Positions 1 to 64,000 of a DNA stretch of 64,000 nt are shown here, piece after piece. The stretch comes from Opitutia bacterium Tous-C4FEB (GTDB taxonomy: Bacteria; Verrucomicrobiota; Verrucomicrobiia; Opitutales; Opitutaceae): positions 1 to 64,000 of the forward strand of contig NEVA01000010.1 of NCBI GenBank assembly GCA_002304445.1, given 5' to 3'. Position numbers and translations under genes: made by a program. A model generated the notes under the pieces. The model was not told the DNA's origin, ran no database searches, and saw nothing but the letters and a program-made list of their open reading frames with translations. Numbering within the stretch: the first letter of the stretch is position 1; each line of letters starts with the position of its first letter.

Positions 1-316
1 CGATGGCCGCGAGCGCGATGAAGTTGATCTGGCCGGTCAAAAGGTAACTGCCCGCAAAAATCAGACGGCTCGTCACCATGCAGTGGTGCACGTCGGCCGC
101 CAAAAACAACCCCAGCGTCTCCCGCCACGAACTGGAATCATGCAACCGCGTCAAAAATCCTAACGTCGTCCCAAACTCATCCCAAAAAGGCACGTCGCGA
201 TAGGACAAAAACGACACCCACGCGATAAACCCAATCGGCAGCATCGCTGCGGTCACCAAAAACCAGCGGGCAGAAAAAGAGACTCTCCAGTCGGGGTTGG
301 AAACGGGGCGATTCAT
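1..316 (-). CDS. N-terminal part of a membrane protein of unknown function (runs off left edge)
   Basis: An ATG at 316-314 opens a minus-strand frame that stays open to the window edge, giving about 105 residues. A hydrophobic helix lies at residues 18-38. It is followed by the motif PFWDEF at about 43-48, and the visible end becomes hydrophobic again. An acidic/aromatic motif just after the first helix occurs in some large polytopic membrane proteins of the glycosyltransferase type, but the visible part is too short to assign a family. No partner gene is visible; the region behind its start is gene-poor. Confidence 0.6.
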   Translation of the reverse strand, partial: MNRPVSNPDWRVSFSARWFLVTAAMLPIGFIAWVSFLSYRDVPFWDEFGTTLGFLTRLHDSSSWRETLGLFLAADVHHCMVTSRLIFAGSYLLTGQINFIALAAI

Positions 317-723
317 CGAGACGCAAACTAACGGAGGTTTTTACCAGCTTTGCCCAACTCGACAAGCCCCGGCAGGAAAAATTTTCCGATCCGGCGCGCG
401 CTTCGGCAGTCGTTTGTCACCGGATCGTCTGACGGACGCCATCAATTTGCCGCCGGTGGCCGACCATGTGAGGGCGGAGGCGTCGCCGCAACCGGAGGTT
501 CCGGGTGCGCGCATCGGGGGCTGCCGACACCACCCCGGCCACCGGGTGAGGTCGCTCAGAGCATCGTCGAACCGTGAGGGCGTAGGCGACCGAATCCAAG
601 GAATTTGGCAGGGTGGCTGGACTTGGAGCCCTAAGGAATCTTTCCAGCCAAATGTGGAACGTGGGTTAACCGCCCTAAAACCAAAAATCCCATTTCGTTT
701 TTTTGACGAAAGTGCTTTAAAAA
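317..723. other. Gene-poor stretch with no convincing gene
   Basis: About 400 bases separate the divergent start of the membrane protein from the phage-type relic. The open frames here have arginine/proline/glycine-rich translations without recognisable motifs. The last 60 bases before 724 are AT-richer and run directly into the start codon of the relic, so they may hold its promoter; no confident -10/-35 pair is visible. Confidence 0.5.
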
Positions 724-1249
724 ATGGAACCCATCAGCTGGAAGGATCTTGCCGCCCGACTCGAAACCACTGTCCAGAGCTTACACCGCTGGCGGAGCAT
801 GGACGGAGCGCCCACGGAGCCGGATCTGGAAGCATGGCAAGCGTTCAAAGCCTGCCAGAACCTCGGCCGTGACCGCCTGACGCCCGACTTAGGCGCGCTC
901 AAAGCGGAGCTACTCCGCGAGTAAATTAAACGCGAGCGCGGCCGCAATGCGCGCGAAGCCCGCGAGGTAGTCGACCAGAAGGTCGTCGAAGAAATGCTCG
1001 CGACCCTCGGCCAGAAGCTCGACCTGCTCCTACGCCTGAAGCTTGAAGTGGAACTAGGCCCAAGGGTGGCTGGCAAAAGTATGGCTGAAATCAACATCGA
1101 AGGAGCCATAATCGTCGACGAGATCCGCGAGGTGATTAATGCTAATATCGCGACATTTAAAACCACGCTGGTTCCGCCAACTCGAACGGCTTGACGAAAC
1201 CGTAAACTCGAACCTCGCCAACTTTCAGAGGGAACTGGACGCCATTTGA
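724..1249 (+). pseudogene. Decayed phage-type DNA-binding protein (terminase small subunit-like)
   Basis: A 66-codon frame (724-924) begins with a helix-turn-helix-like segment (SWKDLAARL, SLHRWRSMDGAP) of the kind seen in Nu1-like terminase small subunits. It ends at TAA 922-924. The same frame continues beyond this stop as a charged helical segment (residues around KVVEEMLATLGQKL) with no break until about 1160. There the coding signal moves to the +1 frame (RWFRQLERLDE, stop TGA 1247-1249). The simplest reading is one ancestral gene of about 170 codons broken by a nonsense change and a frameshift. The terminase assignment is by resemblance only. The position next to tRNA-Gly suits a remnant of an integrated phage or island. 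Confidence 0.6.
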
Positions 1250-1403
1250 ACCGAGCAACGCGCGGGGCCGGCGAGGCAGTCTGGCCGAGGCGAGTCTGTG
1301 GGCTCAAAGTTGAAGCCGCGAACAATCGCGCACGTGTTGTCAGTGGCTAACCTCTGCCGCAAACCCTCGCCGCGTCATCGGCAACCTGTGGCGATTACAG
1401 GCG

Positions 1404-1484
1404 TTCTGTTCTCACTTTAGCCTGTTTCTGTTCTTACTTTTTGCGACGCTTTAAACCACAAAACCCCAGCTAACTATTTAGTTA
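1404..1484. repeat. Direct repeat and AT-rich palindrome beside the tRNA 3' end
   Basis: Two near-identical copies of a TTCTGTTCTyACTTT-type sequence lie at about 1404-1418 and 1426-1440, differing at one base. Just downstream, 1471-1484 is an inverted repeat (TAACTA, two bases, TAGTTA). All lie within 100 bases of the 3' end of tRNA-Gly, on the same side as the phage-type relic. Such short repeats are compatible with recombinase arm or attachment sites of an integrated element, but no core duplication was found in the window. Confidence 0.4.
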
Positions 1485-1504
1485 ACCGGAGTTAATGCAA
1501 AAAA

Positions 1505-1580
1505 TGGAGCGGGCGAAGAGACTCGAACTCTCGACATCTTCCTTGGCAAGGAAGTGCTCTACCAACTGAGCTACACCCGC
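1505..1580 (-). tRNA. tRNA-Gly (anticodon GCC)
   Basis: Read on the minus strand, the sequence begins GCGGGTGTAGCTCAG, has the D-stem sequence, an anticodon stem CTTCC/GGAAG enclosing the loop TTGCCAA (anticodon GCC), a T-arm with GTTCGAGTC, and an acceptor 3' strand CGCCCGC followed by discriminator T and an encoded CCA (1505-1507). The length is 76 bases with a canonical cloverleaf. It is a typical target site for integrative elements, and a decayed phage-type gene lies just beyond its 3' end. Confidence 0.97.
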
Positions 1581-1936
1581 AAACTGAGCAGCGAGAAGTA
1601 GGCCGCGAAACGGCCCGGTCAACAGCAATTTTTCCGGGAATTCATTCCTCGGTTTTCCCTCCAGCTCGCTTGCTCGGGCACGTTCGTTCCAGGCCTCGGC
1701 CGGCAGGTGAACCAACCCGGCAGCAACGAGTCGCCCCGCCGCAGGTTCAATCGCCTAGTACGTCAACAACGTTCGCGCCTGCGCCGAAATAGTCGCGCCG
1801 ATAAAACACCCGGAGCGCAAGCCGCGGCCGGTCATCATCGACATGCAACTCATGCGCGTTGGCCGGTTGAGCTGGAGTTCGAGCATCGGTCCAAACCACC
1901 CAGCTTGGACCCCAGGCGCGCGCTCCAATCCGACGC
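1581..1936. other. Stretch upstream of the tRNA with at most one doubtful small gene
   Basis: This holds the 5' flank, and presumably the promoter, of tRNA-Gly. A 61-codon minus-strand frame (1755-1940) starts with an ATG that overlaps the TGA of the response regulator as ATGA, the arrangement expected for translational coupling. Its translation is cysteine/methionine/arginine-rich, matches no family I know, and may be spurious. Nothing else is convincing. Confidence 0.35.
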
Positions 1937-3361
1937 TCATTTATCGGTGACGTCGAGTTCGGGCCATTGCGCGATCTTGCGATGCAGGGTACGACGACTG
2001 ACGCCCATCAATTGGGCGGCCTGCGTGCGGTTACCCCGTGACTTGATCAACGCCTCGCGGAGCAGGTGTTTTTCATTATCCTCGACCGAGAGCGAGGGCC
2101 CGACGTTGGCCACCGGACCGGAAGCACCGCCGCCGGTCGGTGGCTGCGACGTCGGGTTAATCACGATCCGGGTGAAGTCCGCCGCCGCCGCGACTCCGCG
2201 AAATTTAGGATCAAGATCGTATTCGGAAAGCTTGCCACCGCGCCGCAGCACCACGGCATTTTCGCAGAAATTGCGCAGCTCGCGGATATTTCCCGGCCAC
2301 GCATACGCTTTCAGCGTCGCGATCGCTCCCGGCTCAAGCGAGAGCAGCGGATGGCCGTTTTCCTCCGAAAACAACTTTAGATAATGCGCCAGCAGCAGCG
2401 GAATGTCATCGGCCCGCGTGCGCAGCGGCGGCAGCTCGATCCGGACGACGTTGAGCCGGAAAAACAAGTCCTCGCGAAACTTCCCCTCGCGCACCAGCGC
2501 CTCCAGCCGGCGGTTGGTCGCCGCGACCAGGCGCACATCGAGATCAATCGGCTTGGAACCGCCGACCCGCTCGATCGCTTTTGTCTCAAGGAAACGCAGG
2601 AGCTTCACTTGGGTCGAAAGCGAAATCTCCCCGATCTCATCAAGAAACAACGTGCCGCCGACCGCCGCCTCAAATCGCCCGATGCGCCGCTCCGTCGCGC
2701 CGGTAAACGCGCCGCGCTCATGCCCGAAAAGCTCGCTCTCCAGCAAATTCTCCGAAAGTGCCGCGCAATGGACGGCAATGAACGGTGCGCGCGCGCGCGG
2801 ACTGGCCTGATGGATGGCCTGCGCGATGAGTTCTTTGCCCGTGCCGGATTCGCCATCGATCAGCACCGTCGCCCGCGAGGGCGCGACCAGTTTCACCCGA
2901 TCCAGCACGGCGGTCAGATTCGGCGAATGCCCGACGATACCGTTGACGCTGAACTTCTCATCGAGGCGTTCGTGCAACTGCTGCACCTCGACCTCGAGCG
3001 TCTTCGTTTTCAACGCGCGCTGGATCAAAACTTCGAGCCGCTCAATATTGACGGGTTTCGTCAGAAAATCGACCGCGCCACGCTTCATCGCCTCGACGGC
3101 GGTATCGATATTCCCGTAGGCCGTAATCATCAGCACCGCCGGCCGCTGGGGCAGCGCGAGGGCCTTGTCGATCACCTTGAGACCGGATTTCCCCGGCATC
3201 CGCAGATCGGTGAGCACGACATCGAAGGGTTGCGCGTCGAGCAGGTTAAACGCCTCGTCGGCGCTCGCGGCGATGGACACGTCGTAGGTGTCGGCCAAGG
3301 CTTGTTGCAGACCCTCGCGGGTGTGTTTCTCGTCGTCGACGATGAGCACGCTGGGAACCAT
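1937..3361 (-). CDS. Sigma-54-dependent response regulator (NtrC/AtoC family)
   Basis: This is a 474-residue transcription activator with the full NtrC layout. A receiver domain occupies residues 1-115, with acidic pocket DDE near 9-11 and phospho-acceptor Asp about 52 in LTDLRMP. An AAA+ domain follows, with Walker A GESGTGKE, the sigma-54 contact loop GAFTGA and Walker [10 protein letters not shown]. The C-terminus is a Fis-type helix-turn-helix ([15 protein letters not shown]). It should drive sigma-54 promoters after phosphorylation. ATG 3361 is preferred; an in-frame GTG lies four codons upstream (3373). No kinase gene adjoins it. A PAS histidine kinase at 31-32 kb is of a suitable type, but pairing is only a guess. 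It is divergent from the DNA alkylation repair gene. Confidence 0.93.
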
Positions 3362-3419
3362 TCCGCGATTCACACGCCGGCCGCCCGGAGGGTCAAGCCC
3401 CGCGCAAGTCGGCAGGCTA

Positions 3420-3437
3420 CTGACATAAGGTTGTCAG
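3420..3437. promoter_or_regulatory. Perfect palindrome CTGACA-N6-TGTCAG in a divergent promoter region
   Basis: An 18-base sequence with perfect six-base arms and the spacer TAAGGT lies between the divergent starts of the response regulator (3361) and the alkylation repair gene (3461). Its left arm also resembles a -35 hexamer for the rightward gene. The size and symmetry suit a dimeric repressor or activator operator. The regulator is unknown. Confidence 0.45.
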
Positions 3438-3460
3438 ACCTCTTTGCTACTTCTCCGCCC

Positions 3461-4357
3461 ATGAAACTATCCGCCCGTCTGGCGTTCGTCGCCTCCGAAC
3501 CGAGCGCTCCCCTGCCCGGCCCGCTCCGCCTGCCGGTGGCACCTCGCTCGATTCAAAAAGGCAGCACGCTCACCACGCTCCTCGATCGCGACGCAATCGA
3601 CTGCCTCGCGCACAATCTCGCACTCGCGTGGCCCGAATTTGACGCCCCTTCTTTTCGTCGCTCCGCCGCCGCCGGCTTGGCGCCCCTTGCTCTCATGCAA
3701 CGCGGTCAGCACCTCGCTCGCGTGCTGCACGCCCATCTGCCGGCCAACTTCGCGGCCGCGTGCGCCGTGCTTGAGCGCTCGCTCACGCCGCCCCAACGCG
3801 AAACCCAGAACCTTGGACTCGGCGTCTTCTTTTACCTGCCGCATGGGTGCTTCGCTTCCCTTTACGGTCATGATCCCGCGCACAACGGCGGGCGCGATCC
3901 CTTCGAACCGGCGATGCGGCTCCAATACGCCCTCACCCGCCGCTTTACCGCCGAGTTTTCCATCCGCTCATTTATCATTCGCTCCCCCGCGCGCACCTTG
4001 GCCCGTCTGCAAGATTGGACCCGTGACGCCGATCCGCATGTCCGCCGCCTGTGCTCGGAAGGAACCCGTCCGAGATTGCCTTGGGGCCAGCGTATTCCGG
4101 CCTTCATCGCCGATCCCGCTCCGGTGCTTCCGATTCTCGAAACGCTCAAGGACGATCCCGATCTCTACGTGCGCCGCAGCGTTGCCAATCACCTCGGCGA
4201 CATCGCCAAGGATCACCCGGCCCTCGTTTTCGCTCTCTGCGAACAGTGGCTGGATCACGCCTCGGCCGAGCGAAAATGGCTCATTCGCCACGCCGTCCGC
4301 CACCCGTTCAAACACGGCCACCCTGCCGCTGTGAGGCTGCGAAAACTCGCCCGGTGA
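3461..4357 (+). CDS. DNA alkylation repair protein (AlkC/AlkD-like HEAT-repeat glycosylase)
   Basis: This 298-residue protein carries the DNA-alkylation-repair signature in its second half: SEGTRPRLPWG near residue 202, then HEAT-like helical pairs (DPDLYVRRSVANHL, KWLIRHAVRH). Family members remove alkylated bases (3-methyladenine, 7-methylguanine) by base excision. The frame is open far upstream of 3461, but ATG 3461 is chosen because it follows the intergenic palindrome and gives the usual family length. The last 50 bases overlap the 3' end of the convergent permease gene. Whether it is closer to AlkC or AlkD cannot be settled by eye. Confidence 0.85.
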   Translation: MKLSARLAFVASEPSAPLPGPLRLPVAPRSIQKGSTLTTLLDRDAIDCLAHNLALAWPEFDAPSFRRSAAAGLAPLALMQRGQHLARVLHAHLPANFAAACAVLERSLTPPQRETQNLGLGVFFYLPHGCFASLYGHDPAHNGGRDPFEPAMRLQYALTRRFTAEFSIRSFIIRSPARTLARLQDWTRDADPHVRRLCSEGTRPRLPWGQRIPAFIADPAPVLPILETLKDDPDLYVRRSVANHLGDIAKDHPALVFALCEQWLDHASAERKWLIRHAVRHPFKHGHPAAVRLRKLAR

Positions 4358-5588
4358 ACCGGCGCCAGACGACCTTACCGTCACGCGCGCCCCGGCCCCG
4401 ATACATCAGCAAAAAGAAAATCAGGACCGCCGCCATCGTCGCCGATAGGCCGCTCCAAAACATCGGCCAGCGCGTCGTCCCTCCCGCCGAACACGCGACG
4501 AACCATGCGCCGGAGCCGAGGTAACCGATCATATTTCCGATGCCGCCGTTTAAGAGCGACATCAACGCCTGCGCCCGCGCCCGCCATGCCGGATCAACCC
4601 GCTCATCGATGTAAATCTGCGCGGTGATCGACACCAAGGTGAACGATGCGCCATGGAGCACGATCGCCGCCAAAATTCCCCAGGGCGAATCGGTCGCCGC
4701 CAATCCGAAACGCACCACCCCGAGCGCGAGCCCACCCACAATGATCCACTTCAGCCGAAACCGCAGCATCAGCGCACCGAGCGCCAGCATCGCGATCACC
4801 TCCGTGACTTGCCCCAGACTCATCCACGCAACGGTGTGAGAAAATCCGAGCTCGCGCAGATTCAGCGGCGAATACGGATAAAACGCCGCCACCGGAATCG
4901 TAAACAGAGCCACCGTCAGAAAGACCACGCGGTGATCGCGGTTCTTGAGCAGCGACAACGCATCATACCCCATCCGCTGACTCCACGTGAGATTTGCCAC
5001 CGACTTAGGTGCCGCCAACGCCGGCAACCAAAACGTGATTCCGCTCACCACCAGCCAGATCAGCGCCCCACCATACCCCGCCAGCGTCGAGTCATCCGCA
5101 CCCACCGCGCTGACGGCCAGACAACCCGCCATCCAGCCCAGCGTCGCCATGGCCCGAATCGGACCGAACTCCTTCTTCCCGTCTGCCAGCCGCGCAAAAA
5201 CAATCGTGGAAGCGATACTCCAGGTCGGCGCCGAGCAGAACGCGTGCAGCTGGATCAAGGCGAGTACCGCCCACGAGCTGAGCTCGTTCTGAATCGCCGC
5301 ACTCGCCAGGGCCATGGATCCCGCCGTCGCGAGCGCGAGCCAGCGCAGGACCTTTACCGGTGATGCATGGCGGTCCGCCACCGCACCGAACAACAACGGC
5401 GACACGAACGCCGCCACCCCCGACACCGCAAAAGCATACGGCCGGATGTGGGCGAATCCGTGACGTTCAAGCACCGTGCTGAGCGGCACGAACCACATGC
5501 CCAGCGCCGCCCCGATCAGAAAAAAAAGCCCGATCAGCTCGGCATACTCCGTTCGTCGGATGGTCGTCAGCACCGGCAGAGCACACAC
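4308..5588 (-). CDS. MFS transporter, probably nucleoside:H+ symporter-like
   Basis: A 426-residue, strongly hydrophobic protein with about twelve predicted membrane helices. The segment IRAMATLGWMAG near residue 150 and SPLLFGAVADRHA near 65 resemble the nucleoside:proton symporter branch (NupG/XapB), where an IRxxGTxGW motif is typical. The substrate is therefore inferred to be nucleosides, in keeping with purine-salvage genes elsewhere in the window. It starts at GTG 5588, with an alternative GTG at 5573. The cytoplasmic tail is basic. Its end overlaps the convergent alkylation repair gene by 50 bases. Confidence 0.8.
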   Translation of the reverse strand: MCALPVLTTIRRTEYAELIGLFFLIGAALGMWFVPLSTVLERHGFAHIRPYAFAVSGVAAFVSPLLFGAVADRHASPVKVLRWLALATAGSMALASAAIQNELSSWAVLALIQLHAFCSAPTWSIASTIVFARLADGKKEFGPIRAMATLGWMAGCLAVSAVGADDSTLAGYGGALIWLVVSGITFWLPALAAPKSVANLTWSQRMGYDALSLLKNRDHRVVFLTVALFTIPVAAFYPYSPLNLRELGFSHTVAWMSLGQVTEVIAMLALGALMLRFRLKWIIVGGLALGVVRFGLAATDSPWGILAAIVLHGASFTLVSITAQIYIDERVDPAWRARAQALMSLLNGGIGNMIGYLGSGAWFVACSAGGTTRWPMFWSGLSATMAAVLIFFLLMYRGRGARDGKVVWRRFTGRVFAASQRQGGRV

Positions 5589-5661
5589 GGACCTCGGACC
5601 GGATCAAGCTCCGGTCCGATTTCAACTTCCATCCGGGTTCGCAGTCCTCCGGGCCGACCGT

Positions 5662-6411
5662 TCACTGAAAAAACCCTTCCGCCCGGATGACCCCGGCATC
5701 GTCATCCAAGCTCCCCGGCACTTCCTCCCAGCACGACTCCGGAAACGCCGGCTCCCGCCGCATCCAGCGGATCGCGCCCATGCTGTCGGTCAAAGCCTCG
5801 TGCAGCGCCGAGCCGAAATCGTAAGCCTGCCCGTCAAAACCCGCCTCCGCCACGGCTTGGTCGATCCCGAGCATCACGGCAAACATCCGCCCGCGCACCC
5901 CCGGGACAAAGACATCAATCTCCTCGCGCGTCGGATCGAGATTCAGCCCGCACGCCGCCGCGCTGTGGCTGTGGTGCGACCGACAGGCTTCCGGCCTCGA
6001 TTCGTAGATCGTGCAACTGCCGGCCTTCAGCATCGGACAGGGCGTTCTCAACTCTGAACGCTCCCGGTTGTCCTTGTTCGCAAACGCCGCGCGATGAGCC
6101 GCCGTGCGGGCGATCACTGAATCCAATTCCTCCGGCGAAAAGTTTTTTTGGATAAATTCGGCCGCGATCAGGACTTCGTGGGCCTGCACGCCCACCGGGA
6201 CGTGACAACAGGCGTCGCAGCCCGCCCGACACGCGACCGAATCCCGCGCGGCAATCGGGGCCGCCGCATAGGCCCGGTCAAACCGCTTGTGCTCGCTCCG
6301 CAGCAGCGCGAGCAGATCGCCCGGGTTGCGGGTTTTGCGCAGCCGCCTCAACACCGCTTCGCCGGTCTGATTAAAGAGATCCTCTTCCTCGTCGGTAAAC
6401 TCAGCGCCCAT
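5662..6411 (-). CDS. YkgJ-family cysteine cluster protein
   Basis: This 249-residue protein contains the YkgJ-type cysteine cluster: CRAGCDACCHVPVGV near residues 60-75, then CPMLKAGSCTIYESRPEACR near 125-145. These cysteines are thought to bind an Fe-S cluster or zinc; the biochemical role is not established in the family. ATG 6411 is chosen because the acidic N-terminus (MGAEFTDEEEDLF) is a natural start and codons further upstream look non-coding. A small basic protein gene lies 26 bases upstream in the same direction. Confidence 0.85.
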   Translation of the reverse strand: MGAEFTDEEEDLFNQTGEAVLRRLRKTRNPGDLLALLRSEHKRFDRAYAAAPIAARDSVACRAGCDACCHVPVGVQAHEVLIAAEFIQKNFSPEELDSVIARTAAHRAAFANKDNRERSELRTPCPMLKAGSCTIYESRPEACRSHHSHSAAACGLNLDPTREEIDVFVPGVRGRMFAVMLGIDQAVAEAGFDGQAYDFGSALHEALTDSMGAIRWMRREPAFPESCWEEVPGSLDDDAGVIRAEGFFQ

Positions 6412-6437
6412 GGGACCGCGGTGTGATTCTCCGCGGA

Positions 6438-6572
6438 CTACTTCTTTGGCGACGGCTTGGTCGGCGTCGCCGCGGCGGCAGCTTTCTTCGCCTGCAGTTT
6501 GCGCTGTTGAATTTGTTGAAAGCGAAGGCTCGCTTTTTGATCCCGGACGGTCGGCAGGTATTTGGCTCCCAT
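6438..6572 (-). CDS. Small basic protein of unknown function
   Basis: A 44-codon frame starts at ATG 6572. It has a mixed first half (KYLPTVRDQKASLRFQQIQQ) and a Lys/Ala/Pro-rich tail ending PTKPSPKK. It lies 26 bases upstream of the YkgJ-family gene on the same strand, so the two may be co-transcribed. An in-frame extension to 6683 exists but would overlap the divergent ABC transporter start. No family is recognised. It is kept because the composition (helical, Gln/Lys-rich) is not that of a random GC-rich frame. Confidence 0.45.
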   Translation of the reverse strand: MGAKYLPTVRDQKASLRFQQIQQRKLQAKKAAAAATPTKPSPKK

Positions 6573-6669
6573 GCGGCAAGGCCGGGGGCATTTCGAATTC
6601 GGGGCAACCAGATTCGCGGCGCGCTGTGAATCGTTTGTGTTTCCCGTCCCATCCCGCGAGGTTCTCCGC

Positions 6670-8529
6670 ATGGCCCGCCGCACCGCCGCTCAATCCGAAC
6701 TCGCCCAGGAGAATCTGCCCAAGACTCCGCTCAACCGCGAGACGCTGCGGGAAGCGTTCGCCTTGGCCCGCTACGTTCGCCCCTACCGCGTGCGTTTCTG
6801 CTCGGGCCTCGCAACCCTGTTTCTCAGCGCCTCGCTCGGTCTCGCGTTTCCGTTGCTCGCCGGCTCGTTGATCGACGCGGCGACGAATCCGGGCGGGGTT
6901 CAGCTCGGATGGTTGGGTTCTCCTTCCCTGAACCAAGTGGCCCTGCTGCTCGCGGTCTCGGTCGGGTTTCAGGCGCTTGCTTCGTTCAACAGCGCCCTCG
7001 CCTTCAATCGCGTGGGCCAGAGCGCCCTCGCCGATCTGCGCCGCGATTGCTACGGGCGCCTGATCTCTTTGCCGATGGGATTTTTCGCCCAACGCCGCGT
7101 CGGCGAACTCACCAGCCGCATCACGACCGACGTCGCCCAGATCGAGGGAGCCCTTATCGACGCGCTCCCCCAGATGTGCCGACAGTCCGCGTTTCTGCTC
7201 GGCGGCCTCACGATGATTTCCCTCACCTCCGGACAACTCACCGCCGTCATGCTCGGCACCTTGCCGCTACTCATCGGAGCCGCCGTCTTCTTCGGGCGCC
7301 GCTTGCGGAGATTCTCGCGAGAGACGCAGGACCAACTCGCCGCGACCAACACCATTGTCGAGGAAACGCTGCAGGCGATCGCCAGCGTCAAAGCCTTCGC
7401 CAACGAAGCCTTCGAGCTCGGTCGCTACGACCGCGCCAATTCCCGCGTGCTGGCCGCCGCCCTCAGCGCGGCGTGGTGGCGGGCGGTGTTCGTCGCGTTC
7501 TTCATCGTGGCGCTTTTTGGCGGTATCGTGATCGTGCTCTGGTTCGGCGCCGGGCTGCTACAGAGCGGAGGAATCACACCCGGACAACTCACCCGGTTCG
7601 TGCTTTATACCACCTTTGTCGCCGGCGCGATGGGGCAATCGGCCGAGCTCTTCAGCCAGATCCAAAAAACCGTGGGCGCCACCCAGCGCGTCCGCGAACT
7701 GCTCCGCGAGCCCGCTGAAGCATCGATCGGCGCCGCGCCCGCCACAGCGGCAGCCCTCCCCTTACCCGCACGACTTCACGGCGAGGTCACGTTCGACGCC
7801 GTCAGTTTCCGCTACCCCTCCCGGCCGGATGTCGCCGTGCTCCACTCCGTTTCGTTGCGCGCGCGTGCCGGCGAGCGCATCGCCTTGGTCGGCCCCAGCG
7901 GTGCCGGCAAATCGACGCTCACCGCTCTACTGCTGCGTTTCTACGTGCCCGATTCCGGCCGCCTGCTGATCGATGATCGCGATGCGCGGGACTATCCGTT
8001 GGCGTGGTTGCGCGGGCAGATGGCCATCGTCCCGCAGGATGTTCTGCTCTTCGGCGGCACGATCGCGGAGAATATCGTCTATGGCCGGCCCGGGGCCGAC
8101 GACGCGGCGGTGCGCGAGGCCGCCCGTCTGGCCAATGCCCACGATTTCATCGCTGCCTTTCCCGACGGCTATGCAACCCTCGTGGGCGACCGAGGCATCC
8201 AGCTCTCAGGCGGCCAACGCCAGCGCATCGCCATCGCCCGGGCGATTCTCAAAAACCCCGCAATCCTTATTCTCGATGAGGCCACCAGCTCCCTCGACAG
8301 CGAGAGCGAGCGCTTGGTGCAGATCGCGCTCGAGCGCCTTATGCAGGGTCGCACGACCTTCATCGTCGCCCATCGCCTCGCCACGATCCGCACGGCCGAC
8401 CGGATCGCAGTGCTCGACGCCGGACGCATCGTCGAGCTTGGCACCCACGAAGAATTGTCGGCCAAATCCGACGGGCTCTATCGCCGGCTAAGCTCACTTC
8501 AATTCGGCCAAATCGAGACTCCGCATTAA
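6670..8529 (+). CDS. ABC transporter, fused membrane and ATPase domains (MsbA/ABCB-type exporter)
   Basis: A 619-residue half-transporter. An N-terminal membrane domain of six helices spans about residues 40-340 with the ABC exporter fold, including coupling segments RVGELTSRITTD and ASVKAFANE. The C-terminal ATPase has Walker A GPSGAGKST, Q-loop IVPQDVLLF, signature LSGGQRQR, Walker B ILILDEATSSLD and switch histidine IVAHRLATI. It should act as a homodimer exporting a lipid or hydrophobic compound. An association with lipid A flipping (MsbA) is possible, but ABCB-like exporters vary widely. ATG 6670 gives a short basic N-terminus before the first helix. It overlaps the convergent downstream gene by four bases. 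Confidence 0.93.
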   Translation: MARRTAAQSELAQENLPKTPLNRETLREAFALARYVRPYRVRFCSGLATLFLSASLGLAFPLLAGSLIDAATNPGGVQLGWLGSPSLNQVALLLAVSVGFQALASFNSALAFNRVGQSALADLRRDCYGRLISLPMGFFAQRRVGELTSRITTDVAQIEGALIDALPQMCRQSAFLLGGLTMISLTSGQLTAVMLGTLPLLIGAAVFFGRRLRRFSRETQDQLAATNTIVEETLQAIASVKAFANEAFELGRYDRANSRVLAAALSAAWWRAVFVAFFIVALFGGIVIVLWFGAGLLQSGGITPGQLTRFVLYTTFVAGAMGQSAELFSQIQKTVGATQRVRELLREPAEASIGAAPATAAALPLPARLHGEVTFDAVSFRYPSRPDVAVLHSVSLRARAGERIALVGPSGAGKSTLTALLLRFYVPDSGRLLIDDRDARDYPLAWLRGQMAIVPQDVLLFGGTIAENIVYGRPGADDAAVREAARLANAHDFIAAFPDGYATLVGDRGIQLSGGQRQRIAIARAILKNPAILILDEATSSLDSESERLVQIALERLMQGRTTFIVAHRLATIRTADRIAVLDAGRIVELGTHEELSAKSDGLYRRLSSLQFGQIETPH

Positions 8530-9428
8530 CGCAGCACGGCCGGCAGCTCCGGAATTTTAGCGACGACGACCTCTCCGGTGCGACGAATGATTCCGTAAAT
8601 CACCCGCCGATCAGTCCGGTCCCAAGCCCAGGACTGCCCTTCAAACGGAACCTTGATCATCGTCACATACTCAAGCGTGACGCCCATTTTGGGCAATCGA
8701 AGCACGTAAAGTTCCGACGCATCGTGCCCCGTGGTGTAGAGTAGGCCGTCGTCGCCCCAGCTGCCGCCGGAACAACTGCTCTTGCCCCAGCTCGCGACAA
8801 CCTGCGGCGGGAACAACCATGATTCCAGCAGCTGCCAATTCTCATCGAACTTGCCGACCATCGTCGATCGGTTGTCCGTGCCGGGCGCGGTGCCTTGGTC
8901 ATTATAGTGCGCGAAGCACGCCCACCAGAAACCGTCCTTTTTTTCGGCCCACGTGAGCGAACCGTGCCGGATGCCAAGGCTGACCGACTTCACCGGCCGG
9001 ACGCTGGCCGGATCAAAATACTCCAGCGAACTCGCCATCGGCAGTTGAGGGAAATTCGAATGCGCCAGCACGAGTTGACCGTCTTGAATCAGGCCGCCGT
9101 TGAGGTGGACCGTCGCCCCGCCCCGCAGCCCGACCCACTCCGCCACCCGCTCCCCGGTAACCTTGTCGTATTTCCCCACGACGTAATTGCCGATGCCGTA
9201 GAAGTGCTTTCCGTCCACGGCCACGCCTTGGTTGGCGCCCCGCGGCTTCCAGCGCCGCACTTCTTCGGCCACCAAGCCATGGTGCGTCAGCTCGGCCTTG
9301 AGCGCGGCCGGGAGCGAAGCGAGCCAGACGCGGGTCGCCTCGCGGACCGGGTCGGCGGATTTCTCCGCCGCGTGCCCCGGGACGAACGCAACAAAACCGA
9401 ACAAGACGCAGCGTGCGAAGGATTTCAC
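8526..9428 (-). CDS. Secreted protein of unknown function, possible beta-propeller
   Basis: A 300-residue protein starting at GTG 9428, with a signal peptide (KSFARCVLFGFVAFVPGHA) that would be cleaved near residue 20. The mature part is rich in Gly/Trp and strand-like blocks (QGVAVDGKHFYGIGNYVVGKYD, LNGGLIQDGQLVLAHSNF), a pattern suggesting propeller-like blades, but the fold is inferred. It starts five bases after the stop of the TonB-dependent receptor, so the two are almost certainly one transcription unit. This suggests a periplasmic or surface partner of that receptor. The end overlaps the ABC exporter gene by four bases. Confidence 0.75.
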   Translation of the reverse strand: MKSFARCVLFGFVAFVPGHAAEKSADPVREATRVWLASLPAALKAELTHHGLVAEEVRRWKPRGANQGVAVDGKHFYGIGNYVVGKYDKVTGERVAEWVGLRGGATVHLNGGLIQDGQLVLAHSNFPQLPMASSLEYFDPASVRPVKSVSLGIRHGSLTWAEKKDGFWWACFAHYNDQGTAPGTDNRSTMVGKFDENWQLLESWLFPPQVVASWGKSSCSGGSWGDDGLLYTTGHDASELYVLRLPKMGVTLEYVTMIKVPFEGQSWAWDRTDRRVIYGIIRRTGEVVVAKIPELPAVLR

Positions 9429-9433
9429 CGGGT

Positions 9434-12400
9434 TCAGAATTTCTTTATCACTTCAAACGACCACGAGCGGCCGGCGAGCAGGTTCTGGCTGACACCCGGG
9501 CTATAACCGAACCCACCCGAGGAAATCGGCGGAGCCTTGTCCGTGAGATTGGCGACTCCTAGGCGCACCCGCGTCCCACTCAGCCAAGACGACGGCCGGC
9601 TCTCAAAGCGATACCCGACCGAGAGATTATAGCTGATTGTGGATTCCACGACGTAGCGGTAAACAAATGCGCCGCCCGTGAAGTGCTTGGCGATATAGGC
9701 CGGCCGACCGAGCGCCTCGAAGGTGGCGGCAGCGGTGGCGGCCGGTAGCGCGGCACCCGAGTCCTGAGTCGCGCCGACGTAATACGCACCGAGATTGGTG
9801 GTCCACGCGCCTCGGCGCCAAGTGACATTGGTTGTGCCGCGCCAGCGGGAGACTCCGTTCACATTGAGATCGTCGCTCTCGATCGACGGGAGATTCGCGG
9901 GGCGTTGCACGGAGCGGGAACGCGAGAGGTAAGCCCAGTCGGAGTTCAACACCACGGTGCCGAAAGGCAGCGTCGGCAGCACGTAACGCAGGCCGAGATC
10001 AACGCCCTCATGCTCGCTGGTCGCGACGTTGATGAACGGTCGGTTCACGGAGAAAATCTTCCCTGCCACGCCTTGGGCGTTACCGGGATTAGCGGCATTG
10101 AAAGGAGCGAACACGGCGGTGTCTTCCGGAGTCACGGCAAAGCGCACCACGTCGGGATCGCCTTTGTAGGCCGGCGTGCCGCTGCCGAGATCAATCGAAC
10201 CGATGGGCCGACCCGCCGCGAGTTGCTGCCGGGTGTAAGCCTGGAGTAGCGCGACATCGCTCGCGCGGATCTGCGCCGTGCTGCGTTGGCCGAGAAGATT
10301 GGTGCGCTCGATCCGCCATTGGTCGGCGGTCACGCTCAAACCCTTGATGCCGGGCACGTCGAGCACGAGACCGTAAGTCTTCCCTTCGGACTCCGAGGCC
10401 TTGAGGCCGGGGTTGCCGCCGAAGTAGGTGCGCTGCACGTAGGCGCCTTCCTTGGTCACGGGATTGCGGTAAGTGTCGATATCGCCGGCTCCGGCGGAGA
10501 TTGACCAGCGCGGGCTGGTAAACAACGCCGCCAAGCTCGGGGCCATAAAGCTCTCGTTGTAGGAGCCACGCAGCATCAGCCACGAAAGCGGGCGCCAGTT
10601 GACGCCCACCTTGGGTTTCGTGGTGTCGCCAAAGTCGCTGTAGGTTTCGCGCCGGCCCGAGGCGGTGAGGTCAAGCGTGTTGATTAGGGGCAGCCCACGC
10701 TCGGCTCCCACCAAGGGAACGACCACTTCCGCGTATAAGCTCGTGATGTCGCGCTGCCCGATCACATCGGGTCGGGGCGGATGGAGGAGAAAATCATTGT
10801 CGGTCGTTTCAAGACCCGAACCCGCGGGATTTTCACCGCTGAACGGCGGGCGAAGATCGGCGAGCTTGTCTTTGCGAAATTCACTCCCGAGAGAGGTCAT
10901 GATGTCGCCGCCCCACCAACGGAACACACGCCCCGTCACCCGCAAGTCGCCGCTGGCGATGGAGCTTTCGGCCTCGCGCGCAAAGACGGCAGAGAAAGAG
11001 TCCACGACCGAAGCCGGATTGGTGTAAGGACGGTCGGCCACAACGGCTCCGTTCTGCACCTTGAAGGTGTAGCCGAAAGGATTGTAAGCGCTGGCATCGG
11101 TGCGCTGAAGAGCCCGGAGCAAAAGACTTTCGCGAACGTCGGGGAAGGCCTCGTCCTCACCATTGACCTGATTATAGAATCCGGAACCTTCCCACGACCA
11201 CGTCTCCCCGATCTTACCTTTAAGGCCGGCGGCGAATCGCACGACATCGGCTGAGGTCGAAATCTTTTCAACCCCGAGGTCGGGCAATGTGACCGAAACA
11301 ATGCTGACGGTTCGGGGTGCTCCGGTGAGCCGCGGCGATCCGTCGGCGTTGGGAGCGCCGGTAGCGCTGAAGAAACGGGAGCCGTAAGGATTGTAGGGAT
11401 TGTCGACCGCCATGACCGCGAGCTTATCGGAGGTCGGGGCGTTGAGGGCGAGCGGTTGGCGAACCATCGTCGAGTCTGCCGTGTAGTAGGAAAAATCCGC
11501 GAACGCGGTGAGTTTTTTGCTCAGATCAAACTCGGCCGAAAAGAAGGAATTAGCCCTCCCCATCCGAGGCGACGACATGCCGAATTCATTGAGATCGAGA
11601 TAAAACTCGGGATTGGCGGCAAACGTCGGCGCGACGGTCGTCAGCGCGGGCGTGCCGTTAACCGGGCGAAACCAGTTGCTCGCCGTAGCGGTGCCGAGCC
11701 GGAAGATCGGGTAGCGACCGCGGGCCGTGCGCGCATCGAAAGGCCCTCCCAGTGTGTTAAAAGGGGCAGGCACCTTCGAAGCCAAGTTGGAGGTCGAGCT
11801 AAAGTCGCGATCGCGCAGAAAAATCGCCTCGCGATAGAGCGTCTCGACGGTGCCGAAGAAACGACCGCGGCCCTGGGAAAACTTGGTGCCAAACGTAAGC
11901 GCGACCTGCGTGCTCTGGCCACCGCCAGCCTCGGTAACGCCCTGCCGCACGACGACCTCGGCGCCGTCAAACTCACGCTTGAGCACGTAATTGATGACGC
12001 CGCCCACCGCATCGGAACCGTAAATCGCCGAGGCGCCGTCGCGGAGCACTTCAATGCGCTCGATGCCTTGAGTCGGGAGTTGGTTGACGTTTACGGCTTG
12101 GGACAGACCCGCGGTCATCGGGTTGATCGCCATGCGGCGGCCGTTAACAAGGATGAGCGTGCCGGTCGCGCCAAGATTACGGAGATTGATGTTGGCGTTA
12201 TCACCACGGGCGCCCGAAGACCCCAGCCGCGTTTCGTTTTCAGGGAGATTCACGACCGAGGGAAGCGTCGTGAGCATATCGACGGGCAGGAGGGCGTTCC
12301 GCACCGACATCGCGTCCTGATCAAGAATTGTGATGGGCACGACTTTCTCCATGTCCGTGCGCTTAATGTTGGAGCCCGTCACAACGAAACTCTGGAGCTC

Positions 12401-12574
12401 GACTACCTCGCTCTTTTCAGCGGCCGAGATCGGATGGGCCGACAGAAGCAGCAGACCCGTGAGAAGGAGTCGCCGAGCGCCCTGGGCCGCACGAGGCCGG
12501 CTTAGGGACGAGTTTGAGGTCGGTAGTTTGTTTGGTTGTTCGTGGTAATACACGGACAAATTGTGACGGCCCAT
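9434..12574 (-). CDS. TonB-dependent outer membrane receptor
   Basis: A 1046-residue outer membrane receptor. A long, basic, Ser-rich leader precedes the signal hydrophobic core (LLLTGLLLLSAHPISA, about residues 36-52). The mature N-terminus has a TonB-box-like VVELQSFVVTGSNIKR. The plug domain spans about 65-190 and contains NINLRNLGATGTLILVNGRR and IERIEVLRDGASAIYGSDAV. The rest alternates beta-strand blocks forming the 22-strand barrel and ends in the terminal strand signature WSFEVIKKF. The substrate is unknown; siderophores, saccharides or peptides are all possible. ATG 12574 is the only ATG before the signal peptide. It is co-directional with the secreted protein downstream. Confidence 0.95.
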   Translation of the reverse strand: MGRHNLSVYYHEQPNKLPTSNSSLSRPRAAQGARRLLLTGLLLLSAHPISAAEKSEVVELQSFVVTGSNIKRTDMEKVVPITILDQDAMSVRNALLPVDMLTTLPSVVNLPENETRLGSSGARGDNANINLRNLGATGTLILVNGRRMAINPMTAGLSQAVNVNQLPTQGIERIEVLRDGASAIYGSDAVGGVINYVLKREFDGAEVVVRQGVTEAGGGQSTQVALTFGTKFSQGRGRFFGTVETLYREAIFLRDRDFSSTSNLASKVPAPFNTLGGPFDARTARGRYPIFRLGTATASNWFRPVNGTPALTTVAPTFAANPEFYLDLNEFGMSSPRMGRANSFFSAEFDLSKKLTAFADFSYYTADSTMVRQPLALNAPTSDKLAVMAVDNPYNPYGSRFFSATGAPNADGSPRLTGAPRTVSIVSVTLPDLGVEKISTSADVVRFAAGLKGKIGETWSWEGSGFYNQVNGEDEAFPDVRESLLLRALQRTDASAYNPFGYTFKVQNGAVVADRPYTNPASVVDSFSAVFAREAESSIASGDLRVTGRVFRWWGGDIMTSLGSEFRKDKLADLRPPFSGENPAGSGLETTDNDFLLHPPRPDVIGQRDITSLYAEVVVPLVGAERGLPLINTLDLTASGRRETYSDFGDTTKPKVGVNWRPLSWLMLRGSYNESFMAPSLAALFTSPRWSISAGAGDIDTYRNPVTKEGAYVQRTYFGGNPGLKASESEGKTYGLVLDVPGIKGLSVTADQWRIERTNLLGQRSTAQIRASDVALLQAYTRQQLAAGRPIGSIDLGSGTPAYKGDPDVVRFAVTPEDTAVFAPFNAANPGNAQGVAGKIFSVNRPFINVATSEHEGVDLGLRYVLPTLPFGTVVLNSDWAYLSRSRSVQRPANLPSIESDDLNVNGVSRWRGTTNVTWRRGAWTTNLGAYYVGATQDSGAALPAATAAATFEALGRPAYIAKHFTGGAFVYRYVVESTISYNLSVGYRFESRPSSWLSGTRVRLGVANLTDKAPPISSGGFGYSPGVSQNLLAGRSWSFEVIKKF

Positions 12575-12752
12575 TGCAACAAACCAGCGTCTTTCACGTT
12601 ACAGTCCTGAAAAAACGCATCGCCCCCCCTCCCCAGCATACCGATCTTCCCTTACTCCGGTCCGCCCGCACTCCCGGCTCGCCCACTCTGCTGTGCTAAT
12701 TTCTACTCGCTAGCCTCTGCCGGCTACCCGCTACTTCTGTCTTCCTTCCCCC

Positions 12753-14336
12753 ATGCCAACTTGGAACCGATTTAAGTCCCTCTACTACCAAAACCCCGCG
12801 CTCGGCCTCGCGCTAGATATCAGCCGCATCCCGTTTCCCGACGACTACCTCGCCGCAAAAGATCCGGCGCTCCAACAGGCCTTCGCCGACATGGCCGCGC
12901 TCGAATCCGGGGCCATCGCCAATCCCGACGAGAACCGTATGGTCGGTCATTACTGGCTGCGTGCGCCCCAGCTCGCCCCGACGCCCGCCCTCGCCGCCGA
13001 GATTTCGTCCACGCTCACCGCGATCCAAGACTTCGCCGCCAAAATCCACGCCGGCACCATCGCCGGCCCAAAGGGTAAATTCAAAAACCTGCTCGTGATC
13101 GGCATCGGCGGCTCGGCCCTCGGACCGCAGCTGGTCCAACACGCGCTGGGCCAGCCCCGCAAGGACAAGCTCGCCGTGTCCTTCTTCGACAACACCGATC
13201 CCGACGGCATCGACTACGTTCTCGCCGGCCTTCGCGGCCAACTCGCCAAAACCCTCGTCGTCGTCATCTCCAAATCAGGCGGCACCGCCGAGACCCGCAA
13301 CGGCCAACTCGAAGCCGCCGCCGCCTTCCAAGCCGCCGGACTCGATTTCACCAAGCACTTTGTCGCCGTCACCGGCGCCGGTTCGAAACTCGACCAGACC
13401 GCCGTTGCCCAAAACTGGCTCGCCCGTTTTCCGATGTGGGATTGGGTCGGCGGCCGCACATCGGAACTCTCCGCCGTCGGTCTCCTCCCCGCCGCGCTTC
13501 AGGGCCTCGACATCCAAGCGATGCTCGAGGGCGCCGCCGCAATGGACGTCGTCACCCGCAACACGACCGTCGGCCAAAACCCGGCCGCTCTCCTCGCCCT
13601 CATGTGGCATTACGCCACCGACGGTCGCGGGGCCAAGGACATGGTCGTCCTCCCCTACAAAGACCGCCTCCTCCTCTTTTCGCGTTACCTCCAGCAGCTT
13701 GTGATGGAATCCATCGGCAAAGAACACGACCTCAAGGGTAACGTCGTGAACCAAGGCATCGCCGTTTACGGCAACAAGGGCTCCACCGATCAACACGCCT
13801 ACGTCCAACAACTGCGCGACGGCGTGAATAACTTTTTCGTCACCTTCATCGAAGTCCTCAAGGACCGCGACACGAAGTCCTCTCTCGAGGTCGAACCCGG
13901 CATCACCGCCGGCGATTTCCTCCAAGGCTTTTACCTCGGCACCCGCGACGCCCTTACCGAAAAAGACCGTCACTCCGTCACCATCACCTTGGCCGACGTC
14001 TCGCCGCGCTCTCTCGGCATGTTGATCGCCCTCTACGAACGCGTCGTCGGCCTCTATGCGTCGCTCGTCGGGATCAACGCCTATCATCAGCCCGGCGTCG
14101 AAGCCGGGAAAAAAGCCGCCGGCGGCGTCATCGCGCTGAAACTCAAAATCGCCGCTGCGCTCAAGGCCGTCCCGGGCACCCCGTTCACCGCCGACCAACT
14201 CGCCGCCCAAGTCGGCGATCCCGAAAAAACCGAGCTCGTCTTCAAAATCCTCGAGCACCTCGCGGCCAACAAGGGCAACGGCATCAAGAAACGCCCCAAG
14301 ACCCCGTGGTATAAATCCACCTACCGCTCCGCCTAG
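12753..14336 (+). CDS. pgi: Glucose-6-phosphate isomerase
   Basis: A 527-residue enzyme that interconverts glucose 6-phosphate and fructose 6-phosphate in glycolysis and gluconeogenesis. Visible motifs are the sugar-phosphate loop [11 protein letters not shown] near residue 112, [13 protein letters not shown] near 174, the [11 protein letters not shown] block near 232, and the signature [18 protein letters not shown] near 341 carrying the ring-opening histidine. C-terminal [11 protein letters not shown] supplies the conserved lysine. Length and order of motifs match the bacterial family. It is divergent from the TonB receptor, and the 178 bases between them must hold both promoters. Confidence 0.97.
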
Positions 14337-14406
14337 CCCACACCGCACGGCGCGGCGCAATCTGGCTCTCGGATTGTGGCGCCCATCCGCTTTGGGATTT
14401 CTCCAC

Positions 14407-15138
14407 ATGAACCGCCTCCTGCTCGTCCTCAGCCTCTGCGCCTTTACTGTGAGCGGGTCGTTGGGCGCACTTTACTGGCAGTCCCTTGAGACCCGCCGCG
14501 ATCTCGCCACCCGCAACACCGCGCTCGATGGCCAACTCGCCGCCTCCCGCGAGATTGCCTCCTCCTTCCAAAAACAAGCCGTCGTCGCCGGCGCGCAACT
14601 CGAGGTCGCCCAATCCCGGCTCTCCACCGCCGAGTCCCGCACCACCCAACTCGCCAACGATCTCGCCGCCTCACGCGCCGCGCTCGTCGCCCGCGAACAA
14701 GCCGAGCGCACGCTGCGCGACGAACTCGCTTCGCTCCGCCAAGACCTCGCCGACACCCGCGCCGCCGCCATCCCGCCCGCCCAAATCGAAGCCTACCAGT
14801 CCACCATCGCCGAGCTAGAGCGCCAGCTCGCCACCGCCAAAAACGGCGCCGCCGTGCCGACTGCCGCCGGCGCCTCGACCGCCGTCTTCTCCAGCCGCGC
14901 CGGCCGCAACTCCGCCGCGGTGATGAGCGTCGGCCCCAACAACGCCTTCGTCGTTCTCAACTACGGCGCCAACCGCGGTGCCCAAGTCGGCCAGCGCTTC
15001 GCCATCCGCAGCGGCTCGGATTTGCTCGCCACCGTCAGCCTTAGCGATGTGCGTTCGCAGTTTTCCATCGCGCAGGTGGAACCGGATTCATTGCGCGGCG
15101 TCTTGCACAAAGGCGATTTGGCCCTACTAACTCCTTAA
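14407..15138 (+). CDS. Exported coiled-coil protein of unknown function
   Basis: A 243-residue protein starting at ATG 14407. One N-terminal hydrophobic segment (LLLVLSLCAFTVSGSLGALYW) is a signal anchor. Residues about 30-150 form a long heptad-like helix rich in Ala/Arg/Gln/Glu (LASLRQDLADTRA). A compact C-terminal domain of about 80 residues (VMSVGPNNAFVVLNYGANRGAQVGQRFAIRSG) looks like a small beta-barrel. The layout recalls envelope proteins that tether partners through a coiled coil, but no family is assigned. A tiny lipoprotein gene follows ten bases later, so the two probably form an operon. Confidence 0.8.
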   Translation: MNRLLLVLSLCAFTVSGSLGALYWQSLETRRDLATRNTALDGQLAASREIASSFQKQAVVAGAQLEVAQSRLSTAESRTTQLANDLAASRAALVAREQAERTLRDELASLRQDLADTRAAAIPPAQIEAYQSTIAELERQLATAKNGAAVPTAAGASTAVFSSRAGRNSAAVMSVGPNNAFVVLNYGANRGAQVGQRFAIRSGSDLLATVSLSDVRSQFSIAQVEPDSLRGVLHKGDLALLTP

Positions 15139-15148
15139 CTCCTCAACG

Positions 15149-15313
15149 ATGAACTCGCTCAAGAAACCGCTCCTGTTCCTTCTTCTCGCCACCTTCGGCG
15201 CCCTCTTTGGCGGCTGCGAAACCCGCCGCCAGAAAGACACCGCCATCCCATGGAGCCGCCCCGCCGGTTGGGAAGGCCAGATTCCCGGGATGGGCCAACA
15301 GGGCGGCCGCTAA
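15149..15313 (+). CDS. Very small lipoprotein
   Basis: A 54-codon frame starting at ATG 15149. A basic start and hydrophobic core (LKKPLLFLLLATFGALFGG) run straight into the lipobox LFGGC, which predicts lipidation at Cys about 22. The mature part is only about 33 residues (ends PGMGQQGGR). It lies ten bases after the coiled-coil protein and before a strong terminator, so it is likely the last gene of that unit. The function is unknown; it may anchor or cap the coiled-coil partner. Confidence 0.75.
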   Translation: MNSLKKPLLFLLLATFGALFGGCETRRQKDTAIPWSRPAGWEGQIPGMGQQGGR

Positions 15314-15401
15314 GTCGCTGCCCCTTCGCCTCGTCTTCCTTCGTGGCGGACGGGGTGAAGAATTGGGTTCGCCAAACTCCCTCGCCACTTCCCTCTCGCC
15401 A

Positions 15402-15428
15402 AATCCGGCCTCGCGCCGGATTTTTTGT
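15402..15428 (+). terminator. Rho-independent terminator
   Basis: A perfect 8-bp stem (AATCCGGC / GCCGGATT) with a five-base loop runs into six consecutive T residues (15421-15426). It lies 88 bases after the lipoprotein stop and just before rsmI. Confidence 0.85.
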
Positions 15429-15436
15429 GCCCGCGC

Positions 15437-16159
15437 ATGACCGAGCCCGCCACCAATCCTTCGCTCATTCCATCGCCCGGCACGCTCTACGTCGTCGCCA
15501 CGCCCATCGGCAATCTCGCCGATCTCACCGACCGCGCCCGCGCCATCCTCGGCGCCGTTGATCTCGTCGCCTGCGAAGACACCCGCACCACCGGCGGCCT
15601 GCTCACGCGCTTCGGCCTGCACCGGCCGCTCGTTTCCTATCACGACCACAACGAGACCGCCGCCGCCGACTTCATCGCGCAAAAAATCGCCGCCGGCCAA
15701 TCCGTGGCCCTCGTCAGCGACGCCGGGACGCCCGCGATCAGCGATCCCGGTTTCCGTCTCGTGCGCGCCTGCCGCCGCCTCGGTCTGCCGGTGATCCCCG
15801 TGCCCGGCGCCTGCGCGGTCGCGGCCGTCCTCAGCGCCAGCGGTCTCCCCACCAACGGTTTTCTCTTCGCCGGTTTTCTCATCGCAAAAACCTCCGCCCG
15901 CACGGCGTTCTTGGAAAAATATCGCAACTTCGAGTTCACCCTCGCGCTCTACGAAAGCTGCCACCGGATCGACAAATTCGCCGACGAAATTGTCGAAAAA
16001 CTCGGCCCTGACCGGGTCATCTGTATCGCCCGCGAAGTGACCAAGCTCCACGAAACCTGGCACGTCGGCCGCGCCGCCGATGTCCGCGAGCGGCTGCTCA
16101 AAGGCAGTCTCAAGGGCGAATTCGTCGTCTTGATCGCCCCCGCCGACTTCGTGCTTTAG
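15437..16159 (+). CDS. rsmI: 16S rRNA (cytidine-1402-2'-O)-methyltransferase
   Basis: A 240-residue SAM-dependent tetrapyrrole-methylase-fold enzyme that methylates the ribose of C1402 in the decoding centre of 16S rRNA. Diagnostic motifs are LYVVATPIGNLADLT near residue 17, the CEDTRTT block near 45, VALVSDAGTPAISDPG near 90, VIPVPGACA near 117, and YESCHRI near 175. ATG 15437 is preferred over the TTG at 15425, which lies in the T-run of the preceding terminator. The next gene is preceded by a large hairpin. Confidence 0.95.
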   Translation: MTEPATNPSLIPSPGTLYVVATPIGNLADLTDRARAILGAVDLVACEDTRTTGGLLTRFGLHRPLVSYHDHNETAAADFIAQKIAAGQSVALVSDAGTPAISDPGFRLVRACRRLGLPVIPVPGACAVAAVLSASGLPTNGFLFAGFLIAKTSARTAFLEKYRNFEFTLALYESCHRIDKFADEIVEKLGPDRVICIAREVTKLHETWHVGRAADVRERLLKGSLKGEFVVLIAPADFVL

Positions 16160-16162
16160 CCT

Positions 16163-16219
16163 CCCACGGAATACACGGAAACGAAACTTTCCTTCCGTGT
16201 GTTCCGTGTGTTCCGTGGG
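16163..16219. repeat. Imperfect 18-bp inverted repeat with CCACGGAA/TTCCGTGG motif
   Basis: The left arm at 16163-16180 (CCCACGGAATACACGGAA) and the right arm at 16202-16219 match at 17 of 18 positions, with an extra TTCCGTGTG copy between them (16193-16201). It could form a long hairpin. The right arm ends three bases before the ATG of the ppx-like gene. A degenerate TTTCGTGTGTTTCGTAG variant precedes the gene at 40494, so the motif may be a dispersed family. Confidence 0.7.
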
Positions 16220-16222
16220 CCT

Positions 16223-17158
16223 ATGCCCGGTCCTACCGTCGCCGTCATCGATATCGGTTCGAACTCTATAAAAATCCTCGTCGCCGCGCGTGACGCCGAC
16301 GGTGAGCTCACCTCGCGCCACTACCGGACGATCGACGCACGTATCAGCGCCGGCATCAGCCGCGCCGAACCCCGCCTCACCGCCGAGGGGATGGCGCGAG
16401 GCCTCGACGCCATCCGTTCCCTCTTGGCCGACGCCGCCACCCACTCGCCGACCAGAACCATCCTCGTTGCCACCAGCGCCGTCCGCGACGCGCTCAACGG
16501 CGCCGAATTCATCGCCCAAGTCCTCGCCGCCACCGGCCACCCGATTCGGCTGCTCTCCGGCGACGAGGAAGCCAATCTCATCGGCCGCGGCCTCACCTGT
16601 GATCCCGCCCTCGGTGATTTGCGCGATTTCTACGTCTTCGACCTCGGCGGCGGGAGCTTGGAGTGCCTCGCGTTTCGCGACCGCCGGATCGAGCAAGCCG
16701 TGAGTCTGCAACTCGGCTGCGTGCGCCTCACTGAGAAATTGGTCCAGGACCCGACGGCACCGCTCACGATCCACCAAGCCATCGCGATCGCCACCTACAC
16801 CCGCGACCTCATCGGACGCTCCGGCTTTAAATTCACCCTACCGCCGACGGCGACCGCCATCGGCACCGGCGGCACTTTCAGCGCCGTGCGCACGATTCAT
16901 GGCGCCCGTGACGGCCACACCCTCGCCCAGACCGCGACCAACCTACCCCTCGCGAGCCTTTGCACGCTCCTTGATGACTTGGGTAAACTCCCGCTCGTTG
17001 ACCGAAAGAAAGTCCCGGGCCTGCCCCCCGCCCGCGCCGATGTTTTTCCAGCCGCCCTCGCGACCGTGATCACGCTGGCCGAACTCGGGAATTTTCCAGC
17101 CTTCGAGAACTCACTCTATAACCTCCGCTGGGGCATCGCAGCCGAAGCTCTGGACTAG
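16223..17158 (+). CDS. Exopolyphosphatase / pppGpp phosphohydrolase family protein (Ppx/GppA)
   Basis: A 311-residue member of the ASKHA fold. The phosphate-1 motif VAVIDIGSNSIKILVA lies near residue 6, LLSGDEEANLIGRGL near 116, phosphate-2 VFDLGGGSLE near 142, and the adenosine-side loop AIGTGGTFSAVRTIHG near 214. Family enzymes release phosphate from polyphosphate or hydrolyse pppGpp. At 311 residues it is the short, single-module form without the C-terminal helical domain of E. coli Ppx. ATG 16223 has no Shine-Dalgarno sequence, and the upstream 18-bp inverted repeat ends three bases before it. Confidence 0.9.
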   Translation: MPGPTVAVIDIGSNSIKILVAARDADGELTSRHYRTIDARISAGISRAEPRLTAEGMARGLDAIRSLLADAATHSPTRTILVATSAVRDALNGAEFIAQVLAATGHPIRLLSGDEEANLIGRGLTCDPALGDLRDFYVFDLGGGSLECLAFRDRRIEQAVSLQLGCVRLTEKLVQDPTAPLTIHQAIAIATYTRDLIGRSGFKFTLPPTATAIGTGGTFSAVRTIHGARDGHTLAQTATNLPLASLCTLLDDLGKLPLVDRKKVPGLPPARADVFPAALATVITLAELGNFPAFENSLYNLRWGIAAEALD

Positions 17159-17221
17159 AATTTTAAACCCCGACCGACCAGCGGTTCCCGCGCAAGATCA
17201 GTCCGCCATTTTCTTCCAGCC

Positions 17222-19285
17222 ATGCCCGTACGTTTTCATCATACCGTCGCGTTTTTCTGGCTGTGCTTAACGGTCGTCACCAGCTCGGCGCAACCCGCCG
17301 CCACTCTCATTCCGCTTCCTGCGGGCTGGAGACTCGCGACCGAATTCATGGCGGATTTTCCCCGCGAGGGCCTGCAACTCTACGTCTTGGAAACCGCCCC
17401 GCCCGCCCCGCCGACCAAGGTGTTTTGCCTCGCCTGGGACCCCACCGCACCGACCGTGGCTTTCAAGCCGGTGTTGGCCTCAACCCCTCGCACGCCCACG
17501 CAGTTCGCCGCGCAGGAATCCGGCAAAGTTTTCGCCGCCCTGAACGCCGGCTACTTCGGCGGCAACCAGTCGTTCTCGCTGGTGCAACACGCCGGAGTCG
17601 TGGCCTCACCTAACGTGAAGTCGCTCTCACGCACGTTTCAGGGCGCCTCTGTGCCCTACTTCCCCACCCGGGCCGCATTTGGCATCACCAACTCGGGTCG
17701 CCCCACCACCGATTGGATCTACAGCGTCGGCACCGGCAACACCCCTGTTATTGCCTACCCCGCACCGAGCCCGAACCGCCTCGGTGTTGCTCCGCAACCG
17801 GTGCCGACCACGGCGTCACCTGCCGGCGGCGTGCCGTGGATCATGGAGCACGCCATCGGTGGCTCGCCCATGCTCATCAAGGACGGCGAGATCCGCGTGA
17901 CCGATGCCGAGGAGCTGATCGAAATCAACAACACCACCTCCCGTCCCCGGTCTGCGATCGGCTATACCGCCTCCGGTATCGTGCTCTTCGTCGCAGCCGA
18001 GGGCGACAATGCCCCCGGGCCCGCCGGTTTTGATCTCGTCCAATTCGCCACGCTTCTCCGCTCCCTCGGCTGCGTCGGCGCGATTAACTTGGACGGCGGC
18101 GGCTCGACCTCGCTCGTCATCGGCGGACAACGCACCGTGCGGCCCAGCGGCGGCAACGAGCGCGCCGTTATCTCTGCCCTCCTGCTGGTCGAGCCCACAT
18201 CGACAAACTCAGCCACCAGCGCTCCGCAAATCACCCATCAGCCTTGGGACCTTCCCGTCGCCATCGGCACGACCGCCACGCTCCAAGTTGCCGCTACCGG
18301 GGGCGGCCTCAGTTACAGCTGGTCGCGCAACGGCATCCCCATTCCCGGGGCGACGCTCGCCAGCTACACCCTCGCGGCCGCTTCCGCCGCCTCGGTTGGC
18401 ACCTACACCGTGACCGTCTCCAATTCCCGCGGCTCCATCACGAGTCGTGCCGCTGCGGTCTCCGTCATGACAGGTCCGCCCGGCGAACTCTCCAGCCTGT
18501 CCACGCGGGCCGACTCCGGCTTGGGGGCTGACGTGCTCATCGGCGGTTTCTTCCTGCGCAACGCGTCCGGAACGGTCCTCGCCCGCGGCATCGGCCCCGG
18601 CCTTATACCATTCGGTGTCGTCGGTTTCCTGCCCGACCCGCACATCAATTTGCTCACCGGTGCCGGAGTTTCTCTGGCGACCAACGACAATTGGAACGCC
18701 TCTCTAATCACCCCCTTCGCAACTGCGCTCGGTGCCTTTCCCCTTTCCCCCGGCAGCTTGGATGCTGCGCTCGTGCGATCCGTCTCGCCCGGCGCGCACA
18801 GCGTCGTCGCTTCAGGCCAAGGCGAAACTCCGACTGGCAACGTCCTGATCGAACTCTACAACGCGTCGCCCGCCGGCTCAGGACAGGGCGTGCTTGCCAG
18901 TCTCTCTGCCCGCGCCCGGGTGAGCGCCGGGAACGGGGCTCTCATCGCCGGTTTTTTCATCCGGGGCCAAGCCTCCCTCACGGTTCTCATCCGCGGCATC
19001 GGACCGGCTCTGATCCCCTTCGGCGTCAGCGATGCGCTGCCCTCGACCCGGCTTTCGCTCGTCCGCGATGGCGAAACCCAGTTCATCAACACCGGTTGGG
19101 CCTCGGCGGCCAACGCCCTCGAACTTCGCGAAGCTGCCCGCCAAACCGGGGCCTTCCCGCTTTTTCCCGGCAGCGCCGACTCTGCGTTGCTCGTGACCCT
19201 TGCTCCTGGCGCCTACACGGCCGTGATCGAATCCCCCACCGGCGCCGGCGGCGTCGCCCTCGTGGAGGTTTACGAGATCCGGTAG
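17222..19285 (+). CDS. Secreted phosphodiester glycosidase (NAGPA)-domain protein with Ig-like and duplicated C-terminal domains
   Basis: A 687-residue exported protein with a signal peptide at 1-24. Residues about 30-322 form a NAGPA/DUF2233-type domain, with AALNAGYFGG near 108 and VGAINLDGGGSTSLVIGG near 286, the block carrying the family's catalytic residues. Residues about 335-415 are an Ig-like domain (LSYSWSRNGIPIPGAT, GTYTVTVSNSRG). Two tandem copies of a domain of about 130 residues follow (about 420-550 and 555-687). Each has LIxGFFxR, a RGIGPxLIPFGV block, GAFPL, and an end like VLIELYNA or VALVEVYEI. NAGPA enzymes cleave phospho-linked sugars. The repeated domain looks like a surface or export module. 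The cleaved substrate is unknown. Confidence 0.88.
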   Translation: MPVRFHHTVAFFWLCLTVVTSSAQPAATLIPLPAGWRLATEFMADFPREGLQLYVLETAPPAPPTKVFCLAWDPTAPTVAFKPVLASTPRTPTQFAAQESGKVFAALNAGYFGGNQSFSLVQHAGVVASPNVKSLSRTFQGASVPYFPTRAAFGITNSGRPTTDWIYSVGTGNTPVIAYPAPSPNRLGVAPQPVPTTASPAGGVPWIMEHAIGGSPMLIKDGEIRVTDAEELIEINNTTSRPRSAIGYTASGIVLFVAAEGDNAPGPAGFDLVQFATLLRSLGCVGAINLDGGGSTSLVIGGQRTVRPSGGNERAVISALLLVEPTSTNSATSAPQITHQPWDLPVAIGTTATLQVAATGGGLSYSWSRNGIPIPGATLASYTLAAASAASVGTYTVTVSNSRGSITSRAAAVSVMTGPPGELSSLSTRADSGLGADVLIGGFFLRNASGTVLARGIGPGLIPFGVVGFLPDPHINLLTGAGVSLATNDNWNASLITPFATALGAFPLSPGSLDAALVRSVSPGAHSVVASGQGETPTGNVLIELYNASPAGSGQGVLASLSARARVSAGNGALIAGFFIRGQASLTVLIRGIGPALIPFGVSDALPSTRLSLVRDGETQFINTGWASAANALELREAARQTGAFPLFPGSADSALLVTLAPGAYTAVIESPTGAGGVALVEVYEIR

Positions 19286-19292
19286 AGGCCTG

Positions 19293-20351
19293 TTACTCTT
19301 CCCGCACGTGCGCCGGCGGCGGCGCCGGTTTGCCTTTTCGCTTCACCGGCTCGGCTGCGATCAACTTCCGCTTCTCTTCGCTACGGGTGAGCTTACGCAG
19401 TTGCGCCAGTTGGGCTTCAAAATCCGCCGGCAACGGGGCCTTCAGATCCAGTATTTTTCCCGAGATCGGGTGCGTCACCACGATGTGCTCCGCGTGCAAC
19501 ATCACCCGTTCCGGTTGCTTCGGCAGCCGGGGGTCGGGCTTCCAACCGTAGATCTCGTCACCCAAAACCGTGTGCCCGAGCGCCTTCATGTGGACGCGGA
19601 TCTGGTGCGTTCGGCCGGTGTGAATCGTGCAACGCATCAGCGTCGCAATCTTCCCGAAGCCTTCCACCACGGCCCAATCGGTATGCGCGTCGCGGCCGCG
19701 GCCGCTTTCATCTTCCTCGTCGATGGCCGTCATCTTGTGCCGGTGCTGCTGATTGCGCCCGATCGCCTTTTTCATGCTGCCGCTCAACAGACCGGGCGCG
19801 CCCGTTACGAGCGTGAGATATTCTTTTTGCAGCTCGCGCTCCTTGAACTGCTCCGCGAGCCCGCGGTGCGCGAGGTCGCTCTTCGCCACCAAAATCACCC
19901 CCGAGGTCTCGCGATCCAACCGGTGCACGATGCCCGGCCGTTCGACGCCTCCGACCCCGCTCAACTTGCCTTTGCAGTGCGCGAGGAGCGCATGGACGAG
20001 GGTGTCGTCCCGCGTGCCCGCCCCGGGATGCACGACCATGCCCGCGGCCTTGTTGATCGCGAGCATGTGCTTGTCCTCAAAAATCACTTCCAGCGGAATC
20101 TCCACCGCCCGCACCCCCGAGGGAATCAGATCAGGAAAAGCAAAACTGATCTCCATGCCACCCGCGACTTCTTGGTCCCGTGGAATCGGCTTTCCCGCCA
20201 TCCGCACCAGACCCGCGTCAAACGAGCGGTGAAACGCCACGCGGCTGTACTCGGGAAACGCCCGCGCGAGAATTTTGTCGGCGCGGTTGCGGCGGATGGT
20301 GGGCGGAATGGTGTAGATTTGTTCGGTCACGAATTTTTGCGGGCGGATCAC
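19293..20351 (-). CDS. RluA/RluD-family pseudouridine synthase
   Basis: A 352-residue enzyme that converts uridines in 23S rRNA or tRNA to pseudouridine. An S4-like RNA-binding segment ([19 protein letters not shown]) is followed by the catalytic motif [13 protein letters not shown] around residue 165, in which the Asp is the nucleophile, and by [16 protein letters not shown] near 260. The Lys/Pro-rich C-terminal tail is unusual. GTG 20351 overlaps the TGA of the upstream deaminase gene as GTGA, so that start is favoured by coupling; GTG 20330 is the alternative. It is closer to RluD than to RsuA, but the target position cannot be read from sequence. Confidence 0.92.
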
Positions 20352-21331
20352 CCGGTCATCACCATCGCCAACCGGTCGATCTCCGCGAGCCACTTCTGTC
20401 GGACCGCTCCCGGCACGTCCGCCACGGCCCAACCGTTGCGGGCCAATTGAGCCAGTTCCCCGCGAGAAAATCCGGCCTCATTGAAGAGCGCCAGATACTC
20501 GTCGCTCACCCGGTTCGCAAAAACCAGCGGATCATCCGTGCTCACCGTGCAACGCACGCCCGCCTGCATCAGCCGTCGCAAAGGATGCTCGGCCAGCGTG
20601 GGCACCACCCGCAATTTCAGATTGCTGATCGGACAGGTATCAAACGTCACCCCGCGGTCCCTCGCCAACGCGACCACCGCCGCATCCTCAATCGCCCGGA
20701 TCCCATGCTGCACCCGGGTCACGCCCAAGAGCTCGATGGCCTCGCGCACCCGGTGCGGCCCATCGAATTCCCCGGCGTGGGCCTTCGTCACTTTCCCTGC
20801 CGCCCGCAGCCGGGCCCAGACCTTGGCCGTCCACGGTTCGGTCGGCAGCGACTCCAGCCCGTGCAAATCCACGCCCGCGAGGTCGTCCCAGTTCTCCAAG
20901 TCATCGATCACCGCCTGCATCGCCCCGGCGTAATCCGTCCGCAACATGCCCGCAAAGATCCTCACCTCCAATCCCGGAGGCACCGCCGCCCTGATCGCCG
21001 CAATGATCTCGCGGCCGGGTACGCCGATGAACTGCGTGATCGGCAGGTGGAAACTTGTTTCCACATAGCGCACGTTCTCGACGACCTGCCGGGCAAACGT
21101 CACCCGGGCCGATTCATAGTAACGCTCCGCCGAAACGAACCACGGCAGCGCATGCCCGAGCAAAATCTCGTCGAATTTCTGGAAACTCGGAAACCGGTAG
21201 TCCGGTTCGTGAAAGAACGGCGACGCCGGATAAGTGTCCGGCTGCCACGCCCGCAGCAGCTGGTACGGCAAGCCGCCCTCGATGTGGAGGTGCGTCTCGG
21301 TCTTCGGCAGCGCTTGGACGAAGTCACGCAT
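20348..21331 (-). CDS. Adenosine deaminase family hydrolase
   Basis: A 327-residue metal-dependent TIM-barrel hydrolase. All family motifs are visible: zinc ligands ETHLHIEGG near residue 12, [16 protein letters not shown] near 176 with the catalytic Glu, TRVQHGIRA near 203, the CPISNLKL block near 230, and [10 protein letters not shown] near 264. It should deaminate adenosine to inosine, or act on adenine or a related purine; the subfamily is uncertain. It is translationally coupled (GTGA) to the pseudouridine synthase gene behind it. It fits with the nucleoside permease and purine nucleoside phosphorylase in the window. Confidence 0.9.
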
Positions 21332-21342
21332 GGCAGCTTGAG

Positions 21343-21391
21343 GTAGGAGCCCGCTTGCGGGCGATTAAATCGCGCACCCGCGCGCTCCTAC
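21343..21391. repeat. REP-like doublet (inverted pair)
   Basis: Two 23-base units in inverted orientation (21343-21365 and 21369-21391) are separated by TAA. Each begins with GTAGGAGC and ends with GCGAT; 18 of 23 positions agree. The left unit has its own perfect GCCCGC-TT-GCGGGC hairpin. The format (GTAGGAGC head, internal hairpin, head-to-head pair) is that of bacterial REP/REPIN elements. It overlaps the stop codon of the aminopeptidase gene (21388-21390). Confidence 0.75.
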
Positions 21392-22509
21392 TTCTTCCCC
21401 AGCAGATAGTCCGGATTCAACTTGTTGAGCGCCTTCGGCACAAAGATGCCGTCCTTGCGGATCAACTTGCCGTCGAACCAGATTTCGCCGCCGCCATACT
21501 CGGGCCGCTGGATGCACACCATGTCCCAATGCACTTGGGATTTGTTGCCGTTGCCGACGCCGTCGTAGGCTTGCCCGGGCGTGAAGTGGAATGAACCCGC
21601 GATCTTTTCGTCGAAAAGGATATCGCGCATCGGCTCGAGGATGTGCGGATTGAAGCCGATCGCGAACTCGCCGATGTAGCGCGCCCCGGCGTCGCTGTCC
21701 AAAATCTCGTTGAGGCGTTTCGTGTTGTTGGCCGTCGCTTCGACGATTTTCCCTTTTTTGAAAACTAGCCGGATATTGTCGAAGGAAGCGCCGAGGTAGA
21801 CCGTCGGCGCGTTATACTGGATCACGCCTTCGACGGAGTCCTTCACCGGACACGAGAAAACTTCGCCGTCGGGGATGTTCCGCAGGCCTCCGCAGGGCTG
21901 CGAACCGATGCCATTGATGGAAAACGTGAGATCGGTCCCCGGGCCCTTGATCTGCACGCGGTCGGTCCTCGCCATCAGGTCGCCCAGCGCTTTCATGCCG
22001 GGCGTGAGCAGGCTGTAGTCGAGATTGCAGACCTTGAAATAGAAGTCCTCAAACGCCTCGGTGCTCTTGCCCGCCTGTTGCGCCATCGCCGAAGTCGGCC
22101 AACGCAGCACGACCCATTTGGTCTTGCCCACGCGATGGTCGAGCACGGGTTTCATCAGCCGGGAGATCAGCTGTGTCCGCGCCGAAGGCACGTCGGAGTT
22201 TTCAAAAATGTTCTCCGCGCCGCGCAGGGCGATGTAGGCGTCCATCTTCTGCATCCGCTGCAATTCCACGGCGGCGTGGGGCTCGTATTGCGCCTCAGTC
22301 GCGCCAAGCGCTAGCTCCCGCGAGACCCGCGCCCGGTGCAGCTGCACGTAAGGGGTCGCGCCTCGGGCCCGGGCTGCGCGCACGAGGGCGATGACCATCG
22401 CGTCGGGCACGTCGAAAGCATCGATGAGCACGCGTTCACCCGGTTTAAGGGCGGTGGAAAATCCGGTCAGACCGGCGGCAAGTTGGGTGTAACGGGGGTC
22501 GATGATCAT
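21388..22509 (-). CDS. M29-family aminopeptidase
   Basis: A 373-residue cytoplasmic metallo-aminopeptidase of the AmpS/PepS/thermophilic (M29) type. Recognisable blocks are [11 protein letters not shown] near residue 198, [17 protein letters not shown] near 216, [14 protein letters not shown] near 285 and a metal-ligand region [10 protein letters not shown] near 333. Such enzymes remove N-terminal residues from peptides using two metal ions. ATG 22509 is chosen since upstream codons lack coding character. The gene end carries part of a REP-like repeat. It lies 52 bases after the lpxK stop on the same strand and may be co-transcribed. Confidence 0.9.
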
Positions 22510-22561
22510 GTGAATTAAGCGGCCAGCTAACGTCACGCCGCCCGCCGCCTGCAAGCGAAAG

Positions 22562-23764
22562 CTACCGCGCCCCGTCCCGCGGAAAACAAATGCGCCCCAC
22601 GGCTTCTTCAAAGTCCGCCGCACCCCGGATGATATCAATCTCCAGCCGCAGGTAGAAGAGCGGCAACGGACACGCCCGAGTTTCCGCGATGCGCACCGCG
22701 TCTTTCTCGGTCGTCACCAAGCACTCTGCGCCTTCGCGCTTAGCCGCAGCAAACAGCTCCGCCAAATCCTCCTCCTCGTAGCGGTAGTGGTCCAGGTAGC
22801 GCTCACGCCCCATGATGAGCGCACCGAGATCGCGCAAAAATTTCTCGAAGCTTTCCGGAGTCGCAATGCCGCTGAAAGCAAAGACCCGCCGCCCTTTTAG
22901 CCACGCCAGCGGCACGCGGGCCTCCGGCGCATCGATCGCGACGCCGAAGCGTTGCAGATACTGCGGCCGGTGCGCGCACTCGATGATGTCGGCCGTCGGA
23001 TTGTGCTCCCGGATCAGGGCTTCCAATTCGTTGTCCCGTTCGCCGTTTGATTTTGTCAGGAAAATATAACTCGCCCGGTTCAAATGCTTGATCGGCTCTC
23101 GCAGCACGCCGCGCGGCAGCATGTGGCCGTTGCCGAAGGGATTGGTCTTGTCCACCAGCAGCAGATTCAACCGCCCCTTGAGCGGCAGATACTGGAAGCC
23201 GTCGTCCAAAATCAGGGTGTCGCAACCGAATTTCTTGATCGCATACGCGCCGGCCTTCACGCGGTTTTTGTCCACGAGCACGACGACTCCGGGCAGATTC
23301 TTCGCCAGCATGAATGGTTCGTCGCCGGCCGTCTCGCTATCGAGCAACACCCGCACGCCGTCGCTCACGACCCGGGGCGGCGCCTCGGCCGTATGCGTGA
23401 GCTTAAACCACCACTTTTTCCAAAACGGCGGTGCCTTGCTTTTGTAGCCGCGGCTGAGGATCGCCACTTTCCGTCCCCGGTCGCGCAGCGCCCGCGCAAA
23501 TTTCTCCACCACCGGCGTCTTGCCGGTGCCGCCGACGGTGAGATTGCCCACGACCACGACGAGACAACCCAGCGGGTGGTCGTGGAAGATACGGTGGCGA
23601 TAGAGCCAAAGCCGAGTCTGCACGATCCCGTTGAACAACCACGACAGCGCCTGCAAAAAGGCTCCATACACACTCGCTCCGGCATCCGCGCGCCGGTCGA
23701 GCACGATGTCCACCGTGTAGAGCTCAAACGTACGAAACTTCTTCTTCAACCAGTGCTGCAGCAT
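22562..23764 (-). CDS. lpxK: Tetraacyldisaccharide 4'-kinase
   Basis: A 400-residue inner-membrane-associated kinase that phosphorylates the 4' position of the lipid A disaccharide precursor. An N-terminal hydrophobic/amphipathic region precedes the P-loop [14 protein letters not shown] near residue 75. Further motifs are [10 protein letters not shown] near 104, [21 protein letters not shown] near 150 and the [10 protein letters not shown] motif near 185. ATG 23764 gives [10 protein letters not shown]; an in-frame extension upstream looks non-coding. At about 400 residues it is longer than the E. coli enzyme (328). Its product follows that of LpxB, which is encoded 22 kb away. Confidence 0.95.
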
Positions 23765-23853
23765 GGGGGTTTTGTGGACGCGTCGATGCCCGCGATGAAG
23801 GTTGACGCCCTCCGGCGCGTAAACTGTTTTCGCACCGCCCACCGGCCACTTTT

Positions 23854-24945
23854 ATGAGCTACAAACTCTTCATCCCCGGCCCCATCGCCGTCTCGGAAAA
23901 AACGCTCCGCGCCATGGCGCAGCCCATGATCGGCCATCGCAGCACCGACTTTGTCGCGCTCTACAATTCCATCCAGCCCGAGCTCCAGGCCCTGGCCGCC
24001 ACGAAAGATCCGGTCTATCTTTCGACCAGCTCCGCGTGGGGCGTGATGGAAGGCGCCCTACGTAACGTCTGCCAAAAAAAGGTGCTCAACTGCATGAACG
24101 GCGCGTTCTCCGACAAGTGGAACGATGTCGCCCTGCGCTGCGGGCTTGCCGCCACCGCCCTCAAGTTTGACTGGGGCCAACCCATCGACCCCGAAGCCGT
24201 TCGCCGCGAACTCGCCACCGGCGGTTACGACGCGATCACTCTCATTCACAATGAAACATCCTGCGGCTGCATGAGCGATTTGCCGGCGATCATGGCCGTC
24301 CTGCGCGAATTCCCGGAGGTGATCTCGATCATCGACACCGTCAGTTCCTTCAGCGTGCTGCCCATCCACAAGGACGAACTCGGCATCGACATCCTCATCA
24401 CCGGTTCGCAAAAGGCCCTCGCCCTCCCGCCCGGGCTGGCCCTCTGCTCCGTTTCGAAACGCGCCCTCGAACGCGCCGCCAAATGCCCTACCCGCGGCTA
24501 CTATTTCGACCTGATCGAGTTTCAAAAAAATCACGAGAACGGCATGACGCCCAGCACCCCGGTCATCCCGCTCATCTACGCCCTCAAATCGAAGCTCGAT
24601 GACATCAAAGCCGAGGGCCTCGCGGCCCGCTTCGCCCGTCACGCCCGCCTCAATTCCACCGTCCGCAACTTTGTTTTCGCTAAGGGTTTCAAGCTGTTCC
24701 CCAAGGAAGGCTACGGTTCGCTCTCGTTGAACTGTTTCGCCAACACGCAAAACATCGACCTCGGCGCGTTGAACAAAATCCTGAAATCAAAGCACGGCCT
24801 CGTGATCGACGGAGGCTACGGCAAACTGAAGGGCAAAACTTTCCGCATCTCCAACATGGGCGACGAGACCGACGAAACCATCGCCGCGATGCTCAAATCC
24901 CTCGACGCCGCACTCGCCGAAACGCCAAACATGGCGAACCCCTAA
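23854..24945 (+). CDS. Class V aminotransferase (alanine-glyoxylate / serine-pyruvate type)
   Basis: A 363-residue PLP enzyme. The N-terminus FIPGPIAVSEKTLRAM and GHRSTDF are typical of the small alanine/serine-glyoxylate aminotransferase group. NETSCG near residue 132, DTVSSFSVLPIHKDELGID near 163, and ITGSQKALALPPG near 190 with the PLP lysine complete the signature. It should transfer the amino group of alanine or serine to a keto acid such as glyoxylate. A role as phosphoserine or 2-aminoethylphosphonate transaminase is less likely. It is divergent from lpxK. Confidence 0.9.
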   Translation: MSYKLFIPGPIAVSEKTLRAMAQPMIGHRSTDFVALYNSIQPELQALAATKDPVYLSTSSAWGVMEGALRNVCQKKVLNCMNGAFSDKWNDVALRCGLAATALKFDWGQPIDPEAVRRELATGGYDAITLIHNETSCGCMSDLPAIMAVLREFPEVISIIDTVSSFSVLPIHKDELGIDILITGSQKALALPPGLALCSVSKRALERAAKCPTRGYYFDLIEFQKNHENGMTPSTPVIPLIYALKSKLDDIKAEGLAARFARHARLNSTVRNFVFAKGFKLFPKEGYGSLSLNCFANTQNIDLGALNKILKSKHGLVIDGGYGKLKGKTFRISNMGDETDETIAAMLKSLDAALAETPNMANP

Positions 24946-25550
24946 CCCCGCCGAGTCCCGCCCCGGGGCAAAAATGCCCTTGAGGTAGCGCACATCCGAA
25001 CAAGGTACTGCTCTTTGGTGCGGTTTTGTCTCGGTCGATGCCCCACGTCAGCAACGCGAGTTAACCGGCCGTCTACGCCTTTGCACCGCAGCTCGCGCCG
25101 ATCAGGTCACCATCCGGCAGTTTCTCAAGGCCCAGACCGACCTCGGCGTGATCATCGCACGGGCGGTTGGGCCGGATACTCAAAATCCGCACCGACCGGA
25201 TTCGTCCCTCAGAGGAGCGCTCACTTGGCCCTCCACCTCCATCGCGTTTTTGGCACTCTGAAGACTTGGTTAAACGAAACCCATCATGGCGCAGAGCCCA
25301 ACTACCTCCAGCACTGCACCGCTGCGTTCGTCTTTCAATTCAACCGGTGCAATGCTCTGATGACGCTCTTTCAATCACTGCTGCGAACCGCCAGTTCGAT
25401 CTAGCCGTGCGCACCGGCGACAATTAGCCAACCGGACTCAACGGGATAAGCATCTAAAAATTACCGCCAAAGGTTTTTGCCCTGCGGCCAGTTCCAAAAA
25501 CGCGTCAGGTGAGTCCGGCCACGCCCCGACTCACGCCCAAGTATCTGCAT
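24946..25550. other. Gene-poor stretch holding only a transposase relic
   Basis: About 600 bases lie between two genuine genes. The middle (about 25033-25404) encodes a broken transposase, described separately. The flanks (24946-25030 and 25405-25550) show no coding signal or RNA gene. No terminal inverted repeats of the insertion sequence were found by eye, so its ends have probably been lost. Confidence 0.6.
25033..25404 (+). pseudogene. IS1595/ISXO2-like transposase relic, frameshifted
   Basis: The C-terminal half of a DDE transposase is recognisable in two frames. One frame, from about 25050, reads ELTGRLRLCTAARADQ then TIRQFLKAQTDLGVIIA, ending near 25160. The next frame continues with RTGGWAGYSKS (the TDGWxGY block), then a gap, and HLHRVFGTLKTWLNETHHG and FVFQFNRCNALMTLFQSLL up to the stop at 25404. 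The order of blocks matches the ISXO2-like (IS1595) family. The frameshift, an apparent internal deletion and loss of the N-terminus show that it is dead. Confidence 0.75.
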
Positions 25551-26420
25551 TCACTTCGGTCCCAGCAAAGCATCGCCGACTTCCGGCGCGGCAAACATCC
25601 GCGCCGCGTCGTGATCGATACCCGGCGCTTCCACTTTGCGCCACCCAAAGGTCCAGCCCCGCTCCTTCGCCATCGCCTCAGCGAGCGCGTAGCAGGCGAG
25701 ATTACGCGCATAACGATGAGGCCCCTGCTTCATACCCGCCGCGCTCGCATCAAAGCGACGGCGGGGAGCCGTGTCTGCCGTCCCGAGATAAAGGGTCAGA
25801 GGCGCCGCAAGATACTGGCGCAGCATGGCATCATCCCGGAGCTCGGCCGGCAGTCCGCCCAGCCCGTAGCCGAACCCATGGTCCGTGCTCGGAAACAAAA
25901 GCGAGCCCGCGTTTCCCGCCACGATCCGCCTCGCCGCACCCGGTTGAAACGCGGCCAATCGCACCAGAAACTGCGCACCGGCCGAGTGCCCGATCAGGTA
26001 ATATGGCAGCGCCGGCCGATTTTCCCGCGTACGCACATCCGCCACGATCACGTCCACGACATTGAACATCCATCGTTCTCGCGGATTCGCTTCGCCCCCC
26101 GCGGTCAGCACCCCACCTCGTTGATACCATTCTTCGTCGGGAAACGCGCCCTCATCCAGCCGCGGTGATACCAAAATCATCCCAAATCGGTCGGCCATCG
26201 GAATCGCGAATTCTAGATGCTGATCCGCGTTGCGCATCACTCCGTGAAATACCACCAGCAACGGTCCGTCGCTATAGCCGACCGGTTTGTAGGTGTGGAG
26301 TGTGACCGGCGCGCCGCCATAACTGACCTCAGTTTGCCCGCGTCCCGTCGGCAATGGCGCCGCAACGACCTTCGTTGCCATCAGCCCGAGCGAAATCACG
26401 AGTCCAGCCCATCGTTTCAT
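25551..26420 (-). CDS. Exported alpha/beta hydrolase
   Basis: A 289-residue protein with a signal peptide (KRWAGLVISLGLMATKVVAAPLP). The alpha/beta hydrolase features are LLVVFHGVMRNADQH near residue 54 (oxyanion side), the nucleophile elbow YYLIGHSAGAQFLV near 140 and a late acid/histidine region GIDHDAARMF near 275. It resembles PHB-depolymerase- or esterase-like secreted hydrolases. The substrate is unknown. ATG 26420 is preferred because it places the basic residues directly before the signal core; ATGs at 26432 and 26441 are alternatives. Confidence 0.8.
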   Translation of the reverse strand: MKRWAGLVISLGLMATKVVAAPLPTGRGQTEVSYGGAPVTLHTYKPVGYSDGPLLVVFHGVMRNADQHLEFAIPMADRFGMILVSPRLDEGAFPDEEWYQRGGVLTAGGEANPRERWMFNVVDVIVADVRTRENRPALPYYLIGHSAGAQFLVRLAAFQPGAARRIVAGNAGSLLFPSTDHGFGYGLGGLPAELRDDAMLRQYLAAPLTLYLGTADTAPRRRFDASAAGMKQGPHRYARNLACYALAEAMAKERGWTFGWRKVEAPGIDHDAARMFAAPEVGDALLGPK

Positions 26421-26550
26421 GGGCCGCAGCATGCCTTCCATTATTGTTCGCGCAACCGCCGATCATCGCTTGAAAGAGCGCGGCGCGCTCCGGGGTTCAG
26501 CCGAAGCGATCAGTCGACGCATTTTCAAACGGCGGTGCCGCCCTTTCCCA

Positions 26551-27273
26551 TCAGCCAGGCGGCGCGGCCGGGAAAACCCGGCGACGTTTTGATGAAAAAG
26601 GCGCGCCGACGGAGGAAGAAGCCTGCGGATTCGGCCGGGGCGGACGCCGGTCACCGCGAAGTGCATTCTCGGCGGCGCGGCGGATTTGAAAGTCCTGCAT
26701 GCGGTGAAACAAATCGATGAGTTGCGTCGGCTGAGAATACACATCGAGCCCCGCACGATCCAAGGCGCCGAGCAACTCGTGCGTCGCTTCGAGCGTCGAA
26801 AGGCACCCCGGCTCCGGCTGGCGTTTGATGATGTAGCGGCTCGGAGCGGCGTTGGTAAACATGATGCGCGGCAGCCGTTGCAGACTGAGGCTGGTGCGAA
26901 ACATCGGACGCACCAGTCGCCACGTCGCATCGAGCAAGAAAACCACCAGCCGCCGTCCCGCCAGATCGGCAACGGGCAACTCGCCCTTCGAAAGATCCCG
27001 CGAATCACGTCCCGGGTAGAGCAGCACCGGAAAATTCCGCGGATCGTTAATCAACGCCTGCACCGCCTCGTGCTCGTCGAAGCCGATGCCGAGGTGCAGC
27101 TCGCTGTCGGCGAGACACAGATGAGTGAGCCGACCGGTGTTCGCCTTCACGCGCTTATGTTCATACGGGTGCATGAGGATCACGAACTTCGTGCGCGTCG
27201 GCATGGGCGTAATCGACCCGCACCAGCAATGCGGTTGCGGCCAATTGCAGCGGTAGCACATCACCCGGCTCAT
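26551..27273 (-). CDS. DTW-domain protein, probable tRNA-uridine aminocarboxypropyltransferase
   Basis: A 240-residue DTW-domain enzyme. The N-terminal cysteines MCYRCNWPQPHCWCG form the zinc-binding site. FVILMHPYEHKRVKANTGRL near residue 30, YPGRDSRD near 85, FLLDATWRLVRPMF near 110 (the DTW motif, here D-A-T-W) and the RIMFTNAAPSRYIIKRQP block follow. Family members (TapT) install acp3U in tRNA using S-adenosylmethionine. ATG 27273 overlaps the TGA of the RluA-like gene as ATGA, so the start is well supported. The last 35 residues are Arg/Pro-rich and not part of the domain. Confidence 0.88.
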   Translation of the reverse strand: MSRVMCYRCNWPQPHCWCGSITPMPTRTKFVILMHPYEHKRVKANTGRLTHLCLADSELHLGIGFDEHEAVQALINDPRNFPVLLYPGRDSRDLSKGELPVADLAGRRLVVFLLDATWRLVRPMFRTSLSLQRLPRIMFTNAAPSRYIIKRQPEPGCLSTLEATHELLGALDRAGLDVYSQPTQLIDLFHRMQDFQIRRAAENALRGDRRPPRPNPQASSSVGAPFSSKRRRVFPAAPPG

Positions 27274-28229
27274 GGTGCAGCGTCGCTCGCCACGACCGGC
27301 CACTCCAGTACACGAGCGCTGGCAAAGCTGCGCGCCTCGCCGCTGATCGGATCTGCAAAAGCGATGTTCTTGGCAAGGAGCTGCAGCGGCTGCCCGAAAT
27401 CGTCGCTGTTCTCCGGCCAATGCACCGGGTAGATGTGGTCGTTGCGAATGGGGATGCCCAGAGCTGCACAGTGCGCGCGCAACTGGTGTTTGCGGCCGGT
27501 AATCGGATTCAGGCCATAGCGCGCCCACTTTCCGTGGGTCTCCAACAGCTCGATCCGCGTTTCGGCGTTGGGCTCGCCCGCCACTTCGCGCATCTGCATG
27601 AATCGCTCCGGATTTTCCTCCAGCCGGCTGCGGTGATTCAACGGCAACCCAAGTTCCGGCCGCCATGGCGCGATGGCTTCATAGCTCTTCCGGATCGATT
27701 TTTCCAAAAAGAGATTCTGGTAACGGCCTCGCGTCGCGGGTTGCACGGTGAAGACCACGAGCCCGGCCGTCTCGCGGTCGATCCGGTGGATCGGCGAGAG
27801 AGAATCGAGACCGAGCCTGCGCTTGAGGCGCACCAGCAGCGTTTCCTGCAAATAACGTCCCGAAGGAATCACCGGCAAAAAATGCGGCTTATCGGCCACA
27901 ACGAGCAACTCGTCTTGGAAGAGCACGACCTCGTCAAAAGGGATACGGAGTTCCGCTTCGATTGAACGGTAATAGTGGATGCGTTGGCCGGCGGCGTAAG
28001 GCAGGTCGGCGGGCACGGCAACGCCGCTCTCGTCCAAGACTTCGCCTTTTTCAAACCGTGCCACCCAAGTCGCCTCCGGCACGCCCGGAAATCGCTGAAT
28101 CAGAAACTCACGCAAGGTCGTCCACGGCCCGATCGGCAAGACGACCGAGCTCGGACTCACCCCATCGCGGGTGAGTCTTGGCGACAGCGCGGTGGCGAAA
28201 TCGCGAGATTGGAGTTCGTTTGAATTCAA
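27270..28229 (-). CDS. RluA-family pseudouridine synthase
   Basis: A 319-residue pseudouridine synthase. The catalytic motif SPIHRIDRETAGLVVF lies near residue 155, preceded by LLVVADKPHFLPVIPSGRYL near 118 and followed by NPITGRKHQLRAHCAALG near 252. The N-terminal TRDGVSPSSVVLP is conserved in this subgroup. The start TTG 28229 is therefore kept over GTG 28160, which would cut into that block. It is translationally coupled (ATGA) to the DTW gene, so two RNA-modification enzymes are made together. The target could be 23S rRNA or tRNA. Confidence 0.9.
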   Translation of the reverse strand: MNSNELQSRDFATALSPRLTRDGVSPSSVVLPIGPWTTLREFLIQRFPGVPEATWVARFEKGEVLDESGVAVPADLPYAAGQRIHYYRSIEAELRIPFDEVVLFQDELLVVADKPHFLPVIPSGRYLQETLLVRLKRRLGLDSLSPIHRIDRETAGLVVFTVQPATRGRYQNLFLEKSIRKSYEAIAPWRPELGLPLNHRSRLEENPERFMQMREVAGEPNAETRIELLETHGKWARYGLNPITGRKHQLRAHCAALGIPIRNDHIYPVHWPENSDDFGQPLQLLAKNIAFADPISGEARSFASARVLEWPVVASDAAP

Positions 28230-28384
28230 GGGTCGTCGGACGTTCAGCGCCTGCGACTAAGCCGAGGCAACACCCCCGGAGCGTGGTCAGCCGAGGCGGA
28301 CCATGCGAACCACCTTTTCTGAAATCTTGCGAATCGGCTCGCCCAAGCTCGACGCCTTGGCACCGCAGCTGCTCAGTTTGGCCG

Positions 28385-29341
28385 ATGACCCTTTTCAACC
28401 GCCGCCAATTGATCGCTCGCTGCGCCCTGCTCGCCGCAACCCTGCTCAGCCCATTCACGCCAAACCTGGTCGCCCAAGCCGCCACCCCGGCGCCCGCCAT
28501 CCGCAAGCCGCTGATCGCCGTGCTCAACGCCTATCCCCCTGAAATGGACGCGATGGTGAAGGAGTTTAAACTGCTTGAGGGCGGTTTCACCGAAAAGCGC
28601 GTCAAAGGATTTCGCTACTATATCGGCACCGTCGAAGGAAAGGACATCGTCGTATTTGAAACCGGCATCAGCATGGTCAATGCGGCGATGGCATTGCAGC
28701 TCGCGCTCGAGCGCCTGCCCATCAGTCACGTCCTGTTCGCTGGGGTCGCGGGCGGCACCGACCCGGCCCTGCGCGTTGGCGATGTCGTCATTCCCGAGAA
28801 GTGGGCTTACCACAGCGAAGCCGCCTATTTCAACCCGACGCCCGACGGCAAAGACTGGATGAAGGCGGAATACTTCACCAAGCGTTACCCCAACTACGGC
28901 ATGATTTTCCCGGCGGACATGTTTGCCGTCCGCGCGAGCAAGGAAAAATTTGAGCGCGTCCCCCACTTCTCCGTCGACGCCTCCCTGCTGGAAGTCGCCC
29001 GGCGCGCCGTCAAGAAGCTTGGACCGGTCATCAGCGCCAAGACCGGGCGTGAAATCACCGTCAGCGTTGGCGGCGTCGGCGTGACCGGGACCGTTTTTCT
29101 CGACAACCGCGATTACCGTAAATTCGTCCACGACACGTGGGGTGCCCGCTGCGCCGATATGGAGACGACCGCTTACGCCCACGTCTGCTATACCAACGAG
29201 ATCCCGTTTCTGGCGGTACGAGCCCTCAGCGATCTCGCCGGCGGCCAAGACCACAGCGAACTCAACGTCATCGACTCCAATGAAGGAATTTCGTCGGTCC
29301 ACGCGGTGAAAGTTCTCCGCGCCATTTTGCGCGAGATGTGA
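28385..29341 (+). CDS. Exported nucleoside phosphorylase / MTA-SAH nucleosidase-like protein
   Basis: A 318-residue protein. Residues 1-32 form an export signal with NRRQ before the hydrophobic core (LIARCALLAATLLSPF, AQA), either Sec or weak Tat. The rest is the purine nucleoside phosphorylase/nucleosidase fold: VLNAYPPEMDAMVKEF, GKDIVVFETGISMVNAAM, HVLFAGVAGGTDPALRVGDV, the CADMETTAYAHVC block matching the substrate-binding Met-Glu segment of MTA/SAH nucleosidases, and VRALSDLAGG with the catalytic Asp. It should split purine nucleosides such as methylthioadenosine outside the cytoplasm. The location is unusual for the family. ATG 28385 is preferred because upstream codons are not coding-like. 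Confidence 0.87.
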   Translation: MTLFNRRQLIARCALLAATLLSPFTPNLVAQAATPAPAIRKPLIAVLNAYPPEMDAMVKEFKLLEGGFTEKRVKGFRYYIGTVEGKDIVVFETGISMVNAAMALQLALERLPISHVLFAGVAGGTDPALRVGDVVIPEKWAYHSEAAYFNPTPDGKDWMKAEYFTKRYPNYGMIFPADMFAVRASKEKFERVPHFSVDASLLEVARRAVKKLGPVISAKTGREITVSVGGVGVTGTVFLDNRDYRKFVHDTWGARCADMETTAYAHVCYTNEIPFLAVRALSDLAGGQDHSELNVIDSNEGISSVHAVKVLRAILREM

Positions 29342-29613
29342 AGCCCATAGTGCGAGGAGGTTCCTCTTCGCCAGCCGGATATCGATATCTCACGTATCAC
29401 CACCCCAACGCAGGACCAGGCTTCTGAGAATCGGAAAGCACTTCAAATTCTTCCGGGAAAAATTCTTCTTTTCTCGGCTAGCCAAGATCATGGCACGGTT
29501 TTCCAACGCCTCATCGGCCGTGGATTTCCGCAGTCGCGCTACCATTCACAAAATAGTGATTACCGCGACGCGGTTCAGATCAAACCGTCACCGGTCCCGG
29601 CTTGAGCCCCCGC

Positions 29614-30309
29614 TTAGCGCCGGGCCTGCGTGTCTTTAGCCGGATCGGCAGCTATACGTTGGACTGCCGGAGCCAGGCGGCTCAGCAAGATGCTGGGCGG
29701 AGGCGTCGAGTCCACGATCGCGAGAAATTTCTCCCGGCGCTGCTTTAACAGCTCGCGAGCTTTTATCTGCTGCTCGGCGTCGAGCTTGAGGTCCTTGACG
29801 AGCGAATCGTGCTTCATCGTCGGCGCCACCATCCAGAGAACGCCTGAAAGTGACCGTTGGCGAAGTTGATCGATTTCATCATCCGTCAGGGGCGTAACTC
29901 CCGCCGCTACTTCCGCGAAGCCCTTGGCCATGCGCTGGGCGCGACGCTTCTGACCTGACGCGTAGTGAATGCGCTGTTCGGGCGTGAGAATCGCCGCGAG
30001 TTGTCCGTCAAACTCTGCATCGATTTGATCGAGCCGTTGGCGATAGCTGTCGATTTGGGGACGCAGGCGCTCGATCTCGGCCACCAACTGGGCGCGATTC
30101 TGAGGCGAACGGGAGGACGCAGCTTGCGGCCCGCTCGGCTTGGCGGCAGTCGCGATTGCGGGCCCAGTCGCGGCCTTGCCGGTAAATTCCGCCATCAAGG
30201 GCGCCGGCGGAGCAGGAACCGGACGGGTGCGTTCGGTGCGCAAGCCCGCGATATAGCCCATGGCAAAAACCACGACTGTGAGACCGGAGATAACAAGTGC
30301 GCGCTTCAT
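29614..30309 (-). CDS. Membrane-anchored Spy/CpxP-like periplasmic protein
   Basis: A 231-residue protein with one N-terminal membrane segment (LVISGLTVVVFAMGYIAGL), a Pro/Ala-rich linker and a helical periplasmic part. Two LTxxQ-like helices (ILTPEQRIHYASGQ near 125 and KLDAEQQIKARELL near 185) resemble the Spy/CpxP family of envelope stress sensors and chaperones. Its ATG overlaps the preceding stop as TGATG. It is the third gene of an ECF sigma operon, which suggests it helps sense or answer envelope stress. The family assignment is by motif resemblance. Confidence 0.7.
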   Translation of the reverse strand: MKRALVISGLTVVVFAMGYIAGLRTERTRPVPAPPAPLMAEFTGKAATGPAIATAAKPSGPQAASSRSPQNRAQLVAEIERLRPQIDSYRQRLDQIDAEFDGQLAAILTPEQRIHYASGQKRRAQRMAKGFAEVAAGVTPLTDDEIDQLRQRSLSGVLWMVAPTMKHDSLVKDLKLDAEQQIKARELLKQRREKFLAIVDSTPPPSILLSRLAPAVQRIAADPAKDTQARR

Positions 30310-30590
30310 CAGAGGTTCACTGCAAATTCGTCGGCGGCGTCGGCGATTTTTTGCCAACCGGCCAAATTAAAATCGTTCTCGGCCGCATCTCGCGCGGAGT
30401 CCCCGCTTAGGGCGACCACGAGGAAGCAGACGGCAACGGTCGCCGCGCTCAGGGCAAAGATACTCGTCAATGAGGGCACGGCCTTGGCGCCCGCTTGGGC
30501 CGCACGCACAACGCGGTCGGCGAAACCGGGCCGGAGTTGGGTGGCCGCGTGGCTGCGAAGGTCAGACCAGACTTGGTTTTCAGTTTTCAT
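30309..30590 (-). CDS. Small membrane protein, probable anti-sigma factor
   Basis: A 93-residue protein with a soluble N-terminus (KTENQVWSDLRSHAATQL), one membrane helix at about residues 43-62 (IFALSAATVAVCFLVVAL) and a short outer tail. Its start lies inside the 3' end of the ECF sigma gene (11-base overlap) and its stop overlaps the next start (TGATG). Size, topology and position fit an anti-sigma factor that holds the sigma factor at the membrane. No zinc-binding HxxxCxxC motif is present, so it is not of the ZAS type. Confidence 0.7.
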   Translation of the reverse strand: MKTENQVWSDLRSHAATQLRPGFADRVVRAAQAGAKAVPSLTSIFALSAATVAVCFLVVALSGDSARDAAENDFNLAGWQKIADAADEFAVNL

Positions 30591-31128
30591 GGTTCGGTTG
30601 GTAATGTTCTCGAAGATGTTCTCGGGCACGGTGGAGGCGGGCCTTCACGGCCGCCACGCTGGTGCGCAGGGTGACTGCGATCTCCGCATGACTGCGCCCT
30701 TCCTGCACGAGGGCGAGTAGGGCCCGGTCCTGCGGCCGGAGCTGGGCGAGCGCATGGCGCAAAGCGTCGAGCTCCTCGGAGCCGACCGCGCCTTCGGGTT
30801 CGGGGACGTTTTCGTGTTCCGGCGCGAACGGCGTAAAGATGCGTCGCAGTTTTTGGCGGCGGAGGTGATCGATGCAGGTGTTCCGCGCGAGCCGGAAAAG
30901 CCAAGACTCGAACTGGGCCGGCGCCTGAAGGCCCGCCAGCGCGCGGACCATCTTGATGAAGACAAGTTGAGCGATGTCCTCGATGGCATCACTGCGGCCG
31001 ATGATCGCATAGACAAATCCGGCAATGCGGTGCTGGTAAGCCACGATGAGCTCGCGCTGGGCATCGGGCTCGCCGCGTTGCGCGCGTCGAACAAGATCGA
31101 CCGGAGGAGTCGGTGAAGTGGATTCCAT
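30580..31128 (-). CDS. ECF-type RNA polymerase sigma factor
   Basis: A 182-residue sigma-70 family protein of group 4. Region 2 lies at about residues 22-95, with YAIIGRSDAIEDIAQLVFIKM and SWLFRLARNTCIDHLRR for -10 recognition. Region 4 lies at about 118-175, with LRPQDRALLALVQEGRSHAEIA and a helix-turn-helix AAVKARLHRAREHLR for -35 recognition. ATG 31128 is used; longer in-frame starts look non-coding. It heads a three-gene coupled operon with a small membrane protein and a Spy-like protein, the layout of an envelope-responsive sigma/anti-sigma module, probably autoregulated. Confidence 0.93.
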   Translation of the reverse strand: MESTSPTPPVDLVRRAQRGEPDAQRELIVAYQHRIAGFVYAIIGRSDAIEDIAQLVFIKMVRALAGLQAPAQFESWLFRLARNTCIDHLRRQKLRRIFTPFAPEHENVPEPEGAVGSEELDALRHALAQLRPQDRALLALVQEGRSHAEIAVTLRTSVAAVKARLHRAREHLREHYQPNHEN

Positions 31129-31269
31129 GCAGAGTTCATTGTGTGTCCGGGCCAGACGCGGGACGTCGGCGAAAGATACACCGCTCCGCGATGAGGGGCG
31201 ACCCGCTTTGAGGCAAACTTTACCTAAGAAGCGCGCCAAAAATTGAGCATCGCCCGCCGTTTCGCCGGC

Positions 31270-32466
31270 TCACCACGTCGGCGGCGCGCCCCCGCCCAGC
31301 ATCCGCACGCGTCGGTCTTTACGGGGAAACTGGAGGGTGACCACCGTGCCCACGCCCTCCTTGCTCTCAATCCCCACTTGCCCCCCATGTTCGCGCAGGA
31401 TGCGCTGCACGATCATCAATCCAAGCCCGTGACCGCCGGGTTTCGTCGTGTGGTAGGGTTGAAAAACCCGCACGAGATCCTCCTGCTTGATCCCGCTGCC
31501 GCTGTCGCCGAAGAGCAAAAAAACCGAGTCGTCGTCGGCCCGCGCGCGAATCTTCAAACGACCGCCCGGCTCCATCGCATCCAACGCGTTCTTCGCGAGG
31601 TTAAAAAAGACCTGCTTGAGCTGGTTCCGATCGGCCATCACCACCGGCAGGTCGCCCGAGGCCTCCACCTCAACGGCGATTCGACGGTCGGCGAACTCCC
31701 GTTGCTGAAAGCGCAGCACTTCCGCCAGGACTTCGGCCAGATCAAGCTCCGCCAGATCCGGCGGTTGAGGGCGGATCGCTTCAAGGAAATGCGCGATGAT
31801 CCCGTCGAGTCGTGCAACTTCCGCGCGACAAACATCGACCGATTCAACGAGCGACTCCGTGTCTCTTGAAGCCTTCAATTTATTCAACTTCCGCGTAATC
31901 AACTGGAGGTGGATCGTGAGCGAGTTGAGCGGGTTTCCGAGCTCGTGCGCGACTCCTGCGGCCAGCAAAAGGATCGAAGACGTGCGTTCATCCTCCAACT
32001 GCTGGGCCGTCGCGTGTTTATCCCGGGTGACATCGGTGAGGATCACCGCAAACCGCCGAGCGTCGCCGCGGGCTTCGCCCCGGAATGGCACCATGTAGAG
32101 CCGCACCGTCCGCGGTTCGGGATACGTCAGCTCAAACTCCCGCGCCACCACCGGCAGGGCCGCTGCGGTATCATCTTCCAGCGTCCCGCCCAACGACGGC
32201 CGCAGCCCGGGAATGAGTCGCCACAAAATTTGGCCCGCCAGTTCGTCCTCCCCGAGCCCGATCAGTCGGTGCGCCGCGTCGTTCGCGTAGTCGATCTCTC
32301 CGTCGAGAGTGATCACCAGCACACCTTCTTGGAGCGTGTTAAAGATCTCTTCAAACAGGCTGCGTTCACGGGCCAAGCGTTGGACCAGATTCGCGAGGTT
32401 GACCGAATCGAGCGTGTCGAGCCGACCCAGCACCCGATCAAGCGAGGAATTTTTCTTACCGGCCAT
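31270..32466 (-). CDS. PAS-domain sensor histidine kinase (NtrB/ZraS-like)
   Basis: A 398-residue cytoplasmic kinase without membrane helices. A PAS domain lies at about residues 36-150 (FNTLQEGVLVITLDGEIDYA). The dimerisation/phosphoacceptor helix has His about 174 in GVAHELGNPLNSL. The ATPase domain lies at about 270-390, with NLAKNALDAM (N box), GDSGSGIK and GHGLGLMIVQRI (G boxes). Kinases of this build usually pair with NtrC-type regulators. None is adjacent; the sigma-54 regulator at 1.9 kb is the only one in the window. ATG 32466 is preferred over TTG 32484. Confidence 0.92.
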   Translation of the reverse strand: MAGKKNSSLDRVLGRLDTLDSVNLANLVQRLARERSLFEEIFNTLQEGVLVITLDGEIDYANDAAHRLIGLGEDELAGQILWRLIPGLRPSLGGTLEDDTAAALPVVAREFELTYPEPRTVRLYMVPFRGEARGDARRFAVILTDVTRDKHATAQQLEDERTSSILLLAAGVAHELGNPLNSLTIHLQLITRKLNKLKASRDTESLVESVDVCRAEVARLDGIIAHFLEAIRPQPPDLAELDLAEVLAEVLRFQQREFADRRIAVEVEASGDLPVVMADRNQLKQVFFNLAKNALDAMEPGGRLKIRARADDDSVFLLFGDSGSGIKQEDLVRVFQPYHTTKPGGHGLGLMIVQRILREHGGQVGIESKEGVGTVVTLQFPRKDRRVRMLGGGAPPTW

Positions 32467-32523
32467 AAAGGGTTTTTGAGACAAGGGGCCCGCGCGGTCA
32501 ACGGCCTGCGTCGCCCCTAGGAT

Positions 32524-33285
32524 TCATTGGTCGCTCAGGAAATCCAACTGCGTGGGATCGACCCGCCCGGCGAGCAGCTTGCGCAGAAACATCTCGCGAT
32601 GTTGGGGCGTGCGCCCGAGCCGAAGCACGGCCTCGCGGTGCTCCTCGGTACCGTAGCCTTTGTGGGCCCCGAATCCATAACCGGGGAACGTGCGATCAAG
32701 CTCTTCCATCTGCCGGTCGCGCGTGACCTTCGCGATGATCGACGCCATCGCGATGCAGAGCGAGCGGGCATCGCCGGAGACGATCGCGGTGTGCGGATAA
32801 GGGAAATTGCGCAGGGGCAAGCCGTCGACCAACACCCGCGCCAAAACCGTCGGTTTAAAGCCGGCAATCTCCTCGGGCGCGGAGAACAAGTCCGGCTCCG
32901 TTTTCCGTTCGAATGCACTGGGCGGATAAATGCCTTCCAGCGCGCGGCGCATGGCCAGCTTGGTGGCACCGAGGATGTTGAACTGCGCGATCTCACCGAC
33001 ATCCGCCGAGCCGAAATGGGCATGAATTTTCCCTTCCTCCGCCAGCGCCTCAAAGTCCAGCCAAAGGGAATCCCGCTCCGCCGCCGTGAGCTGCTTCGAA
33101 TCGTTGATCCGGCGGGCATTGATTTCGGCCCACCGGCTTTCAAGAAAGTCCCGCGTCACCAACACCGCGCCCGCCACCACCGGGCCGGCGAGCGCACCGC
33201 GGCCCGCTTCATCGACTCCGATCAGACTGGCCACGCCCTCGATCTGCTTGAGATCGAAACCGCGAAGTTGGCGCCGTTTGGACAT
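32524..33285 (-). CDS. rnhB: Ribonuclease HII
   Basis: A 253-residue RNase HII that nicks RNA in RNA-DNA hybrids and at single ribonucleotides. The catalytic acidic residues sit in IGVDEAGRGALAGPVV near residue 24, NDSKQLTAAERD near 63, and SGDARSLCIAMASIIAKVTRDR near 175. GYGFGAHKGYGTEEH near 205 completes the signature. ATG 33285 is preferred over TTG 33294. It lies directly upstream of the kinase gene and directly downstream of the RNase HIII gene, all on one strand. Confidence 0.96.
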   Translation of the reverse strand: MSKRRQLRGFDLKQIEGVASLIGVDEAGRGALAGPVVAGAVLVTRDFLESRWAEINARRINDSKQLTAAERDSLWLDFEALAEEGKIHAHFGSADVGEIAQFNILGATKLAMRRALEGIYPPSAFERKTEPDLFSAPEEIAGFKPTVLARVLVDGLPLRNFPYPHTAIVSGDARSLCIAMASIIAKVTRDRQMEELDRTFPGYGFGAHKGYGTEEHREAVLRLGRTPQHREMFLRKLLAGRVDPTQLDFLSDQ

Positions 33286-33322
33286 GCTGGACAAGACTCA
33301 GGATACGCCGCGTCGGGACCGT

Positions 33323-34330
33323 TTACCACTCCATCTTCGGCGGCGGCGGCTTTAACGGCAATTCGTCGAGCTTCCCGGCGGCAGCGACCACTTCGTAGGC
33401 CGTGCGAAAGTGCAACTTCGCAAAATCGCCGAGCGCACGCGTGCCGAATTTTTGCATGATCTGGTCAGCCTGCCCTTTCACCAGCGGCCCTGCGCCCTTT
33501 TGCAGCTTTTCCCCAAACTGCTGCGAGAGCGTGTGCATGGCCCGGATAAACTCCGCCCGCGCCACGACCGAAGCGGCGGCGACGACCGGATCCGACTCCG
33601 CCTTGGTCCGCATCCTGAGTTCAAAATTTTGCACTCCTTTCTTCGCCAGTTCACGCTGCACCAGCGGTTGTTCGGTGAACTGGTCAAGCAGCCCCCAAGG
33701 CACCGGACGTTTCGCGAGCGCATCGCCGAGCGCCGTAGCGTGCTGCCAAGCGAGCAAACGGTTCAGATTCGCCCCGGGGCGTCCCATCAGCTCGTTGTAG
33801 CGGGCCATGGTCCGGCAATAACAGACCTCAACCACTACCCCTTTGGTGCCGCGGATCAACGCGTCGAGACGGACGATTTGGTTGTCCACGATTTTCTTCG
33901 AATCCTGCACGCCGGCCTCGCGCCACGCGTCGATCATGCCCTTGTCCGCGATCACGGTGGCCGCGACCACGGGACCGAAGAAATCTCCCTTGCCGCTTTC
34001 GTCGAGTCCCGCGTGTGCCTCGAACCAATCCGGGTGCAACACCTCGTCGTAGCCCAGCTTCGCCGCCATCGTGACTTCGGGCTCCAGCGTCATGGTCACA
34101 AACTCTTCGGTGCCCTTGCCGGCAATTACCACGACCTTGCGTTTGTCGTAAGCGGTCACGTTCACGTTACCGCCGCGAAACGCGAAACGCGCATAGGGCA
34201 CTTCAAAGGGCTCCCACTGGCGCGCGGCGCACAACGCACGGAGTTTCTCCATCTGCGCGTCGTCGAGCTTGATGGTATAGGTGCTGAGCTTCTTGGGTTT
34301 TTCCTCGGCAGGTTCGCCGTGCTTGGCCAT
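33323..34330 (-). CDS. rnhC: Ribonuclease HIII
   Basis: A 335-residue RNase HIII. The N-terminal TBP-like substrate-binding domain (about residues 15-95) distinguishes it from RNase HII. The catalytic part starts with GLDESGKGDFFGPVVAAT near 110, then DSKKIVDNQIVRL near 145 and SDPVVAAASVVARAEF near 250. It cleaves RNA in RNA-DNA hybrids. The gene sits 37 bases upstream of rnhB in the same orientation. Finding both paralogues side by side is unusual, because many bacteria carry one or keep them apart. It is divergent from mutY with 30 bases between starts. Confidence 0.95.
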   Translation of the reverse strand: MAKHGEPAEEKPKKLSTYTIKLDDAQMEKLRALCAARQWEPFEVPYARFAFRGGNVNVTAYDKRKVVVIAGKGTEEFVTMTLEPEVTMAAKLGYDEVLHPDWFEAHAGLDESGKGDFFGPVVAATVIADKGMIDAWREAGVQDSKKIVDNQIVRLDALIRGTKGVVVEVCYCRTMARYNELMGRPGANLNRLLAWQHATALGDALAKRPVPWGLLDQFTEQPLVQRELAKKGVQNFELRMRTKAESDPVVAAASVVARAEFIRAMHTLSQQFGEKLQKGAGPLVKGQADQIMQKFGTRALGDFAKLHFRTAYEVVAAAGKLDELPLKPPPPKMEW

Positions 34331-34360
34331 GGGATGCGAAGTGTTACAAAAACTCCGCCG

Positions 34361-35416
34361 ATGACACGCAAAACTTCCGCCTCAACCCATGCCGCCGCCC
34401 TGACCGGAAAACGTGCAGAATTCTCCGCGGCGTTGCTTGGTTGGTATCGGGTCAACGCGCGCCGTTTGCCCTGGCGGGAAACGCCTTCGCTTTACCGCAC
34501 GGTGGTCAGCGAGTTCATGCTTCAACAGACGCAGGTTAAAACCGTCCTTCCCTACTTCGCCCGTTGGCATGATGCGCTGCCAGACTTCGCCGCCCTGGCC
34601 GCCGCTCCGGAAGCCCAAGTGCTCAAACTCTGGGAAGGCCTCGGCTACTACTCGCGCGCCCGAAATCTCCACCGGCTCGCCCGAGCGATCGCCGCGCTGC
34701 CCGCCGCACCGCGCACCCCGGCCGAGTGGCAAGAGCTGCCCGGCGTCGGGCCTTACACCGCTGCCGCCATCACCAGTATTTCTTTCGGCGCGCCGGCTGC
34801 CTGCGTCGACGGCAATGTGGTGCGGATCCTCGCGCGGTTGACCGCCGATGCCACCGAGTATCGCGACAGCGCAACGGCGGCGAAGGCGTTCAAGCCTCTG
34901 GCGGACGCCCTGCTCTCCACCAGCGCAGCCGGGGACCACAACCAAGCCATGATGGAGCTGGGAGCCACCATTTGCTCCCGGCAAAACCCGCTCTGCCTCA
35001 CCTGCCCCGTCCGCGCGTTCTGCGCCGCATCCGCGCGCGGCGAACCCGAGGCGTATCCCCGGCTTGCACCAAAAAAAATCGAACACGTCGCCGTCACCCG
35101 CATTTGGTGTGAACGCGAAGGGGCCCTGCTGCTACACCGCGCCGCCGCCGATGCCCGTCGTCTCGCCGGTCAGCACGAGCTGCCCACCGCCGCCCAATTT
35201 GGCCTCACCGAAACCGCTGCCACCCGCGGCCTGCTTCTCGCGACTCATAAGCGCGGCATCACGCGATTTTTGATCACAGAGTCGATCCACACCGCCGTCC
35301 CGCCCCGGGGAAAACTCGCTCCCGGACTGATCTGGGTGCCGCGCGCAGAGCTCACTTCAATTACCCTGTCGGGCCCTCATCGGCGCTGGATCACCGAAAT
35401 TTTGCGCCGGAGTTAA
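34361..35416 (+). CDS. mutY: A/G-specific adenine DNA glycosylase
   Basis: A 351-residue MutY that removes adenine mispaired with 8-oxoguanine. Visible are SEFMLQQTQVKTVLPYF with the catalytic Glu near residue 49, the helix-hairpin-helix ELPGVGPYTAAAI near 125, the catalytic-Asp segment VDGNVVRILAR near 148, and the Fe-S ligands in the C-X6-C-X2-C-X5-C array around residues 206-222. A divergent NUDIX-like C-terminal domain follows (about 235-350). ATG 34361 gives a basic N-terminus. The reading frame is open far upstream, inside the antisense of rnhC, which I regard as non-coding. Confidence 0.95.
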   Translation: MTRKTSASTHAAALTGKRAEFSAALLGWYRVNARRLPWRETPSLYRTVVSEFMLQQTQVKTVLPYFARWHDALPDFAALAAAPEAQVLKLWEGLGYYSRARNLHRLARAIAALPAAPRTPAEWQELPGVGPYTAAAITSISFGAPAACVDGNVVRILARLTADATEYRDSATAAKAFKPLADALLSTSAAGDHNQAMMELGATICSRQNPLCLTCPVRAFCAASARGEPEAYPRLAPKKIEHVAVTRIWCEREGALLLHRAAADARRLAGQHELPTAAQFGLTETAATRGLLLATHKRGITRFLITESIHTAVPPRGKLAPGLIWVPRAELTSITLSGPHRRWITEILRRS

Positions 35417-35421
35417 CCTCT

Positions 35422-36378
35422 TCAAAACCCCGGCGCCGCAGCCAGCAAAGCCTCGAGGTTCTCTTTCGACCGGAGCACGTCTTCCGACTTCACCCGCGGG
35501 CTGAGTTCCAAAACCAGTTCCTGACCCGGGCGCCAAAATTCGCTCACCATCTTAAAATCGATGTGACCGGAGCCAATCGGTTGGTGGTCCTGCCCGCTCG
35601 CACTCACATCGTGGAGGTGAAACCCAATAAGCTGCGGCGCATTTTTCGTCAGGTGGACGCGATGATCGAGCAATCCCATCGTCTGCTTGATGTCGGCGTG
35701 ACCCGTGTCGTGCCAGTATCCCGCCGGGCTTCCTTCCGACAAACCCGCGACAAAATCCGCGTAATCGGCATCAAGCGGCAGCTCCTCAAATTTCTCCCGA
35801 TTTTCGAAGCCCAGTTTCACGCCCTTGACCGCCGCATAGTCGAAAACTTCGAGCACGCTTGCCCGCGTTTGCGCCCAAAACGGCTTCATCCGCTTCCGCA
35901 GTTTTTCCAGCGCCTTGCCCACGAGCGCCGCATACTTCGGGTCCCCGTCGCGACCGGCGTTGGGCTTCCCGCTGAGATATTTTTTCAGCTTCCTCGCCGG
36001 ACTCGACCAGAAAAATGAAACGCTGCCGAGGTGACACACCACCACTCGGGCCCTGACTTGTGCCGCGAAATCGATCGAGCGCTTGGTGTGACGCACCCAC
36101 TGCTCATGCTCCTTATGGTCGGTCGCCGAAGGCTCGAAAAGATTCGGCGCGGCCTGCACGACTCCGATCGGCAGCGGGCAAAAGTTGTGGGTCGAGCCCA
36201 CCTTGATCATGCCCTCCTCCACCGCTTTCAGGATACCGGGGACCAGCACGATCCGCACACCATGGCTCAGCTCAACCTGATCGAATCCAAGATCGGCCAT
36301 CTCCCGCAACATCGCATAGCCGTCTTAGTGACGGTGTGAACACCAACAGCTTGAAAGCGAAAACGTCGGACGCGCCAT
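35422..36378 (-). pseudogene. Sugar phosphate isomerase/epimerase-like TIM barrel, interrupted by an early stop
   Basis: The body (35422-36312, 296 residues) is a xylose-isomerase-like TIM barrel: DQVELSHGVR, ARVVVCHLGSVSFFW, LGFENREKFEELPLD, GYWHDTGHADIKQ (metal-ligand region) and LIGFHLHDVSASG. In the same frame the coding signal continues upstream to ATG 36378, as MARPTFSLSSCWCSHRH, then TAA at 36327-36325, then DGYAMLREMADLGF. The SxCW...RHxDGYAML sequence looks like the family's first strand. The stop therefore appears to be a nonsense change or sequencing error in codon 18. A restart at ATG 36312 would make a barrel lacking its first strand. The end lies five bases from the convergent mutY stop. 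Confidence 0.75.
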
Positions 36379-36412
36379 CACATCACGAACCAACCTGACA
36401 ACGCGTTGCACC

Positions 36413-36454
36413 AAAAAAAGACCGCCGCCTGAAATTAGTCAGGCGGCGGTCTTT
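36413..36454 (-). terminator. Strong rho-independent terminator of rpsU
   Basis: A perfect 16-bp stem (36417-36432 with 36439-36454) has a six-base loop. On the minus strand it runs into seven T residues (the A-run at 36413-36419 on the plus strand). It begins 22 bases after the rpsU stop codon. There is no matching T-run on the other side, so it acts for the minus strand. Confidence 0.93.
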
Positions 36455-36476
36455 GGGGAAAAATTCCAATCCGGGA

Positions 36477-36674
36477 TTAGTCGGCGTGGCGACGACGGAG
36501 CATGTCCGTGAACTTCATAACCTTCTCGCGGCGGCGGCGCTTCTCGCACGGCTTCTCGAAGTAACGCTTGGCGCGGGTGCCCTTGATGATGTTCTCGCGC
36601 TCGAGCTTCTTCTTCATGCGACGAATCGCACGGTCGATGGGCTCGTTTTTGCGGATTTTGATTTCGATAGACAT
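36477..36674 (-). CDS. rpsU: Small ribosomal subunit protein bS21
   Basis: A 65-residue basic protein of the 30S subunit, with the family order: SIEIKIRKNEPIDRAIRRMK at the N-terminus, ENIIKGTRAKRYFEKP in the middle, and a strongly basic region CEKRRRREKV before the end MLRRRHAD. bS21 helps mRNA base-pair with 16S rRNA in initiation. ATG 36674 is clear; longer frames upstream are non-coding. It is monocistronic, ends in a strong terminator, and is divergent from dnaE. Confidence 0.97.
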   Translation of the reverse strand: MSIEIKIRKNEPIDRAIRRMKKKLERENIIKGTRAKRYFEKPCEKRRRREKVMKFTDMLRRRHAD

Positions 36675-36841
36675 ACTCGGGAGTCGTTTGGTGAAGGAAA
36701 AGCCCGCTAACAAGCCAAGCCGCATCGCTCGCGTCAACGGCTTTTTTCCAACCCGCTTTGCCGCAATTTTTCAGCTTCCGAGGGCGCAAAACGGGCCTTT
36801 CGCCTTGCGCGATTCCGGCGCCGCCTTTGCCTTCCTCGGCT

Positions 36842-39800
36842 GTGCCGTCCGCCGACCTGAATTTCGTCCATCTCCACGTTCATTCGGACTACAGTCTGCT
36901 CGACGGCGCTTGTCGCATTGATCGCTTGATGGACCGGGCAGTCGCCCTCGGCATGCCCGCCCTCGCGCTCACCGACCACGGAAACCTTTTTGGCGCTATC
37001 GACTTCTACAACACCGCCAAATCCAAAGGCATCAAACCGCTCGTCGGTTGCGAGCTCTACCTCGTTGAGACGTCACGCCTTGAGAAACACGGCCGCTCCG
37101 ACGACGACGGCAAAAGCATCTTCCACCTCGGCCTCCTGGCGAAGAACCTAACCGGCTACCAAAACCTGCTCAAACTTGTTTCCGACGCCCACCTCAAGGG
37201 CTTCTACTACAAGCCTCGCACCGATCTCGATACCCTCGCCAAATACGCCCCCGGACTCATCGGCTTCACCGGCTGTCTTGCCTCGCTCGTTCCCCAGCAC
37301 CTCCTCCACGACCGCGAGGACGAAGCCCGGAAAGCCTGCGCGCGTTTCGTCGATATCTTCGGCCGCGAAAACTACTTCGTCGAGATCCAGGACCACGGCA
37401 TCCCCGAGCAACGGAAAATTATCCCCGGCCTCCTCAAACTTGCCGAAGAGTTCAACCTGAAGGTCATCGCCACGAACGACGTTCACTACGTCAACTCCGC
37501 CGATTCCGGGCCCCACGACGCGATGCTCTGCATCCAGACGGGGGCCAAAATCGAAGACGAGAAACGCATGAAGTTTTCGGGTCATGAGTTCTACCTGAAG
37601 TCCCGGGCTGAGATGGAGAAACTCTTCATCGAGGTCCCCGAATCCATCACCAACACCCAGCTCGTCGCCGAGATGTGCGACCTCGCGATTCCTTTCCCCA
37701 AAGGCAGCGAGCGCTACCCCAAGTTTCCCCTACCCGTCGAAGTCTCCGCCAAGACCGACCGCGCCGGTTACCTAAAGGACCTTTGCATCGCCGGTCTTCG
37801 CCGTCGCTACGGTCTGGATTATGAACGCCCCGCCGCCCACGCCGATCCCGCGCTCGGCCAGACCCTCGTTGATCGCCTCGATTTCGAACTCAGCATCATC
37901 GGCAAAACCGGCTTCATCGACTACTTCCTCGTCGTTTGGGACTTCATCGATTGGGCGCGCAAACATGACATCCCCGTCGGCCCCGGCCGTGGCTCCGGCG
38001 CCGGTTGCCTCGTCGCCTACGTCCTCGCGATCACCAACCTCGATCCACTCCGTTTCAAGCTGCTCTTCGAGCGCTTCCTGAATCCCGAGCGCGTCTCCCC
38101 GCCCGACTTCGACATCGACTTCTGCATGAGACGCCGCGGCGAGGTCATCGACTACGTCCGCGAGAAATACGGCAAGGACTGCGTCGCCAACATCATCACC
38201 TACGGCACGCTCGGCGCCAAGATGGTCATCCGCGACATCTCGCGCGTTCACAATCTCGCCTACGCCGACGCCGACCGGCTCGCGAAGATGATCCCCGACG
38301 AGCTCAACATCACGCTCGAGGACGCCCTCAAGAAGTCCACCGAGCTGCGCGACGAAGTCGCCCGCAATCCCGTCGCCAAAAAAATCTTCGACCAAGCCCG
38401 CGTCCTCGAGGGCATGGTCCGCAACACCGGCAAACACGCCGCCGGCATCATCATCACCGACCGCCCCCTCGACGAGTTCGTTCCGCTCACCCTTCAGGAA
38501 GAAGACGTCACCGTGCAGTTCGACATGAACGCCGTCGGCAAGCTCGGCCTGCTGAAAATGGACTTCCTCGGCCTGAAGACGCTCACCGTCATCGCCGACG
38601 CCGTGGACAACATCCGCCGCACCGCCGATCCGAAGTTCGACATTGAGACCATTCCGCTCGAAGACGCTAAGACCTTCGCCCTGCTCAACTCCGGCCGCAC
38701 CACCGGCGTGTTCCAGCTTGAATCCGGCGGCATGCAAAATCTCTGCCGCCAGATCAGCCTCTCCACGATCGACGAGATCGTCGCCCTCATCGCCCTTTAC
38801 CGCCCCGGCCCCATGGAGTGGATCCCCGATTACGTCCGCGGCAAAAAAGACCCGTCCACCGTCACCTACCCGCACAAGCTCCTCGAAGAAGTCTGCCGCG
38901 AGACCTACGGCATCATGGTCTATCAGGAACAAGTCATGGAGGCCGCCAAGATTATCGCCGGCTACACCCTCGGCGGCGCCGACATGCTCCGCCGCGCCAT
39001 GGGCAAAAAAGACGCCGATGCCATGGCCAAGGAGCGCACCAAGTTCGTCGAAGGCGCCAAACGCGTGAACAACATCGAGGAAAAAACCGCCAATTCGATC
39101 TTCGACATTCTCAACAAATTCGCCGGCTACGGCTTCAACAAATCCCACTCTGCCGCCTACGCGATCCTCAGCTACCAGACCGGTTTCCTGAAAGCCAACT
39201 ACCCGGTACAGTTCATGGCCGCCATGCTCAGCTCCGAGCTCGGCAACTCCGAAAAGGTCTCTCACTTTGTCGCCGAATGCGAAGCCATGGGCCTCAAGGT
39301 CCTCGGCCCCGACGTGAACGAGTCCCGCGAGATGTTCACGCCTGTCGCCGACAAAATCCGCTTTGGCCTCGCCGGCGTCAAAGGCGTGGGAGAACTCGCC
39401 GCGCAAAAGATCATCGCCGAACGCGACGCCAAAGGTCCTTTCGCCTCCTTCGAAGATTTCATCTCCCGCGTCGACGGCCGTGCGATCAACAAGCGTGTGC
39501 TCGAGCACCTCTCGAAGACCGGCGCCTTCGATTTTAGCGGCGCTCTCCGCAAAAAAATATTCGACAGCATCGACGGCGCCATGGCCACCGCCGCCAATAA
39601 TGCCCGCGACAAAGCCGCCGGCCAACACAGCTTCATGGATATGCTCGCCGAGCCCGCCCCGGCGAAGAAATCTCCCGCCTCCACGACCGTCTCGCGCACC
39701 GCCCTCCCCTCTGCCCCCGGCTCCGCCGACAGTGAGGACTTCACCTCCGCCGAGCGCCTCATTTTCGAAAAAGAACTCCTCGGCTTCTACGTCTCCGGCC

Positions 39801-40432
39801 ATCCGATGAACGTTTACGCCGGCATCACCGACGCCGTGGACACCTACGCCGTGGACGACCTGCTCAAACAGGGCGACCGCGTCGAATTCCGGATCGGGGG
39901 CATCGCCAGCAACATCGTCAAACGGCTCTCGAAAAAAGATAACCGCCCGTGGGCGATGTTCACCCTCGCCACGAAGAACGCTTCGGTCGCGCTCAACCTC
40001 TTCGCCGACGGCTACGCCAACTATGGTGCCATCCTCGTCGAAAACGCGCCCATCCTCGTCCTCGGCAACATCATCACCGGCACCGAGGGCCCACGCATCA
40101 ACGTCAAGGAGTGCTACCCGCTCGACAACGAGGTCACCCGTCTCGTCAAAAAGGTCACTTGGCTCCTCAACCCCGCGCACCCCGAGCTCCCTTCGTTCCT
40201 ACGACTCCTCCGGGAAACCTTGAACAAGCAGGTCGGCGACACCCGCGTCGAATTCGCCTTCATTTTCGAGAAACGCATCGCGCCCTACGCCGAGGCCAGC
40301 ACCGCGCTCACCTGGAAACTGAACGGCGCCACCTTCCAGCAGCTACGCGCCCATCCCGCCGTTGCCGGTGTCCAGCTCCAAACCCGCGCCCTCGAGTTGA
40401 AGCAGGACCGTAAATGGTCGAAGAAGTCCTGA
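36842..40432 (+). CDS. dnaE: DNA polymerase III alpha subunit
   Basis: The catalytic subunit of the replicative polymerase, 1196 residues from GTG 36842. The PHP domain starts with FVHLHVHSDYSLLDG. The palm contains GPGRGSGAGCLVAYVL near residue 380 and the catalytic PDFDIDFCMRRRGEV near 421. The fingers include NTGKHAAGIIIT and YQEQVMEAAKIIAGY. A helix-hairpin-helix region (GLAGVKGVGELAAQKI) near 845 and the OB fold follow, ending in a C-terminal domain. A TTG 28 codons upstream (36758) is the alternative start. GTG is chosen because it directly precedes the conserved N-terminus. Length and order match DnaE1-type enzymes. Confidence 0.96.
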   Translation: MPSADLNFVHLHVHSDYSLLDGACRIDRLMDRAVALGMPALALTDHGNLFGAIDFYNTAKSKGIKPLVGCELYLVETSRLEKHGRSDDDGKSIFHLGLLAKNLTGYQNLLKLVSDAHLKGFYYKPRTDLDTLAKYAPGLIGFTGCLASLVPQHLLHDREDEARKACARFVDIFGRENYFVEIQDHGIPEQRKIIPGLLKLAEEFNLKVIATNDVHYVNSADSGPHDAMLCIQTGAKIEDEKRMKFSGHEFYLKSRAEMEKLFIEVPESITNTQLVAEMCDLAIPFPKGSERYPKFPLPVEVSAKTDRAGYLKDLCIAGLRRRYGLDYERPAAHADPALGQTLVDRLDFELSIIGKTGFIDYFLVVWDFIDWARKHDIPVGPGRGSGAGCLVAYVLAITNLDPLRFKLLFERFLNPERVSPPDFDIDFCMRRRGEVIDYVREKYGKDCVANIITYGTLGAKMVIRDISRVHNLAYADADRLAKMIPDELNITLEDALKKSTELRDEVARNPVAKKIFDQARVLEGMVRNTGKHAAGIIITDRPLDEFVPLTLQEEDVTVQFDMNAVGKLGLLKMDFLGLKTLTVIADAVDNIRRTADPKFDIETIPLEDAKTFALLNSGRTTGVFQLESGGMQNLCRQISLSTIDEIVALIALYRPGPMEWIPDYVRGKKDPSTVTYPHKLLEEVCRETYGIMVYQEQVMEAAKIIAGYTLGGADMLRRAMGKKDADAMAKERTKFVEGAKRVNNIEEKTANSIFDILNKFAGYGFNKSHSAAYAILSYQTGFLKANYPVQFMAAMLSSELGNSEKVSHFVAECEAMGLKVLGPDVNESREMFTPVADKIRFGLAGVKGVGELAAQKIIAERDAKGPFASFEDFISRVDGRAINKRVLEHLSKTGAFDFSGALRKKIFDSIDGAMATAANNARDKAAGQHSFMDMLAEPAPAKKSPASTTVSRTALPSAPGSADSEDFTSAERLIFEKELLGFYVSGHPMNVYAGITDAVDTYAVDDLLKQGDRVEFRIGGIASNIVKRLSKKDNRPWAMFTLATKNASVALNLFADGYANYGAILVENAPILVLGNIITGTEGPRINVKECYPLDNEVTRLVKKVTWLLNPAHPELPSFLRLLRETLNKQVGDTRVEFAFIFEKRIAPYAEASTALTWKLNGATFQQLRAHPAVAGVQLQTRALELKQDRKWSKKS

Positions 40433-40493
40433 CCGCACCGTCCGGAAATAACATTTCCCCTTTTCCCGTCTTTCGTGTGTTTCGTAGCGACAC

Positions 40494-41615
40494 ATGATCG
40501 ACCAGGCCCTGCTCAATCACGCCGCCGGCGTGCTCAAAACCATTTCCGCCGACCAACGCGCCGACACCGCTCTGCGCTACTATTTCGAACGCCACGGCTA
40601 CATTCAGCCGCCCGCCCGCCGCGTGATCAGTCATGCGGTCTTCGTCTATTTTCGCTGGTTTCAATGGCTCGACGAAAAAGCCTCCCCTCAGAAACGGCTC
40701 GAACAGGCCCAGGGCTTGCACGAGCGCTTCACCGCCGATCCGAAATCCATCAAAACCGAGGCCCTCGCCGCTCTCGCTGTGCCCGACTGGCTCAAAACGG
40801 AACTCACCGAACTCCCCGCCGACTATCTTCGTCAACTCCAGCGCGATCCCGCGCTCTGGCTCCGCGCCCGGCCCGGCCAAGTCCACCGCCTCGCCAAAGC
40901 CCTCTTCTGCGGCGAGCTCACGCCCCAAGCACCCGATGCCCTCCGGTTCACGGGCACCAGCGATCTCTTCAAATCTGAGCCCTTCAAAGCCGGCGCCTTT
41001 GAGATCCAAGATCTCGCCTCGCAACTCGTCAGCGTCGCCGCCGCCCCTCTGCCAGGTGAGACATGGTGGGACGCTTGTGCCGGCGAAGGCGGCAAAACCC
41101 TCCACCTCGCCGATCTCATGATGAACAAGGGCCTCGTCTGGGCCACCGACCGCCACGAGAAGCGGATCGAGACTCTCAAGCGCCGCGCCGCCCGCGCGAA
41201 ACTCTTCAACTACCGCACCGCTTTCTGGGACGGTTCTGCCCGTCTTCCAACCAAGGCCAAGTTCGACGGCATCCTCCTTGATGCTCCCTGCAGCGGCGTC
41301 GGCACGTGGCAACGCAACCCCCACGCCCGTTGGACGACCACCCCGACCGACGTCGCCGAACTCGCCGCCACCCAGCTCGCGATGCTCAACCACATCGCCG
41401 GCTCGCTCAAACCCGGCGGTCGCCTCGTTTACTCCGTCTGCACCCTCACCCGCAGCGAGACCACGGCCGTTGCCGCCGCCTTCACCGCCCTGCACCCCGA
41501 ACTCGAGCCGCTCCCGCTCGCCTCGCTCAAGTCGACCCAGCCCGCCCTCTTTCTCTGGCCCCACGAGCTCAACGCCAACGGCATGTTCATCGCCACGTGG
41601 CAGCGAAAAAAATAA
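40494..41615 (+). CDS. RsmB/NOP2-family RNA cytosine-C5 methyltransferase
   Basis: A 373-residue SAM-dependent enzyme that methylates cytosine C5 in rRNA or tRNA. The N-terminal helical region resembles the NusB-like domain of RsmB. The catalytic domain has TWWDACAGEGGKTLHLADLM near residue 196 (SAM loop), VWATDRHEKRIETLKRR near 219, the catalytic LLDAPCSGVGTWQRNP near 260 and VYSVCTLTRSE near 312, holding the two family cysteines. ATG 40494 follows a CCGTCTTTCGTGTGTTTCGTAG-like intergenic motif. The end overlaps the next gene by 19 bases. Confidence 0.92.
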   Translation: MIDQALLNHAAGVLKTISADQRADTALRYYFERHGYIQPPARRVISHAVFVYFRWFQWLDEKASPQKRLEQAQGLHERFTADPKSIKTEALAALAVPDWLKTELTELPADYLRQLQRDPALWLRARPGQVHRLAKALFCGELTPQAPDALRFTGTSDLFKSEPFKAGAFEIQDLASQLVSVAAAPLPGETWWDACAGEGGKTLHLADLMMNKGLVWATDRHEKRIETLKRRAARAKLFNYRTAFWDGSARLPTKAKFDGILLDAPCSGVGTWQRNPHARWTTTPTDVAELAATQLAMLNHIAGSLKPGGRLVYSVCTLTRSETTAVAAAFTALHPELEPLPLASLKSTQPALFLWPHELNANGMFIATWQRKK

Positions 41616-42379
41616 CGCCAGCCACCGTCCGCGCCGATTTCAACGATCCAGTCGCGGTCATCCATTACGCCCGCGCGGCCCACTTCATGGGCTTGTGGGC
41701 GTCCGAGCGTGTTCTCATCGGACGGTATTTTACCGACCTCACGGCGCCCCTGCTCGAAGCCGGTTGCGGCGCCGGCCGCGCGACCCTCGGCCTTTGGGAT
41801 GCTGGCTACAAAAACCTGACCGCCTTCGACTTCGCCTCCGAACTCATCGACCAGGCCCGTTCTCTCGCCACCGCCCGCGACGCCGCCGCCATCCGCTTCC
41901 TCCACGCCGACGCCACCAAACTTCCTCCGGAAATTTGTCATCCATTAGATGCCAAACGTTTCGGCGGCGCGCTTTTTCTCTTTAACGGCCTGATGCAGAT
42001 TCCCCGCCGTGCGCGGCGCCGGGCTGCGCTCCGCCACCTCCACCGCGTGTGCGCACCCGGCGCGCCGCTCCTCATCACGACCCACGACCGTGACCAAAAC
42101 CAAGTCGAGCGTGCCCTCTGGCGCCTCGAAGCCCTCCGCTGGGAACGCGGCGAACAGGACCCGCGCCTGCTCGAATTCGGTGACCGCTACTTCGACGAGG
42201 CCGGCGTCGGACGCACCTTCATGCACCTGCCCGATCGCGCCGAAATCCTCGCCGACTTTGCCGCGACCGGCTGGACGCATACCTTCGACGCACTCCGCAA
42301 GACCATCGCGCCGGAGGCCCGCGCCGTGCGCGATTTTTCCGACGAGTGCCGCTTCTGGGTCGCCCACCGCGGGCCTTGA
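41597..42379 (+). CDS. Class I SAM-dependent methyltransferase
   Basis: A 260-residue methyltransferase. Motif I is APLLEAGCGAGRATLGLWDAG near residue 50, followed by FDFASELIDQARSLA, FLHADATKLP and a long family-specific C-terminus (RTFMHLPDRAEILADFAATG). The acceptor substrate is unknown. The start GTG 41597 is inferred: it lies within the last codons of the RsmB-like gene (19-base overlap) and gives a natural N-terminus; an internal ATG at 41687 is the alternative. The two genes are clearly co-transcribed. Confidence 0.82.
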   Translation: MAAKKITPATVRADFNDPVAVIHYARAAHFMGLWASERVLIGRYFTDLTAPLLEAGCGAGRATLGLWDAGYKNLTAFDFASELIDQARSLATARDAAAIRFLHADATKLPPEICHPLDAKRFGGALFLFNGLMQIPRRARRRAALRHLHRVCAPGAPLLITTHDRDQNQVERALWRLEALRWERGEQDPRLLEFGDRYFDEAGVGRTFMHLPDRAEILADFAATGWTHTFDALRKTIAPEARAVRDFSDECRFWVAHRGP

Positions 42380-42435
42380 TCTTGGCCGCAAGCAAGGACG
42401 GCTCGCCGGACCGTCCACCGTCCTTAATCCGATTT

Positions 42436-42545
42436 GCTTCCACACCGGATCCAGCTGTTCGGGTGTAGAAGCCTGCTTGCCGACGATTCAGTCCATCGCC
42501 CGCTGGGGTGCTCAGGGAATCCCCCGCGAGAGGCTACTACACCCG
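42436..42545. repeat. Three mutually pairing inverted-repeat segments between convergent genes
   Basis: Segment B (42460-42473, CGGGTGTAGAAGCC) can pair with upstream segment A (42436-42448, 11 of 13 positions). It can alternatively pair with downstream segment C (42532-42545, 13 of 14 positions). The two hairpins are mutually exclusive. The element lies between the 3' ends of the methyltransferase (+) and the autotransporter (-), so it could be a bidirectional 3' structure, a decayed repeat pair or a small RNA. No T-run follows either stem. Confidence 0.55.
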
Positions 42546-42589
42546 TCGCCTTACTGGCCGCCAAAACGGGGAGATACCCTGCGCCTCGC

Positions 42590-44461
42590 TCAAAAACCCG
42601 TCTGCACCGACAACGAGAATCGGCTCGCGAGCTTGTCCCCGCTCCGGATGTCGCCGGCGTAACCCAAAGAACCGCTCCAATTCCTAAACAGCGTCACCGT
42701 CGCCGCGCCGCCGAGCTCAAAGCCGCTGCCATCGCCGTCTTCCACTCGAATCGTGGTCGGCCGCGTGACGTTACCCGCCAGCCGCCCCGTGATCGACCGA
42801 TCCGAACTGCTGATCTCACCGTGCCACGCCGCTCGGAAATCAAAACGGACCGCGCACTCGGCGATCTTTGTATCCTTCGAGAAATCCACGCCCACGCTGC
42901 CGGCCGAGCTCTTCACGTCTTGCGCCCCGAAATCCATCGTCACCACGGGCACGTCCTTCTCGGTGTAACCTTCGAGCTTCACGCGCTCCGTGCGCAAGCC
43001 GAGCCACGGGCGGACGTTTAACCCCTGCAACGGATCGAGCGCCCAGATCGCCTTAACGCCCGCGCCCCAATGTTCGCCGCCCGCTTTGCCCGAAGTGCGA
43101 TAACCGGCGAATCCCGTCGTCCGCTTGATGCCCTCCACATCCAATCCGCCATACGCGACGTCGAGCACAAGCGACACCGGGCCTCCGCGCCAAACACCAT
43201 ACGCGCGACCCGTCAGATCACGAATCGAGTAGCGGCCGCCGCCACCACTCACCTCAGCTTCGAGCTTTCCGGAATTCAGGGCGGCGCCCGCCACGAAGTT
43301 CTCGCCGAGACGCACGTCACCACCGGCGGTCACCACTTGGGCGGTGTAGTTGAACTTCCGCTGCCAGCCATCGGCCGAGCGGTTGCCGTCACCGTAGTTG
43401 AAAGCCGCATAGAGATCAGTCCGGCCGTTCGCGCGGTTCGTCGTGGCGACCTGCGCGATCCGCGCATCGAGCGCGGCCACCGAGATCGACTGCAACGCCA
43501 GCGCCGCGCTGCCCTGCGTGGCCGCGAAGCCGACCACCGGCTCCGGATTGAGCGCCTCGACCACGGCCCCGGAGAGGAGCGCATGGGTCTTGGTCGTCGG
43601 GTGGATGTCATCGAAGAAAACGTAGCCCGCCGGATCACCGCCGCCCCCAGCCGAGGCCGGCGCAATGGCAAACGAGGTCGCATTCGTAAACCCGAGTGCC
43701 CGGAAATCCAGAATCACACGGTCCAGCAACGACTGCACGTCGATGTAGACGAGATTCACATCCGCGGCCGGCGCGCTGGCGGCAATCGCTCCGAGGCGCG
43801 TCCGCAACTCCGCGTTAAACGCCGAACTCACGCGAAGCCCGAACGCCTGAGCCGTACTGCCGAGCGCCACCGAGCGCGCCGTCGCGCCCAGATTCGGCAG
43901 GCCCGCCACCACGATATTCTTCGCGCCCAGCCCAACGAGCGATTGCACGCCGCCCGCCACCGTCGCCGCCGTCGCGGCCCCCGCCACATCAAGGTTCGCG
44001 GGATTCAAAGCCGTCGTCGGCGCGGAGAGCACGGGGATCAGGTCGTTCGCCCCGAAAAACACGGTGAACAGGTCCGTCCTCGTCGGCGTGATCGCCCGAG
44101 CTTGGTAAAGACCGATCTGCACCGCCATCGACGGCGGCAGCGTGCCGGCCCCGCCTGCGGTCGCGCCGCCAAACGCAAAATTCAAACTGCTCTTCACGCT
44201 GGCGGGCGAAGTCGCCACGAGCGCCAGATTGTTGCCAAGCAATTCGGTAAACACGCGGCCGTTGGCGAAGCGTCCTTGAAAATACGGTGCGCCTGGGGTG
44301 CCCGCGCCGAGCGCGCTCGTGGCCGCGAACAGGTTTCCGCTGTCGCTCAAGCTGTCGCCGAACGAATACTGGTTGGTAAAGGTGCGGTTCTGCGCCGCCG
44401 CGACCGACAGCAGGGCAAAGAGACACAAGGCGACACGGCTGAGCTTAAGGCGGTTATTCAT
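42590..44461 (-). CDS. GDSL/SGNH esterase with C-terminal autotransporter domain
   Basis: A 623-residue secreted esterase. The signal peptide (RVALCLFALLSVAAA) precedes the SGNH domain at about residues 28-330, with nucleophile Ser 37 in SFGDSLSDSGN, the NFAFGGAT block, FTVFFGANDLIPV and the catalytic FFDDIHPTTKTHALL. The remaining 290 residues are an outer-membrane beta-barrel ending in a terminal aromatic (SLSVQTGF), so the enzyme is displayed by type V secretion as in Pseudomonas EstA. It probably hydrolyses short- to medium-chain esters at the surface. ATG 44461 is chosen since the upstream extension is not coding-like. Confidence 0.92.
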   Translation of the reverse strand: MNNRLKLSRVALCLFALLSVAAAQNRTFTNQYSFGDSLSDSGNLFAATSALGAGTPGAPYFQGRFANGRVFTELLGNNLALVATSPASVKSSLNFAFGGATAGGAGTLPPSMAVQIGLYQARAITPTRTDLFTVFFGANDLIPVLSAPTTALNPANLDVAGAATAATVAGGVQSLVGLGAKNIVVAGLPNLGATARSVALGSTAQAFGLRVSSAFNAELRTRLGAIAASAPAADVNLVYIDVQSLLDRVILDFRALGFTNATSFAIAPASAGGGGDPAGYVFFDDIHPTTKTHALLSGAVVEALNPEPVVGFAATQGSAALALQSISVAALDARIAQVATTNRANGRTDLYAAFNYGDGNRSADGWQRKFNYTAQVVTAGGDVRLGENFVAGAALNSGKLEAEVSGGGGRYSIRDLTGRAYGVWRGGPVSLVLDVAYGGLDVEGIKRTTGFAGYRTSGKAGGEHWGAGVKAIWALDPLQGLNVRPWLGLRTERVKLEGYTEKDVPVVTMDFGAQDVKSSAGSVGVDFSKDTKIAECAVRFDFRAAWHGEISSSDRSITGRLAGNVTRPTTIRVEDGDGSGFELGGAATVTLFRNWSGSLGYAGDIRSGDKLASRFSLSVQTGF

Positions 44462-44602
44462 AGGATTTAAACGAGGTTTTGGCCAAGAAACCGCGCCCAC
44501 CGTCGAGCGCAAGCCACAAGCCCGGATCACCCCACCCGACACTTGCCCAGCTCCTCGGCGGCCCTAGCGTGCCCGCGCGATGTTTCCCGCCGCCTCTCTT
44601 CC

Positions 44603-45688
44603 ATGCCGACTCCGTCCATAAACGGTCCCGGTTTCTTTTTGCTCGGCGCCACCCATCGACGCACTCCCCTCGCCGTGCGCGAACGACTGGCTCTGAGCGC
44701 CGAAAGTACCGCCTCTCTTTACGCCGCGCTCACCGCGCACCCAGGTCTCGACGAATTGGTCATTCTGAGCACCTGCAACCGGGTTGAATTTTACGGCGTA
44801 GCCGACGATCCGACGGCGATCGCCCACGTCGAGGCGGCATGGTGCGCCCACTGCGACTTTACCCCGGCCGAGTTCGGGGCATTTCGCGTGGCCCTCACCG
44901 GCCGCGACGCGCTCCAGCATCTGTTCGAGGTGGCGGCCGGGCTTGATTCCCAACTCGTCGGAGAGACCGAGATTTTGGGGCAGGTGAAATCCGCCTACAC
45001 CGACGCCCACGTCCGCGGGAGCACCGGACCCGTGCTCAATCGCGTTTTCCAAAAATGTCTCCAAGCGGCCAAACACGCGCGCACGCACACGGCGTTCACC
45101 GCCGGCCGCGTGAGTCTGGCCCAAGTCGCCGTGAGTTTGGCGCAAGCCGTCATGGGCGATCTCGCCTCCGCCCGTGTCTTGCTGCTGGGCGCCGGAGAAA
45201 TCGGCGAGCAGACCGCCCGGGCCTTTCTCGACCGCGGCACCACCGCCCTCACGGTCGCAGGGCGTCATCGCGGCCGCACCTCGGCGCTCGCCGGACGCTT
45301 GGGCGCGACCGCACTCCCGTTCGCCCAACGCGCGGCCCGGTTAGCCGGTTTCGACATCGTCGTCGGGTCCACGTCCGCGCCTGGCACCGTGCTTTCGGCC
45401 GACGACGTTGCGGCCGCGATGGCCGATCGGACGGGACGGCCGCTGATTCTGCTCGATCTCGCCTTGCCTCGCGACATCGACCCGATGGCCGCCCGACTCA
45501 GTCACGTCTTCCTCTACAACCTCGACGACCTCGCGCAAATTTCTACGGCGAATCGCGCGGCCCGCGCCGGCGAAGTCACCCGTGCCCGCGCCCTCCTTTC
45601 GACCAAAGCCGATCTGCTCTGGCGCACCCTCGTCAGATCCGCGTCGGCCGGTCGTCCGCCCTCGGATCAGCGGCAATCGGATCGTTAG
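44603..45688 (+). CDS. hemA: Glutamyl-tRNA reductase
   Basis: A 361-residue enzyme of tetrapyrrole synthesis that reduces glutamyl-tRNA to glutamate-1-semialdehyde. The catalytic Cys 58 sits in VILSTCNRVEFYG. LDSQLVGETEILGQVKSAY near residue 116 and the NADPH-binding VLLLGAGEIGEQTARAF near 193 follow, then DLALPRDIDP. ATG 44603 is used. It is about 55 residues shorter than the E. coli enzyme: the C-terminal dimerisation helices are largely missing, ending in a Ser/Arg/Gln-rich tail, so dimerisation may differ. It is divergent from the autotransporter gene. Confidence 0.93.
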   Translation: MPTPSINGPGFFLLGATHRRTPLAVRERLALSAESTASLYAALTAHPGLDELVILSTCNRVEFYGVADDPTAIAHVEAAWCAHCDFTPAEFGAFRVALTGRDALQHLFEVAAGLDSQLVGETEILGQVKSAYTDAHVRGSTGPVLNRVFQKCLQAAKHARTHTAFTAGRVSLAQVAVSLAQAVMGDLASARVLLLGAGEIGEQTARAFLDRGTTALTVAGRHRGRTSALAGRLGATALPFAQRAARLAGFDIVVGSTSAPGTVLSADDVAAAMADRTGRPLILLDLALPRDIDPMAARLSHVFLYNLDDLAQISTANRAARAGEVTRARALLSTKADLLWRTLVRSASAGRPPSDQRQSDR

Positions 45689-45763
45689 CCGGGTCGAAAG
45701 AAATATCGTCCGATCGTCTTATCCAGCGCGAGGGCGACCGCCAGATTCATGCTGCGCCATACT

Positions 45764-46930
45764 TCAGCCCCCAGCCAATTGCCGCCGCAACCACGTCCCC
45801 GCTGTGCCACCCGTGGGTCGCTCGAGCAACCCCCGCAACTCAGCCGCCTGCGCGGTCGTCCGCACCCGGCGGGCCGGATCTTCCAAGCCCGACCGTAATT
45901 GCTCCGCCAATGCCGACGGCGTCGCCGCATCTTGAATAAACTCGGGATACATCGGCGCCTTCAGCAGCAGATTCGCGATGCCGAGATACTCGATCTTCAC
46001 TAGCATCCGCCCAAGCAGATAGGTTAAAAAATTCGCCCGATAGGCGATCGCGCCGGGGATGCCCGCCAGCGCACAATGCATCGACATGGTCCCGCTCGAG
46101 GTGAGCACAACCGCAGCCGAGACCGGCGTCCCCGTCGGCACGAGCTTCACCCGCTTCGAAGGCCGAGCCCCGTGCAGCTGGGACAAAATTTCTTCGCTCG
46201 GATATACCGCGACGGCGTCTCGATCCCCACCGCCGCGCAAAAATTCCGCGTAGCCCGCAAGCAACACCGGGAAAATCCGCCCCACCGCCTGCTTCCGGCT
46301 TCCCGGCAACAACAGGATCGGCCCCGACGGATCATAACGCACCGGCGGGACGTAGTCGGTCGCGAGAAACGGATGCCCGACAAAGTCCACCGGCAGCGTC
46401 GTGTCCGCATAGCAGGCGACTTCGAACGGGAAAATCACCGCCAGCGCATCGAGATCACGCGCCATCGTAAACCTACGCTTGGCCTTCCACGCCCAGATCT
46501 GCGGCGAGATATAAAACAACGTCTTGATCGTGCCCCCGCCTTTCACCGAAAGCCCACGCTCCCGCAGCGCCGCCGCCAGCCGCAGGTTCATCCCCGGATA
46601 ATCCACAAACAACACCGCGCGCGGCCGGTGTTCACCGATCCAACGCAGCACGTCCTCCATCAGCGCCTTGAAAAACGAGTAGTTCTTCAACACCTCCACA
46701 ATCCCCACGACCGACGAAGCCGTCAGGTCATATAGAAGCTGCGCCCCTGCGGCCGCCAACTCCGGACCGCCCAATGCCGCAACCTTCGCCCCGGGCTGTT
46801 CCGCGCAAAACTCGCGCACCAACCGCGCCGCGTGTTCGTCACCCGAATGCTCGCCGGCGATGATGAGCACATCGACGTGCCCGGCCGTCGGCGCAGGCAG
46901 GCGGAATGGTAACAGCGGCGTGGTGGTCAT
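45764..46930 (-). CDS. lpxB: Lipid-A-disaccharide synthase
   Basis: A 388-residue GT-B-fold glycosyltransferase that joins 2,3-diacylglucosamine-1-phosphate with UDP-2,3-diacylglucosamine. Signature segments are DVLIIAGEHSGDEHAARL near residue 20, SVVGIVEVLKNY near 70, VLFVDYPGMNLRLA near 100, YISPQIWAWKAKR near 140, ILLLPGSRKQAV near 203 and TSSGTMSMHCALAGIP near 280. ATG 46930 overlaps the stop of a short frame behind it (ATGA). The product feeds LpxK, encoded at 22.6 kb. Confidence 0.96.
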   Translation of the reverse strand: MTTTPLLPFRLPAPTAGHVDVLIIAGEHSGDEHAARLVREFCAEQPGAKVAALGGPELAAAGAQLLYDLTASSVVGIVEVLKNYSFFKALMEDVLRWIGEHRPRAVLFVDYPGMNLRLAAALRERGLSVKGGGTIKTLFYISPQIWAWKAKRRFTMARDLDALAVIFPFEVACYADTTLPVDFVGHPFLATDYVPPVRYDPSGPILLLPGSRKQAVGRIFPVLLAGYAEFLRGGGDRDAVAVYPSEEILSQLHGARPSKRVKLVPTGTPVSAAVVLTSSGTMSMHCALAGIPGAIAYRANFLTYLLGRMLVKIEYLGIANLLLKAPMYPEFIQDAATPSALAEQLRSGLEDPARRVRTTAQAAELRGLLERPTGGTAGTWLRRQLAGG

Positions 46931-47130
46931 GATTTCAAAACGGCGGTCTTTCCGTCGCGGCGTTGCAAAGGGTATCGGCCATGGGTTTGAAGCCGAACTG
47001 TGCAACCGCCGCGAATCGGCGTAAACGTGATTTCTTCGCCGCCCCGTGCGCCTGCGCGGTAAGGCAACCCCTCCTGCGAGGACCGGCCGGCCGCGGTTGA
47101 ATCACCCCAATCTCCCGCCCTCACCGCCAC
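46927..47130 (-). CDS. Possible small protein coupled to lpxB
   Basis: A 67-codon frame from GTG 47130 whose TGA overlaps the lpxB ATG as ATGA. Its second half (EEITFTPIRGGCTVRLQTHG) has a protein-like, strand-rich composition, unlike the Arg/Pro-rich spurious frames nearby. An AGGAGG sequence lies within it. No family is recognised and the start is uncertain. It could instead be non-coding leader sequence of lpxB. Confidence 0.3.
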   Translation of the reverse strand: MAVRAGDWGDSTAAGRSSQEGLPYRAGARGGEEITFTPIRGGCTVRLQTHGRYPLQRRDGKTAVLKS

Positions 47131-47139
47131 CGGGCGCAG

Positions 47140-48474
47140 TTATTCGCCGGCCAACGACCGACGCAATTGACCTTCCAACTCACCGGCAAAATCCTCGGCC
47201 TCGCTCACACTCATGGCGCCGGGATCGTAGCTGGTCCAAATCGATTGCGCCCCGCGGTAGATTCCCGTCGCGACAAACACGCTCGTGCCCGGGCGACACG
47301 GCCCCCACCCAGCGAAGTTGGTCAACTCGGCCCCCGGCACTTTCAACCCGCCGTCGGGCCCAACCAACGGACCGCGCGCAAACACCTTGCCGAGATTGGA
47401 CAAAACCAAGGTGCTGCGCGCGCCCGCCCGTCGGCAGTAGCGCGCAATTTGCCCTGGCAGCCAACCCCGCAGCAACATCGACATTCTAAAAGCCCGCGCC
47501 AGCCCGCGCGCCCGGATGAATTCCATGTCCTCATGTGCACGTTGCAGGAGGCGGGCCCGGCGGCCTAGCGATCGCACCCGCCGCTCGATCAACGCCACCC
47601 CGAGGGCAGGCGCCGAACTCCGCGGTTCGCTTCGCGCCCCCCCCAAGTAGACTGGCACCAAAAAGCGGGTCCACATGTCCGGCTGGGCCCGGGCGTGCCG
47701 CGCCAACCACGCGTTCAGCGCCGCTTGGGCGTCACGCACGAGCAGCTCATGCAGGGAGGCTCCCGCCGTCCGCGCCGCCTTTCTCAGCTGCATCGTTTCC
47801 CCCGGCGACCACGAGCGCGCCGCCAGCTCGCGGCGGCCAAAACTTCGTCCCGCTCCGCGCATCTCGACGACACGCTGCCGGCCCAGCACCAACCCCCAGA
47901 GGACTCCGATCAAAATCCACGGCAACTCCCGCCAGCCCTCGGCCCCCCGCAAGGACGAACGGTCCCGCCGCGCGGTCAACGGCACCGCCGCCGGCAACGC
48001 GATCTCCGCACCGCACTCGACCGCATAGAGCGTGAAAAAATCTTCCGCAATCAGCAGCAGTCCTAGCCCGTCCGCTACCGCGTGGTGCACCAGCATGGTC
48101 AGCTGCGTCTCCGCCCCGCGCACCCGCACGACGCCCCGCAATCCTGCCCGCGTCGAGAGATCATGGAGGTCGCGATCGTCGTCGGCGGCGTCCTCCTCGG
48201 TTCCAAGCCACGCCCATTCCGGCCGCGCCGCCCCCAGGTTCCAGACCGGCCCGCTCCACGTTCGCCGGCTGACCGTCGCGCCGGTGAGCGGATGCCGTTC
48301 TTCGATCCGTCCCCACGCCCGCGCGAAGGCCGCCCGCTCCAGCGCGCCGCGAAACGTGAACTCATAGCGGATCCACGCCGGGTGGGATCCACGGTGATCG
48401 TGATAGAAATAGCGTTCAACGGGCGTCAACGGCAGGCACGTCATCGGATTTCGAGGTGCCGCACGCTTTGGCAT
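47140..48474 (-). CDS. Condensation-domain acyltransferase-like protein (PapA/WS-DGAT type)
   Basis: A 444-residue stand-alone condensation-fold protein. The catalytic motif HHAVADG lies at about residues 130-136 (HHxxxDG consensus). The N-terminal LTPVERYFYHDHRGSHPAW resembles the start of bacterial acyltransferases of the PapA/WS-DGAT group. A C-terminal latch-type segment (TLVLSNLGKVF, ELTNFAGWGPCRPGTSVFVATG) completes the fold. It probably transfers an acyl group to an alcohol or amine. No carrier protein is nearby. The start is ATG 48474, or ATG 48444; ATG 48513 would overlap the divergent P450. It faces the P450 gene across 37 bases, so shared control is likely. Confidence 0.8.
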   Translation of the reverse strand: MPKRAAPRNPMTCLPLTPVERYFYHDHRGSHPAWIRYEFTFRGALERAAFARAWGRIEERHPLTGATVSRRTWSGPVWNLGAARPEWAWLGTEEDAADDDRDLHDLSTRAGLRGVVRVRGAETQLTMLVHHAVADGLGLLLIAEDFFTLYAVECGAEIALPAAVPLTARRDRSSLRGAEGWRELPWILIGVLWGLVLGRQRVVEMRGAGRSFGRRELAARSWSPGETMQLRKAARTAGASLHELLVRDAQAALNAWLARHARAQPDMWTRFLVPVYLGGARSEPRSSAPALGVALIERRVRSLGRRARLLQRAHEDMEFIRARGLARAFRMSMLLRGWLPGQIARYCRRAGARSTLVLSNLGKVFARGPLVGPDGGLKVPGAELTNFAGWGPCRPGTSVFVATGIYRGAQSIWTSYDPGAMSVSEAEDFAGELEGQLRRSLAGE

Positions 48475-48511
48475 TGTCAACCGAGTAGGCGCAACCAAGG
48501 TCCGCCTTTCC

Positions 48512-49855
48512 ATGCTTTCCACGCTGCGCAAGACGCGCGACATGATCCGTCATCTGAATCTGGCGCGAGACAACATGATCGCCGCTTGGCCCAAATCCTA
48601 CTATCGGCGCGAGCTGATCGTTGAGAATATTCTCGGCCGCCGCATGTTCATCGTGAATTCGCCCGCGGGCGTCCAACAGGTGATGGTCGCCCGCGCCGAC
48701 CGCTACCGCAAAAGCCCGTCCAACGAACAGGCGCTGCGCCCCCTCCTCGGCAACGGGCTCTTCGTGAGCGAAGGCACCCTGTGGCAGCGGCAACGCCGCA
48801 TCGTCACTCCCTCGACCCACATCAGCCGCTTGCCCGGCTACGCCGCCGAGATCGCCACGGTCTGCGACACGATGACCGCCGATTGGAAGCGCCGGCCCGC
48901 CGGCTTCGAGGTCGATGTCACCGAGGAGTTCACCCTGCTCACGGCGGAAATCATTTCGCGGATCATGTTCGGGTTTCCGCTCGGGGAAAAAGTCCACGAA
49001 TTGTTCTCAGCCTTCGCCGAATACCAGGCCTCCCACGGCCGGGTCCATACCGCGGAACTCCTCGGCCTGCCGTCGTGGCTGCCCCGTTTGAGCGGGTTTC
49101 GCGGCCGGCGCGCGGTCCGGCGCTTTGATCGGGTCCTCCTCGAAATCATGGCGGCCGGCCACGCGCGCCAACGCACCGACTTTGAGGACTTCCTCGATTT
49201 GCTCCTGAACTTCCGGGACGATCAAGGCCAGCCGATGAGCCCGACGCTCGCACGCGACGAGATGGCCTCCATCTTTCTCGCGGGCCACGAGACGACCGCC
49301 ATCACCCTCAGCTGGGCGAGTTGGCTGCTCGAGCGCCACCCCGCCGTCGAGGAGCGCCTCGTCGCGGAGGCCCGCCGCGTGCTCGGCTCCCGCTCGCCGA
49401 CCATCGAGGATTACCCGCAACTCGTCTACACGCGGGCCGTCATCGAAGAGACGCTGCGCCTCTACCCCCCCGTACATGTGTTCTCCCGGCAGGCCGTCGC
49501 CGACGACGAGATCGCCGGCACTAAGATTCCGCGCGGCTCGTTCATCACTATTTCCTCCTGGGTGCTCCACCGCCATACGCTCTTCTGGGATAATCCCAAC
49601 GAGTTCGATCCCGAACGCTTCGTCCCGCCGCGCGCCGACAAGGTCGAACGCTTCGCCTACATTCCCTTCGGCGCCGGTCCCCGGATCTGTCTCGGCAAGA
49701 ACCTCGGCCTCATGGAGGCCGTACTCCTCCTCGCGATGAGCACGCGCGACTGGAAACTCCGGCTGCGCGAAAATCATCCGGTCGAACCGCTGGGCCGCAT
49801 GACACTCCGCCCCCGCCACGGCCTACCGATGCGCATCACTCCGCGCGGAGCGTGA
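48512..49855 (+). CDS. Cytochrome P450
   Basis: A 447-residue soluble P450 monooxygenase. The I-helix oxygen-activating motif FLAGHETTAITLSW lies near residue 255, the K-helix ExxR in EETLRLYPP near 313, the PERF segment near 368 and the heme-ligand Cys 393 in FGAGPRICLGKN. The sequence is closer to the CYP4/CYP102-like fatty-acid hydroxylase branch than to class I camphor-type enzymes, but this is an impression. No redoxin partner is adjacent. It is divergent from the condensation-domain gene 37 bases away, suggesting that both modify the same lipid or small molecule. Confidence 0.93.
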   Translation: MLSTLRKTRDMIRHLNLARDNMIAAWPKSYYRRELIVENILGRRMFIVNSPAGVQQVMVARADRYRKSPSNEQALRPLLGNGLFVSEGTLWQRQRRIVTPSTHISRLPGYAAEIATVCDTMTADWKRRPAGFEVDVTEEFTLLTAEIISRIMFGFPLGEKVHELFSAFAEYQASHGRVHTAELLGLPSWLPRLSGFRGRRAVRRFDRVLLEIMAAGHARQRTDFEDFLDLLLNFRDDQGQPMSPTLARDEMASIFLAGHETTAITLSWASWLLERHPAVEERLVAEARRVLGSRSPTIEDYPQLVYTRAVIEETLRLYPPVHVFSRQAVADDEIAGTKIPRGSFITISSWVLHRHTLFWDNPNEFDPERFVPPRADKVERFAYIPFGAGPRICLGKNLGLMEAVLLLAMSTRDWKLRLRENHPVEPLGRMTLRPRHGLPMRITPRGA

Positions 49856-49891
49856 GGTGTCCGTCCGCCCGGTGCGGCGAGCGGCGGGATG

Positions 49892-50875
49892 TCACCGTTT
49901 CTGCGCCCGGATCTGCTCGGTGATCGTGATGGCCACTTCCAGCGCCGATTTGCCGAGCGCTGCGCCGACCTTGGGTTGCCGCGCCTGGGTCACGCTGTCC
50001 ACAAACGACGCCAGTTCGAGCGCCAGCGGCTCGCCTTTCTCGATGGGGATCTCTTTCACCGGAATTGAGCTCACGTCACCCGCCTTCACGAGGCCGATTT
50101 TCATCTTCAGCCCGTAGGCGATGATGTCGCTCTTCTTCACGAGGTGCCCTTTCTGCTCCATGAAATTGAGCGAGAGATAGGCGTTGTCCTGAAACACCCG
50201 GATCTCGCGCGCCTTCTTGAGGCTCATCCGGCTCGCGCTCAGATTCGCCACCGCGCCGTTTTCAAATTGGATGCGCGCGTTGGCGATGTCTTCCGTTTTC
50301 GAGAGCACGCTCACGCCCACGCTGTCGATTTTCACGATGGGGGATTTGATCAACGCGAGCGTGATCCCGATGTCGTGAATCATCAGGTCAAGCACCACGC
50401 CCACCTCGGTGCCGCGCGGCTGATACGGCGCCAGCCGCTCGGCCGTGAGGTATTGCGGGTGATCGACCTGCTTCTCCAAAAACGCCATCACCGGGTTGAA
50501 GTGTTCGATGTGCCCGACTTGCACGATGCATCCGTGCTGCCGCGCCGCCGCCATCACCTGCTCGGCTTCTTCGAGCGATGCGCAGATCGGTTTTTCGATC
50601 AGCAGGTGCGTCTTCTTCGCGAGCAAGGGCAGCGCGACCTCGGCGTGGCGATCAGTCGGCACCACGACCGAGACCGCATCGCACGCGTCGCCCAATTCCT
50701 CGATCGTCGCGAAACGCCGGCAATTGAACTTCGCGCAGATCTCCGCCGCACGGGCGTTGTTCGGCTCAAAAATTCCGGCGAGTTCCGCGCCGGGCAACGT
50801 GGCGTAAATGCGCGCGTGGTGTTGACCAAGCGAGCCCACACCGGCGACGCCGCAGCGAATTTTGGGTTTAGCCAT
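49892..50875 (-). CDS. Gfo/Idh/MocA-family oxidoreductase, possibly GnnA-like
   Basis: A 327-residue NAD(P)-dependent dehydrogenase. The Rossmann start is CGVAGVGSLGQHHARIY, EKPICASLEEA near residue 95 carries the conserved Lys, and HIEHFNPVMAF near 120 and LMIHDIGITLAL near 165 follow. The HIExFNP and MIHDI segments, and its place as last gene of the lysS-lolC-lolD operon, recall the branch acting on UDP-GlcNAc in lipid A synthesis (GnnA). No GnnB aminotransferase is visible, so this remains an inference. ATG 50875 overlaps the lolD end by eight bases. Confidence 0.85.
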   Translation of the reverse strand: MAKPKIRCGVAGVGSLGQHHARIYATLPGAELAGIFEPNNARAAEICAKFNCRRFATIEELGDACDAVSVVVPTDRHAEVALPLLAKKTHLLIEKPICASLEEAEQVMAAARQHGCIVQVGHIEHFNPVMAFLEKQVDHPQYLTAERLAPYQPRGTEVGVVLDLMIHDIGITLALIKSPIVKIDSVGVSVLSKTEDIANARIQFENGAVANLSASRMSLKKAREIRVFQDNAYLSLNFMEQKGHLVKKSDIIAYGLKMKIGLVKAGDVSSIPVKEIPIEKGEPLALELASFVDSVTQARQPKVGAALGKSALEVAITITEQIRAQKR

Positions 50876-51530
50876 GGACCAAGATTCCGCTCCGCAAAAC
50901 CAGTTGGCGATGCGTTTTTTGCGCGTGGGCGGTGTTGTGGGTGACGAGCACGAGCGCCGTCCGCGTCTCGGCGCACAGACCCAGCAGCAGCTCAATCACC
51001 GCGTCGCCCGTGCGCTCGTCCAGATTGCCCGTGGGCTCGTCGGCGAGGATTAGCCGGGGCGAATTCATCAGCGCCCGCGCCACCGCCACGCGTTGACGTT
51101 CGCCGCCCGAAAGCTGCGACGGCAGGTGTTTCGCCCGCTCGGCGAGGCCGACCTTAGCGAGCAAATCGTCCGCCCGTTTCCGCGCCGCGGCATCAACGGG
51201 CCCGAGAATGCGGCGCGCCATCAGCACGTTCTCCCGCGCGTTCAGTTCCGGGATGAGATAGAACGACTGGAATACGATGCCCAAAAATTTTCCGCGCCGC
51301 GCCGTGCCCGTATCATTCTCGCCCGCCCAGTTAAGCGTCCCGGCATCCGGCGCGTCGAGACCGGCAAGCAATTGCAGCAACGTCGATTTGCCCGAGCCCG
51401 ATTCACCGCGGATGCTCACGCTCTCCTCCGCCGCCACGTCGAGATCGACGCCCGCCAACACTTCGAGCCGACGGTCGCCGCTCATAAACGCCTTGCGCAC
51501 CCCGCGCGCTGTCAGGATGGCCTCACTCAT
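50868..51530 (-). CDS. lolD: Lipoprotein-releasing ABC transporter ATP-binding protein
   Basis: A 220-residue ATPase of the LolD/MacB-like group. Walker A is GESGSGKSTLLQLLAG near residue 42, GIVFQSFYLIPELNARENV near 88 is the Q-loop region diagnostic of this group, the signature is LSGGERQRVAVARAL near 141 and Walker B ILADEPTGNLD near 161. It powers extraction of outer-membrane lipoproteins from the inner membrane. It overlaps the permease gene by eight bases upstream and the oxidoreductase gene by eight bases downstream, a tightly coupled operon. Confidence 0.92.
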   Translation of the reverse strand: MSEAILTARGVRKAFMSGDRRLEVLAGVDLDVAAEESVSIRGESGSGKSTLLQLLAGLDAPDAGTLNWAGENDTGTARRGKFLGIVFQSFYLIPELNARENVLMARRILGPVDAAARKRADDLLAKVGLAERAKHLPSQLSGGERQRVAVARALMNSPRLILADEPTGNLDERTGDAVIELLLGLCAETRTALVLVTHNTAHAQKTHRQLVLRSGILVHG

Positions 51531-52758
51531 TGCGCAAGGCCTCCACCGGTTTTAGCCGTGCCGCCCGCCACGCGGGCAACAACCCCGCGAGCGTCGAGAT
51601 CACCACCGAACACGCCACGATCAGACCAACGTCGCCGGGCGCCGTGTGTGCCGGCAGCTGACTGAACTGATAAAATCGCACGAGCACCTCTTCGCTCGCC
51701 GTCAACCGGGTGAACGCCGCGACCAGTTCGTTGCGGAAATGCAGCGTGCCAAGCCCGAGCCCCAATCCTGCCACGGTGCCCGTCGCTCCAATCAGCAGCC
51801 CTTGAAAACAAAAACACGCCGCCACCTGCATCGGCCGCGCACCGAGCGCCCCGAGCAGGCCGATCTCGCGGGTCTTCCGCACGACCGAGATCAGCAGCGA
51901 ACTCGTCACGGAAAACGCCGACACAATGATGATAAACGTTAGCAGGAAAAAAATCATGTTCTTCTCGAGCTGGAGGATGAACAGGAAATCTTGGTTGGCC
52001 TCCATCCACGAGCGCGCCCGCGCCTGCGCCGCCGGCGGCAACGCTCCGTTGATCCGCGTCGCGACCACATCAGCATCCAGCTTCGGCGCGATCTTCACAT
52101 TAACGCCGTGGATGGCGGCGCCGAGCCCGTAGAGCTCCTGCATCGCTCGCAAGGTCACGAGCACCACCGAGCTGTCGAGTTGTTGGTGCCCGACCTCGAA
52201 GATCCCCACGACCCGCAGTTCGCGCGGCAGCAGCACTTCGTCGTTCTTTAATTTCTCCAAGAGCAGCGGCGAATAGATTTCCACCCGGCTCCCGATGCGC
52301 GCACCGAGCGACAGCGCGAGTTTCGAACTTAGGATGATGGAATCGTCGTCAAGGTCGTCGAGGCGACCCACGCGGATGAAGCGCTCCAGTGGGACCACCA
52401 AACTGACGCGGTTGATATCGATCCCCTGCATCGCAGGAATCACCGCTTTGTTTTCAAATTTGATCTGGACCACGCCCTCCGCGAACGGCGTCGTCGCCAC
52501 CACGCCCGGCACGGTCGCGAGCCGTGCCTGCAACCCGGCGGCATCGGCGATCAGCCCTTCACCCCGCACCTGCACTTCACCCTGCGTATCGACGATCATC
52601 CGGCGGATTTCGTAGCCAAACCCGCCCATCACGCTCGTGGAAATCACGAGCAACGCCACCCCGAGCGCCACCCCGAGCACCGATATCGCCGTGAAGAACG
52701 GAAACTTTTTCCCCGTGGGGAAAAGCTGCTTCAGGGCGAGATAGAGATACCAGGGCAT
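51523..52758 (-). CDS. Lipoprotein-releasing ABC transporter permease (LolC/LolE family)
   Basis: A 411-residue inner-membrane protein with the LolCE layout: one helix at about 22-45 (FFTAISVLGVALGVALLV), a large periplasmic domain (about 48-270), then three helices (MIFFLLTFIIIVSAFSVT, GLLIGATGTVAGLGLGLG and VGLIVACSVVISTLAGLLPA). SSLLISVVRKTREIGLLGALGA is the coupling segment and ends in the usual AARLKPVEALRNE. Only one permease gene is present with lolD, so a homodimer (LolF-like arrangement) is probable. ATG 52758 is preferred over TTG 52770. It starts 17 bases after lysS. Confidence 0.92.
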   Translation of the reverse strand: MPWYLYLALKQLFPTGKKFPFFTAISVLGVALGVALLVISTSVMGGFGYEIRRMIVDTQGEVQVRGEGLIADAAGLQARLATVPGVVATTPFAEGVVQIKFENKAVIPAMQGIDINRVSLVVPLERFIRVGRLDDLDDDSIILSSKLALSLGARIGSRVEIYSPLLLEKLKNDEVLLPRELRVVGIFEVGHQQLDSSVVLVTLRAMQELYGLGAAIHGVNVKIAPKLDADVVATRINGALPPAAQARARSWMEANQDFLFILQLEKNMIFFLLTFIIIVSAFSVTSSLLISVVRKTREIGLLGALGARPMQVAACFCFQGLLIGATGTVAGLGLGLGTLHFRNELVAAFTRLTASEEVLVRFYQFSQLPAHTAPGDVGLIVACSVVISTLAGLLPAWRAARLKPVEALRNE

Positions 52759-52775
52759 ATTAGCCGGCAATGGCC

Positions 52776-54254
52776 TTAAGCCCCACTACCCGGCCTGAGT
52801 TGAGGAAACAAAATCACATCACGAATGCTCTCCGCGCCCGTGAGCAAAATGCACAGCCGGTCGATGCCCACGCCCATGCCTCCCGCCGGCGGCATCCCGT
52901 GCTCCAGCGCCAACAGGAAATCGTGGTCGATGTTCTGCTTCTCCTCGCCGGCCTGCGCTTCAAACATCGCGCGCTGCACGTCGGGGTCGTTCTGCTCGGA
53001 GTAAGCCGGGGCCACTTCCATGCCGCCGATCGTCAGCTCAAAAACGTCGATCGTCGTTGGATCATCGAGGCTGATTTTGGCCAGCGGACACAGCTCCTTC
53101 GGCAGCTTCATCACAAAGGTCGGCTGGATCAGCGTCGGCTCGATTTTCTTGGAGAAAATCTCGTTCGTGATCTCAAACTCTTCCCACGCGGGACTCACGT
53201 AGAGCCCCAATTTTTCGGCGCCCGCGACTTTCTCCGCCTTGCTCCGCGCGAACCAGTCGACGTCGCCCGTCGCTTCCCGGATGAGATCCTTGTAATTCAC
53301 TTCGCGCCACTCGCCGGCGAAGTCGATCTCCTGCCCGCTCGCCGCGTGCTTGATCTTCGTCGTGCCGAGCACATCCCGGCAGAGCGTGGTGAGCATATCC
53401 TTGATGAGCGTCATCATGCCGCGGTGATCGCTGTAGGCTTGGTAGACCTCGAGCATCGTGAACTCCGGGTTGTGCTTCCGCGAAACGCCTTCGTTGCGGA
53501 AAATCCGGCCGATTTCGAACACGCGGTCGTAGCCGCCCACAAGCAGACGTTTGAGCCGCAGCTCCGTCGCGATGCGCAGGAAAAAGTCCACGCCGAGCGC
53601 GTTATGGTGGGTCTTGAACGGCCGCGCCGCCGCGCCGCCCGCCGTGCTTTCCAGCACCGGCGTTTCCACTTCGATGAACTGCTGCGCTTCGAGAAACCGC
53701 CGGATGTGCGACACGACGCGCGAGCGCAGCATGAGCCGCGCGCGCGACTCGGCGTTCACGATCAGGTCGAGATAACGCTGCCGGTAAACTTGCTCCGCAT
53801 CGCTCAGCCCATGCCATTTTTCCGGCAACGGCCGCAGCGCCTTCGAGACTAGCGTGCAACGTTCGACGCGCACGGTGATTTCGCCCGTCTTGGTGACAAA
53901 GAGCGTGCCCGTCGCCCCGAGAATGTCGCCGAGGTCCAATTTCTTGAACGCCGCATAGGCCTCGTCACCGATCACGTCCTTTTTCACGTAGAGCTGGATC
54001 TGACCCTGCTGGTCCAGAATCTTCACAAACTGGCTCTTCCCCATGTCGCGGATCGTCACGAGCCGGCCGGCCACGCTCACCGTGACGACGTTGTCCTGAC
54101 CCGCGACGTAGAGCTTGATCGCGTCGGCGGAGAAGTGGCTCTGCGTCACGCTCGCCCGAAACGGGTCGAAGCCGCCGGCGCGCATTTCGGCCAGCTTGTT
54201 GCGCCGCACGGCATGTTGGTCGTTGGAGATATCAACCGGATTGGTGTCGCTCAT
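52776..54254 (-). CDS. lysS: Lysine--tRNA ligase (class II)
   Basis: A 492-residue class II aminoacyl-tRNA synthetase. The N-terminal OB-fold anticodon-binding domain lies at about residues 55-160 (VSVAGRLVTIRDMGKSQFV). Catalytic motif 1 is around RFLEAQQFIEVETPVL, motif 2 is FEIGRIFRNEGVSRKHNPEFTM near 250, and motif 3 is MGVGIDRLCILLT near 465. It charges tRNA-Lys. ATG 54254 (MSDTNPVD) is chosen; the longer upstream frame is non-coding. It is the first gene of an operon with lolC, lolD and a Gfo/Idh oxidoreductase. Confidence 0.97.
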   Translation of the reverse strand: MSDTNPVDISNDQHAVRRNKLAEMRAGGFDPFRASVTQSHFSADAIKLYVAGQDNVVTVSVAGRLVTIRDMGKSQFVKILDQQGQIQLYVKKDVIGDEAYAAFKKLDLGDILGATGTLFVTKTGEITVRVERCTLVSKALRPLPEKWHGLSDAEQVYRQRYLDLIVNAESRARLMLRSRVVSHIRRFLEAQQFIEVETPVLESTAGGAAARPFKTHHNALGVDFFLRIATELRLKRLLVGGYDRVFEIGRIFRNEGVSRKHNPEFTMLEVYQAYSDHRGMMTLIKDMLTTLCRDVLGTTKIKHAASGQEIDFAGEWREVNYKDLIREATGDVDWFARSKAEKVAGAEKLGLYVSPAWEEFEITNEIFSKKIEPTLIQPTFVMKLPKELCPLAKISLDDPTTIDVFELTIGGMEVAPAYSEQNDPDVQRAMFEAQAGEEKQNIDHDFLLALEHGMPPAGGMGVGIDRLCILLTGAESIRDVILFPQLRPGSGA

Positions 54255-54354
54255 GGAAGGAACACGAAGCCACGCCGTCCCCAGCGGCGCAAACGGAAAT
54301 TCCGTAACCGCTTTTCTCCTTTCCGTCCCCTCGGGCCCCGCCAAGCCTCCCGCC

Positions 54355-55653
54355 ATGAACCCCTTCAACCGCCGCCATTTTCTCGGTGCCGCCGCCCTCG
54401 GCGCCGCCGCGCTCTCCACCCTTCGCAGCCGCGCCGCCGACGCCCCCGCGCCCGCCGCTCCGCGCACCGTCAAGCTGGGTCTCATCGGCTGCGGCTGGTG
54501 GGCCATGGTCAATGCCAAGGGCGCCTACAAAGCCGGCGGTGCGCAGGTCATCGCGATCTGCGATATCGACAGCGCCAACCTTGAAACGACGGCCGTCGAG
54601 ATCGAAAAAATCCAGGGCTCACGCCCGCTCACATTTAAACTTTACGAGGACCTGCTCGCGGTCACCGGCCTAGAAGCCGTGATCATCTCAACGCCCCCGC
54701 AGTGGCACGCGCTTCCATTTATTGCTGCCGTGAACCGTGGGATCGACGTCTTCTGCGAGAAACCCCTCGCCTACGACATCCGCGAGGGCCGCGCGATGGT
54801 CGACGCCGCCGCCAAGAGCAAGAGCGTCGTCCAAATCGGTTTCGTGCGTCGTCAAAGCGCCGCGTTTCAAGCCGTCCGCCAGTTCATCGCCGAGGACAAA
54901 CTCGGCCGCATCATCAACGTCGACGCCCAGATCAACTTCACCGCCGGGACCGCCAGCGCCGTGCCGGTCGCACCGCCGCCGTCCCTTGACTGGGATCACT
55001 GGTGCGGCCCCGGCCCGCTCATCCCTTACAGCCCGCAGGTCGGCCACCGCAACTGGCGCCTCGAGCAGACGTCGGGCCAAGGCCACCTCTACGATTGGGG
55101 CATTCATCTGATCGACGCCACGCGCTTTATCCTCGGCGAGACGTCGCCCACCGCGATCAGCGCCACCGGCGGCATTTATCGGCTAAAGGACAAGATCACC
55201 ACGCCCGACACCCTCACCGTGCAGTTTGAATTCGCCCGTTGCCCCGTCACGTGGCGCCACCGGCTGTGGGGCTCCGCCGAGCTCACGCCCGAGTTCAACA
55301 ACGGCATCTTTTTCTACGGTGAAAAGGGCACCGTATTCGTGACCGACCAGCGCTGGGTTTTTCTGCCAAACGGCAAAGGCGCCGAGCGTCAGGTCAACGA
55401 AACCAAGTCCGACCTCGTCCCGCTTCACGTCGCGGAATTTCTCGACGCCGTGCGCCACCGCAAACCCGTCAGCGCCACCGTCGCCGAGGCGCACCTTTCA
55501 ACGAGCGCCGTCAAGCTCGCGATGATCGCTTACGAGACCGGCGCCCGCCTCGCGTGGGACGCGAAGTCCGAGCAGATCACCAACCACCCGGAAGCCGCCA
55601 AACTGCTGAAGCGCGCCTACCGCGCGCCTTGGAAACATCCTTACGCCGGCTGA
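54355..55653 (+). CDS. Tat-exported Gfo/Idh/MocA-family oxidoreductase
   Basis: A 432-residue oxidoreductase with a twin-arginine-type signal (NRRHFLGAAALGAAALSTL). The Rossmann fold starts at VKLGLIGCGWWAMVNAKGAYKAG, with EKPLAYDIREGRAMV near residue 138 and the catalytic-region GHLYDWGIHLIDATRFILG near 245. Such periplasmic members in this group of bacteria are often linked to sugar oxidation, with the cofactor bound before export. The substrate is unknown. ATG 54355 places the signal at the N-terminus. It is divergent from lysS and convergent with the phosphorylase gene. Confidence 0.92.
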   Translation: MNPFNRRHFLGAAALGAAALSTLRSRAADAPAPAAPRTVKLGLIGCGWWAMVNAKGAYKAGGAQVIAICDIDSANLETTAVEIEKIQGSRPLTFKLYEDLLAVTGLEAVIISTPPQWHALPFIAAVNRGIDVFCEKPLAYDIREGRAMVDAAAKSKSVVQIGFVRRQSAAFQAVRQFIAEDKLGRIINVDAQINFTAGTASAVPVAPPPSLDWDHWCGPGPLIPYSPQVGHRNWRLEQTSGQGHLYDWGIHLIDATRFILGETSPTAISATGGIYRLKDKITTPDTLTVQFEFARCPVTWRHRLWGSAELTPEFNNGIFFYGEKGTVFVTDQRWVFLPNGKGAERQVNETKSDLVPLHVAEFLDAVRHRKPVSATVAEAHLSTSAVKLAMIAYETGARLAWDAKSEQITNHPEAAKLLKRAYRAPWKHPYAG

Positions 55654-55728
55654 AAAGCAGGGCGGCGTCTCCGATCCGCCCTCCGAGCCCGCGCCTCGTC
55701 TACGTCCGCGGCCGCACCGCGCCCGCCT

Positions 55729-56577
55729 TTACGCGCCGACCAGCCGCGGCACCGCCGCGATCACGAGCCGCTCGAAATTAGCCGCACCTTTCGCGGCATT
55801 TTCCAACGTGTGGTCGTGCGACAGTTTCTCATCGGAGAGCCCCGCGCCCATGTTGGTGATGCAAGAGACGCCGACGACCTTCATCCCGCAGTGCCGCGCG
55901 ATCAGGCACTCCGGCACGCTCGACATTCCGACCGCATCTGCGCCCCATCCCTGGATCATTCGGATCTCCGCCGGGGTCTCAAACGACGGCCCGCGCAGCG
56001 CGAGGTAAACTCCCCGGTGAAGCGGAATCAACTCCGCCACCGCCGCCTGTGAAATCTTCTCTGACAACGCCGGATCCCATGCATCGCTCATCCCGAAGAA
56101 CCGAGGACCAAAGGTCTCGTCGTTTGCGCCCGTGAGGGGATTCAAGCCCAGGGCGTTGATGTGATCGGTGATCAACATCAGTTGGCTCACCCCGATGGGC
56201 GCCCGCAAGCTGCCCGCCGCGTTGGACAAAAACAGGACCTCGACGCCCACCGCGCGGAGCGTCCGCACCATCGTCTTCAACGGATACGGGTCATCGGTCT
56301 CGTAAAAATGTTTGCGGCCCTTGAGCACAACCACGTCGACCCCATTTAATTTTCCCGCGACCAACGCCCCGGTGTGGCCTTGCACCGTCAGCACCGGAAA
56401 TCCCGGCAACTCGGCATGGGGCACCGTCACCGCTCCCTCCACGCGATCGGCCAATCCGCCCAACCCCGAACCCAGCACGATGGCGAGTTTCGGCGCCCGC
56501 CCCGCCAGGACCGTCGTCAAAGCCGCCGCCGAGCGTTTTACGTTCTCAACATGGAGTTGCTGCACCGTCATAATCAT
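55729..56577 (-). CDS. Purine-nucleoside phosphorylase (trimeric type)
   Basis: A 282-residue enzyme that splits inosine/guanosine with phosphate. Characteristic blocks are LAIVLGSGLGGLADRVEG near residue 32 (phosphate loop), GHTGALVAGKLNGVDVVVLKGRKHFYE near 67, LSNAAGSLRAPIGVSQLMLITDHINALG near 115, and the base-site segments YLALRGPSFETPAEI near 195 and WGADAVGMSSVPECLIARHCG near 213. ATG 56577 is used, with ATG 56571 as alternative. With the deaminase and permease it makes a purine-salvage set. It is divergent from lipB. Confidence 0.94.
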   Translation of the reverse strand: MIMTVQQLHVENVKRSAAALTTVLAGRAPKLAIVLGSGLGGLADRVEGAVTVPHAELPGFPVLTVQGHTGALVAGKLNGVDVVVLKGRKHFYETDDPYPLKTMVRTLRAVGVEVLFLSNAAGSLRAPIGVSQLMLITDHINALGLNPLTGANDETFGPRFFGMSDAWDPALSEKISQAAVAELIPLHRGVYLALRGPSFETPAEIRMIQGWGADAVGMSSVPECLIARHCGMKVVGVSCITNMGAGLSDEKLSHDHTLENAAKGAANFERLVIAAVPRLVGA

Positions 56578-56638
56578 GCGCCCACTGCTACCCGAACCCC
56601 GCGCCGCTGTAACGCCCGGAGTTGCGCCGCCCGAAAAA

Positions 56639-57373
56639 ATGCCCGAACTAGCCGCAATGACCGCCTCATCGCCCTCCCCCGTTCCGCCCGCCCGGCCCTG
56701 TGCCGTCGCGGTCGCCGTGATCGACTGGGGGCGCACGCGCTACGAACCCGCCCGTGTCGCGCAAGAAGCCCTCGTCGCCCGCCACTTGGCCGGCCAGATC
56801 GGTGACACGCTGGTCTTCACCGAACACGAGCCCGTGTTCACCGTCGGCCTCCGCGCCGGCGCCGAGAAAAACCTGATCTGGGACTCCACCCGGCTCGCCG
56901 CCGAGGGTATCGAACTCGCCCCGACCAACCGCGGCGGAGACATCACCTACCACGGTCCCGGCCAACTCGTCGGCTACCCCATCGTCTCCCTCGCCGCCCG
57001 CAAAGACCTGCACGCCTACCTTCGCTTCCTCGAGCAGGTTCTGATCAACGCCGTCGGCTCCCTCGGCCTCACCGCCACGCGACGCCCCGGCCTCACCGGC
57101 ATCTGGATCGGCCCGCGCAAAGTCGCCGCCCTCGGGGTCGCCGTCCGGCGTTGGATCACTTACCATGGCTTCGCCCTCAACGTAAACGCCCACCTCCCCC
57201 ACTTCGCTGGCATCGTCCCGTGCGGCATCGCGGCTACCGAAGGCACCGTCACCTCCCTCCACGCCGAACTCGGCCACGACCTCGACCTCGCCGCCGTTCA
57301 AAAAATCATCGCCGGGGAATTCCAAACCCTCTGGCCCGCCTTCCTCGCCTCCGGTGAAATTCCCGACCAATAG
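56639..57373 (+). CDS. lipB: Lipoyl(octanoyl) transferase
   Basis: A 244-residue enzyme that moves octanoyl groups from acyl carrier protein to lipoyl domains. The signature RGGDITYHGPGQLVGYP lies near residue 97, with GIWIGPRKVAALGVAV near 155 (catalytic Lys) and ITYHGFALNVNAHLPHFAGIVPCGI near 175 carrying the catalytic Cys. ATG 56639 and ATG 56657 are both possible starts, and the first 20 residues are not conserved. It is followed 49 bases later by lipA in the same direction. Confidence 0.95.
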   Translation: MPELAAMTASSPSPVPPARPCAVAVAVIDWGRTRYEPARVAQEALVARHLAGQIGDTLVFTEHEPVFTVGLRAGAEKNLIWDSTRLAAEGIELAPTNRGGDITYHGPGQLVGYPIVSLAARKDLHAYLRFLEQVLINAVGSLGLTATRRPGLTGIWIGPRKVAALGVAVRRWITYHGFALNVNAHLPHFAGIVPCGIAATEGTVTSLHAELGHDLDLAAVQKIIAGEFQTLWPAFLASGEIPDQ

Positions 57374-57422
57374 CGTGCATTCGCGGGCAAAATCCTTTTC
57401 GTCTCCCTTCTGAACTCTCCCG

Positions 57423-58319
57423 ATGGACACCACGCGTAAACCTTCCTGGCTCCGCGCCAAACTTCCCAGCGGCCCCGGCTACCAAGCCGTCCGCTCTCTC
57501 GTGGACGAACACAAGCTCCACACCGTCTGCCAGAGCGCGCAGTGCCCCAACCTCGGCGAGTGCTGGTCCCGCGGCACCGCCACCGTCATGATCCTCGGCA
57601 ACATCTGCACGCGCTCCTGCAACTTCTGCGCGATTCAGACCGGCCGCCCCACCGAGCTCGACCTCGGCGAACCCGCCCGCGTCGCCGACGCCGTCGCCAA
57701 GATGGGCCTTCGCCACTGCGTCATCACCTCCGTCGCCCGCGACGAACTCGCCGATGGCGGCGCCGCCGTCTGGGCCGCCACCATCCGCGCCGTCCGCCAC
57801 CGCAATCCCCAGACTGCCATCGAGGTCCTCACGCCCGATTGGAAGGGCAAGCTCCACGACCTCGATACCGTGCTCGACGCCAAACCCGATATTTTTAACC
57901 ACAACCTGGAAACCGTCGAACGCCTCCAGAAACCCGTCCGCGTCCAGGCCCGCTACGACCGCTCCCGCTCCGTCCTCCAACACGCCAAGTCCCGCGGCTT
58001 CACCACCAAGACCGGCATCATGCTCGGCCTCGGGGAGACTCAGGCCGAGATCGAGCAGACCCTCCGCGACATCGCCGCCGATAAAACCGACATTCTCACC
58101 ATCGGCCAATATCTCCAGCCCACCCCGCAACACCTCAAAGTCGAGCGCTGGGCCCACCCCGACGAATTCGCTCACTGGAAACAGTTCGGCCTCGGCCTCG
58201 GCATCGGCGTCGTGGAAAGCGGCGCGATGGTCCGCTCCAGCTACCACGCCGACGAACAGTCCCAGAAATATACCGGCGTCGAGCACCTCAACACGCACAA
58301 CGCGTTGGCCGGGGTGTAA
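57423..58319 (+). CDS. lipA: Lipoyl synthase
   Basis: A 298-residue radical-SAM enzyme that inserts sulfurs into octanoyl groups. The auxiliary Fe-S cluster motif CQSAQCPNLGEC (C-X4-C-X5-C) is at about residues 36-47. The radical-SAM motif CTRSCNFC (C-X3-C-X2-C) is at about 61-68. The C-terminal Arg-Ser-Ser segment VRSSYHADEQ provides the third ligand of the auxiliary cluster. Together with lipB it completes de novo lipoate attachment for pyruvate dehydrogenase-type complexes. The N-terminus RKPSWLRAKLPSG is typical. Confidence 0.97.
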   Translation: MDTTRKPSWLRAKLPSGPGYQAVRSLVDEHKLHTVCQSAQCPNLGECWSRGTATVMILGNICTRSCNFCAIQTGRPTELDLGEPARVADAVAKMGLRHCVITSVARDELADGGAAVWAATIRAVRHRNPQTAIEVLTPDWKGKLHDLDTVLDAKPDIFNHNLETVERLQKPVRVQARYDRSRSVLQHAKSRGFTTKTGIMLGLGETQAEIEQTLRDIAADKTDILTIGQYLQPTPQHLKVERWAHPDEFAHWKQFGLGLGIGVVESGAMVRSSYHADEQSQKYTGVEHLNTHNALAGV

Positions 58320-58415
58320 AGTGGAGCGCCGAGGCCCCGCTCGGTCTTTCGGTTTGGGCTCAGCTGCGGGCGCGCCCCCCTCGTCGCGTCCAACAAAGAC
58401 GGATCAACAGGCTTC

Positions 58416-58955
58416 CTATTTGCCCAAAGACTCAATTTGGGCCTTCCCGTGTAGCTTCGTTTTTACTTCGCCAAAAACGTTGGGTTTTGAAGTAACCGCT
58501 TGGCCTGTAATTTTACCGTTAGCGTCCCTGTAAACTGTTCTTACTTCCCCGAACACATTTGGCTTTTGGGCCACGGCCTCCCCAACTTTTCGGCCTTGGG
58601 CGTCGGTGATAACCGATTTGGTTTCGCCAAACACATTCGGCTGGCGGGTTGTAATTTTACCGACCGGTTGGGCACCGTCATTTTTGACGACGGCCTTGAT
58701 TTCACCGACATAGTTCGGCTTTTGCGCCACGATCGTTTGGAACGGCGCTCCATTTGAATTTCGCACCACGCTTTTCGTCTCCCCAAAACTATTGGGTTTT
58801 TGAGTGACGATGGTGATGGGTTTACTCGCCACCGATTGGACTACGGTGCGTCTCTCAGCAGAGGCGTTGGTCTCGGATTGGGTGGCCGTCTTTGTTGGGA
58901 CATGGCCAAGGGCTGATCGGGCCGAAAGCAGCACAAGGAAAACGATGACCAACAT
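58416..58955 (-). CDS. Secreted protein with five tandem 26-residue repeats, function unknown
   Basis: A 179-residue protein. A signal peptide (LVIVFLVLLSARSALG) precedes a Ser/Thr-rich linker. From residue 49 to the end, five units of 26 residues (the last 27 and degenerate) follow each other without gaps. The core of each is (Q/S)KPNxFGExK(S/T)V, or RQPNVFGETKSV, followed by a DxxGK-type turn. The period of 78 bp with regular beta/turn spacing suggests a solenoid or stacked-hairpin fold, though this is inference. The coding sequence is visibly less GC-rich than its neighbours. ATG 58955 is preferred over TTG 58961. It is convergent with lipA. Confidence 0.8.
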   Translation of the reverse strand: MLVIVFLVLLSARSALGHVPTKTATQSETNASAERRTVVQSVASKPITIVTQKPNSFGETKSVVRNSNGAPFQTIVAQKPNYVGEIKAVVKNDGAQPVGKITTRQPNVFGETKSVITDAQGRKVGEAVAQKPNVFGEVRTVYRDANGKITGQAVTSKPNVFGEVKTKLHGKAQIESLGK

Positions 58956-59300
58956 GCTCAACCGTTAGGGCGGTTGAGATTGGAATGCTAGAATTAAGCG
59001 AAAGCACAGGATGGCGCCGGAGCGATAAAAGGGGTCGCGCCTTGCTTTTTGCGATCAGTGATCGGGCGCCATGTTCAACGGGAACGTTCGGTCAGAACGC
59101 CCATTCCCACGGGGTTCGAAGCCCGAACTGCTCGGATCGGCAGGCCCGGAAAAAGGGATCGGGTTTTAACTATCAATATTTACCAAGTAGCCAAACGGCG
59201 GCGTCACGCCGGGGCCGGATAGAGCATCACGTATGCGGGTTTTTGATAGTCGCGGTCAGACCTCTCCCAAACGAACCGAATTACTACCAAACCCGGCACC
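58956..59300. other. Gene-poor stretch before the toxin-antitoxin pair
   Basis: About 350 bases between the divergent repeat-protein start and the antitoxin promoter. The sequence is AT-richer than average in places (around 59165-59195) and has no coding signal, tRNA or clear repeat. It should contain the promoter of the repeat protein on the minus strand. Confidence 0.5.
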
Positions 59301-59327
59301 TTGACACAGTTTCCAATGTGCTACACC
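59301..59327 (+). promoter_or_regulatory. Promoter of the toxin-antitoxin operon
   Basis: A perfect -35 TTGACA (59301-59306) and, after 15 bases, TACACC (59322-59327) preceded by TG at 59319-59320 form an extended -10-like element. The antitoxin ATG (59336) is only eight bases beyond, so transcription would start at or next to the start codon, giving a nearly leaderless message. The -10 is weak, as is common for autorepressed operons. Confidence 0.55.
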
Positions 59328-59335
59328 TGTGCCTC

Positions 59336-59644
59336 ATGGCCGCCACGCAGACCACCACCATCCGTCTTACCCCAGCCGCCAAGCGCCGCATCACCGCCGC
59401 CGCCCGCCGCGCGGGCGTGAGCCCCGCCAAGTTCATCTCCACCGCCGCCCTCGCCCGCGCCGACGCTGCGCCGGATGATGCCAAGCTCGCCCGCCTCGAG
59501 CGCGTCGCCGCCGCGCTCCACGCCGCCGTGGCCGATGAAATCGATTTCCGCCTCGCCGACGCCCGTTGGCAGCATCACCTCGCCCAAAAAACCCCTCTGC
59601 TCACCGGTGAGGAGGCGTGGCGTGAGTTGGGACTACCGAATTGA
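59336..59644 (+). CDS. Antitoxin-like DNA-binding protein of a type II toxin-antitoxin pair
   Basis: A 102-residue Ala/Arg-rich protein. The N-terminal TTTIRLTPAAKRRITAAARR resembles a ribbon-helix-helix DNA-binding start (strand followed by two helices). The C-terminal half (HAAVADEIDFRLADARWQ) would wrap the toxin. It precedes and overlaps a RelE/ParE-like gene by 23 bases. ATG 59336 fits the very close upstream promoter. The pair should repress its own promoter. The assignment depends largely on the partner. Confidence 0.75.
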   Translation: MAATQTTTIRLTPAAKRRITAAARRAGVSPAKFISTAALARADAAPDDAKLARLERVAAALHAAVADEIDFRLADARWQHHLAQKTPLLTGEEAWRELGLPN

Positions 59645-59891
59645 ACCGTCGGCGCTGCGCGACCTCCGCGACCTCGGTCCTTCGGCAATCGCGGAAGTTC
59701 GCCGTTACTTGGATGAACGAATTCGTGGCGCGACCGATCCCGCCGCCTTTGGCAAACCGCTGCGCGGCGACAAACACGGGTACTGGCGCTACCGCGTTCG
59801 CGATTGGCGACTGCTCTGTAAATTGGAAAACTCGGTGCTCATCGTCGTCGTTGTCGCAGTAGGCCACCGCTCCTCCGTCTACGATCCGTGA
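59622..59891 (+). CDS. RelE/ParE-family toxin
   Basis: An 89-residue protein of the RelE/ParE fold: WDYRIEPSALRDLRDLGPSA (strand and first helix pair), RRYLDERIRGATDPAAFGKPL, the GYWRYRVRDWRLLCKLE block typical of the family's central strands, and a terminal VVVVAVGHRSSVY strand with conserved Gly-His-Arg. Members cleave mRNA on ribosomes or inhibit gyrase. Start GTG 59622 is supported by GGAGG at 59611-59615. It overlaps the antitoxin gene, so the two are co-translated. Confidence 0.88.
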   Translation: MSWDYRIEPSALRDLRDLGPSAIAEVRRYLDERIRGATDPAAFGKPLRGDKHGYWRYRVRDWRLLCKLENSVLIVVVVAVGHRSSVYDP

Positions 59892-60140
59892 CCCGCAAAC
59901 GCGGTCAGCCCCGTAGAAAGGGAGCCAATCAAGACCTTGGAAAATACGCTTTCAAATTTGTTCTGCTCGCGCTGCATCCGATCGTGATTAACGACGGCTC
60001 AATTGAGCTTTGTACGCTGTCAAACTACTAGCCAAGCCACGCCCGATGCCCTCGCCTTTCGTGCTTAGACGAGCCGCGTATATTTTCCAACCCGCACCAG
60101 AATTCTTGCCAGTAGCCGTGCCGTCGGCCCCATTTTTCCC

Positions 60141-61412
60141 ATGCCCCTCACTATTCGCTTCCGCGTGTCCCCCGGCTTCGCCGCCGCGCTTTTGTTCCTC
60201 ATCGCCGGCTCCGTCGGCTTCGCCCAAACGCCCGCCACCGCACCCGCCCCGCTCCTCGACAAATCCGGTCATCCGCCCACGTTACGCACGCTCGCGATCG
60301 GCGACGCCGCGCCTGATTTTTCCCTGCCCGGCATCGATGGCCGCACCTACAAACTCGCCGACTTCGCCGGCCCCGACGTGTTGATGGTGCTGTTCACCTC
60401 GAACCACTGCCCCACCTCCCACGGGATCGAACGACGCCTGCAAACCCTCCGCGACGATCTCAAGGGCCGGAGCTTCGGACTCGTCGCCATCAATCCCAAT
60501 CACCCCGAGGGCCTCACGCTCAACGAGCTCGGCTACGGCGAATACAGCGACTCCTTCGAAGACATGAAGCCCTACGCGGCCAGCCTCGGCTGGGACTTCC
60601 CGTATCTCTACGACGGCGAAAAACAACTCATCGCCCGCGCCTACGGCTGCCTCGCGACGCCCCACGTGTTCATCTTTGATAAAGCCCGCCGTCTCCGCTA
60701 CGCCGGCCGTTTCGACGACTCCCGCTTCGTCGAGGAGAACTCCGTCAAATCGCCCGATGCCCGCAACGCCATCTTCGCCCTGCTCGACGGCAAACCCGTT
60801 CCCGTCGAACTCACCAAACCTCACGGTTGCTCCACCAAGTGGCGCGAGAAAAAAGAACGCAACGTCGCCACCGAGATCGGCTGGACCCAGATCCCCGTCA
60901 CCCTCGACCGCATCGACGTCGCCGGCGTCGCCGCCCTCCGTGCCAACCCCACCAACAAGGTCCGCATGATCAACGTCTGGGCCACTTGGTGCGCCCCGTG
61001 CGTCGAAGAATTCCCCGCGCTCATCGCGATCAAGCGTCAGTTCGACATGCGCGAAAACGATTTCGAACTCATCACAATCAGCCTCGACGCGCCCAAGGAT
61101 GAAGCCAAAGCCCAAGCCTTTCTCCAAAAACAAGGCGCCGGCCTCACCAAGCGCGTGCAAGCCTCCGTGGACAAAGAGGGCCGCAAAACCAGCCACTACC
61201 TTTTCACCGGCGCCAACCAAGATGACCTCGGTAAGGCTCTCGATGCCGAGTGGCCCGGCCCGATTCCACATACCATCCTGATCGCACCCGGCGGAAAAAT
61301 TCTCTGGCGGCACAACGGCATGATCGAACACGCCGCCGCCCGCTCCGCCGTAGTCTCGGCCATCGGCAACTACTACAAGCAGCCTCCCGCCGCCGCCGCG
61401 AAGAAGAAGTAG
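60141..61412 (+). CDS. Exported protein with two thioredoxin-fold domains (peroxiredoxin-like plus TlpA-like)
   Basis: A 423-residue protein with a signal peptide (PGFAAALLFLIAGSVGFAQ). Domain 1 (about residues 52-215) is an AhpC/redoxin-like fold: GDAAPDFSLPGIDGRTYKL, FTSNHCPTS with Cys 90, GCLATPHVFIFD with Cys 170. GCSTKW with Cys 230 closes it. Domain 2 (about 245-410) is a TlpA/ResA-like thioredoxin with active site WATWCAPCVEE (Cys 284 and 287). It should carry out periplasmic thiol-disulfide exchange, with domain 2 possibly reducing domain 1. The C-terminus is Ala/Lys-rich. Confidence 0.9.
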   Translation: MPLTIRFRVSPGFAAALLFLIAGSVGFAQTPATAPAPLLDKSGHPPTLRTLAIGDAAPDFSLPGIDGRTYKLADFAGPDVLMVLFTSNHCPTSHGIERRLQTLRDDLKGRSFGLVAINPNHPEGLTLNELGYGEYSDSFEDMKPYAASLGWDFPYLYDGEKQLIARAYGCLATPHVFIFDKARRLRYAGRFDDSRFVEENSVKSPDARNAIFALLDGKPVPVELTKPHGCSTKWREKKERNVATEIGWTQIPVTLDRIDVAGVAALRANPTNKVRMINVWATWCAPCVEEFPALIAIKRQFDMRENDFELITISLDAPKDEAKAQAFLQKQGAGLTKRVQASVDKEGRKTSHYLFTGANQDDLGKALDAEWPGPIPHTILIAPGGKILWRHNGMIEHAAARSAVVSAIGNYYKQPPAAAAKKK

Positions 61413-61558
61413 CAGTCGTCGGGCACTCGTCCGTCCGCCAGCGTTTACCGGTCCGCCCGAAGCGCGCTGGTATCCTCGCGCCCTGTGCTCCGGGGCGCGA
61501 TGTTGTCCTCAGCGTCCCGTTGCTTGAGCTTCGACGTTTTCTCATCGAGTTAATCCAG

Positions 61559-63628
61559 ATGCCTACCGCCAATCCGCTCCTTGTCCCCAGCCCGCTTCCG
61601 TTGGGCTATCCCCCGTTTGATCGCATCAAGGACGAGCATTTCGCGCCCGCCTTCGATCTCGGCATGGCCGAGCAACTCACCGAGGTAGCCGCCATTACAG
61701 GCCACCCCGAGCCCGCCACGTTTGAAAACACCATCCTCGCCCTCGAGCGCTCCGGCCAACTCCTCGGCCGCGTCAGCCGCGTTTTCTCCAACCTCAACGG
61801 CTGCCACACCAATCCCACGCTCCAAGCCGTCGAAAAGTCCTTTGCCCCCAAACTCGCGGCGCACCGCGACTCGATTTTGCTCAACGCCGCGCTCTTCACC
61901 CGCATCGCGGCGCTCCACGCGCTCCGCGCGTCCCTTGCCCTCGACCCGGAATCGGATCGGCTGATCGATGAAACTTACAAATCATTCGTCCGCGCCGGCG
62001 CCCGGCTCTCCGGTGCCGACCAGGAAAAACTCAGGGCGCTCAACGCCGCGATCGCCACCGCCGAAACCGCGTTTTCCCAAAACGTCCTGAAAGAGCGCAC
62101 GGCTTCAACCGTCACGTTTGCTGACCGGGCCGAGCTCGCCGGATTCTCCGACTCCGAAATCAGCGCCGCCGCCGAACTCGCCCGCTCGCTCGGTCACGTC
62201 GGTCAGTTCGCAGTCGCGATCGTCAACACCACCGGCCAACCGCCGCTCGCGAGTCTGACGCACCGCCCCACCCGCGAACGGATCTCCCGCGCGTCTTTGG
62301 CCCGGGGCAGCCGCGGCGGCGAATTCGACAACCGCGCCCACGTCAGCGCTCTCGCCCGCCTTCGCGCTGAGCGGGCCGCGTTGCTCGGCTACGCCACGCA
62401 TGCCGACTACGTATTGGAAGAGCAGACGGCGAAAAACGTCGCCGCCGCCGCGGCCTTCCTCGCTCGGCTCGCCCCGCCCGCCGTCGCCAACGCCCGACGC
62501 GAAGCAGCCGAGATTCAGCAGATGATCGACGCCGAGTTCCACGGCCGAGCCGACCGTTTCGACGTCGCGGCATGGGACTGGGCGCTCTACTCCGAGCGAG
62601 TCCGCACCGCGCGCTTCGCCTTCGACGAATCGCAGGTGAAACCCTACTTCGAGCTCAACCGCGTCCTCGTCGATGGACTCTACTTTTCCGCCACAAAGCT
62701 CTTCGGCATCTCGTTCGTCGAGCGGCACGATCTTCCCGTCTATGAGCCGTCCGTCCGGGTGTTCGACGTGCTCGAGGCAGACGGCTCGCCGCTCGCGTTG
62801 TTCGTCTTCGACCCTTACGCCCGCCCGTCGAAAAACGGCGGCGCGTGGATGAACGAATACGAATCCCAATCACGCTTGCTGGGCACCCGCCCCGTCATCG
62901 GCAATCACCTCAACATCCCGCGCCCGCCGGCGGGCGAACCCACGTTGCTTACCTTCGACGAGGTCAGAACCTTGTTTCACGAATTTGGCCACGCCCTCCA
63001 CGGCATCTTCTCCGCCGTGAATTACCCCCGGTTTTCCGGCACCAACGTCCCCAGCGATTTTGTCGAGTTCCCCTCGCAGGTCATCGAGACGTGGGCCGTT
63101 TGGCCCGAGGTGCTCCGAAATTACGCGAAACATCATCGCTCCGAAGAACCGATTCCCACCGAACTTCTCGCCAAGGTGCTCGAGGCGCGGAAATTCAACC
63201 AAGGCCACGCCACCACCGAGTACCTTGCCGCCGCTTTGCTCGATCTCGCTTGGCACGGTCTGAAGCCCGACGAAGTGCCCCACGCCGATGACGTGACCGC
63301 GTTCGAAGCCGCCGCCCTCAAGCGAGTCGGTCTCGATTTCGCCCCCGTGCCGCCCCGTTATCGGTCCACCTATTTTTCCCATGTCTTCGGCGGCGGTTAC
63401 TCCGCCAGTTACTATTCCTACATCTGGGCTGAGGTCCTCGACGCCGTCGCCGTCGATTGGTTCAAACAACATGGCGGTCTCAGCCGGGCCAACGGTGAAC
63501 GTCTCCGGGAATTCATCCTCGCCCGCGGCGGTACGAGCGACGCCCTCGGTCTCTTCCGCGACTTCATCGGCGGCGAACCCGCGATTGAACCCCTGCTCGA
63601 ACGTCGCGGCCTCACCACCACCCCCTGA
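61559..63628 (+). CDS. M3-family peptidyl-dipeptidase / oligopeptidase
   Basis: A 689-residue zinc peptidase of the M3 family (Dcp/OpdA type). The zinc site is FHEFGHALHGIFS near residue 480, with the third-ligand region VEFPSQVIETWAVWP about 27 residues later. The substrate-binding segment FSHVFGGGYSASYYSYIWAEVL lies near 604-625. The N-terminus has the helical lid (PLPLGYPPFDRIKDEHFAPAF), where the family also starts. No signal peptide is seen, so it is cytoplasmic. It degrades short peptides. ATG 61559 is clear. Confidence 0.94.
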   Translation: MPTANPLLVPSPLPLGYPPFDRIKDEHFAPAFDLGMAEQLTEVAAITGHPEPATFENTILALERSGQLLGRVSRVFSNLNGCHTNPTLQAVEKSFAPKLAAHRDSILLNAALFTRIAALHALRASLALDPESDRLIDETYKSFVRAGARLSGADQEKLRALNAAIATAETAFSQNVLKERTASTVTFADRAELAGFSDSEISAAAELARSLGHVGQFAVAIVNTTGQPPLASLTHRPTRERISRASLARGSRGGEFDNRAHVSALARLRAERAALLGYATHADYVLEEQTAKNVAAAAAFLARLAPPAVANARREAAEIQQMIDAEFHGRADRFDVAAWDWALYSERVRTARFAFDESQVKPYFELNRVLVDGLYFSATKLFGISFVERHDLPVYEPSVRVFDVLEADGSPLALFVFDPYARPSKNGGAWMNEYESQSRLLGTRPVIGNHLNIPRPPAGEPTLLTFDEVRTLFHEFGHALHGIFSAVNYPRFSGTNVPSDFVEFPSQVIETWAVWPEVLRNYAKHHRSEEPIPTELLAKVLEARKFNQGHATTEYLAAALLDLAWHGLKPDEVPHADDVTAFEAAALKRVGLDFAPVPPRYRSTYFSHVFGGGYSASYYSYIWAEVLDAVAVDWFKQHGGLSRANGERLREFILARGGTSDALGLFRDFIGGEPAIEPLLERRGLTTTP

Positions 63629-63743
63629 TCCACTTTTCGCGTAATTTTTCGCCGCTACGACATCGGGGGCTTTGAGGCCAGTCAGTAAGGGTAACAACTA
63701 TCCAACACCAACGGCTCACGCTCCAATCGCCGCTCCGTCTGCA

Positions 63744-64000
63744 GCGCTCAAACCGCGACGCATCCCCTACGCCGATGACCATGCGGGAGCAGCTACGCCC
63801 CGTAGCCCAGACGTCGCTCTCGTGATAAGGGCGCCACATCGAATGTCGCGTCGATGGCCGCCAAGCTTACGAGCGCCTCGCGGCCGCGCCGGCCAACTTC
63901 GACGCGTTCATCACCGACCATCACCAGCCCAACCGGAACGGGCTCGAGTTTCTGGGCTCCCCTCGCCGCAGTCTTTCTTTTCTCGGGAAGATCGTGGTTT
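63744..64000 (+). pseudogene. Decayed response-regulator receiver domain (runs off right edge)
   Basis: One frame from about 63744 reads ALKPRRIPYADDHAGA, resembling the receiver start with its acidic pair. After an interrupting region with stops at 63823-63828, the next frame reads CRVDGRQAYERLAAAP and FDAFITDHHQPNRNGLEF to the edge. That resembles the phospho-acceptor block (xxTDHxMPxxNGLEL). The order is right but the frames differ, so the gene is a frameshifted relic of a receiver domain. Confidence 0.55.

Follow-up and report, generated by a model that had tools for sequence, protein, structure and literature searches.

Is the sugar isomerase-like gene of Opitutia bacterium Tous-C4FEB broken by the stop codon near its beginning, is it translated from a second start, or is the base itself wrong? 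The gene occupies positions 35422-36378 on the minus strand of the window, by which we mean the whole stretch of 64,000 nucleotides analysed here, and comprises 319 codons, two stops included. Read from 36378 to 35422, it translates into MARPTFSLSSCWCSHRH, followed by a stop and then by DGYAMLREM... The stop is a TAA at 36325-36327 (codon 18, minus strand), past which the frame stays open down to the TGA at 35422. An earlier note, made from the letters alone, had described the same coordinates and the same reading, with coding signal on both sides of the TAA in one frame, and in both respects it was correct. It had offered fresh inactivation, a restart at ATG 36312 and a sequencing error as explanations. 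We hold it highly probable that the TAA arose naturally and recently as a nonsense change, inactivating a gene which is repeatedly lost in the genus, and the evidence for this reading is set out below together with that for the alternatives.

The protein family and its N-terminal block

The part of the window protein behind the stop matches the Pfam family PF01261 (AP_endonuc_2, Xylose isomerase-like TIM barrel) with 54.8 bits (gathering cut-off 31.1, E = 1.4e-14), and the cut-off is also passed by the relatives L022, which is intact, with 48.8 bits and L091 with 64.8 bits. A model of L022, for which 59 sequences were aligned, reaches a mean pLDDT of 89.8 and supports a complete barrel fold for this relative. 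According to Foldseek, the closest solved fold is 3wqo (MJ1311, D-tagatose 3-epimerase-like, E = 2.1e-13), which a sequence search of the PDB also ranks first (E = 6.3e-05), and UlaE and D-tagatose 3-epimerases are other close ones. These solved enzymes have a similar fold with only 13-16% identity, and the window copy differs from them in being interrupted. The gene should encode a sugar-isomerase/epimerase-like protein; the matches make its TIM-barrel fold clear but point to no particular substrate. A weak likeness to the cobamide-remodelling phosphodiesterase CbiR (NF041277) was seen in the window protein (E = 0.00033) and in L091 (E = 4.5e-06), while L022 showed no similarity to it. Membership in CbiR was rejected, as the scores of 20.2 bits (window) and 26.3 bits (L091) compare with a curated cut-off of 105.

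A scan of genome contigs gave 71 loci encoding a relative, with titles naming Verrucomicrobia or groups within it, and 70 of them reach the position of the stop; the exception, L087, is ended by a contig edge. Every one of the 70 reads a sense codon where the window has its stop and shows the upstream block, as LS..W.S.R..DG or something near it; 16 further rows of the genome search, some of these being the same contigs, agree. The closest relatives encode Gln there, namely by CAA in genomes G007 and G006 and by CAG in G001 and G008. Thus, the 17 codons before the stop (36328-36378, minus strand) form a genuine N-terminus of the family, as the earlier note had supposed. They include the equivalents of barrel strand 1, predicted with high confidence at residues 5-9 of the L022 model, and six residues (P4, L8, S9, W12, S14 and R16) which, together with G20, are the ones before Met 23 that are invariant in all 59 aligned relatives. 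The start codon of the window gene, ATG at 36378-36376, is located one codon upstream of a GCG (codon 2, 36373-36375, minus strand), and 61 of the 70 relatives, including L022 with GTG, have ATG, GTG or TTG at the position of this GCG, which suggests that the family usually starts one codon downstream of ATG 36378. The GCG was considered as a second lesion and rejected, an ATG being present one codon upstream and Ala being found there in 4 of the 59 relatives as well. In addition, L067 (1938-2960), a relative from the NC_groundwater_2007 MAG that shares 65% identity with the window protein, is interrupted in frame by a stop at its codon 35. Its frame is otherwise well kept, and here, too, the gene looks freshly broken.

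The same alignment bears on the restart. Translation might begin again at the ATG of codon 23 (36310-36312, minus strand), 12 bases past the TAA, and yield a working protein shortened to 296 residues; an ATG so close behind the stop would allow re-initiation, and what is left of the protein, as given above, still matches AP_endonuc_2. However, the homologues that would have spoken for this ATG as the natural start, beginning at its position and lacking the upstream block, were searched for by alignment and found in none of the 70 reachable loci, which rules it out as the natural start of the gene. The product of a restart would lose the predicted strand E5-9 and all seven invariant residues, and because of these losses it would probably not work. 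By eye there is no clear Shine-Dalgarno sequence before ATG 36312, which carries little weight because the relatives' own starts show none either. Taken together, a functional protein from ATG 36312 appears very unlikely.

The locus in the genus and the number of losses

The window gene lies between two genes which we take, from their sequences, to be rpsU (ribosomal protein S21, 36477-36674, minus strand) upstream and a convergent mutY-like gene (34361-35416, plus strand) downstream; the third name used here, dnaE, for the frame at 36758-40432, is likewise our assumption. The frames of rpsU, mutY and dnaE are all open. After rpsU there is an inverted repeat with a run of T, by eye terminator-like (36413-36454, minus strand). 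The adjoining minus-strand ORFs at 32524-33294 and 33323-34330 look by eye like two types of RNase H (HII-like and HIII-like). In G001, G004, G006, G013 and G015 (loci L118, L119, L120, L133 and L134), the match to the dnaE-like protein is split in two near residue 865, which makes an insertion there likely in these genomes.

Thirteen genomes of the genus, including that of the window (G000), were searched with the intact protein of G006 and with rpsU, and the intervals between rpsU and mutY were read in 11 of them as far as the sequence extended. The gene is intact in three genomes (G006, G001 and G008), and in G011 it is open over residues 73-292, where the contig ends. In G008, as in the sister genome G007, it is flanked by rpsU and mutY as in the window. 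The loci of G001 (L109) and G006 (L111), both with the intact gene, show no convincing mutY match within about 440 bases downstream; the mutY matches of these two genomes sit on other contigs, so their downstream neighbour probably differs. The window gene bears a premature stop where orthologues at the same locus are intact, which, like a frameshift, is what defines a pseudogene.

The sister genome G007 (taken as contig NSIG01000070.1 of Baikal-G3, locus L021, 1938-2891) carries a stop of its own at codon 235, a TGA. Residues that are invariant in all 59 other sequences, for example H39, G40, W124, N193, E195 and H256, have been replaced in this copy, with no frameshift. An inactivating lesion common to G000 and G007 was looked for in the coding region and rejected: the two stops are not the same, and at the family start G007 still has GTG. 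G003 has two fragments of the gene in different frames with the ends missing. In G004 there is a weak trace of about 24-30 residues (E = 0.009 in the genome search and 2e-5 in a local comparison), which is located between rpsU and mutY; a second piece of the local comparison overlies mutY and may be due to chance. In G002, G005, G009 and G012 nothing recognisable is left, and only 82-83 bases separate the last aligned codons of rpsU and mutY, which is a clean deletion between the two genes. In G010 none of the gene, rpsU and mutY was found and the state could not be judged, which leaves 12 of the 13 genomes judgeable.

These data also bear on the idea of readthrough at the TAA, or of its recoding into an amino acid. 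In favour of it, many different residues are tolerated at position 18 among the relatives, but TAA is in ordinary use as a stop in the window, where it ends rpsU, the mutY-like gene and 10 of the 43 long, largely non-overlapping ORFs of a mechanical list. Moreover, the defect of the sister genome lies elsewhere in the gene and is a TGA. We rejected this idea, to which we give next to no credence.

Two FastTree trees of mutY and dnaE, one for nucleotides and one for proteins, were calculated with 12 genus genomes and two outgroups. The groupings were G000 with G007, G003 with G008 (support 1.00 and 0.84), G009 with G012, G005 and G002, and G004 with G011. The genomes with an intact or open gene (G008, G006, G001 and G011) are scattered among those that have lost it, and at least four losses are thus required if the gene was never regained. 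The gene seems to be dispensable in the genus and has been lost again and again. A sample of 250 genomes from the wider family gave a match to it in 204, broken copies included; flags for internal stops in this search were not counted, since many matches end at residue 312-317 of the query, which may be natural ends. At least four losses by different routes (stops, frameshift plus deletions, and clean excision) in the 12 judgeable genomes, set against these 204 of 250, were the ground for supposing that the loss is favoured, and not merely tolerated, in genus members with small genomes, a supposition which we regard as rather doubtful. A relation between genome size and gene loss was rejected: after division by completeness, the four genomes that keep the gene intact or open measure 3.4-6.1 Mb, and the remaining eight 3.3-3.9 Mb (p = 0.073, the genomes being non-independent).

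Substitutions and erosion in the window and sister copies

For this gene, the dN/dS between G000 and G007 amounts to 0.73; the corresponding values are 0.21 for mutY, 0.06 for dnaE and 0.08 for rpsU, which is short and has four changes. On the window branch we placed 8 nonsynonymous changes, 1 stop and 4 synonymous changes, and on the G007 branch 33, 1 and 14, respectively, with 5 changes unplaced; most of the divergence in this gene therefore falls on the branch of G007. In a codon model with five genomes and separate values for the branches (background omega 0.056), the G007 branch had an omega of 0.70 (p = 1.4e-13 against the background), and the window branch, with few changes, one of 1.02 (p = 0.035); neither was different from 1. 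This clearly points to relaxed selection on the gene in the sister genome. For the window the codon test says little, because in the control gene mutY the G007 branch reached p = 0.036 and the window branch p = 0.16 against the mutY background, and omega = 1 was rejected for mutY on neither branch (p = 0.12 and 0.15). Only dnaE behaved cleanly as a control. In this gene the window branch has a length of only 0.03, compared with 0.19 in mutY, and its synonymous changes were placed with saturated outgroups. With a mutY-like omega of 0.2, the probability of at least 8 nonsynonymous changes among 12 is 0.053.

The two copies also differ in how far they are eroded. At the 101 columns that are conserved to at least 95%, the window copy has 1 departure, which is common to G007, and none of the other changes on the window branch lies at such a column. 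G007 has 20 departures at the same columns, its stop included, while leave-one-out counts for 59 control rows were 0-5, except for one row with 18. Furthermore, the window copy has 10 states unseen in the relatives, one of which is the stop, and this is within the range of 0-17 found for 58 of the 59 control rows. As the window copy is intact apart from its stop, the break ought to be young, and on this evidence the window gene would be a young pseudogene, if it is one.

Origin of the stop and likeness to known pseudogenes

A gene intact apart from one base is also what an error would leave, and the TAA could be a wrong base or a minority variant in the assembly, with the real gene intact. This would fit with a single substitution in a frame that is otherwise in order and keeps its conserved residues, and with the wider family, where most of the sampled genomes match the gene. 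On the other hand, the error would have struck just the gene that is lost repeatedly in the genus and whose nearest relative is a pseudogene. Even with the stop set aside, 8 of the 12 changes on the window branch are nonsynonymous, which is a high share, though of few changes. In addition, the TAA does not lie inside a homopolymer, and the open frames of rpsU, mutY and dnaE around it count against an error as well. We consider an error unlikely, though a good deal less so than a restart, and prefer a natural event mainly because of the context, in which the gene has been lost repeatedly and the sister copy has decayed, and not because of the base itself. Of the three readings in the earlier note, fresh inactivation is thus the best supported.

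As the nearest relatives carry CAA or CAG, the TAA is most simply one C-to-T change from CAA. A single change of this kind would have turned the Gln codon 18 from CAA into TAA, translation from the normal start would end after 16-17 residues and would presumably give no working enzyme, and the remaining frame would still be in order since the change is recent. Inactivation of this kind supposes that the base is real and that the lineage probably no longer needs the enzyme.

Taken alone, this is one broken gene and ordinary; it has some use as one step in a short series that shows a gene decaying at a single site in uncultured Opitutaceae. It also calls for caution in annotation, as a pipeline would probably call a protein of 296 residues from ATG 36312 and overlook the break. 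Concerning gene loss in general, a part of PMC12388122 reports that the symbiont Candidatus Didemniditutus mandelae has a genome with numerous pseudogenes, and a part of PMC6794327 deals with progressive gene loss in freshwater Methylophilaceae. Neither passage is about this gene, and among the matches listed in this literature no title is about it either. The window gene resembles the known recent nonsense pseudogenes of gene-losing lineages in having one nonsense change, a frame that is otherwise kept and relatives that are further decayed. There is no difference in kind from such pseudogenes, and within one genus the intact, stopped, eroded, fragmented and deleted states of the same gene are found.
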